From: Allobosea sp. 12-68-7
Lineage (GTDB): Bacteria > Pseudomonadota > Alphaproteobacteria > Rhizobiales > Beijerinckiaceae
DNA: 32,213 nucleotides
Direction of reading: 5' to 3'
Assembly: GCA_002279705.1 (NCBI GenBank)
Contig: NCCO01000009.1
Location: forward strand, 1-32,213
Of the stretch, positions 1-32,213 are shown in pieces. The notes below the pieces were generated by a model, which was not told the origin of the DNA, did not search any database, and worked only from the letters and a program-made list of their open reading frames with translations. The translations under genes and the position numbers were made by a program. How positions within the stretch are numbered: position 1 is the first letter of the stretch; each line of letters begins with the position of its first letter.

Positions 1-134
1 ATGAGCCAAAGCGGCAGGAAGAGTTTCACGGCGAAGCCGGTGGGGTCGCCCGCGCCGAGCTTCAGCCGGCGCGCGAGGAAATGCAGCGCGCCGAGCAGGG
101 CGAAGCCGGCGGCGATCAGCTTCAGCGTGTGCAT
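1..134 (-). CDS. Partial small membrane protein (N-terminal 44 residues)
   Basis: An ATG at 134-132 opens a frame that runs off the left edge of the window. It begins [20 protein letters not shown], a short basic start followed by a hydrophobic helix, then [23 protein letters not shown], which starts a second hydrophobic stretch. It lies 27 bp downstream of the purH stop on the same strand, so it may be the last gene of that transcription unit. The family is not recognised. It looks like a small inner-membrane protein with two or more helices, but too little is visible to assign a function. Confidence 0.55.
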
Positions 135-161
135 CCGGCGATCCTCTGCCCGTGCCTGCGC

Positions 162-1754
162 TCAGTGGCGGAAATGGCGGTGGCCGGTGAAGACCATGGC
201 GAGGCCCGCCTCGTCGGCGGCCCTGATGACCTCGTCGTCGCGCATCGAACCGCCGGGCTGGATCACCGCCGTCGCACCGGCCTCCGCCGCGGCCAGCAGG
301 CCGTCGGCGAAGGGGAAGAAAGCATCCGATGCCACGACCGAACCCCGGGCGAGCGTCACCGGCAAGCCAGCGGCCTTCGCGGCTTCCGCCGCCTTCCAGG
401 CCGCGATGCGGGAGGAATCGACCCGGCTCATCTGGCCGGCGCCGATGCCGACGGTGGCGCCGTCCTTCACATAGACGATCGCGTTCGACTTGACGTGCTT
501 GGCGACGCGGAAGGCGAAGCGCAGATCGGCGAGCTCGGCTGCGCTCGGCTGGCGCTTGGTCACGACCTTGAGCCCCATGTCGTCGACGACGGCATTGTCG
601 CGCGCCTGGGCGAGGAAGCCACCCGAAACGGTGCGCAGCGAGAGGCCGGGCGCCCGCACATCCGGCAGGCCGCCGGTCAGCAGAAGGCGCAGATTCTTCT
701 TGGCGGCGATGAGGCCGATCGCCTCCTCGTCCGCCTCGGGCGCGATGATCACCTCGGTGAAGATCTCGACGATCTTGCGGGCGGCCTCCGCGTCGAGCCT
801 GCGGTTGAGCGCGACGATGCCGCCGAAGGCCGAGACGGGATCGCAGGCCAGCGCGCGCTCATAGGCGGCGAGCAGCGAGGGGCCAGTGGCGACGCCGCAG
901 GGGTTGGCGTGCTTGACGATGACGCAGGCCGCCGAGGCGCTGGGGTCAAACTCGGCGACGCATTCGAAGGCGGCGTCGGTGTCGTTGATGTTGTTGAAGG
1001 AGAGCTGCTTGCCCTGGACCTGGCGGGCGGTGGCGACGCCGGGCCGGCTGCCGGGCGTGCGGTAGAAAGCGGCCCATTGATGCGGGTTCTCGCCATAGCG
1101 CATCGTCTCGGCGAGCTGGCCGCCGAGCGCGCGATAGGCCGGCGCGGTGTCCCCCAGCTCATGGGCGAACCAGTTCGAGATCGCGGCGTCATAGGCCGCC
1201 GTGCGGGCATAGGCCTTCTGCGCGAGCTTGCGGCGCAGGGTCAGCGTCGTCGCGCCCCTCTGCGCCTCAAGATCGGCGAGCACGGCCGCGTAGTCGGAGG
1301 GTTCGACCACCACGGCGACGTCGTTGTGGTTCTTGGCGGCGGCGCGGATCATCGCCGGCCCGCCGATGTCGATGTTCTCGATGCAGTCGTCATAGGGCTT
1401 GCCGGCCGCAACCGTCGCCTCGAAGGGGTAGAGGTTGACGACGAGCAGGTCGATCGGCGCGATGCCGTGGCCGAGCATCGAGGCCTGATGCTCGGGATGG
1501 GAGCGGATCGCGAGCAGGCCGCCATGGACCTTGGGGTGCAGGGTCTTGACGCGCCCGTCCATCATCTCCGGGAAGCCGGTCAGATCGGAGACGTCGGTCA
1601 CCGGCAGGCCCGCGTCGGCGAGCGCCTTGGCCGTGCCGCCGGTGGAAACCAGGGCGATGCCGAGCCGGTTCAGGGCGCGGGCGAACTCGACCAGACCGGT
1701 CTTGTCGGAAACGGAAAGGAGCGCGCGTTCGACGCGGCGGAGCTCGGTCGGCAT
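162..1754 (-). CDS. purH: Bifunctional AICAR formyltransferase / IMP cyclohydrolase
   Basis: PurH carries out the last two steps of de novo IMP synthesis in the cytoplasm: formylation of AICAR with 10-formyl-THF, then ring closure. The 530-residue product is full length for the family. The N-terminal MGS-like cyclohydrolase domain has SVSDKTGL near residue 14 and [10 protein letters not shown] near 70. The transformylase domain has RYGENPHQ near 219, [13 protein letters not shown] near 249 and the catalytic KHANPCG at about 281-287. The frame is open up to an upstream ATG at 1799, but the chosen ATG at 1754 gives [16 protein letters not shown], which matches usual PurH N-termini. It is the distal part of a block with rsmB and a heparinase-like gene, a familiar order in Rhizobiales. 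Confidence 0.96.
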
Positions 1755-1838
1755 CGGGAAGGGTCCAGGATCATCGAGACGGTCGGCGCGAGCTATCATG
1801 CTGCGGCGCGCAAAGCAAAGCGCGCGGCCGTCACCGGC

Positions 1839-3608
1839 TCAGGTGTCGGGTGTGGATTCCGGTGCGGCGGGATCCGGCCCGGGCGGCGGGCGGAAGCGCG
1901 CCGTGGCGGGAGCCGCGGCACCGACCCGGCTGAGACGCCAGGTGATCTGGGGCGTGACGGCGGCGTCGAAGGCGACGCTGAGCTGTTCGGTGCGCCGCCC
2001 ACCCGCGGCTCCGGCGAGGAAGATACTTTCCTCGATCGAGACGGCCAGACCCGAGGCCTCGAAAGCCCAGACCTCGCCATTGGGCAGCGCCAGCATCGCG
2101 CCTTCGCCCTCGCGGATCAGGCTCGGCCTGACGGCGGGATGCAGGTGGAACCGCACCACCGCCGGCAGGGTCGCGCGGGCCGCATCGAGCGCGATCTCGT
2201 CCTCGCCGGTCAGGCTGGCGCCGTCGCGGGCGAGCAGCAGGCGGCGGGTATGCACCGCGCCGAGCGCGCGGCTGTAGCCATCATGGCTGCCGACCCATTC
2301 CTGGCCTTCCTCGCGCTCCTGCCGGGCGACGCGGACATCCGATGGACCGGCCACGACACGCATTTCGCCGAGGACCCGGCCGAAGGTCGCGCTGGAACGG
2401 TCGTCGAGCGTCAGCGTCGAATGAGCCGCCGTGCTGCGGGCCGCCAGGCGCAAGGCGTCCGAGCCGAAGCGGCTCGTACCACAATTGACCACGAGACGCT
2501 GGGCGCCACTGGAGAACTCGAAGGACAGGCAGCCCGCATGGGCCTCGACCGAATGGGCGCCACGCGGCGGCGCGCCGGCGTCGATCACGACGATGCCGCG
2601 CTCGCCGGTGAGGCGGCTATAGCCCGAATAGGCGGCTTGCTCGATCGGGCGCGCGCGGGCGTCGTCATAGGCGGCGAGCGTCGCCATCACGTCGGGCGGC
2701 GTCGTGCCCATGCCGTTGAACAGGGCCAGGGCCCCGTCGCCGTGCCGGAACAGGCGCAGATGCGGCATCATCCGCTCGATCGCCATCAGCACGCCGCGGG
2801 GCGGCTCGATCCCGCGGGCGAGGAAGGTCTCGCGCAGCGGCAGCAGGTCGAGCAGCAGCTCGATCAGGATGCGCGGGTTACGGCTGAGATGGCCGCCATC
2901 GGGCAGGATCTGGCGGTCGAGCTCGTCGGAGAGCGCGTATTCCAGCCGGCGGCGCCGGCCATCGGGCGCATCGAGGCAGATCGCCGCGAAGCTGATCGCG
3001 ATCAGGCTGTTGAGGCGTGCACCGCCCTCGACCGCGCCCGCGAGGGCCAGGTCGAGCCGCTCCGCCAGCCGCGAGAGATGCCGCAGGAATCGCTCGTAGA
3101 AGGCATGGTCGGCGCCTTGCAGCAGCAGCGGCGAGTGCGAGAGCAGCGAGATCAGCCGCCGCGCCGCCACGGTGGGCCTGCGGGCGATCTCGTTGCGCTC
3201 GCGCTTGCGGCCGATGAAATCCTCGACGAGGGCGCGGGCGTTGGCCCGGGCGATGGCGGTGTCGGCGGCGTGCATGTGGCGCAGCCAGCCGAACCCATGC
3301 AGCGCCTCGGCCCAGGCCTCGCTCGGGGCGGCGCTGTCGAAGGGCGACTCGCCATGGGTGCGCAGCGTGCGCCCGGCGAAGGCGTAGTAGCCGGCATAGA
3401 TGTCGCCGGCCGTGGTCGGGTCGGCGGTGCGCAGATCATGCGGCGCGAAGAGCAGGCGGGTGGCGGCCGAGCGGCCGAACGGCCAAAGGCGGCGCGCGAT
3501 GCCGACGAGCTGCCCACGGGTCCGCCGGGCCGCTCGTCCGATCGCGGCCTGCGCCAAACCCCTGCGCTCAGACCAGCCGTTCAATGCCCCGATATGCCCC
3601 GTACTCAC
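1839..3608 (-). CDS. Heparinase II/III-family protein
   Basis: The 589-residue product resembles the uncharacterised alphaproteobacterial heparinase II/III-like proteins usually found between rsmB and purH. The N-terminal half is helical and rich in Arg, Leu and His, as in the alpha/alpha-toroid of this superfamily. The C-terminal part from about residue 300 (YSGYSRLTGERGIVVIDAG and following) is beta-rich and resembles the Hepar_II_III domain. I see no signal peptide or clear membrane segment, so a secreted heparin lyase role is not supported, and the true substrate is unknown. The start is a GTG at 3608, 39 bp after the rsmB stop. purH follows after 84 bp, so co-transcription is likely. Confidence 0.85.
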   Translation of the reverse strand: MSTGHIGALNGWSERRGLAQAAIGRAARRTRGQLVGIARRLWPFGRSAATRLLFAPHDLRTADPTTAGDIYAGYYAFAGRTLRTHGESPFDSAAPSEAWAEALHGFGWLRHMHAADTAIARANARALVEDFIGRKRERNEIARRPTVAARRLISLLSHSPLLLQGADHAFYERFLRHLSRLAERLDLALAGAVEGGARLNSLIAISFAAICLDAPDGRRRRLEYALSDELDRQILPDGGHLSRNPRILIELLLDLLPLRETFLARGIEPPRGVLMAIERMMPHLRLFRHGDGALALFNGMGTTPPDVMATLAAYDDARARPIEQAAYSGYSRLTGERGIVVIDAGAPPRGAHSVEAHAGCLSFEFSSGAQRLVVNCGTSRFGSDALRLAARSTAAHSTLTLDDRSSATFGRVLGEMRVVAGPSDVRVARQEREEGQEWVGSHDGYSRALGAVHTRRLLLARDGASLTGEDEIALDAARATLPAVVRFHLHPAVRPSLIREGEGAMLALPNGEVWAFEASGLAVSIEESIFLAGAAGGRRTEQLSVAFDAAVTPQITWRLSRVGAAAPATARFRPPPGPDPAAPESTPDT

Positions 3609-3647
3609 GACACCCGGCGTCGACCGCCTGTCCGATTCCCCATCATG

Positions 3648-4870
3648 TCATAGCCTGATCAGGCGGGTTGCGTAAAATCCGCTCCATCCGGAGAGCCGCG
3701 GCGTGTCGTTGTGGAGCTGGTGTGGCAGCGTCCGCAGATCGCCGTTGTGGTCGATGGCCTCGCCGAGACCGCCGATTTCTGCCGCTTCGATCGGCTTTCT
3801 GACGAAGTCGACATGGGCCTTCAGGAAGGCCTCGATCTGGGCTTCGCCCTCCTGCGGCTCGAGCGAGCAGGTGCAGTAGACCAGCCGGCCGCCGGGCTTC
3901 GTCAACCGGGCGGCGGCCTCGAGCAGCCGCGCCTGGAGGGCGACGAGCTTGTCGCGATCGTCCGGAGATTTGGTCCAGGCGACGTCGGGGTGGCGGCGGA
4001 TGGTGCCGGTGGCGCTGCAGGGCGCGTCGAGCAGCACCGCGTCGAAGGGCTCGGCGTCCCAGAGGGTCGCATCCTTGGTGACGATCTCCGCCGACAGGCC
4101 GAGCCGCTCCAGATTGGCGCGCAGACGACGCAGGCGCGGTCCCGAGCGGTCGACGGCCGTGACGGCGGCTCCCATCGCGGCGAGCTGCGCGGTCTTGCCG
4201 CCCGGCGCGGCGCAGAGATCGGCGATGCGCTCGCCGGGCTTGGGCGCGAGCAGGCGGACGGGAAGCGCCGCGGCGGCGTCCTGCACCCACCAGGCGCCCT
4301 CGTCGAAGCCGGGCAGGCCGGTGATACCGCCGCGCTCGCGCAGGCGGATCGAGCCAGTGGGCAGGAGGAGGCCGTCGAGCTTCTCCGTCCAGCCCTCGGG
4401 ATCGGATTTCACGGAGATGTCGAGCGGCGGCTCGTCGCGGTGGCGCTCCGCGATCGCGGCGGCGGTCTCCTCGCCATAGCTTTCCATCCAGCTCGCGGCG
4501 AGCCATTCGGGTGTATCGAGGAAGGGGTCGACGGCTTCGGCGAGGATGGCCTCACGTTCGCGGGCGAGCCGCCGCAGCAGCGCATTGCCCAGCGAGACAT
4601 AGCGCGAGGAGCGCGCATCCTCGTGGAGCTGGCGGATGGCGAGGTCGTGATCGCGATCGCCCGTGCCAGCGTGCTGTCGGCGGCGTCGAGCCGATAGGCC
4701 GGTGCCAGCCGCTCATGGGTGTCGTCGAGCGACAGCTTCGCCCGCAGAACCTCGTCGATGACCGCCGCGGCGAGCTTGCGGGCCGGCAGGCCCGGCGCCG
4801 GACCGGCGCCGCTGTCGGCAGGCTCGCTGGCGTCGTCGTGGAGAGCGTCCGCCTTCTGTCCCTTCGCCAC
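3648..4870 (-). pseudogene. rsmB: RsmB-type 16S rRNA m5C methyltransferase, internally deleted and frameshifted
   Basis: RsmB (Sun/Fmu) methylates C967 of 16S rRNA using SAM. The methyltransferase domain is intact: SAM-binding LCAAPGGKTAQL, the DAPCSATGTIRRHPDV motif with its PCS cysteine, and YCTCSLEPQEGE with the catalytic TC cysteine. The N-terminal NusB-like domain starts at GTG 4870 and reads PARKLAAAVIDEVLRAKLSL to DSTLARAIA, ending near 4650. The continuation (DLAIRQLHEDARSSRYVSLG, then NALLRRLARE) is in another frame. By family comparison roughly 45 residues, about 140 bp, are missing between ARAIA and DLA. Reading on in the first frame gives an unrelated 80-residue tail. An internal ATG at 4487 could start the catalytic domain alone. 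A sequencing or assembly error is the main alternative. The gene starts 4 bp after htpX. Confidence 0.8.
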
Positions 4871-4874
4871 CGGA

Positions 4875-5801
4875 TCAGCCCCAGGGCCCGGGCTGGCGGC
4901 CGGCTCCGCCGCTCCAGGGGCTCTGGGTCGCCTGGCTCATGAAGCCGCCGCCACTGCGGCCGATCCCCATGGCGCGGGCCTGCTCCATCAGCGCGGCAAT
5001 GCGGTTGCCGGTATCGGGGTGGGTCGAGAACAGGGAATCCATGCCGCCAGCCGTGAGGGGATTGATGATGAACATGTGGGCCGTAGCAGGCTTCGCCTCG
5101 GCCGTCTCGTTCGGCGTATGGGCGACGCCGCCGGCGATCTTCGCCAGCGCATCGGCGAGCCAGACCGGATTGCCGCAGATCTCGGCCCCGAGCTTGTCGG
5201 CCTCGTATTCGCGCGACCGCGAGATCGCCATCTGGATGATCATCGCCGCCATCGGCGCCAGGATCGAGAGCAGGATCTGCACGATCAGGTTCGGCCGGTT
5301 CTCGCGCGAGCCGAACATCATGCCGAACGTGACCAGCGAGGAGATTGCGCCGGCCATGGTGGCGGTGATCGTCATCGTCAGCGTGTCGTGGTTCTTGATG
5401 TGGGCGAGCTCGTGCGCCATCACGCCCGCCAGCTCCTCATAGCTCAGCGTGCGCAGGATGCCGGTCGTGGCCGCGACGGCGGCATTCTGCGGGTTGCGGC
5501 CGGTGGCGAAGGCGTTGGGCTGGTCTTCCTCGATGAGGTAGATGCGCGGCATCGGCATATTGGCCCGGGCCGCGAGATCGCGGACCATGCCGTAGAGCTC
5601 CGGCGCGGTCGCAGCGTCGACCTCATGCGCGTTGTGGGCGGCGAGCGCCAGCCGGTCGGAGTTCCAGTAGCTGAACAGGTTGGTGACGGCGGCGAAGCCC
5701 AGCGCCATCAGCATGCCGCCGCCGCCGCCGAGCAGGTAGCCGACCGCGCCGAAGAGCGCGGTGAGACCGGCCATCAGCATGCCGGTGCGGACATAGTTCA
5801 T
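4875..5801 (-). CDS. htpX: Zinc metalloprotease HtpX
   Basis: HtpX is an inner-membrane M48 protease that degrades misfolded membrane proteins. The 308-residue product begins [20 protein letters not shown], with two N-terminal hydrophobic helices up to about residue 42. The zinc motif HELAH is at 130-134, and [14 protein letters not shown] supplies the downstream glutamate ligand. Two further hydrophobic segments lie between them, and THPDTGNRI is the conserved C-terminal block. The tail is Gly/Ser/Gln-rich. Three in-frame ATGs lie at 5813, 5807 and 5801. I chose 5801 because a GGGGA element sits five bases upstream and the product then matches the family start. It is divergent from the DUF1674 gene and followed after 4 bp by the rsmB remnant. 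Confidence 0.94.
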
Positions 5802-5894
5802 CGTCATCCCCATCACGCGCCATCGCGGCTCGCGGCGACATGCCACTCCCCGGATGCGATCCGGAGGCTTATGTGGTGAAGGTGCTGGCGATCC

Positions 5895-5952
5895 TGCAAG
5901 AGAACTGTGTGCAAGAGAACGGGCCAAATGATCAGAACGGGCCAAAAGATCG
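5895..5952. repeat. Two short direct repeats in the htpX / DUF1674 divergent region
   Basis: An 11-bp unit TGCAAGAGAAC occurs at 5895-5905 and 5910-5920, offset by 15 bp. It runs into an 18-bp tandem pair, GAACGGGCCAAATGATCA at 5917-5934 and GAACGGGCCAAAAGATCG at 5935-5952, with 15 of 18 positions identical. The pair ends 22 bp before the DUF1674 start. It may be a direct-repeat operator or only local slippage; no known binding site is recognised. Confidence 0.7.
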
Positions 5953-5974
5953 TGTCGGGCGAGAGAAGGCGGCG

Positions 5975-6205
5975 ATGAGCGAGGCGAGCGATCCCCATCC
6001 GATCGGTTCGGACAGCAGCGAGGACACGCCGCGGGTGCTGTCGCCGGCGGCGCAACGCGCGCTCGCCGAGGCGCAGGCCAGACGGGCCGAGATCGATGCG
6101 CGCGCGGCCGATGTCGCCAGCCGCAAGGAAATCGACGGCCGCGGCGGCCTCGAGCCCGTGCGCTACAACGACTGGGAAGTGAAGGGCCTGACCAGCGATT
6201 TCTGA
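5975..6205 (+). CDS. DUF1674 protein, SDHAF4-like succinate dehydrogenase assembly factor
   Basis: The 76-residue product ends with the diagnostic family signature, here [20 protein letters not shown]. The general form is GGPEPTRYGDWEKKGIxSDF, as in mitochondrial SDHAF4/Sdh8 and bacterial DUF1674. The mitochondrial protein helps assemble flavinylated SdhA, and an equivalent bacterial role is inferred. The N-terminal half is an Ala/Glu/Arg-rich helix. The frame is open upstream to 5840, but the ATG at 5975 has GAGAAGG at good spacing, and the upstream part would translate the direct repeats. It is divergent from htpX, as in many Rhizobiales. Confidence 0.85.
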
Positions 6206-6238
6206 CGGCATGCTGTCCGCCCCGGTTCGGCCCCTCTG

Positions 6239-7003
6239 CTAGCCGGGCAGGAAGGCGATGCGGCCGTCGCCGTCCCGCACCGTCTCGATGTCGACGCCAT
6301 AGAGCTGCTGCAACCGCTCGGGCGTGAGCAGATCCGCGGCTGCCCCGCTGGCGATGGCCTGCCCGTCGCGGATCATCATGACGCGGTCGGCGTGGCGCAG
6401 CGCCTGGTTGGGATCATGCGTGGTGAACAGCACGCCGAGCCCTTCCGCCGCGAGCCGGCGGATCTCCTGCATGACCCGGCCCTGATTGCCGAAATCGAGG
6501 CTCGCGGTCGGCTCGTCCAGCACGACATAGACCGGCTCCTGCGCCAGGGCACGGGCGATCAGCACGAGCTGGCGCTCTCCGCCGGAAATCTCCGTATAGG
6601 GCCGCTGTGCCAGCCGCGCGATGCCGAGTCGCTCCAGCATCGCGGCGGCGACCGCATGGTCGCGGGGCGAGGGCGCGGCGAAGAGCCCGGCATGGGCGCT
6701 GCGGCCCATCAGCACCACGGCCTCGACGGTGAAGGCGAAGGTGCCGGCATGGGCCTGCGGCACATAGCCGATCGCCCGCGCCCGTTCCGGCGGCGCGAGC
6801 GTGGGGAGGGGGCGGTCGTCCAGCAGCAGCGTCCCGCCGCGCGCCGGCAGCAGCCCGAGCAGGGTCTTCAGCAGCGTGGTCTTGCCGCTGCCATTGGGGC
6901 CGAGCAGGGCCAGCACCTCGCCGCAGGCAAGCGACAAGGCGATGTCGCGGCCGATGATGCGCTCGCGATAGCCGTAGACCAGATCAGACGCGGCAAGGCT
7001 CAC
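6239..7003 (-). CDS. BtuD/FecE-type ABC transporter ATPase (MolC-like by context)
   Basis: This is the ATP-hydrolysing subunit of a type II importer, acting on the cytoplasmic face with the permease at 7000-8013. The 254-residue product has Walker [10 protein letters not shown] at 35-43, Q-loop YVPQAHAG, signature SGGERQ, Walker [14 protein letters not shown] and the H-loop TTHDPNQ. It starts with GTG at 7003, overlapping the permease stop by 4 bp (GTGA), so translation is coupled. This subfamily handles B12, Fe-siderophores, heme and, in the Haemophilus MolABC system, molybdate and tungstate. Placement behind tungstate/molybdate genes makes the last option attractive, but the sequence alone does not fix the substrate. 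Confidence 0.9.
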
Positions 7004-8013
7004 GACCAGCCTCCGCGGGCCGAGGCGAGCAGCCAGATGAAGAAGGGTGTGCCGATCACGGCGGTGAGGATGCCGAGCGGCGTCTCGACCGGGCCTGCGG
7101 CGCGCGCCAGCGTGTCGATGACGAGGAGGTAGCCGCCGCCGAGCACGGCTGCCGTCGGCAGCAGCCGGCTGAAGTCGGGCCCGACGAGGAAGCGGGCGAG
7201 ATGGGGCACGACGAGCCCGACCCAGCCGATGATGCCGGCGGCTGCGACGCTCGCCGCCGTGACCAGCGTCGCGGCCGCGACGATGGCCAACCGCAAGGGT
7301 CCGGTGCGCAGGCCGAGCGCGCGCGCCTCCTCCTCCGGCAGCGACATCGCGTTCATGCGCCAGCGCAGCGCCATGAGCACGGCCGATCCGGCGAGCACCG
7401 GGCCGAGCAGCGGCACGAGATCGCTGCGGTCGGTGCCGGCAAGGCTGCCGAGCAGCCAGAACGTCATGGCCGGCAGCTGGTTGTAGGGGTCGGCCCAGTA
7501 TTTGATCAGGCCGATGCCGGCGCCGAGCAGCGAGCCGATGACGACCCCGGTCAGGACGAGGACGAGGACGGGATCGCCGCGCCGGATCGTCGAGCCGACC
7601 GCATAGACGGCGCCCACCGCCAGCAGCCCTCCGGCGAAGGCGGCGAGCTGGATCGCGAAGAGCCCGAACGAGAGATAGATGCCCAGCACCGCTCCCAGCG
7701 CGGCGCCCGAGGAGGCGCCGAGAATGTCCGGCGAGACCAGCGGGTTGCGGAACAGGCCCTGGAAGGTGGTGCCCGCCACCGCCAGCGCGGCGCCGCAGAG
7801 CAGCGCGGCCAGCACGCGCGGGCCGCGAATGTTCCAGATCACCGTCTCGACCTGCGGTGACAGGCCGGAGGGCTGGCCGCTCAGGCCCGACCAGAGGATG
7901 CGCGCGAGATCGCCGGGCGCGACCGGGAAGCGCCCGACCCCGAAGGCGAGCAGGATGGCCAGCGCCAGCCAAGCAAGCGCGATGGCGTTGCCGCGCAGGA
8001 GCGAGGGGCGCAT
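7000..8013 (-). CDS. BtuC/FecCD-type ABC transporter permease (MolB-like by context)
   Basis: The 337-residue inner-membrane protein has the usual FecCD layout of about ten hydrophobic helices. Family blocks include RGPRVLAALLCGAALAVAGT, FRNPLVSPDILGASSGAALG, ARALGLRTG (the coupling helix contacting the ATPase) and GWVGLVVPHLARFLVGPD. The chosen ATG at 8013 gives MRPSLLRGNAIALAW. The longer frame to 8094 is rejected because it reads into the palindromic repeat at 8053-8128. The gene overlaps the ATPase by 4 bp. The 135-bp gap to the binding-protein gene is almost filled by the palindrome. Confidence 0.9.
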   Translation of the reverse strand: MRPSLLRGNAIALAWLALAILLAFGVGRFPVAPGDLARILWSGLSGQPSGLSPQVETVIWNIRGPRVLAALLCGAALAVAGTTFQGLFRNPLVSPDILGASSGAALGAVLGIYLSFGLFAIQLAAFAGGLLAVGAVYAVGSTIRRGDPVLVLVLTGVVIGSLLGAGIGLIKYWADPYNQLPAMTFWLLGSLAGTDRSDLVPLLGPVLAGSAVLMALRWRMNAMSLPEEEARALGLRTGPLRLAIVAAATLVTAASVAAAGIIGWVGLVVPHLARFLVGPDFSRLLPTAAVLGGGYLLVIDTLARAAGPVETPLGILTAVIGTPFFIWLLASARGGWS

Positions 8014-8052
8014 CGGCTCAGAGCCGCCCTGAAGGAGGGGCTGCCCATTCAC

Positions 8053-8128
8053 CGTCATTGCGAGCGCAGCGAAGCAATCCCGTGTCGCGGGCATCCCCCT
8101 GGATTGCTTCGCTGCGCTCGCAATGACG
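8053..8128. repeat. REP-like palindrome, 28-bp perfect inverted repeat
   Basis: The arm CGTCATTGCGAGCGCAGCGA... (8053-8080) is repeated exactly in reverse complement at 8101-8128, with a 20-bp spacer. Arms containing GCGAAGCAATCC are known as dispersed extragenic palindromes in many alphaproteobacteria, where they produce spurious peptides such as DCFAALAMT; that peptide is seen here in the false extension of the permease. It lies inside the operon between the binding-protein and permease genes. As RNA it would form a very stable hairpin able to protect upstream mRNA or lower downstream expression. Confidence 0.9.
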
Positions 8129-8148
8129 TATGGGAGGCGTCACGGCCA

Positions 8149-9180
8149 TCACCCCCGCCCCGCGAGGATGCGGTCGAGCTGCGGCTCGCTCGGCGTGACC
8201 TGATAGAACAGCGTGTGGAAGTCGCGGGCGATGGCGCGGATGTCTTCGGGGAAGGTCTGCGGATAGAGCAGCTTCGCCAACCACCAGAGCCCGACCATGC
8301 GGTTGACGGAGGGCGGGAAATCGACCCAGCCGAAGGGAATCTTCGGCGAGAGATGGACGCGGCCGGCCTTCACCGCCCGCACACCGGCCCAGGCGGGATC
8401 GCGGCGCACGCTCTCGGAGAAGGCGAGGTCGATGGTCACGATCACCTCCGGGTCCCAGGCCAGGACCTGTTCGAGCGAAACCTGCGCGAGCCCGCTGCCG
8501 GGCTGGTTGGCGACGTTGCGGGCGCCGAGGAAGGAGAGCGTCTCGACATTGATCGAGCCGCCGAGCCCCGTCTCGAGACCGCGCGGCCCGCGGGCATAGT
8601 AGACGGAGGGGCGCGTCTCGGGCGCAATGCCGGCGATGCGCCCGCGGATCGTCGCCATCGCGCTCTCGCACCAGGTCGCGAGCGTCTCGGCGCGCGCGCT
8701 GCGGCCGGTCAGCCGGCCGAGGATGCGATAGCTCTCGGGGATCGCAGCAAAGCGACCGTCCAGCAGCGCATAGGGGATGCCGGTCTGGCCCTGCACCCGC
8801 TCGGCCAACTCGACATAGGTTCTGCCCGTCGAGCCGGCATCGACGATCAAATCGGGCTTGAGCTGGAGCACGGCTTCGAGATTGGCGCTGTTGCCGCGCC
8901 CGGTGATGCGGCCGATCTCGGGCCGGTCACCGATGCCGGGCAGCAGGAATTCGCGCTCCTCGGGCCGGTTCGCACGCGGCCAGCCCAGCAGCAGATCGGG
9001 CGCGAGCGTATAGAGCTGGATCGCGGCGGGCGGGCCGGCGGGAAAGACGCGGGTGACGGTGGCGGGGACGGCGACGTCCCTGCCTGCGCCATCGCGGACC
9101 GTTGCCGCCTTCGCTGCGCGGGGCCACGCCGCGAGTGCGGCGAGGCCGGTCAGAACGGCGCGGCGGTCAGGACGGGGCAT
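8149..9180 (-). CDS. Periplasmic substrate-binding protein of type II importer (MolA-like by context)
   Basis: The 343-residue product belongs to the FecB/BtuF helical-backbone binding proteins. A signal with RR near the start (MPRPDRRAVLTGLAALAAWP, then an AKA-A cleavage-like site) could be Tat or Sec. The mature protein has VRDGAGRDVAVPATVTRVFP, the LAPDLLLGW block, NLEAVLQLKPDLIVDAG and EQVLAWDPEVIVTID, all typical of the fold. It would deliver ligand to the permease/ATPase pair downstream. No TonB receptor is adjacent, which weakens a siderophore role. The neighbouring Tup and Mod genes suggest molybdate or tungstate, as for Haemophilus MolA. The ATG at 9180 overlaps the end of the TrmO-family gene by 14 bp. 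Confidence 0.85.
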   Translation of the reverse strand: MPRPDRRAVLTGLAALAAWPRAAKAATVRDGAGRDVAVPATVTRVFPAGPPAAIQLYTLAPDLLLGWPRANRPEEREFLLPGIGDRPEIGRITGRGNSANLEAVLQLKPDLIVDAGSTGRTYVELAERVQGQTGIPYALLDGRFAAIPESYRILGRLTGRSARAETLATWCESAMATIRGRIAGIAPETRPSVYYARGPRGLETGLGGSINVETLSFLGARNVANQPGSGLAQVSLEQVLAWDPEVIVTIDLAFSESVRRDPAWAGVRAVKAGRVHLSPKIPFGWVDFPPSVNRMVGLWWLAKLLYPQTFPEDIRAIARDFHTLFYQVTPSEPQLDRILAGRG

Positions 9181-9646
9181 GGCCGGGCTCCGTTGGCGGG
9201 CTGTGCCGGCAGCGATGCGGCTTGATGTCGAGCAGCGGCGTGCCGTCGAGGCAGTCGAGCCCGCGCACCAGCAGCGCGCCGTCCTCGACGCCGAGCAGCC
9301 GCACGCGCGAGAGCGCGATCGGGTTGGGCCGGACCGGGGAGCGCAGCGCGAAGGTCCCGAGCGGCTCGCCGCCGCGCGGCGTCTGCGTGACGAGGTCGCG
9401 CCGCGCCTGATGCATCCAGTAGAGCAGGTCGAGCCAGGCGAAACCCTCGATTCCGGCGAGCGCGGCCTGCCAGGTTTCGTCGATCTCGACGCGGCAGACC
9501 GGGCCGGCTTCGGCATCGCCCTGGCGCGGGCACTGGTCGCGCGTGGCGAAGGGCGTGCGCAGGCGGCCGATGAAGACGAGATGCGCGTCCCGCCGGTCGG
9601 GCAGGGGCGCGCTGGTTTCGCCCGGTCGTGTCGCCTGCCAGTCCAT
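9167..9646 (-). CDS. TrmO/TsaA-family (YaeB-like) SAM-dependent methyltransferase
   Basis: The 159-residue product matches the short TrmO family (COG1720), whose E. coli member N6-methylates threonylcarbamoyladenosine in tRNA. Visible family features are VFIGRLRTPFATRDQCPRQG near the start, VEIDETWQAALAGIEGFAWL, and RSPVRPNPIALSRVRLLGVE, which is the R-PNPI block of the TsaA beta-barrel. The tail contains HRCRHSPP. Family members in metal-transport clusters may act on something other than tRNA, but no evidence here decides this. It sits between a modA-like gene (12 bp gap) and the binding protein (14 bp overlap), so it is co-transcribed with the oxyanion genes. Confidence 0.88.
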   Translation of the reverse strand: MDWQATRPGETSAPLPDRRDAHLVFIGRLRTPFATRDQCPRQGDAEAGPVCRVEIDETWQAALAGIEGFAWLDLLYWMHQARRDLVTQTPRGGEPLGTFALRSPVRPNPIALSRVRLLGVEDGALLVRGLDCLDGTPLLDIKPHRCRHSPPTEPGHAPS

Positions 9647-9658
9647 GGGAGTCTCCGG

Positions 9659-10480
9659 TCAGCCGCCTTCGCGCGGGAGCGTCGGCGCGGCGAAGCCGTG
9701 CCGGGCCAGGATCGCCTGGCCGTCCTGCGCGAGGATGAACATGGCGAGGCGTGCCGCATTTGGCGAGGCCCCGTTCATCACGGTCAGCCCGTATTCGGCG
9801 CCCACCGCCAGCTCCGGCGGCAGCCTGACGAGGCGGATCCCCGGCTGTTCCCTGGCGATCGGCGCCGCATTGGTGCAATAGGCGAGGAACAGGTCGGCTG
9901 CGCCGCTGGCGAGGTTGTGACCGTAGACGTTGAGCCCGTCCGGCGCCGGCGCGCTGCCGGGCCCGCCGGTGAGCTGCAGCGCCTTGGCCTCCAGCGCCGC
10001 CCGGGCGCCGCGTTTCACCGCCTCGGCCCGCGCGAAAACCTGGAAGGCGTAGTCGCCGGACGGGTCAGCGCGCGGCGTCGAGGTGCCGAGCTTGAGGCTC
10101 GCGTCGAGCATGCGTTCCAGCAGCGTCTCCGGCGTCGCGGCGACGCCGGGCCGGACGAAGGCGCAGAGCTCGTTGCGGGCGAACAGCACGACCGGGCCGC
10201 TGCGCCCCTCCTTCGCCAGAGCGCGGGGGTTGCCGAGATCGGCGGAGGCGAAGACCTCCGCCGCCTCGCCCTTTGCGATGCGCCCGCGCAGCAGGCCCGA
10301 TGCGCCGAAGGCCGGCTTCACGGCAAGCCCGCTCTGGGCCGTGAAGGCCTGCGTCACCTCGGTGAGCGCGGCCCGCAGGCTGCCGGCCGCATGCAGGAGA
10401 ACAGGCTCCTGCGCGCGGGCGGCGGAGCTCGCGGCGAGGCCCCCCATCAGGAGGAGGCCTGCGAGAACGCTGCGGCGCAT
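9659..10480 (-). CDS. ModA-like molybdate-binding periplasmic protein (orphan)
   Basis: The 273-residue product starts MRRSVLAGLLLMGGLAASSA with an ARAQ cleavage site. The mature part begins VLLHAAGSLRAALTEVTQAF, the N-terminal ModA signature in which the serine of AAGSL contacts the oxyanion. It continues with PAFGASGLLRGRIAKGEAAE and VFASADLGNPRALAKEG, both typical. No modB or modC lies in the window, so it may feed TupBC, the type II importer or a remote permease. The ATG at 10480 is 4 bp after the tupA stop. The longer frame to 10507 would overlap tupA and is not preferred. Confidence 0.85.
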   Translation of the reverse strand: MRRSVLAGLLLMGGLAASSAARAQEPVLLHAAGSLRAALTEVTQAFTAQSGLAVKPAFGASGLLRGRIAKGEAAEVFASADLGNPRALAKEGRSGPVVLFARNELCAFVRPGVAATPETLLERMLDASLKLGTSTPRADPSGDYAFQVFARAEAVKRGARAALEAKALQLTGGPGSAPAPDGLNVYGHNLASGAADLFLAYCTNAAPIAREQPGIRLVRLPPELAVGAEYGLTVMNGASPNAARLAMFILAQDGQAILARHGFAAPTLPREGG

Positions 10481-10484
10481 GGGA

Positions 10485-11363
10485 TCACGCCCCCGCCTGC
10501 GTCGCATTCGGGAAGAACAGCTGCTGCCCGTCGATCTTGTAGTCGGCGATGGCCTTCTGCCCCTCGGGTCCGACGAGCCAGTTCACGAAGGCCTGCCCGT
10601 CGTTGATCTTGACATGCGGATGCTTGGCCGGGTTCACCGCGATAACGCCGTACTGGTTGAACAGGCGACGGTCGCCCTCGACCGCGATGCCGAGATCGCC
10701 GCGGTTCTTGAAGGAGATCCAGGTCCCCCGATCGGCCAGCACATAGGCGCCCATGCCGCCGGCGGTGTTGAGCGCGGCGCCCATGCCCTGGCCGATTTCG
10801 CGATACCAGGCGCCCTTCTTGGCGGCGAGATCGACGCCCGCGACCTTCCAGAGCGCGAGTTCGGCCGAATGTGTGCCGGACTTGTCGCCGCGCGAGACGA
10901 AGGGCACGCCTTTCTCGGCAATCTTCACCAGCGCGGCGGCGATGTCCTTCGTGCCACTGATGCCGGCCGGGTCGGCCTTCGGACCGATCAGGACGAAGTC
11001 GTTGTACATGACGGGCTTGCGCTCCAGCCCGAAGCCGTCGGCGACGAACTTCTCCTCCTGCGCCTTGGCATGGACGAAGACGACGTCGGCGTCGCCGCGC
11101 CGGCCGGTGTCGAGCGCCTGACCCGTGCCCTGCGAGACGACGCGGACCTCGATGCCGGTCTTCGCCTTGAACAGTGGCAGGATATGGCCGAACAGGCCGG
11201 AATCCTGGGTCGAGGTGGTCGAGGACACCGTGATGAAGCGGGTACCAGTCGCGGCCGGTGCGGAGGCGGCCGGCGGCGTCGCGGTGGTGGTCTGGGCCCA
11301 GGCGAGGCCGGTCAGGGCGGCGGTGAAGCCGGTAGCGAGGACAAGGCGTCGGGTCGTGGTCAT
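10485..11363 (-). CDS. tupA: Tungstate ABC transporter substrate-binding protein
   Basis: The 292-residue product has a Sec signal (MTTTRRLVLATGFTAALTGL, AWAQ) and then the TupA signature. ITVSSTTSTQDSGLFGHILP carries the TTSTxDSG oxyanion-binding loop, followed by VVSQGTGQALDTGRRGDADV and FVHAKAQEEKFVADG. FVSRGDKSGTH gives the second conserved ligand loop. TupA binds tungstate with very high affinity and selectivity over molybdate. The ATG at 11363 has AAGGAG at ideal spacing, so it is chosen over an ATG at 11405. It follows tupC after 38 bp. Confidence 0.93.
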   Translation of the reverse strand: MTTTRRLVLATGFTAALTGLAWAQTTTATPPAASAPAATGTRFITVSSTTSTQDSGLFGHILPLFKAKTGIEVRVVSQGTGQALDTGRRGDADVVFVHAKAQEEKFVADGFGLERKPVMYNDFVLIGPKADPAGISGTKDIAAALVKIAEKGVPFVSRGDKSGTHSAELALWKVAGVDLAAKKGAWYREIGQGMGAALNTAGGMGAYVLADRGTWISFKNRGDLGIAVEGDRRLFNQYGVIAVNPAKHPHVKINDGQAFVNWLVGPEGQKAIADYKIDGQQLFFPNATQAGA

Positions 11364-11401
11364 GGTCGTCTCCTTGGGGTTCTTGTGGGTCATGGCAGGG
11401 G

Positions 11402-12124
11402 TCACCAGATCAGCTCTCCGGCGAGGAAGGCGCGCGCCTCGGGGGAGGCCGGACCGGCGAAGAAGTCGGCGGCCGGCGCGTCCGCGATCAGCCGGCCGCG
11501 ATGCAGGAACAGCACGCGCGAGGCCAGCCGCCGCGCCTGGCCGAGATCATGCGTCGACATCAGCACCGTGATGCCCTCGGCCACGAGGCCGGAGAGCAGT
11601 TCCTCAATCTGGCGGGTGGCGGCGGGGTCGAGCTGCGAGGTCGGCTCGTCCAGGAAGAGCAGTTCGGGCCGCAGCGCCCAGGCGCGGGCGATGGCGAGGC
11701 GCTGCTGCTCGCCGCCCGAGAGCAGGCGCGCCGCCTGGCCGGCGCGCTCGCCGAGGCCGAAGCGTTCGAGCGCGGTGCGGCAGCGCTCGCGGCGTTCGGG
11801 ACCGGCGACACCCGCCGCCGCCAGCGCGTGCAGCACATTCGCCTCGACCGAGCGGCGCAGCATGATCGGCTTCTGGAAGACCATGGCGTGACGCCGGTTG
11901 CGCCCCTCCGCGCCGCGCGCCCAGGCGATGGTGCCCTCGCTCGGCGCCAGCAGGCCGTGGCAGAGCCGCAGCGTCAGCGACTTGCCCGCGCCGTTGGGGC
12001 CGAGAATCACGGTCAGCCCGCCGGCCGGAAGCTGGAAGCTGATGCCGTCGACGAGGCGGCGCCCGTCGCCATGGAAGGCGACGGCGCGGACGTCGAGCGG
12101 CAGGATCGAGGCGAGGTCACGCAT
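11402..12124 (-). CDS. tupC: Tungstate ABC transporter ATPase
   Basis: The 240-residue ATPase has Walker A GPNGAGKS at 42-49, Q-loop VFQKPIML, signature LSGGEQQR, Walker B LLFLDEPTSQLD and H-loop STHDLGQ. It resembles the phosphate/tungstate branch of importer ATPases and pairs with TupB immediately upstream (5-bp gap). The ATG at 12124 is preceded by GGTGAG. The frame remains open much further upstream, but that portion is antisense-like shadow through tupB. It energises tungstate uptake for tungsto- or molybdo-cofactor enzymes. Confidence 0.9.
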   Translation of the reverse strand: MRDLASILPLDVRAVAFHGDGRRLVDGISFQLPAGGLTVILGPNGAGKSLTLRLCHGLLAPSEGTIAWARGAEGRNRRHAMVFQKPIMLRRSVEANVLHALAAAGVAGPERRERCRTALERFGLGERAGQAARLLSGGEQQRLAIARAWALRPELLFLDEPTSQLDPAATRQIEELLSGLVAEGITVLMSTHDLGQARRLASRVLFLHRGRLIADAPAADFFAGPASPEARAFLAGELIW

Positions 12125-12129
12125 GAAGC

Positions 12130-12831
12130 TCACCCGGCATACCGGGCGCCGATGCGGCTGGCGCCGAAGGCAACCGCATTGATGGCGAGCGTCAGGGCGA
12201 TCAGGACGAGGCCGAGGCCGAGCGCCAGTGGCAGGTCGCCCTTCGAGGTTTCGAGCGTGATCGCCGTGGTCATGGTGCGGGTGTAGCCGGCGATGTTGCC
12301 GCCGACGATCAGGACGGCGCCGACCTCGGCACTGGCGCGGCCGAAGCCGGCGAGCAGGGCGGTGGCCAGCGCGAAGCGGCCGTCGAAGAGCAGGGTGGGG
12401 ATGGCGCGGACGCCTTCGAGACCGACGGAGCGGAGATGGTCGCGATACTCGCCCCAGAGATCCTCGACCGTCTGGCGGGTCAGCGCGATGACGATCGGCA
12501 GCACGAGGAGGACCTGTGCCAGGATCATCGCCGTCGGCGTGAACAGCAGCCCGAGCGGCCCGAGCGGCCCCGAGCGCGAGAGCATCAGGAAGACGACGAG
12601 ACCGGCGACGACGGGCGGCAGGCCCATCAGCGCGTTCAGGCAGACGATCACGGCGGAGCGGCCGCGGAAGCGCGCCAGAGCCAGGGCCGCGCCCAGCGGC
12701 AGCCCGATCAGAGCCGCGATCAGAACCGCCGTCAGCGTGACCCGCAGCGACAGGCCGACGATCGCGAGGAAAGCCGGATCGAGCCCGACGATCAGGGCGA
12801 AGGCGGCCGAAAAGATCGCTCCGAAGTCCAA
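12130..12831 (-). CDS. tupB: Tungstate ABC transporter permease
   Basis: The 233-residue inner-membrane protein has five to six hydrophobic helices. It contains the EAA-like cytoplasmic loop DHLRSVGLEGVRAIPTLLFD and the family block FGRASAEVGAVLIVGGNIAG, characteristic of TupB. The N-terminus FALIVGLDPAFLAIVGLSLR fits TupB alignments. The start is a TTG at 12831 with GGGAG upstream; no better ATG is available without cutting the first helix. It is the first gene of the tup block and is divergent from the regulator at 12931, so the shared gap of about 100 bp must hold its promoter. Confidence 0.9.
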   Translation of the reverse strand: MDFGAIFSAAFALIVGLDPAFLAIVGLSLRVTLTAVLIAALIGLPLGAALALARFRGRSAVIVCLNALMGLPPVVAGLVVFLMLSRSGPLGPLGLLFTPTAMILAQVLLVLPIVIALTRQTVEDLWGEYRDHLRSVGLEGVRAIPTLLFDGRFALATALLAGFGRASAEVGAVLIVGGNIAGYTRTMTTAITLETSKGDLPLALGLGLVLIALTLAINAVAFGASRIGARYAG

Positions 12832-12875
12832 GCCGGCCCGCTCCCTGGATGTTGGTTCCCTGCAAAGACTTGTCT

Positions 12876-12911
12876 CTCTTAGAATTCAATGCGACCAAAT
12901 GCCAACAATGG
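12876..12911. promoter_or_regulatory. Candidate promoter/operator of the tup operon
   Basis: On the minus strand TTGGCA (12905-12900) and TAAGAG (12881-12876) are 18 bp apart and could be the -35 and -10 elements for tupB. The -10 match is weak. Overlapping them on the plus strand are AATGC at 12888, AATGC at 12898 and AATGG at 12907, spaced 10 and 9 bp, plus a GAATTC-centred near-palindrome at 12879-12889. Repeats on one helical face overlapping a promoter would suit repression by the divergent regulator. Confidence 0.3.
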
Positions 12912-12930
12912 AATCAGCGCAGGCAAGTGC

Positions 12931-13827
12931 ATGTCATTGCAGGATCAGATCTATCTGACGACCGAGGAGGCGGCGGGTTACCTCCGGCTGAAGGAGCGCA
13001 AGCTCTATGACCTCGTCGCCAGCGGCGCCGTGCCCTGCACCAAGGTCAGCGGCAAATGGCTGTTTCCGCGCGCTGCGCTCGACCGCTGGCTCGAGGCGGG
13101 GCTCTCGCGGCCGGAGGGGATGCAGCCGGTGTCCCCGCCGCCGATCATCGGCGGTAGCCAGGATTCGCTGCTGGAGGTGGCGGTGCGCGATTCCGCCTGC
13201 GGGCTGGCCCTGCTGGCCGAAGGCTCACAAGCCGGGCTCGACCGGCTGCTGCGCGGCGAGGTCGCGATCGCGGCCATCCATCTCCATGCCACGCCCGACG
13301 ATGACGAGGCCAATCCCGCGGCCATCCTGGCTGAGCCCGGCCTGTTCGATGCGGTGGTGATCGGCTTCGCGCGCCGCGAGCAGGGTCTGCTGGTTGCGCC
13401 CGGCAATCCGCTGGGCCTGTCCGGCCTGGCGTCGGCGGTCACCCAACAGGCACGGTTCGCGCGGCGCCAGGCGGGCGCAGGCGCGCAGCTCCTTCTCAAC
13501 AGTCTGGTCGAGCGCGAGGCGCTGCCCGCGACGGCGATGGTCCTCACGGAGGGAATCTGTGCCACGGGCCAGGATCTCGCACTCGCCATCCGCACCGGGC
13601 GCGCCGATTGCGGCATCGCCTCGCGGGCGATTGCCAGCGCCTTTGGGCTCGATTTCCTGCCGCTGGTCTGGGAGCATGTCGATCTGGTGATGCGCCGCCG
13701 GACCTATTTCGAGCCGGCGACGCAGATGCTGCTGCGCTGGATGCGCGGCGCGGCGATGGCCGCCCGGGCGCGCGAACTCGGCGGCTATGATCTCGCGCGC
13801 AGTGGTGCGGTGCGGCTCAACCGCTGA
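12931..13827 (+). CDS. Helix-turn-helix regulator with periplasmic-binding-protein-like domain (COG1910 type)
   Basis: The 298-residue cytoplasmic protein has an excisionase-type winged HTH in residues 7-60 (IYLTTEEAAGYLRLKERKLY through KWLFPRAALDRWL). A PBP-like domain of about 220 residues follows, with LEVAVRDSACGLALLAEGSQ, GLLVAPGNPLGL, RRQAGAGAQLLLN and DCGIASRAIASAFGLDFLPL, resembling the COG1910/PF12727 molybdate-binding-like domain. Such proteins are thought to sense an intracellular ligand directly. Divergent placement next to tupBCA suggests tungstate or molybdate as the effector and tup as the target. An ATG at 12889 is possible, but the chosen start lies directly before the HTH. 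The end faces the aldolase gene, with 9 bp between stop codons. Confidence 0.85.
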   Translation: MSLQDQIYLTTEEAAGYLRLKERKLYDLVASGAVPCTKVSGKWLFPRAALDRWLEAGLSRPEGMQPVSPPPIIGGSQDSLLEVAVRDSACGLALLAEGSQAGLDRLLRGEVAIAAIHLHATPDDDEANPAAILAEPGLFDAVVIGFARREQGLLVAPGNPLGLSGLASAVTQQARFARRQAGAGAQLLLNSLVEREALPATAMVLTEGICATGQDLALAIRTGRADCGIASRAIASAFGLDFLPLVWEHVDLVMRRRTYFEPATQMLLRWMRGAAMAARARELGGYDLARSGAVRLNR

Positions 13828-13829
13828 GA

Positions 13830-13850
13830 GCGCCCGTCAGGTCAGGGCGC
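13830..13850. terminator. Short hairpin between convergent genes
   Basis: GCGCCC (13830-13835) and GGGCGC (13845-13850) form a 6-bp GC stem with a 9-nt loop between the converging regulator and aldolase genes, overlapping the aldolase stop. No T-run follows on either strand, so this is only a weak candidate for a shared terminator. Confidence 0.25.
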
Positions 13851-14973
13851 CACGTCCCGCGATCGGCCAGAGCGCCTCGACATGGGCATCCGCCGTGTGC
13901 AAGCCGCGCACACCAACATACCAGTCATGCAGGTTCACCGTCGGGTCGCAATGGCCCGGGATCAGCAGCAGCCGGTCGCCGCGATGCGGCAGGGCGATCG
14001 GATCGCCCGTCAGCACGCCATGCTCGTCGGATGGCTTGGTGTAGATCACGCCCTCGCGCCGGAACGGCATCGGCATGCCGGAATCGACCGAGGCCGCCTT
14101 GTGGCCGGCATCGACGACGGCCCGGTCCGGTACCGGCTTGCTCATCACCCCGGTAAGGACGAACAGCGCATGCTCGAAGGTGCGGAACGGCGTGCCGTCG
14201 GCCTGGCGGTTGCGGGCATAATCGGCGTCCATGAAGATGTAGGACCCGGCCTGGATCTCGTTCCAGATGCCGGACTGGCTCTCGATCTCGAAGGTGCCGG
14301 TGCCGGCGCCTCCGACCACGGCGCAGGCGAGGCCGGCCTGCTGCAGCCGCTCCACCGTGTTGCGGGTGCCGAGCGCGGCGCGCTCGATCGCCTCGCGCCG
14401 CTCGTCGATCGAGCGCATGTGCTGGGCGGTGCCGTGATAGGCCTGCAGGCCGCCGAAGCGCAGCGTGTTGCTGCGGGCGATCGCCTCCGCCAGCCGCACC
14501 GCCGTCTCGCCGGGCGCGACGCCGCAGCGGCGGCCACCGACATCGATCTCGACGAGCACGTCGAGCACGACGTCGTGGCGGGCGGCGGCCTCGGCGGCCT
14601 CGCGGATGCCGTCGAGATGATCGACGCAGAGCCCGATCCTGGCCTGGCGCGCGAGCTTCGCCAGCCGGTCGAGCTTGGCTGCGCCCGCGATCTCGTTGCT
14701 GACGAGCACGTCGGTCACGCCGCCCTCGACCAGGATTTCCGCCTCGGAGACTTTCTGGCAGCACTGGCCGACCGCGCCATGGGCGATCTGGCGCAGCGCG
14801 ATCTCCGGGCTCTTGTGGGTCTTGGCATGGGGCCGCAGCCGGACGCCATGGCCCTGCGTATAGGCCGCCATGGTGACGAGATTGCGCTCAAAGGCGTCGA
14901 GATCGAGGATCAGCGCCGGGGTGTCGATCTCGTTGAAGCTCTGGCCGGGCTGGGCCGGCGGGTGCAGGGGCAT
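13837..14973 (-). CDS. DSD1-family PLP enzyme, D-threonine / 3-hydroxy-D-aspartate aldolase type
   Basis: The 378-residue protein has the fold-type III (alanine-racemase-like) barrel. EIDTPALILDLDAFERN opens it, RPHAKTHKS supplies the PLP lysine (K51), and AYHGTAQHM and GGAGTGTFE are phosphate and ring contacts. The C-terminal GHCDPTVNLHDWYVG carries the metal-binding His341 and Asp343 typical of D-threonine aldolase and BhcC. These enzymes split beta-hydroxy-D-amino acids into glycine and an aldehyde, using PLP and a divalent cation. No bhcA, bhcB or bhcD neighbours are present, so a beta-hydroxyaspartate cycle is not supported. The ATG at 14973 matches the family start; the longer frame to 15153 runs into the divergent exporter. 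Confidence 0.88.
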   Translation of the reverse strand: MPLHPPAQPGQSFNEIDTPALILDLDAFERNLVTMAAYTQGHGVRLRPHAKTHKSPEIALRQIAHGAVGQCCQKVSEAEILVEGGVTDVLVSNEIAGAAKLDRLAKLARQARIGLCVDHLDGIREAAEAAARHDVVLDVLVEIDVGGRRCGVAPGETAVRLAEAIARSNTLRFGGLQAYHGTAQHMRSIDERREAIERAALGTRNTVERLQQAGLACAVVGGAGTGTFEIESQSGIWNEIQAGSYIFMDADYARNRQADGTPFRTFEHALFVLTGVMSKPVPDRAVVDAGHKAASVDSGMPMPFRREGVIYTKPSDEHGVLTGDPIALPHRGDRLLLIPGHCDPTVNLHDWYVGVRGLHTADAHVEALWPIAGRGALT

Positions 14974-15085
14974 GGTCTGTGGCGCTTTCCTGAATCGGTC
15001 GCGCCCATGGGACGCCAGCTTCTTGTCCGGGGCAAGACCCGGCCGGCCGTAGCGCTCGCTCCGGCGCCGTGATAGGTCGCGCGCC

Positions 15086-16906
15086 ATGAAGATTGGCCGC
15101 GTCACCGACGATACGTTCGCGCTTCTCCTCCGCGTCTGGCGCGAGCAGGTCAAAGCCTATCTGCCGCAGACGGCGATGATCCTCGGCCTCGTCGTGGTGA
15201 TCGCGGCGACGACGAGCTTCTACCCGTTGCTGATCAAGGCGGCCTTCGATGCCTTCGCCGACCCGATGACGGCGGAGGCGACCGGTTTCGTCCGGCGCAT
15301 GGAGCGGCTGGTCTCCAAGTCGCTCGGCATCGAGATCGGCGTCGTCAACGCGGTCGCGGTCGTCGTCGTCATCGTCACGGCGGTGAAGGGCTTCTCGCTG
15401 CTGGCCCAGACGGTGATGACCAACAGCGTCGTCAGCCGGATCGAGGCGGACATGCAGACGGCGCTCTATGCGCATCTGATCCGGGCCGATCTCGCCCAGC
15501 TCCATCGCGAGAACCCGGCCTCGCTGACCCAGCGCTTCACCACCGACTTCACCTTCGTCAAGGAGGCGCTGACGCGTCTGATCAACATCGCGGTGCGCGA
15601 TGTGCTCACCGCGATTGCCCTGGTCGGCGCGATGTTCTGGATCGACTGGCAGATGACGCTCGTCGTCATGATGATCGCGCCGATCGTCGCGCATCCGATC
15701 GGCAAGATCGGCCGGAAACTGCGCCGCATGGCGACCTCGCAGCAGGAGCAGACCGGACTGATGGCGAGCCTGGTCACCGAGAGCCTGCAGGGCGCGCGCG
15801 CCGCCAAGACCGACACGCTCGAGCCCTATCTCGAGCGGCGGGCGGCGAGTGCCTTCGAGACCATCCGCGCGCTCAAGATGAAGGCCGCCAATGCGCGCGG
15901 ACGGCTCGATCCGCTGCTCGAGGTCGGCGGCGGCATGGCGGTGGCCGGCGTGCTGGCGGCGATCGGCGTGCGCATCACCGGCGGCGGCTCCACCGTCGGC
16001 GATTTCACCGGCTATGTCTCGGCGCTGCTGCTGGCAGCCCAGCCGATGCGTTCGCTCGGCAATCTCAATGCCATCGTCCAGGAGGCCGGCGCCTCCCTGA
16101 AGCGCTATTACGCCCTGCTCGACGAGAAGCCCCGGATCATCGACGCCGCCGACGCCAGGCCCCTGGTGGTCGGCGCGGGCGAGGTCGCCTTCCGGCAGCT
16201 GCGCTTCCGCTACCGCGACGACCAGCGCGCGCTCGAGGGCATCGACCTCGTCGCCGAGGGCGGCAAGACCACCGCGCTGGTCGGACGCTCGGGCTCGGGC
16301 AAATCGACCCTGCTGGCCCTGGTGCCGCGGCTCTACGACCCGACGGAGGGACGCGTCGAGATCGATCGGCAGGATCTGCGCGGGCTGACGCTGGCGTCGC
16401 TGCGCTCGCAGATCGGCGTCGTCAGCCAGGATGTCGTGCTGTTCGACGATACGGTACGCGCCAACATCGCCTTCGGGCGACCGGGCGTCAGCGACGACGA
16501 GATCGTCGCGGCGGCAAAAGCCGCCGCCGCGCATGATTTCATCCTGGCGATGCCGGAGGGTTACGATTCCGCCGTCGGCGAGCGTGGCCAGAAGCTCTCC
16601 GGCGGCGAGCGCCAGCGTATCGCGATTGCCCGCGCCATCCTCAAGGACGCGCCGATCCTGCTGCTCGATGAGGCGACGAGCGCGCTCGACGCCGAATCGG
16701 AGCGGCTGGTTCAGCAGGCGCTGGCCCGGCTGATGAAGAACCGGACCACGCTCGTCATCGCCCACCGGCTCTCGACGGTCCGCGAAGCGGACCTCATCGT
16801 CGTGATGGAAGAGGGCAAGATCGTCGAGACCGGCAGCCACGAGGCGCTGCTCGCGCGCGACGGGGCCTATGCGCGGCTGCACCGGCTGCAGGTCATCGCG
16901 GACTGA
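15086..16906 (+). CDS. MsbA-like ABC exporter (fused TMD-NBD half-transporter)
   Basis: The 606-residue protein has an N-terminal ABC transmembrane domain of six helices (about 20-330) and a C-terminal nucleotide-binding domain. Walker A GRSGSGKST is at 400-408, signature LSGGERQR near 504, Walker B ILLLDEATSALD near 523-534 and H-loop IAHRLSTV. As a half-transporter it should homodimerise. Many alphaproteobacterial MsbA-like proteins flip lipid A or other lipids, and others export drugs; nothing local fixes the substrate. It is divergent from the aldolase with 112 bp between them. HisE follows on the same strand after 74 bp. Confidence 0.92.
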   Translation: MKIGRVTDDTFALLLRVWREQVKAYLPQTAMILGLVVVIAATTSFYPLLIKAAFDAFADPMTAEATGFVRRMERLVSKSLGIEIGVVNAVAVVVVIVTAVKGFSLLAQTVMTNSVVSRIEADMQTALYAHLIRADLAQLHRENPASLTQRFTTDFTFVKEALTRLINIAVRDVLTAIALVGAMFWIDWQMTLVVMMIAPIVAHPIGKIGRKLRRMATSQQEQTGLMASLVTESLQGARAAKTDTLEPYLERRAASAFETIRALKMKAANARGRLDPLLEVGGGMAVAGVLAAIGVRITGGGSTVGDFTGYVSALLLAAQPMRSLGNLNAIVQEAGASLKRYYALLDEKPRIIDAADARPLVVGAGEVAFRQLRFRYRDDQRALEGIDLVAEGGKTTALVGRSGSGKSTLLALVPRLYDPTEGRVEIDRQDLRGLTLASLRSQIGVVSQDVVLFDDTVRANIAFGRPGVSDDEIVAAAKAAAAHDFILAMPEGYDSAVGERGQKLSGGERQRIAIARAILKDAPILLLDEATSALDAESERLVQQALARLMKNRTTLVIAHRLSTVREADLIVVMEEGKIVETGSHEALLARDGAYARLHRLQVIAD

Positions 16907-16980
16907 AACCGGCATACGCCGCGACATCGTCGACACGCGCCTGTCATAAAACGCTCATCGGTTAGGCCGAGTCTGGCGCG

Positions 16981-17355
16981 ATGGCTGATTCGATCCACCG
17001 TCTCCACGCCGCCGTGCTCGCGGCCCGCTCCCGCGATCCCGCCCATTCGCGGACGGCCCGGCTCGTCGCCGAGGGTCTGCCCAAGATGGCCAAGAAGCTG
17101 GCGGAAGAGGCGTTCGAGGTCGGTCTCGACGCCGTTCAGGGCGACCGCTCCGGGGCCATCCGCGAGAGTGCCGACCTGATCTACAACCTCGTCGTCCTCT
17201 GGAGCGCCATGGGCATCGCGCCCGAGGACGTCTGGCGCGAGATGGACCGGCGCGAGGCGCTCCACGGCATCGCCGAGAAGCTGCCGAAGAGCCGGGGCAA
17301 GATCGCCACGCCCGGCCTGCCCGCCGGGCTGCCGCTGCTGGCGGTGAAGCGCTGA
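16981..17355 (+). CDS. hisE: Phosphoribosyl-ATP diphosphatase
   Basis: HisE hydrolyses phosphoribosyl-ATP to phosphoribosyl-AMP and pyrophosphate, step two of histidine synthesis. The 124-residue product has the all-alpha MazG-like metal site: AEEAFE gives E42, E43 and E46, and ESADLIYNL gives E62 and D65. AKKLAEEAFEVGLDAVQGD and YNLVVLWSAMGIAPEDVWRE match HisE. The tail IATPGLPAGLPLLAVKR extends slightly beyond a minimal HisE. It stands alone here, away from hisBHAF, and may be either the sole copy or a second one. Confidence 0.85.
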   Translation: MADSIHRLHAAVLAARSRDPAHSRTARLVAEGLPKMAKKLAEEAFEVGLDAVQGDRSGAIRESADLIYNLVVLWSAMGIAPEDVWREMDRREALHGIAEKLPKSRGKIATPGLPAGLPLLAVKR

Positions 17356-17424
17356 CGGGCGGCGCGCGAACACCCCTGTCGCGCCGTCACGGCTCCCGCC
17401 GGGGACGGCCGGCGGACAGGCGAG

Positions 17425-17443
17425 GCGGCAAAACTTTTGCCGC
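17425..17443. promoter_or_regulatory. 19-bp palindrome between hisE and tRNA-Arg
   Basis: GCGGCAAAACTTTTGCCGC is a perfect 9-1-9 inverted repeat 69 bp after hisE and 87 bp before the tRNA. The single-base spacer makes a hairpin unlikely and favours a protein-binding site. No T-run follows, so it is not an intrinsic terminator. No known operator is recognised. Confidence 0.4.
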
Positions 17444-17529
17444 GCCGCGACATTGAGGGTTGCCAAGCCGAAGGAGAGCGGCTATTTCGGCCCCCATCGG
17501 AGCCGCGGCGGCACGCCGCGATCCGATAC

Positions 17530-17606
17530 GCGCCCGTAGCTCAGCTGGATAGAGCATCAGACTACGAATCTGAGGGTCAGAGGTTCGAATCCTTTCGGGC
17601 GCGCCA
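17530..17606 (+). tRNA. tRNA-Arg (anticodon ACG)
   Basis: A complete cloverleaf is visible. The acceptor arms GCGCCCG and CGGGCGC pair over 7 bp with discriminator G and an encoded CCA. The D arm is GCTCAGCTGGATAGAGC, the anticodon stem CAGAC/... encloses CTACGAA with anticodon ACG, and the T arm is AGAGGTTCGAATCCTTT. ACG is usually deaminated to ICG to read CGU, CGC and CGA. It is followed by a lower-GC segment of fragments, suggesting use as an integration site. Confidence 0.97.
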
Positions 17607-17671
17607 CTTTAAATTATTGATGCTGCTTACAGATTTTCTGTCGGCCAGAACAAAACTGGGCACCGACTCAC

Positions 17672-18001
17672 TCATTTTATTTGCTTGATGGGAGGTGCCC
17701 TCCACGTCCCTTCCAGCGCTTCCGCCTTCGGCCAGTACAGCCGCATGATAACCGAGAACGGTCCCATGGGCGCAGGTAGCCAATTTCTCTCTGCTTCCTT
17801 GCCAGGGCTATCATGCTGAATGAGCAACGTCAGTCCGCCGTCGGCATCACGCTTGAAGTTTGGCAGCATCGGCGAATTAAGCAGGTACCGGTTCAAAGGA
17901 TTGGCGACAAGCAGGCTCGCTGGCTGGTCATACATCGTAATTGACCAGAACGAATTGACCGGTGGGGTTTGTCCCGGCGCGAAACGCAACGTGTAGCGGT
18001 T
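17672..18001 (-). pseudogene. C-terminal fragment of a DUF1254/DUF1214 protein
   Basis: From 18001 the minus strand reads NRYTLRFAPGQTPPVNSFWS and continues through ITMYDQPASLLVANPLNRYL, then WLPAPMGPFSVIMRLYWPK to a TGA at 17672. This is the last 110 or so residues of the DUF1214 domain and lacks the preceding DUF1254 domain. It resembles, but is distinct from, the end of the full gene at 18241-19761. Its upstream end abuts the terminal repeat of an IS3-like element, which implies disruption by insertion. No credible start is present. Confidence 0.8.
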
Positions 18002-18079
18002 TGAACCGCCCCTAGTTTTCTAGACGCCCTCGGCTCGCGCTTTGTGCTGCCGTTCGAACTCGACGGGCGACAGCATCCC
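18002..18079 (-). mobile_element. 3' end relic of an IS3-family-like element
   Basis: On the minus strand the last codons read GMLSPVEFERQHKARAEGV followed by TAG at 18022-18020. The L-SPVEFE block close to the stop is the usual C-terminus of IS3-family OrfB transposases. The stop overlaps a terminal sequence whose outer end reads TGAACCGCCCCTAG on the plus strand from 18002, as expected for an IS3-type right end beginning TG. Everything else of the element is missing. Confidence 0.6.
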
Positions 18080-18106
18080 GTGGTCTCCAGCGTGTCAGGC
18101 GTCGCC
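18080..18106. repeat. 27-bp direct repeat, copy 1 (copy 2 at 19616-19642)
   Basis: The segment GTGGTCTCCAGCGTGTCAGG plus the next 7 bases occurs exactly at 18080-18106 and again at 19616-19642. In the intact gene it encodes ATPDTLETT on the minus strand. Here the same codons abut the transposase relic. It is either a remnant of a tandem paralogue's 5' region or a recombination footprint. Confidence 0.85.
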
Positions 18107-18240
18107 GGATCGCGATGAGCTGTGATGGCGAGCAATGGCAGCGCTTCAGGCTCTGGTCTTCGCACTGGACAGAACGAACGTCAGACCGGATCAACCCCGA
18201 GGGGCCAGGTCCGGCCCCTCGGCGGCGACAACCGCTCTCC
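18107..18240. other. Non-coding remnant between decayed and intact DUF1254 genes
   Basis: No gene with a credible start or family match is visible. Short open stretches on both strands do not resemble a protein I recognise. The right-hand part carries the terminator of the intact DUF1254 gene. Confidence 0.5.
18197..18222 (-). terminator. Hairpin downstream of the DUF1254 gene
   Basis: CCGAGGGGCC and GGCCCCTCGG form a perfect 10-bp stem with a 6-nt loop, starting 18 bp after the stop codon at 18241. Only a short GGTT follows on the minus strand, so it may act as a 3' stabilising hairpin or an imperfect intrinsic terminator. Confidence 0.55.
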
Positions 18241-19761
18241 CTATTGGACAAGCGTGATTTCGCCCGGTCTCCAGCTCTTGTCGAACCACGGCTCCAGCGG
18301 GCCATACAGCCGCAGCAGCGTGAACCAGCCCTTGCCGGGGATCGTCTGGACCCAGTTGCTTTCCTTGCCCGCGGGTGCGCTCGGCCCGAAGTAAACGTCC
18401 ACCGAGCCATCGGCATTGACCTGCAGATCCTTGTCCTGGCTCGACACGCTCGGCCGCTGCTGGTTGGTCTGCAGCATCGACCGCGTCTGAACATCGTAGA
18501 CGATGACCGACCAGAAATCCTTGACCGGAATGTTCTTGGGCAAAGTCAGCCGATAGGTCTTGCTCCCGTCGAACGGCTTGCCGTCGGCGTCGAGCGCAGT
18601 CCAGGGGTATTGCGAACCCCGACCCACCATCTTCTCTTCCATCGCCGGCGTCACGCCTGTGGCGAACATGTAGTAGAAGACGGCGCCGTCGAGTTTGGAC
18701 ACACCCGGCTGCGACTGGAACTTGTAGCCGCCGAAGAAAGGCAGCCGCCAACTGCTCTTGCTGTCGGGGTAGAAGAAGGCGTCCCGCCCCCGGATGTCCA
18801 GCGCAAGCGCCCGCGCCGTCACCGCGCCGATGTTGGCCGCATCCGTCAGGATCACCTTCATGCGCTCGTCCGGCGCAAAGGGCTTGCCCTTTTCGATCCC
18901 GATCGAAGCGAAGAGACCCAGCGTTGTCGGGTCGGCTCCCTCGGGGGGCTCTTCCTGGATGACCTTGTTCAAGAGGCCCCAGAAGGAATAGTCCGTCGGC
19001 ATCACGAAGTTGGACGGAATGCCCGAGGCATTGACCAGCGTCGCAGGTGTGGGGCTGTCCTTCCTGGCCAGCGGGTAGATCTTGAGGTTGTCCCTCACCC
19101 CCTGCACGCCCGGTTCGGTCTTGCCGTCCACCAGGAAGGCCCGGAAGAAGGTCCAGAGCCCATAGGTGCTCGGTCGCACGACGATATAGCCGCCCGGCAC
19201 GTCGCCGGTGTATCCGGGTGGCAGGATCAGATACTTGCCACCCTGGCCCTTGTCGGCGCCTGTGATCCCGACGTCAGCCACCCATTTGTACCAGAAGTCG
19301 TTGAACGACCCCAGCACCTTGGGTGGAATCTCGATGACGATCGGGCCGTCCTTCGTATCCAGCCAGATGAAGCTGTAGATGGTGTTGTCGTTCGCGGTCA
19401 GTTCCACCGTGCGCGGGTCGACGAGGTTCTCCCAGATCACGTTGGTCCTGTTGACCGGGCCGAACTTCAGCAGACTGTCGCGCATTCCGGCCTGGTTCAC
19501 GATCGGAATCGCCAGAAGATAGGCCTGCAGCGCGCGCGAGCGGTCGAGATTGTCCCAGATCTTCGCCTGCGTTTCCTTGGTCGGGAAGCCGTCATTCAGC
19601 TTCAGCGTCCCGATCGTGGTCTCCAGCGTGTCAGGCGTCGCCACACCCGGAGCAATCTCGGTCCTCATCTTGTAGGTGTCGGCCGTAGCCGGCAGTGCGA
19701 ACGCATTGACGTACAGGCAGAGAAGTATGCTTTTCGCGATGGTCAGCAACCTGATTGTCAT
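18241..19761 (-). CDS. Secreted DUF1254/DUF1214 domain protein
   Basis: The 506-residue product has a signal peptide (MTIRLLTIAKSILLCLYVNA, FALPATA). DUF1254 follows in roughly residues 60-190 (RALQAYLLAIPIVNQAGMRD, NTIYSFIWLDTKDGPIVIEI) and DUF1214 at the C-terminus (YRLTLPKNIPVKDFWSVIVY, then YFGPSAPAGKESNWVQTIPG). The family is widespread in soil bacteria and its biochemical role is not established. The ATG at 19761 has GAGG upstream and gives a clean signal peptide; the longer frame to 19851 would overlap the AraC gene. GC content looks lower than in the neighbouring metal-transport genes. The divergent AraC gene is the obvious candidate regulator. Confidence 0.88.
   Translation of the reverse strand: MTIRLLTIAKSILLCLYVNAFALPATADTYKMRTEIAPGVATPDTLETTIGTLKLNDGFPTKETQAKIWDNLDRSRALQAYLLAIPIVNQAGMRDSLLKFGPVNRTNVIWENLVDPRTVELTANDNTIYSFIWLDTKDGPIVIEIPPKVLGSFNDFWYKWVADVGITGADKGQGGKYLILPPGYTGDVPGGYIVVRPSTYGLWTFFRAFLVDGKTEPGVQGVRDNLKIYPLARKDSPTPATLVNASGIPSNFVMPTDYSFWGLLNKVIQEEPPEGADPTTLGLFASIGIEKGKPFAPDERMKVILTDAANIGAVTARALALDIRGRDAFFYPDSKSSWRLPFFGGYKFQSQPGVSKLDGAVFYYMFATGVTPAMEEKMVGRGSQYPWTALDADGKPFDGSKTYRLTLPKNIPVKDFWSVIVYDVQTRSMLQTNQQRPSVSSQDKDLQVNADGSVDVYFGPSAPAGKESNWVQTIPGKGWFTLLRLYGPLEPWFDKSWRPGEITLVQ
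19616..19642. repeat. 27-bp direct repeat, copy 2, inside the DUF1254 gene
   Basis: This is the exact match to 18080-18106 and encodes ATPDTLETT near residue 45 of the DUF1254 protein. One further flanking base also matches on the transposase side. The two copies are 1,536 bp apart. Confidence 0.85.
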
Positions 19762-19838
19762 GATGAGGTCCCTCGACACCAATCCTGATCGTACCGTAGA
19801 TGGACTCACATGCAGGTCGTTGTGGTTTGAGGACACCG

Positions 19839-20849
19839 ATGCCGCCGGCAACGACGAAGATGGCGATGCAACGCGCAGCTGCCCTGGTCCCGTTGGCAGG
19901 CGTGCTGGAAGACCACGGTGTCAGCCTGGCGTCCGTGCTGGAGGGCACGGGTATTTCGGCCGCTGAGGTTCGGCCGGATGCCTTCGTTGCTTATGCAGAC
20001 TTTCTGTCGGTCCTCGACAACGCATGTCGCCTGACCGGCCGAGACGACATCGGGATCCTGCTTGGGAAGCGCCAGACACTCACTGCGCTTGGCCCGCTGG
20101 GTCGCGTTCTGCGCCATGCCGCGACGCTGGGCGAGGCGATCGGCGATTTCGCCGCCTTCCAGAGCCACAACTCGACGGGCGGCTCGGTCTACATCATGCA
20201 GGCGGACCGCGACGTCATATTGGGGTACGGCGTTTACGACACGTCGGCACCGATCACGAACCAGATCTATGATTTGGTCCTTGCGGTTGGCTGCAATCTG
20301 ATTGCCGAGCTGACCGGCGGGCAGGTTGCGCCAGAGGAAATCGTGATGTCCAGGGCCGCCCCTCGCGATCCAACGCGCTATACGCGCCTGGCGCGATGCC
20401 CCATTCGCTTTGGCCAGCACCAGACGGGTGTGATCCTGCGGGCGTCGGTCCTGGATTTCCCGCTCCCGGCAGCCGACAGGGCGCAACATGATCTCGCGCT
20501 GGCCCAGCTTCTGTCGGTTCGCCATGGGACACCGCTCCCCTTGTCCGCGCATGTCCGGCATCTCCTGCGCCCCTTCCTGCTGAGGGGCCATGCAAGGATG
20601 GCGGAGATGGCCGAGCGGCTTGGCTTGCACCCGCGCGCCATGAGGCGACGGCTGCGAGCGGAGGGGACCACGTTCGACGCGATCAGGGACGAGGTGCGTC
20701 AGGTTGCAGCGAGGGAACTGCTCAGGTTGGGCGATCTGAGCATCGCGGACATTGCTGCGACGCTCGACTATTCGACGCCAAGTTCCTTCGTGCACGCTTT
20801 TCGTCGGTGGAGCGGAACATCGCCTGGGCTTTGGCGAAAAGCCGCTTGA
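19839..20849 (+). CDS. AraC-family regulator with Arabinose_bd-type N-terminal domain
   Basis: The 336-residue protein has a PF12625-like N-terminal ligand domain of about 190 residues (AALVPLAGVLEDHGVSLASV, ILLGKRQTLTALGPLGRVLR, GYGVYDTSAPITNQIYDL). The C-terminal double helix-turn-helix includes MAEMAERLGLHPRAMRRRLR, then LSIADIAATLDYSTPSSFVH and the AraC signature AFRRWSGTSPGLWRK. This OruR/ArgR-like group often controls an adjacent catabolic or envelope gene. It is divergent from the DUF1254 gene with 77 bp between starts. I chose ATG 19839 because GAGGAC precedes it; ATGs at 19860 and 19866 are also possible. Codons look less GC-extreme than those of downstream genes. Confidence 0.88.
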   Translation: MPPATTKMAMQRAAALVPLAGVLEDHGVSLASVLEGTGISAAEVRPDAFVAYADFLSVLDNACRLTGRDDIGILLGKRQTLTALGPLGRVLRHAATLGEAIGDFAAFQSHNSTGGSVYIMQADRDVILGYGVYDTSAPITNQIYDLVLAVGCNLIAELTGGQVAPEEIVMSRAAPRDPTRYTRLARCPIRFGQHQTGVILRASVLDFPLPAADRAQHDLALAQLLSVRHGTPLPLSAHVRHLLRPFLLRGHARMAEMAERLGLHPRAMRRRLRAEGTTFDAIRDEVRQVAARELLRLGDLSIADIAATLDYSTPSSFVHAFRRWSGTSPGLWRKAA

Positions 20850-21007
20850 AGGGCTGCTTCGGCAGACAGATGTCCTCCCCGTCTTGCGGCCGTGACCAGG
20901 CGCTCGGGACATCGATCCTCCGGGTCTTCGGCACTCGACAATCTGCATCGAGATGCAGGCCGGACAGCCGGTCCTCGCCGCGTCGTTCCGGATGGGCCGA
21001 GCTGTGC

Positions 21008-21021
21008 CCCATGAACATGGG
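21008..21021. promoter_or_regulatory. CCCATGAACATGGG palindrome upstream of the two-component operon (site 1)
   Basis: This is a perfect 6-2-6 inverted repeat (CCCATG, AA, CATGGG) 105 bp before the response-regulator start. Closely similar sequences occur at 24125-24138 and 26123-26136, each upstream of another gene in this region. The architecture resembles sites of NarL-family dimers, so autoregulation by the adjacent regulator is a reasonable inference. Confidence 0.55.
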
Positions 21022-21060
21022 CTGTCGCCGCCGGCCGACAGCGGCTAGCATGCGACAGCC
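21020..21060. other. 9-bp inverted repeat in the leader of the two-component operon
   Basis: GGCTGTCGC (21020-21028) and GCGACAGCC (21052-21060) are exact reverse complements with 23 nt between. An inner CTGTCG/CGACAG pairing (21022-21027 with 21036-21041) competes with it. It overlaps the last two bases of the palindrome at 21008. It could be an mRNA leader structure or a 3' hairpin for the AraC gene 170 bp upstream. Confidence 0.4.
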
Positions 21061-21126
21061 CTGACGGGGGTGGGCCATGGCGCGGGTCGGTGGTATGCGA
21101 GCCGGGGCGGGGGAGCAAAGCGGCCC

Positions 21127-21777
21127 ATGATCGAGGTGCTGCTCGTCGAGGATGACGCGCCGACACGCTGGCGCCTCCAGGACGCGCTGGGGGCGACCGG
21201 AGAGTGCGCCGTCACCGCTGTTGCGACCGTCACGGAGGCCCGGACCCATCTCTGCGAGGCGGTGCCCCGCGTGCTGCTGACCGATCTGCAACTTCCCGAC
21301 GGCCATGGCCTCGACCTGATCCGGGAGACGCGCCAGCGCCATCCCGAGACGGAGATCATGGTGATCTCGATCCTCGGCGACGAGGAGAGCGTCATCGCCG
21401 CGATCCGTCAGGGTGCGACCGGCTATCTCCTCAAGGACGCCTTCCCGACCGACATCGCGGCGACGGTACGCGACCTCGTCGCCGGCCATTCGCCGATCTC
21501 GGCCTCGATCGCGCGCTTCATCGTGCGGCGCACGCAGGTGCAGCCCGCCGCGGCCCCGGCCCCGCAGGGGCTCAACACGGCGCGGCTGACGCCGCGCGAG
21601 ATCGACATCCTCTGGGGCATCGCCAAGGGCTTCAGCTATGCCGACATCGCCGGGCATCTTGGCCTGTCGCGGCAGACCGTGCCCGGCCACATCAAGAACA
21701 TCTACCGCAAGCTCGAGGTCAACACGCGCGGCGAAGCGGTGTTCGAGGCGCTGCAGCAGGGCCTGATCCGGCTGTGA
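21127..21777 (+). CDS. NarL/LuxR-family response regulator
   Basis: The 216-residue protein has a receiver domain at 1-120. E8, D9 and D10 form the acidic pocket, D53 in LLTDLQLPDGHG is the phosphorylation site, S81 and K103 (GYLLKDAF) complete the switch. A LuxR-type HTH lies at about 149-214: LTPREIDILWGIAKGFSYAD, then HLGLSRQTVPGHIKNIYRKL. The recognition region VPGHIKN differs slightly from the common VKTHVKN. Start ATG 21127 gives MIEVLLVEDD. The stop overlaps the GTG of the kinase gene by 3 bp, so regulator and kinase are translationally coupled and almost certainly partners. Confidence 0.94.
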   Translation: MIEVLLVEDDAPTRWRLQDALGATGECAVTAVATVTEARTHLCEAVPRVLLTDLQLPDGHGLDLIRETRQRHPETEIMVISILGDEESVIAAIRQGATGYLLKDAFPTDIAATVRDLVAGHSPISASIARFIVRRTQVQPAAAPAPQGLNTARLTPREIDILWGIAKGFSYADIAGHLGLSRQTVPGHIKNIYRKLEVNTRGEAVFEALQQGLIRL

Positions 21778-23693
21778 GCACGGCGGCGGCCGAGCCGGAA
21801 TCACGCCAAGCGGCGCCTGTCGGCGCCCCACGACTGGCGCTGCGGCTGCTGCTTTATCTCGCGCTGCAGGCGCTCGTCGTGGTCGGCTGTCTCGGGCTCG
21901 CGGCCCTGCCGACGCCGGAGCCCCCGCCGCGCTGGCAGCTGACCGAGGCGTGGCTCGAGCCGCCGGGCGCGGCGGTCAGCCTGCCGCATCACCACAGCGC
22001 CCGGTTCACGATGGCGGACCCGCCCCGCTATGGGCTGGCCTTCGACAGGCCTGCCGGCCTGCCGGAGGAGCCCTGGTCGGTGCTGCTGCCGCGCTTCACC
22101 AACGGTGTCGCGGTCGCGGTCAACGGCGTCGAGATCCTCGACAGCCGTCGCAATCCGGCGGCGAACCGGCCCGACCGAAGTTCCCCCGAGATCGCGGTGA
22201 TCCCGTCCTCCCTGCTGCGGGAGGGGCGCAACGAGCTGACGGTCAGGCTCTTCGTCTGGGGGCCGCTCACCGGCTTTCTCGACCGCATCCATGTCGGTCC
22301 GGACGCCATGCTGCGGCCGGCCCATGACCAGCGTGTCCTGCTCTTCGTGACGCTGCCGATCGTTCTGGCCGCCTGGCAGAGCATCCTCGCGGTCATCCTG
22401 GGCATGATGTGGCTGATGCGCCGGCACGAGCCGGAATATGGGGCGCTCGCCGCCTCGATGGCGCTTGGCGTGGCTCAAACCTTCATTTCGGCGCCGAGCG
22501 GCCAGTCGCTCTATGCCGGGCTCAACGCGGTGCTGATCGCCTCGGCGCCGCTCGAGAGCGCCTTCGCGGTGGTGTTCTTGGTCCTGTTCTTGGGGCTCAG
22601 GCTGCCGCGGGCCGCGGCGCTCCTCTTTTTGCCTGGGTTGATCATCACCGTTACAGGCCTGTTGGGTGGTCCGGGGCCGGTTCGCATCCTCTATCTCCTG
22701 CTTGGGCCGTTCACCGTCATGTTCTGCCTGGTGCTGGCGGCGGTGCTCATCGCGCTCGTCTTCCTCAGGCGGCGCGACACGATCACCCTCGTGCTCGGCA
22801 GCGCGGTGACGGTGGTCCTTTTCTTCTGGGCCTTCGATATCCTCTCTATCCTCGACGTTGCGTCGGACCGGCGTATCTTCTTCTCGCGCATCTCCTATTC
22901 GGCCATGGTGATCGCGGTCGGCATCGGTCTGACCTGGCGCTTCGCCCGCGCGCTGAACCAGGTCGACAGCTTCGCCGGGTCGATGGTGACGCTGGTGCGC
23001 GAGGCGGAGGACAAGCTGCGGGCCAGCCTCGCACGTGACGAGGAACGCGCGCGGGCCATCGCGCTGTCGAGTGAGCGCAGCCGGCTGATGCGGGACCTGC
23101 ATGACGGGCTCGGCGGCCAGCTCGTCAGCATCGTCGCGCTGAGCGAGCGCCAGCAGGCCGCGCCGATCGGCGAGGCGGCGCGGGCCGCGCTGAAGGATCT
23201 GCGGCTGGTGATCGACGCCATGGACGATATCGGCGGCGATCTGATGCTGGCGCTCGGGGCCTGGCGGGAGCGAATCGCGGCGCAGTTGCGGGCCCACAGC
23301 ATCGCGTTGGCGTGGCGTGTGCTGACGCCGCAGGGGCTGCCCGTCCATCGCGAGCTGCGGCCGGGCCATGTCATCCAGATCCTGCGCCTGCTCGACGAGG
23401 CGGTGACCAATGCGGTCAAGCATGCGGGTGCCGGCACGATCACTGTCGAGATCGAGACCGTCGCCGCGACGGATGGAGATCGCGGCCGTATCAGCGTGCG
23501 GGACGACGGCCGTGGCTTCGACGCCGAGGCCGGCAGCGCCGCCCCGCCTTTGGCCGGGCGGGGCCTCGCCAATATGCGCCAACGGGCGGAACGCTGCGGC
23601 GGGCAGCTCGCGATCGTCTCCGGTCCGGAGGGGACACGCGTGACGCTCGACCTTCCCAGCCGCTTCGCCGATCTCGACGCACCCCGGGTTTGA
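21774..23693 (+). CDS. Membrane histidine kinase with HisKA_3 core
   Basis: The 639-residue protein starts with GTG inside the regulator's last codons. A first TM helix spans about 21-45. A periplasmic domain of about 140 residues follows, containing PWSVLLPRFTNGVAVAVNGV and GRNELTVRLFVWGPLTGFL, which looks beta-rich like a jelly-roll. Seven hydrophobic helices then run from about 185 to 390. This layout recalls 7TMR-DISM sensors. The NarL-partner core follows: RLMRDLHDGLGGQLVS with H443, N-box LLDEAVTNAVKHA with N546, G1 DDGRGFD and G2 GRGLANMRQRAE. It should phosphorylate the adjacent regulator. The signal is unknown. Confidence 0.9.
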   Translation: MSTAAAEPESRQAAPVGAPRLALRLLLYLALQALVVVGCLGLAALPTPEPPPRWQLTEAWLEPPGAAVSLPHHHSARFTMADPPRYGLAFDRPAGLPEEPWSVLLPRFTNGVAVAVNGVEILDSRRNPAANRPDRSSPEIAVIPSSLLREGRNELTVRLFVWGPLTGFLDRIHVGPDAMLRPAHDQRVLLFVTLPIVLAAWQSILAVILGMMWLMRRHEPEYGALAASMALGVAQTFISAPSGQSLYAGLNAVLIASAPLESAFAVVFLVLFLGLRLPRAAALLFLPGLIITVTGLLGGPGPVRILYLLLGPFTVMFCLVLAAVLIALVFLRRRDTITLVLGSAVTVVLFFWAFDILSILDVASDRRIFFSRISYSAMVIAVGIGLTWRFARALNQVDSFAGSMVTLVREAEDKLRASLARDEERARAIALSSERSRLMRDLHDGLGGQLVSIVALSERQQAAPIGEAARAALKDLRLVIDAMDDIGGDLMLALGAWRERIAAQLRAHSIALAWRVLTPQGLPVHRELRPGHVIQILRLLDEAVTNAVKHAGAGTITVEIETVAATDGDRGRISVRDDGRGFDAEAGSAAPPLAGRGLANMRQRAERCGGQLAIVSGPEGTRVTLDLPSRFADLDAPRV

Positions 23694-23699
23694 GCGGCG

Positions 23700-24026
23700 T
23701 TAGAAGCGCCCGACGCGGTTGACCGGGCCGCCGCGATTGGCCGGCGTGCCGGGGCGCACACCGACGCCGCGCGCGCCGACGCCGACCCCGCGATAGGGCG
23801 TCGCCACCGCGCGGGCGGCCGGGGCGGCGACCACGGGCGCGCCGACCACGACCGGCGCAGGGCGGACCACGACCGGAGCCGGGCGCGCGACGCAGCCCTT
23901 CGGCACGCCCACCGTCTTGCAATAGACGACCGCCTCGGCCGGCGCGGCGCCCAGCGTCAGGCCCGCCAGCGCGGAAAGCGCGGCCAGGGCGAGGCCGTTG
24001 CGCGTGAACTCTGGAATGCGAACCAT
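23700..24026 (-). CDS. Small secreted Pro/Val/Ala-rich protein
   Basis: The 108-residue product has a signal peptide (NGLALAALSALAGLTLGAAP, AEA) and then VVYCKTVGVPKGCVARPAP. This two-cysteine motif is seen in small hypothetical proteins of Bosea- and Bradyrhizobium-like bacteria. The rest is low-complexity PAPVVVRPAPVVVGAPVVAA followed by a Gly/Arg-rich tail, so it is probably disordered and periplasmic or envelope-associated. It converges on the kinase gene with 6 bp between stops. Its start lies 99 bp from the CCCATGAAAATGGG site, which is shared with the divergent MscS gene. The function is unknown. Confidence 0.75.
   Translation of the reverse strand: MVRIPEFTRNGLALAALSALAGLTLGAAPAEAVVYCKTVGVPKGCVARPAPVVVRPAPVVVGAPVVAAPAARAVATPYRGVGVGARGVGVRPGTPANRGGPVNRVGRF
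23844..23885. repeat. Tandem 21-bp coding repeat
   Basis: GACCACGACCGGCGCAGGGC+G (23844-23864) is followed directly by a copy with 19 of 21 bases identical (23865-23885). It encodes the PAPVVVR repeats of the small secreted protein. Confidence 0.75.
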
Positions 24027-24124
24027 GGTCTGGTGCTCCCTCTATTGCGCGTCTGCGGCCCGGCCGGACGACCTTGCCGTTGCGACGTCGCTGCAATCTG
24101 AGACTCTTCGCCCGCCATTGGTAT

Positions 24125-24138
24125 CCCATGAAAATGGG
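24125..24138. promoter_or_regulatory. CCCATGAAAATGGG palindrome upstream of the MscS gene (site 2)
   Basis: It matches site 1 at 13 of 14 positions, losing one dyad base (AATGGG instead of CATGGG). It sits 85 bp before the MscS start and 98 bp before the divergent small secreted protein gene, in a 197-bp gap otherwise free of genes. Confidence 0.5.
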
Positions 24139-24223
24139 GTGGCGGGGCCCCGCCCGCGATGACGTGATACGCTGGCCTGACGTATCGAAACTGGCAGATG
24201 CGGCTGGCCGGAGCGAGGATATC

Positions 24224-26116
24224 ATGCCGGGCGAATTAGCCATGCCTGCCGTCGCCGCGGCGGGGGAGACCCTGCGCAGTGGCATCGCGCCGCTCGATGC
24301 GGTGCGGCGTCTGATCGAGACGCTCGACCGGGAGGTCGTCACGGCTCTGACGACCGTGCCTAGGTTGCCGGGCGAGTTGGTCGCTGTGGTCGAGCGCGGC
24401 TGGCCTCATGCGGCGACCATGCTGCCGCGTACGCTAGCCGTCTGCCTCATCGTCGCGCTGGTCTATGTCGCGACGCGGAGCATGCTCGCGCGAGCGCGGC
24501 GGCGGGCCGGAACCGCCCGGAGTGCGCTCGCCGGGATGGCGGGGCTCGCCGGCCTGGAAATCCTGGCGCTGCTGGCGGCGGCGCTGGCCGGACGGGTGCT
24601 GCTGGTGCGGGGGCTCGGCATCCTGCCGGGCTCCGAGGCGCTGCCGCGCGACATGGTGATCGCGCTGATGCGCTGGCTGATGGGGCTGACTCTCCTGATC
24701 ATCCTCTTCCAGCCGGCGATGAAGCGCTTCCGGCTGACCCGCGTCGACGACGCCGGCGCGCGCAAGGCGGTCCGCCGCTTTGCGATTCTGCTTGCGCTTG
24801 CCCATCTGCATGCGGTCCTGCTCGGCGCTGCGCAGGGGGTCGGCCTGAGCGGCGAGGCCGCCAAGCTGATCTCCGGGCTCGTCGCTGCCGCGCTGACGGC
24901 CAGCGCGATCCAGATGTTCGTGTCGCTGGGGCGACACGGCATCGGTTCGGGGGCGCAGCTGCTGGCGATCGGGCTCAGTGGCCTCGCCCTCGTCTTCTGG
25001 CTCTGGGGCTGGGTGAGTGGGGTCTTCGCGCTCTATCACGGCGCGGTGGGGACGATCGTCGTGTTGCTGCTGGCGCTGGCGCTCGACCGGGCGGTGGCCG
25101 TCAGCATCCGCGATTCGCGCCAACCGGCCGAGATGCGGCAGCTCTTCGTGCTGCGCGTGGTGATCGACAGCATCGCCGTGGTCATGATCCTGCGGATCGG
25201 CCTCGAATTCTGGCTGGTCGACGCTTTCGGCTGGCTGCCCACCGCCGGCGCGCAAATGTTCGGTTACCGGCTGAACTTCGCCTCGATCGTGTTCGTGCTG
25301 GGGGCCGCCTGCGCCGCGCTCGTGCATGTCTGGACCGAGGCGGCGCTCACGCCGGTGGAGGGGGCCGGCACGGCACAGGAGCGGGATGCGCGCCTCGCCC
25401 GGCTTTCGACGGTCTTGCCGATTCTGCGCGCGACCACGATCACGCTGATCGGTGTGGTGTTCTCGCTGGTCGGACTCTCGGCGCTCGGCATCGACATCAC
25501 CCCGCTGATGGCCGGTGCCGGCATCGTCGGCCTGGCGATCAGCTTCGGCTCGCAGGCCCTGGTCAAGGATATCGTCTCGGGGGTGTTCCACATCGTCGAC
25601 GACGTCTTCCGGATCGGCGAATCCGTCGAGGTCGGTGACCGGCGCGGCCTCGTCGAGCAGATCAACCTGCGCAGCATCCGTCTGCGCGAGGAGGACGGCC
25701 GGCTTCACACCATTCCGCTCGGCGAACTCGGTGCGGTCACCAATCACAGCCGCAAACTGGTGCGGCTGAGCGTCACCGTGGCGCTCGACCGCGCGCCGGA
25801 CCACAACGACATCATGCTGTTCACGCGCCAGGCCGTCGCTGCCCTGCGCAGCGAGCCGCCGATCCGCCAGGCCATCGTCGGCGACATCGCAGCCAAGCTT
25901 GACGAGCCCGCGGAGAGCGAGAGCGCCGCGCTGGTGCTGGCCTTCAGCATCGGTGCCGCGAGCGCCGAGCGTGGCCGGCCGCTGATCCAGCGGCTGGTCG
26001 AGGAGGCGATCGACGAGCTCGCCATTCCCGGCATCCGCCGCAGCGTCACCGTCACGACGGATGCGCTGTCGAGTGCCGTGCCCGTGGCGGAGGCTGGACC
26101 CCTGGCTGCCGCATGA
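24224..26116 (+). CDS. MscS-family mechanosensitive ion channel
   Basis: The 630-residue inner-membrane protein has about ten to eleven hydrophobic helices from residue 65 on and ends in an MscS module. The pore-lining TM3 is ITPLMAGAGIVGLAISFGSQ (near 425-445) followed by ALVKDIVSGVFHIVDDVFRI. The beta domain VGDRRGLVEQINLRSIRLRE and HTIPLGELGAVTNHSRK matches the cytoplasmic vestibule. It would open under membrane tension to release solutes during hypo-osmotic shock. The extra N-terminal helices put it with the larger YbdG/YbiO-like members. The chosen ATG 24224 has GAGCGAGGA at good spacing; the frame is open from 24074, but its early part lacks family character. Confidence 0.92.
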   Translation: MPGELAMPAVAAAGETLRSGIAPLDAVRRLIETLDREVVTALTTVPRLPGELVAVVERGWPHAATMLPRTLAVCLIVALVYVATRSMLARARRRAGTARSALAGMAGLAGLEILALLAAALAGRVLLVRGLGILPGSEALPRDMVIALMRWLMGLTLLIILFQPAMKRFRLTRVDDAGARKAVRRFAILLALAHLHAVLLGAAQGVGLSGEAAKLISGLVAAALTASAIQMFVSLGRHGIGSGAQLLAIGLSGLALVFWLWGWVSGVFALYHGAVGTIVVLLLALALDRAVAVSIRDSRQPAEMRQLFVLRVVIDSIAVVMILRIGLEFWLVDAFGWLPTAGAQMFGYRLNFASIVFVLGAACAALVHVWTEAALTPVEGAGTAQERDARLARLSTVLPILRATTITLIGVVFSLVGLSALGIDITPLMAGAGIVGLAISFGSQALVKDIVSGVFHIVDDVFRIGESVEVGDRRGLVEQINLRSIRLREEDGRLHTIPLGELGAVTNHSRKLVRLSVTVALDRAPDHNDIMLFTRQAVAALRSEPPIRQAIVGDIAAKLDEPAESESAALVLAFSIGAASAERGRPLIQRLVEEAIDELAIPGIRRSVTVTTDALSSAVPVAEAGPLAAA

Positions 26117-26122
26117 GCGCTC

Positions 26123-26136
26123 CCCATGAACATGGC
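26123..26136. promoter_or_regulatory. CCCATGAACATGGC near-palindrome upstream of the Cys-rich protein gene (site 3)
   Basis: It matches site 1 at 13 of 14 positions and lies 87 bp before the start at 26224. A second ATGGG half-site follows directly (CATGGCATGGG), so an extra half-site binding mode is possible. Confidence 0.5.
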
Positions 26137-26223
26137 ATGGGCGGGAGCGGCGCATCGCGCCATGGTGAAGAGGCTCGCCGGTCACGCGACCGCGGGGCGA
26201 CTGCCATCCGAGAGGATCGACCC

Positions 26224-26451
26224 ATGAAGACATCGCTGTTGCTCGCCTGCGCCCTCCTGGTCGCGGGCACCTCCTTCGCCGGCGCCCAGTCGGGCCCGAC
26301 GCGCGCCGAACAGATGGCCTGCCGCTCGGACGCGCAGAAGCTCTGCGCGTCCTTCATCGGCCAGCCGCAGCCGATGAACGGCTGCCTGCGCAACAACAAG
26401 GCCAAACTCTCCGCCGATTGCCGCAAGGTGGTCGAGGCGCGCGGCGGCTGA
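26224..26451 (+). CDS. Small secreted cysteine-rich repeat protein
   Basis: The 75-residue product has a signal peptide (MKTSLLLACALLVAGTSFAG, AQ) and a mature part of about 53 residues. CRSDAQKLC, then GCLRNNKAKLSADC, matches the Cys_rich_FGFR/GLG1-type repeat (PF00839), with the fourth cysteine before RKVVEARG. Single-repeat periplasmic members are common in alphaproteobacteria and their function is not established; disulphide bonding is likely. ATG 26224 follows GAGAGGATCGACCC. The open frame from 26113 includes the operator-like site and is not preferred. The hydrolase gene follows after 56 bp. Confidence 0.82.
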   Translation: MKTSLLLACALLVAGTSFAGAQSGPTRAEQMACRSDAQKLCASFIGQPQPMNGCLRNNKAKLSADCRKVVEARGG

Positions 26452-26507
26452 ACGCCCGCGTCGGCGCGGCCGGCGGCGTGGGGATGAGAGCGGCAGGAGG
26501 ATTGCCG

Positions 26508-27641
26508 ATGCGAAGCGGGCTGGGCCGGATCGCCCTGATGGGGGCCGCGTGGCTCGCGCTGGCGGCGGGCGGCTGCGCCGGACCGGGCCGCGGGCTGCTG
26601 GTGCCGGTGGCGAAACCGCCCGCCGAGGCGAAGACCCGCACCGTACTGGCGGTGACGACCCGCAGCCCGGCCATCGCGCCGCCGGGTCATCTCTTCTCGG
26701 GCGAGCGTGGCGACGCGGCGCGCTATGCCAGCCTCACTTTGTCGCTGCCGCGGGGGCGGGCGCCGGGTTCGGTTCCGACCGATGCCGATAGTCCCGACCC
26801 CGACAAGCATATCGCGCTCATCGCGGCGCGCGAGCTCGACGCCGCCGGTTTCGCCGGGCTCGCCCGGACCGAGCTGAAGACGCGGCGCCGGGCGCTGGTC
26901 TTCACCCATGGCTACAACACGCAATTCGATGAGGCGGTCGTGCGCCTCGCCCAGATCGTCGATGACACGAACTATGCCGGTCTGCCCGTCCTGTTCAGCT
27001 GGCCTTCGCGCGGTGAGGTCAGGGATTACGGCTACGACAAGGACTCCGCCAATTTCAGCCGGGACGCGATGGCCGAGCTGCTGGCGCGGCTGGCGCGCGA
27101 CCCGGGCATCGAAGGCATCGACGTCTTCGCCCATTCGATGGGCAACTGGCTGACGATGGAGACGCTGCGGCAGCTCTCGATCGCGGGCGACCAGAAGACG
27201 ATGAGGCGGCTCGGCACGATCGTGCTGGCGGCGCCCGACATCGACATGGATGTGTTCCGCACCCAGATCGCGCGGCTGCGCCCGATCGCTGCCCGCATCG
27301 TGCTCTACGCCTCGCGCGACGATTACGCGCTCGGCCTGTCGCAGCGGCTGTCCGGCGGCAAGATCCGGGCCGGGGCGAACACCGATCCCGGCCAGTTCCG
27401 CGCGCTCGGCATCGAGGCGCATGATCTGTCGCAGGTCGCCGGCGGTCTCGGCCGCAACCACAACAAGGCCTTCGGGGACGGCACGACCATTGCCACGATC
27501 GGGCGGGCGATCTCGGATGGTGCGGGGTCCGCCCGGCAGCAGGGATCGTCCCTGAACGAGCGCATCGAGTCGTTTGGCCGTTCTGTGACGCTGCTGGGCG
27601 ACGCCCTCATTCCCGGCCCGCCCCTGGGAGGATCACGATGA
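26508..27641 (+). CDS. DUF900-type alpha/beta-hydrolase, probable lipoprotein
   Basis: The 377-residue product has a short signal ending LALAAGGC (Cys23), a plausible though weak lipobox. The hydrolase domain has ALVFTHGYNTQFDEAV (oxyanion region), LFSWPSRGEVRDYGYDKDSA, the nucleophile elbow DVFAHSMGN with Ser210, and APDIDMDVFRTQI supplying the acid. LSQVAGGLGRNHNKAFGD offers the catalytic histidine region. The substrate is unknown. AGGAGG lies 8 bases before ATG 26508, an excellent ribosome site that decides the start. It overlaps the RND adaptor gene by 4 bp (ATGA), so the hydrolase and pump are made together. Confidence 0.87.
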   Translation: MRSGLGRIALMGAAWLALAAGGCAGPGRGLLVPVAKPPAEAKTRTVLAVTTRSPAIAPPGHLFSGERGDAARYASLTLSLPRGRAPGSVPTDADSPDPDKHIALIAARELDAAGFAGLARTELKTRRRALVFTHGYNTQFDEAVVRLAQIVDDTNYAGLPVLFSWPSRGEVRDYGYDKDSANFSRDAMAELLARLARDPGIEGIDVFAHSMGNWLTMETLRQLSIAGDQKTMRRLGTIVLAAPDIDMDVFRTQIARLRPIAARIVLYASRDDYALGLSQRLSGGKIRAGANTDPGQFRALGIEAHDLSQVAGGLGRNHNKAFGDGTTIATIGRAISDGAGSARQQGSSLNERIESFGRSVTLLGDALIPGPPLGGSR

Positions 27642-28795
27642 CCGCCCCTTCCGTTTCCGCCCGGCGGATCATGATGCCGGCGCTGCTCGGTCTCGCCTCG
27701 CTGCTGGCCGGCTGCAACGAGAAGCCCGCTGCCTCCGCGCCGCCTCCGGCCGAGGTTCGCGTGGCGGTGCCGGTCGCACGGCCGGTGACGCGCTATCTTG
27801 AGCTCACGGGCCAGACCGCCGCGGCGAAGCGGGTCGATCTCGTGGCGCGGGTCTCGGGCACGCTGAGCGAGATCCGCTACAGCGACGGCGCCGCCGCGAG
27901 GCAGGGCGACGTGCTCTTCGTGATCGAGCCGGACAATTACCGGCTGAGCCTGCAGCTCGCGGAAGCCGCCGAGGCGCAGCAGAAGGCCCTGCTGGTCCAG
28001 GCCGAGGCCGATCTCGCCCGCCAGAAACAGCTCGCCCAGCGACAGGCCGCCTCGGAGGCTGCGCTCGACAGCGCCCAGAGCCGGCGCGATTCGACGGCCG
28101 CCGCCCGCGAGCAGGCCGCAGCCCAGGTGGCGCAGGCAAAGCTCAACCTGGCCTATACGGAGGTCAAGGCACCTTTCGACGGCATCGTCTCGGCCCATCT
28201 CGTCGACCAGGGGGCGCTGGTCGGCGTCGGCGGGCCGACGCTGCTGGCCTCGATCGTCCAGAGCGACCCGATCAAGGTGCGCTTCTCGCTCGACGAGCAG
28301 ACCGTGCTGCGGATTCGCGAGGCGATGCGCCAGCGCGGCCTGACGCTCGCCGGGCTCGGCAGCATCCCCGTCGAGATCGGGCTCGACACCGATGCCGGCT
28401 ATCCGCATCTCGGCGAGCTCGACTATGTCGCGCCGGAGCTCGACATGGCCAGCGGCACGCTGGCGGTCCGGGCCTCCGTGCCGAACCCGAAGGGCGTGCT
28501 GCTGCCGGGGCTCTATGTCCGCGTGCGGCTGCCGCTGCAGAAGGACGTGCCGTCCTTGCTGGTGCCGGAGGCGGCGCTGGGTGCCAGCCAGACCGGGCGC
28601 TATGTGCTGGTCATCAACGGGCAAGACCTTGTCGAGCAGCGGCCGGTCGAGATCGGCGAGGCGAGCGAGGGCGGCCTGCGCGTCATCCGCGCCGGCCTGT
28701 CGGCGGGCGACCGCGTCGTCGTCGGCCTGATGCAGAACGCCATCCCCGGCAGCCGGGTGCGACCCGTCAACGACGTCGCGAAGGCCGCGCGCTGA
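27638..28795 (+). CDS. RND efflux periplasmic adaptor (membrane fusion protein)
   Basis: The 385-residue product has a lipobox SLLAGC (Cys26). The MFP order follows: barrel-sandwich half RVDLVARVSGTLSEIRYSDG, a helical hairpin of about 60 Gln/Ala/Glu-rich residues (LAEAAEAQQKALLVQAEADL through QVAQAKLNLAYTEVKAPFDG), then beta-barrel and membrane-proximal domains (KVRFSLDEQTVLRIREAM, DYVAPELDMASGTLAVRASV). It bridges the RND pump to an outer-membrane channel of TolC type, which is not encoded in the window. It overlaps its upstream neighbour by 4 bp and its downstream neighbour by 1 bp. Confidence 0.93.
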   Translation: MTAPSVSARRIMMPALLGLASLLAGCNEKPAASAPPPAEVRVAVPVARPVTRYLELTGQTAAAKRVDLVARVSGTLSEIRYSDGAAARQGDVLFVIEPDNYRLSLQLAEAAEAQQKALLVQAEADLARQKQLAQRQAASEAALDSAQSRRDSTAAAREQAAAQVAQAKLNLAYTEVKAPFDGIVSAHLVDQGALVGVGGPTLLASIVQSDPIKVRFSLDEQTVLRIREAMRQRGLTLAGLGSIPVEIGLDTDAGYPHLGELDYVAPELDMASGTLAVRASVPNPKGVLLPGLYVRVRLPLQKDVPSLLVPEAALGASQTGRYVLVINGQDLVEQRPVEIGEASEGGLRVIRAGLSAGDRVVVGLMQNAIPGSRVRPVNDVAKAAR

Positions 28796-31700
28796 TGGCC
28801 AAATTCTTCATCGAGCGGCCGGTCCTGGCCAATGTCATCGCGGTCCTGACCGTCATCCTCGGGCTGGTGGCGCTGCTGCGGCTGCCGGTCGCGCAATATC
28901 CCAATGTCGTGCCGCCGACGGTGCAGGTGACGGCGCGCTATCCCGGCGCCAGCGCGGCCGTGATCGCGCGCGAGGTCGCGCTGCCGATCGAGCAGAAGGT
29001 CAACGGCGTCGAGGGCATGATCTACATGTCCTCGACCAGCACCAGCGACGGCCTCTACACGCTGACCGTGACCTTCGCGATCGGCACCGATGCCGACAAG
29101 GCGCAGATCCTGGTGCAGAACCGCGTCGCCGCGGCGCTGCCGCAACTGCCCTCCGTCGTCCAGACGCAAGGGGTGCAGACCAACAAGCGCTCGACCGCGA
29201 TCCTCCAGATCGTCGCGCTGACCTCCGACCGGGCCGGGCATGACAGCCTGTTCCTGTCGAATTTCGCGACGCTGAACCTGCTCGACGAGATCGCGCGGCT
29301 GCCGGGCATCGGCGCCGTCAACGTCTTCGGCGCCGGCCAATATGCGATGCGGATCTGGCTCGATCCGCAGAAGATGCAGCTGCGCGGGCTGCTTCCCTCC
29401 GACATCGTCAACGCGGTCAACCAGCAGAACCGCTCGGTCGCGTCGGGCCAGCTCGGCATGGCCCCGACCGCCGGCGATCAGGCTTTCCAGACGACGCTGC
29501 TGACGCCCGGCCGGCTCGACGAGGTCGAGGCTTTCGAGGCGATCATCGTGCGCGCCGACGGCAACCGCATCACCCGCCTGCGCGACGTCGCCCGCGTCGA
29601 GCTCGGCGCTCAGGCCTATGGCCAGGATTTCCGGCTGAACGGACAGCCCTCGGCGGGGCTCGCCATCTTCCAGCTGCCGGAGGCGAATGCGCTCGAGGTG
29701 GCGAGGCTCGTTCAGACACGGATGACCGCGCTCTCGGCACGCTTTCCCGAGGGGATGGGCTGGAGCGTGCCCTTCGACACGACGCGCTTCGTCGAGGCCT
29801 CGCTCGGCGCGGTCTACAAGACGCTGGTCGAGGCGGCCGTGCTGGTGCTGCTGGTGATCCTGATCTTCCTGCAGGACTGGCGCGCGACGCTGGTGCCGGC
29901 CACCACGGTGCCGGTGACGATCATCGGCGCCTTCGCGGCGATGGCGGCGCTGGGCTTCACCGTCAACATCTCGACGCTGCTGGCGGTCGTGCTGGCCATC
30001 GGCATCGTCGTCGACGACGCCATCGTCGTGGTCGAGGGCGCCGCCCATCACATGGAGCGGGGCCTGAGCCCGCATGACGCGACGGTGCGGGCGATGGAGG
30101 AGCTGATCGGCCCGATCATGGGCATCACGCTCGTGCTGATGGCGGTGTTCCTGCCGGCCGCCTTCCTGCCGGGGCTGAGCGGCGAGATCTACCAGCAATT
30201 CGCCCTGGTGATCGCCGCCACCGCGCTGATCAGCGCCGTCAACGCGGTCACGCTGAAGCCGGCGCAATGCGCGCTCTGGCTGCGGGCGCCCAAGCCCGTC
30301 GCGCAGCGCGCCTGGATCTACCGGATGTTCGAGCGTGGCTACGGCGCCTGCGAGCGGGCCTATGTCCGTCTGGTGCGGCGGCTGGTGGCGCGCAGCGCGG
30401 CGGTCTTCACGGTGACGCTGCTGCTCGTCGGGACTTCCGTCTATGCGCTGAGCCGCATTCCGACCTCCTTCCTGCCGGTCGAGGACCAGGGCTACATGCT
30501 GGTCTCGGTGCAGCTGCCCGACGGGGCCTCGCTGTCGCGCACGACGGCGGCTCTCGACGAGGTGACGAAACGGGCGCGCGCCGTGCCGGGCGTGGACAAG
30601 GTGATCGCGATCGCCGGCCTCTCGGCGCTCAACGACAATGCCAGCCTCGCCAATGCCGGCGTCGCCTATGTCATGCTGACCGACTGGAAGGCGCGCCGGA
30701 AGGGCGAGGATCTGCTCGGCCTTTACGGCGCGCTCAACCGGGCGATGGCCGATCTCGAGGACGGCGCGGCGCTGGTGCTGCCGCCGCCGCCGATCCAGGG
30801 CATCGGCAACGCCTCGGGCTTCACCATGAAGGTCGAGCTGCGCGACGGCAGCTTCGACTATGCCAAGCTCCAGCGCCTCGCCGACGCCATCGCCGAGCGG
30901 GCTCGCGCGCAGAACCGCTTCCAGGCGGCGCGCAACACCTTCAGCGCCCAGGCGCCGCAGGTGGAGCTCGCGATCGACCGGACCAAGGCGGAAGCGCTGG
31001 GCGTCTCCTTCGGCGCCGCTACGGACGCGCTCGGCGCCTATGTCGGCTCGGCCTATGTCGGCCAGTTCAGCAAGGGCGGCCGCGTCTTCCAGGTCTTCGT
31101 CCAGGCCCAGGCCGAGGCACGCATGGAAGCGGAAGGGCTACGGACGCTGAAGCTGCGGGCCAGGAGCGGCGAGATGGTGCCGCTGGGGGCCATCGCCGAC
31201 ATCCACCCCGGCATCGGCCCGTCCCTGATCAGCTTCCACAACCTCTACCCGGCGGCGACCCTGATCGGCGCGCCCAACCGCGACGTCAGCTCGGGGGAGG
31301 GGCTCGACATCCTCGCCGCGATCGCGCGCCAGACGCTGCCGCCCGGCACGGGCTATGAGTGGGCGGCGCTCTCCTATCAGGAGAAGGAATTGGCCGGGCA
31401 GGTCTTTCTCGTCTACGGCTTGAGCCTGCTCCTGGTCTATCTCGTGCTCGCCGGGCAATACGAGAGTTGGATCGCGCCGCTCGGCATCATCCTCTCCGTC
31501 CCGCTGGCGCTTCTGGGGACGGCCGGCGCGATGCTGGCGCTCGGGCTCTCCAGCAATCTCTACACCCAGATCGGGCTCGTCCTGCTGATCGCGCTCTCGG
31601 CCAAGAACGCGATCCTGATCGTCGGCTTCGCCCGCGACCTGCATCTCAAGCAGGGCCGGCCGCTGGCGGAGGCGGCAGTCGAAGCGGCGCGGCTGCGGCT

Positions 31701-31956
31701 GCGGCCGATCGTGATGACCTCGCTCGCCTTCATCCTCGGGCTGGTGCCGCTGGTGCTGGCGAGCGGGGCCGGCGCCAATGCGCAGCGCTCGATCGGCTTC
31801 GCCACGCTGACCGGCATGATCGGGTCGACCCTGCTGACCGTCGTGGTCGTGCCGTCGCTCTTCGTCGTGCTGCAGACGCTGGAGAGCCGGTGGCGCGGCG
31901 GTGCCGATGCCGCACCCGTGGCCGGTGAGACGGCGCATGGCGCGGAGCCTCGCTGA
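28795..31956 (+). CDS. HAE1-family RND efflux pump, inner-membrane subunit
   Basis: The 1053-residue product is full length for AcrB-like pumps. It starts MAKFFIERPVLANVIAVLTV. The proton-relay aspartates are D407 and D408 in GIVVDDAIVVVEG, and the partner lysine is K937 in LSAKNAILIVGFARD. Two large periplasmic loops and twelve TM helices are recognisable. Small differences from AcrB occur in TM4 (VEGAAHHMERG instead of VENVERxM) and TM10 (IVGFA instead of IVEFA). It uses proton motive force to expel drugs, detergents or other amphiphiles through an adaptor and a TolC-like channel. The start codon shares one base with the adaptor stop. Confidence 0.95.
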   Translation: MAKFFIERPVLANVIAVLTVILGLVALLRLPVAQYPNVVPPTVQVTARYPGASAAVIAREVALPIEQKVNGVEGMIYMSSTSTSDGLYTLTVTFAIGTDADKAQILVQNRVAAALPQLPSVVQTQGVQTNKRSTAILQIVALTSDRAGHDSLFLSNFATLNLLDEIARLPGIGAVNVFGAGQYAMRIWLDPQKMQLRGLLPSDIVNAVNQQNRSVASGQLGMAPTAGDQAFQTTLLTPGRLDEVEAFEAIIVRADGNRITRLRDVARVELGAQAYGQDFRLNGQPSAGLAIFQLPEANALEVARLVQTRMTALSARFPEGMGWSVPFDTTRFVEASLGAVYKTLVEAAVLVLLVILIFLQDWRATLVPATTVPVTIIGAFAAMAALGFTVNISTLLAVVLAIGIVVDDAIVVVEGAAHHMERGLSPHDATVRAMEELIGPIMGITLVLMAVFLPAAFLPGLSGEIYQQFALVIAATALISAVNAVTLKPAQCALWLRAPKPVAQRAWIYRMFERGYGACERAYVRLVRRLVARSAAVFTVTLLLVGTSVYALSRIPTSFLPVEDQGYMLVSVQLPDGASLSRTTAALDEVTKRARAVPGVDKVIAIAGLSALNDNASLANAGVAYVMLTDWKARRKGEDLLGLYGALNRAMADLEDGAALVLPPPPIQGIGNASGFTMKVELRDGSFDYAKLQRLADAIAERARAQNRFQAARNTFSAQAPQVELAIDRTKAEALGVSFGAATDALGAYVGSAYVGQFSKGGRVFQVFVQAQAEARMEAEGLRTLKLRARSGEMVPLGAIADIHPGIGPSLISFHNLYPAATLIGAPNRDVSSGEGLDILAAIARQTLPPGTGYEWAALSYQEKELAGQVFLVYGLSLLLVYLVLAGQYESWIAPLGIILSVPLALLGTAGAMLALGLSSNLYTQIGLVLLIALSAKNAILIVGFARDLHLKQGRPLAEAAVEAARLRLRPIVMTSLAFILGLVPLVLASGAGANAQRSIGFATLTGMIGSTLLTVVVVPSLFVVLQTLESRWRGGADAAPVAGETAHGAEPR

Positions 31957-32009
31957 GCGCTGCCGCCGGCCGTCCCGGGACCCTTGTCACCGCAGGAGAG
32001 TGCTGCGGG

Positions 32010-32213
32010 GTGCTCCGCTCTGACATCGACGGTTCCGACGGCAATTGCTCCCATATCGACAGCGACGGCGGCGCGTTGGCCGGCGACGAGGCGGCACGCT
32101 GTCTCGCGCTCGACGCTCTGCCCGACATGGTGAGGGCGGTGCTGCCCGATGGCGACCAGCGCGAATTCGCGATCCGCGGCCGGGACCACGGCGGGCGGGT
32201 GATCGACGGCGCG
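32010..32213 (+). CDS. DUF6894-like small protein, truncated by window end
   Basis: A GTG at 32010 with GGAGAG upstream opens a frame of 68 codons to the edge. It contains GALAGDEAARCLALDALPDM and VRAVLPDGDQREFAIRGRDH. These match the LxxxxxAxxxAxxALxxMxxxxLPDGDxRxFxIxVRD pattern of DUF6894, common small proteins of Hyphomicrobiales. The usual aromatic MPRYFFD-type start is not seen, so the true start may differ. The function of the family is unknown. It lies 53 bp after the RND gene on the same strand. Confidence 0.6.
   Translation, partial: MLRSDIDGSDGNCSHIDSDGGALAGDEAARCLALDALPDMVRAVLPDGDQREFAIRGRDHGGRVIDGA

Follow-up and report, generated by a model that had tools for sequence, protein, structure and literature searches.

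The window analysed here, the whole 32,213-nucleotide stretch of Bosea DNA, carries three nearly identical 14-bp palindromes (core CCATGA-NN-ATGG) ahead of gene starts, and the locus raises the question of which protein reads them and which genes are controlled through them. The initial annotation placed the copies at 21008-21021, 24125-24138 and 26123-26136, the second and third each departing from the first at one position, and 85-105 bp before the starts of the response regulator (RR), MscS and Cys-rich protein genes. All three copies were found, the single differences were confirmed, and the gaps to the ATG were measured as 105 bp (RR, 21127), 103 bp (MscS, 24242) and 87 bp (Cys-rich, 26224). 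For the divergent gene of a small secreted protein (ATG at 24026, minus strand), dyad 2 stands 98 bp ahead of the start, and six bases lie between the MscS stop codon and dyad 3. The features of the locus are as follows.

21008..21021, plus strand: operator-like dyad 1 (CCCATGAACATGGG) in the promoter of the RR and kinase genes, orthologous position kept in 94/97 loci
21023..21028, plus strand: putative -35-like element TGTCGC, one base after dyad 1
21046..21051, plus strand: putative -10-like element TAGCAT, 24 nt after dyad 1 and 17 nt after the -35-like element
21127..21777, plus strand: NarL/FixJ-family response regulator (receiver and GerE HTH, from Pfam), proposed dyad binder
21774..23693, plus strand: sensor histidine kinase (from Pfam, family profiles and structure comparison)
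23700..24026, minus strand: small secreted protein that has a CKTVGVPKGC loop and, at the C terminus, an NRGGPVNR motif, predicted conserved target of site 2
24125..24138, no strand assigned: operator-like dyad 2 (CCCATGAAAATGGG), flanked by MscS and the divergent gene for the small secreted protein
24242..26116, plus strand: MscS-type channel, possible second target of site 2
26123..26136, plus strand: operator-like dyad 3 (CCCATGAACATGGC) in the Cys-rich protein promoter
26161..26166, plus strand: putative weak -10-like element (CATGGT) lying 24 nt past dyad 3
26224..26451, plus strand: small secreted four-Cys protein (Cys_rich_FGFR-like), predicted conserved target of site 3
26508..31956, plus strand: genes for a DUF900 hydrolase, an RND adaptor and an RND pump, running in the same direction as the Cys-rich gene and almost contiguous with it

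An exact pattern search with CCCATGAAMATGG over the whole 4,569,382-base (4.57-Mb) genome gave three copies, all within the window at the reported sites, and the same pattern written backwards as a control gave 0 matches. With one mismatch allowed, 14-mer matches outside the window were obtained at two genome places (C60 and C206), both inside open frames with longest open stretches of 150 and 281 codons, respectively, which suggests coding sequence, GC-rich DNA weakening this argument.

Conservation was examined upstream of RR orthologues, and the dyad was kept across several families. The forward core CCATGANNATGG was found within 300 bp upstream of the RR gene in 94/97 orthologous loci, with the dyad about 115 bp upstream, and in 95/97 when either orientation was accepted. 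Duplicate genomes occur among the 97 loci (e.g. L093 and L176), which give 93 distinct upstream sequences, hence representatives under 80% identity were also counted, and 46/48 of these had the forward core. Among the 48 representatives, the ten core columns had a mean identity of 0.996 versus 0.56 for the 172 other upstream columns, and in Markov-shuffled sequences the forward core arose in 14 of 19,400 upstream regions. The dyad was still present (TACCATGAACATGGTA) in another family at a locus whose RR is 48% identical (L231). The RR site was degenerate in L232 and had one mismatch in L152, the core was on the opposite strand only in L113, and L105 had no 14-mer at two or fewer mismatches, yet the core was present (ACCATGAATATGGC). 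Upstream of 22 non-orthologous RRs, the core was found in none in either orientation. The tree was built from 43 of the 90 RR rows.

Site-to-start distances were determined in 80 of the 83 loci holding both downstream genes, the other three lying outside the set windows or sharing one site. Sites stood 98 nt (IQR 98-100) from the start of the secreted protein gene and 96 nt (94.5-96) from that of the Cys-rich gene, and the gap between these two sites varied from 31 to 2056. In the genus, the core in either orientation was present at 7/7 linked copies of the secreted gene and at 0/17 unlinked paralogues; this count omits one strong row without a locus, and weak rows, four of which were fetched and were without the core. 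Site 2 had one mismatch in L233, only one shared downstream site was present in L114, and L100 was set aside as too short at the secreted gene.

Site 2 had been assigned to the MscS gene in the initial annotation, an assignment that the comparison with relatives did not support. In Bosea and in two other families, the MscS gene stands between sites 2 and 3, but it is absent from the cluster in the Bradyrhizobium loci, where site 2 keeps a distance of about 98 bp to the start of the divergent secreted-protein gene; MscS is probably an accessory target. In relatives, site 2 tracks the secreted-protein gene and not MscS. The Bradyrhizobium comparison gives no support to MscS as the main target; in Bosea, eight aligned copies (the window included, and one genome counted twice as L093 and L176) share GGGGTGRYGG immediately past the dyad in the direction of MscS, so that there may be room for such a role. 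An insertion of MscS limited to Bosea was also considered and dropped, since L233 and L234 carry MscS in two further families.

For the third unit, close Cys-rich homologues in the genus had the site in 9/9 genomes with the RR and in 0/2 without it (either orientation). A locus at a contig edge (L256) and one with the match split in two (L270) were omitted from the counts in the genus; the core is present in L270, and the genome of L256 (G019) has CCCATGAAGATGGG 100 bp from the gene concerned. Six weak Cys-rich-like rows outside the count were all without the core. In Pfam, the Cys-rich protein resembles PF00839 (Cys_rich_FGFR, GLG1-type), at 17.7 bits against a cut-off of 22 for the window copy, and 20/20 family members matched at E <= 0.1 (best 8.2e-6). 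The DUF900 and RND genes are probable accessory members of this unit; in L234, site 3 stands directly before DUF900.

The arrangement of the RR promoter is consistent with class II activator geometry, in which the dyad abuts a -35-like element at fixed spacing to a -10-like element. TGTCGC follows the dyad directly or after one base in 73/97 RR loci and TGTCAC in 11, and TANNNT occurs 23 or 24 nt past the dyad in 93/97 promoters. The dyad centre would lie at about -42.5 or -43.5 from the start point, provided that TANNNT is the -10 element; an operator of a class II activator is expected to be centred near -41. An RNA element at the RR site was judged unlikely because the dyad is upstream of the conserved -10-like hexamer. 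NANNNT was present 24 or 25 nt past the dyad in 79/79 unique Cys-rich promoter sequences, weak evidence for a -10 element, as this pattern fixes two bases only. No clear -10 was seen at the expected offset in the secreted-protein promoter, and no consistent one on the MscS side of site 2 among seven unique loci.

The RR was assigned by Pfam to Response_reg (8.8e-19, 68.2 bits, cut-off 30.2) and GerE (3.1e-14, 52.8 bits, cut-off 23.5). Residues E8, D9, D10, D53, S81 and K103 and the HTH segment SRQTVP were invariant in 20 aligned orthologues. The kinase comprises one N-terminal TM helix, a periplasmic beta-sandwich, a 7-TM-like bundle and a HisKA_3-like/HATPase_c core. HATPase_c scored 59.1 bits (cut-off 26.4) and was found in 30/30 members; HisKA_3 gave 21.7 bits for the window copy versus a cut-off of 24, with 30/30 members at E <= 1 (best 2.2e-5), and 7TMR-DISM_7TM gave 9.3 bits versus a cut-off of 29, with 15/30 members at E <= 1 (best 5.7e-5). 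The beta-sandwich was barely covered by structure comparison, and no fold is claimed for it.

From these data, we consider it very probable that the RR encoded at 21127-21777 uses all three dyads as its operators, acting as a class II activator of its own operon and of the two secreted-protein genes. The earlier proposal that the neighbouring NarL-family regulator controls a local regulon, its own operon included, is supported, the dyad standing at fixed distances from the RR, secreted-protein and Cys-rich genes and being absent before the 22 non-orthologous RRs and 17 unlinked secreted-gene paralogues. In the proposed scheme, a cell-surface signal, for which the initial annotation suggested envelope or osmotic stress, would be sensed by the kinase via its periplasmic beta-sandwich and 7-TM-like bundle, D53 of the RR would be phosphorylated, and an RR dimer would bind the 14-bp dyad through two CCCATGA-type half-sites. 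There, next to a weak -35 element and centred some 42-43 bp upstream of the start point, the dimer would then recruit RNA polymerase. The predicted outputs are the RR-kinase operon itself (positive autoregulation), the divergent small protein with the CKTVGVPKGC loop, and the small Cys-rich secreted protein, behind which the DUF900 and RND genes come next in Bosea. A closed surface-sensing loop, in which both secreted mini-proteins serve as ligand or modulator of the kinase beta-sandwich and the cassette moves between genomes, is a doubtful extension of this scheme.

Outside the cluster, the relaxed motif SCCATGAWNATGGS gave 1 to 15 matches per genus genome, palindromic places being counted twice, and was rejected as a genome-wide regulon finder, as matches were obtained in 67/67 genus genomes with or without the RR; specificity therefore depends on sequence and context together. 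Fifteen extra places were examined, 14 from ten relatives' genomes (part of their matches) and one from the window's genome (C182). Most sit in long open frames and were treated as background, the exceptions being a site upstream of an adhesin gene (L220 and L221) and places that were short or ambiguous (L224 and L228). One- and two-mismatch forms of the dyad elsewhere in the window's genome would fit a chance resemblance or a dispersed repeat, but this explanation is hardly credible, being refuted by the exact genome count, the cross-family conservation and the fixed promoter geometry. Binding by the RR is a prediction, and another DNA-binding protein might read the dyads, the two-component genes being just one of its targets; the candidate site ahead of the YadA-head-like adhesin gene, found in 4/28 Bradyrhizobium genomes searched, would suit such a protein. 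This is very improbable, however, given that the site at Cys-rich homologues tracks the RR in the genus and that 233/234 cores (80 loci, 1.54 Mb; either orientation) fall within or next to the cluster, from 320 bp ahead of the RR start to 5.6 kb past it. The other regulator in view, an AraC-type gene at 19800, was present in L172 only among 86 loci searched, several of which end early upstream, and is judged an unlikely dyad binder.

The sign of regulation is not fixed by sequence, and with the dyad close to the -35 element the RR might bind but mainly repress, for example while unphosphorylated, until the signal lifts the repression. We regard this as unlikely. Class II activators usually bind just upstream of -35 and leave the -10 uncovered, which is where the RR-promoter dyad lies, and both the -35 element and the Cys-rich -10 element are weak.

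Among known systems, BldM of Streptomyces, also of NarL/FixJ type, likewise has one palindromic operator for a response regulator. Its operator is a 16-bp palindrome, TCACcCgnncGgGTGA (PMC4125116). BldM is an orphan, atypical regulator with a genome-wide regulon; in the system here, the regulator has a cognate kinase and a conserved phospho-acceptor, and its predicted regulon is local. The receiver and GerE HTH are shared with NarL/NarP of E. coli and their NarL/FixJ relatives, the best solved relatives being NarL (1a04), DevR (3c3w) and VraR (7ve6), and the best NCBIfam models (MadR, NarL and MctR) all falling far below cut-offs. Inverted-repeat operators also occur in this group, NarP binding heptamers as 7-2-7 inverted repeats according to PMC7380067. 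Unlike in NarL/NarP, the half-site here is CCCATGA within a 14-bp dyad, the HTH carries the segment SRQTVP, and the sites predicted to be recognised do not extend beyond the regulator's own cluster. If sister loci hold up, CCCATGA and CCCGTGA would provide a natural comparison of co-change between recognition helix and half-site.

No paper describing the motif or the system was found among the matches listed, and the papers that contain a motif string use it, judging from titles and abstracts, in contexts unrelated to the present system. Comparative genomics alone gives the operator, promoter architecture and target list predicted for an apparently undescribed two-component system, which is found in plant-associated and environmental bacteria, many Bradyrhizobium among them, and makes the function of two uncharacterised small secreted protein families directly testable. 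Of the solved structures, those of DesK and VraS come nearest to the kinase core, and the kinase's NCBIfam matches (MctS, NarQ, UhpB, MadS and LiaS) were all far below cut-off. Unlike in LiaSR/VraSR/DesKR-type systems, the sensor consists of the periplasmic beta-sandwich and 7-TM-like bundle, and the predicted outputs are unrelated small secreted proteins.

The assembly that contains the window (4,569,382 bases in 312 contigs, 92% complete) was scanned for the dyad, a 14-bp operator-like palindrome. CCCATGAAMATGG was matched three times, all within the window and at the positions where the initial annotation had placed its three copies, and a backwards control pattern gave no match in the same scan. 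When two mismatches were permitted, CCCATGAACATGGG gave 34 genome matches against 2 for the control, palindromic places being counted on both strands; one-mismatch places other than those of the window numbered two, both inside open reading frames. Since all exact matches lie here, the control gave none and the other one-mismatch places are in open reading frames, the clustering is genuine, and within this genome the dyad in its exact form is specific to this locus.

The conservation upstream of orthologues that the initial annotation had left to be checked was also obtained. The core CCATGANNATGG was located within 300 bp upstream of the NarL/FixJ-family response regulator (RR) gene in 94 of 97 RR-bearing loci, mostly 112-118 bp ahead of the reference codon; of the three others, L113 has the core on the opposite strand, L152 has it with one mismatch, and in L232 it is degenerate. 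In a search with the 6-2-4 spacing fixed beforehand and the word left free, CCATGA..ATGG was the commonest word upstream of RR (46 of 48 representatives sharing less than 80% identity), and mean identity in the same 48 was 0.996 for the ten core columns versus 0.56 for the 172 other upstream columns. The chance rate per upstream region was 14 in 19,400 Markov-shuffled sequences. The core was retained in L231, a locus of another family whose orthologue is just 48% identical, and was present in exact form, in either orientation, at none of 22 non-orthologous RR loci.

Of the 97 RR promoters, 93 have TANNNT 23 or 24 nt past the dyad, and no other offset between 10 and 39 has it more than twice; in 73, TGTCGC abuts the dyad or is separated from it by a single base. 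With these offsets the spacer is 17 bp and the dyad is centred near -42.5 or -43.5, as fits a class II activator; on start points inferred from the sequence, the RR-promoter dyad occupies that position. A looser NANNNT was located 24 or 25 nt past the dyad in all 79 unique Cys-rich promoter sequences, and no clear -10 element was found at the expected offset on the secreted-protein or MscS sides.

By tblastn of the window proteins, the conserved cluster consists of RR, the kinase, a divergent small secreted protein and a small Cys-rich secreted protein, and Bradyrhizobium, Camelimonas and Mesorhizobium loci have no MscS between the two small genes. In nearly all MscS-free loci holding both small genes, two sites share one intergenic region; L114 (Mesorhizobium) has one site there. 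Two further families contribute L233 and L234, both with MscS and with three retained sites, one of them mismatched; no Cys-rich gene was detected in L234, where the third site stands before DUF900. Site 2 is 98 nt away from the secreted-protein start (interquartile range 98-100) and site 3 is 96 nt away from the Cys-rich start (94.5-96) in 80 of the 83 loci with both genes, while the distance between the sites varies from 31 to 2056, which ties each site to its own gene. With either orientation accepted, a core was located upstream of 84 of 84 Cys-rich genes, 83 of 84 secreted-protein genes (the miss being L233, with its mismatched site) and 9 of 11 MscS genes tested (the misses being L233 again and L175, where the aligned start lies inside the gene). 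Within the genus, with some rows set aside, close homologues of the Cys-rich gene carried the site in 9/9 genomes with RR and 0/2 without, and the secreted-protein gene carried it in 7/7 linked copies and 0/17 unlinked paralogues. Across 80 loci, 233 of 234 cores fell in the interval from 320 bp before the RR start to 5.6 kb after it.

The osmotic link drawn in the initial annotation rests on MscS, which shows less conservation than any other proposed target. The MscS match at L175:6163-7981 (genome G106) is in two pieces in different frames, as from a frameshift or sequencing error, and a 95-nt tRNA-Ala predicted by ARAGORN within the MscS coding sequence (window 24541-24635) is most likely a false call. 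Unlinked paralogues of the CKTVGVPKGC-type secreted-protein gene are scattered across the genus; one without the dyad, L278, lies in G000 (G000:C187:3972-4226) as a second copy.

Within the genus, 9 of 67 genomes have an RR orthologue of at least 84% identity; across the order, orthologues at E <= 1e-45 were detected in 13 of 397 sampled genomes. From the contig scan for RR, the best 80 of 416 relatives were taken as loci. Most were Bradyrhizobium; four were titled Bosea, and Camelimonas, Mesorhizobium, an alphaproteobacterium and a record titled Frankia sp. RB7 (L168) accounted for one each. This last record carries the cluster, its RR groups among Bradyrhizobium in a tree built from 43 of 90 RR rows, and it is probably mislabelled.

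The reading with most support is a two-component system under positive autoregulation whose regulon is short and largely local, and in which RR is predicted to bind the dyads and activate transcription. Systems of this kind are well known; the literature searched yielded no description of the motif or of this two-component system, and within it this member appears not to have been described, nor do its operator and secreted outputs.

Three RR-less Bosea genomes carry a distant RR relative (36-37% identity, tblastn), in the gene order kinase then RR, preceded by the GC-richer dyad CCC(G/A)TGATCGCGGG or its reverse:

Dyads at sister loci of three Bosea genomes
L282:7167-7180, sister dyad
L283:5590-5603, sister dyad
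L285:5126-5139, sister dyad

The sister dyad is followed by GTCGC and a -10-like TATCGT at a 24-nt distance, judged by eye, as in the RR promoter of the window, and the recognition helix of the sister RR differs from that of the window RR. Three other distant relatives checked alongside had no such dyad. Because these dyads were found post hoc and in related genomes, they are treated as a lead, one that would fit helix and half-site changing together.

A possible fourth regulon member is an adhesin-like gene, read as YadA-head-like by eye from its repeats, upstream of which CCCATGAATATGGGAGGAC was found in 4 of 28 Bradyrhizobium genomes searched, together with a divergent MFS-like transporter gene:

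Adhesin-side CCCATGAATATGGGAGGAC sites
L289, about position 1500
L290, about position 1500
L291, about position 1500
L292, about position 1500
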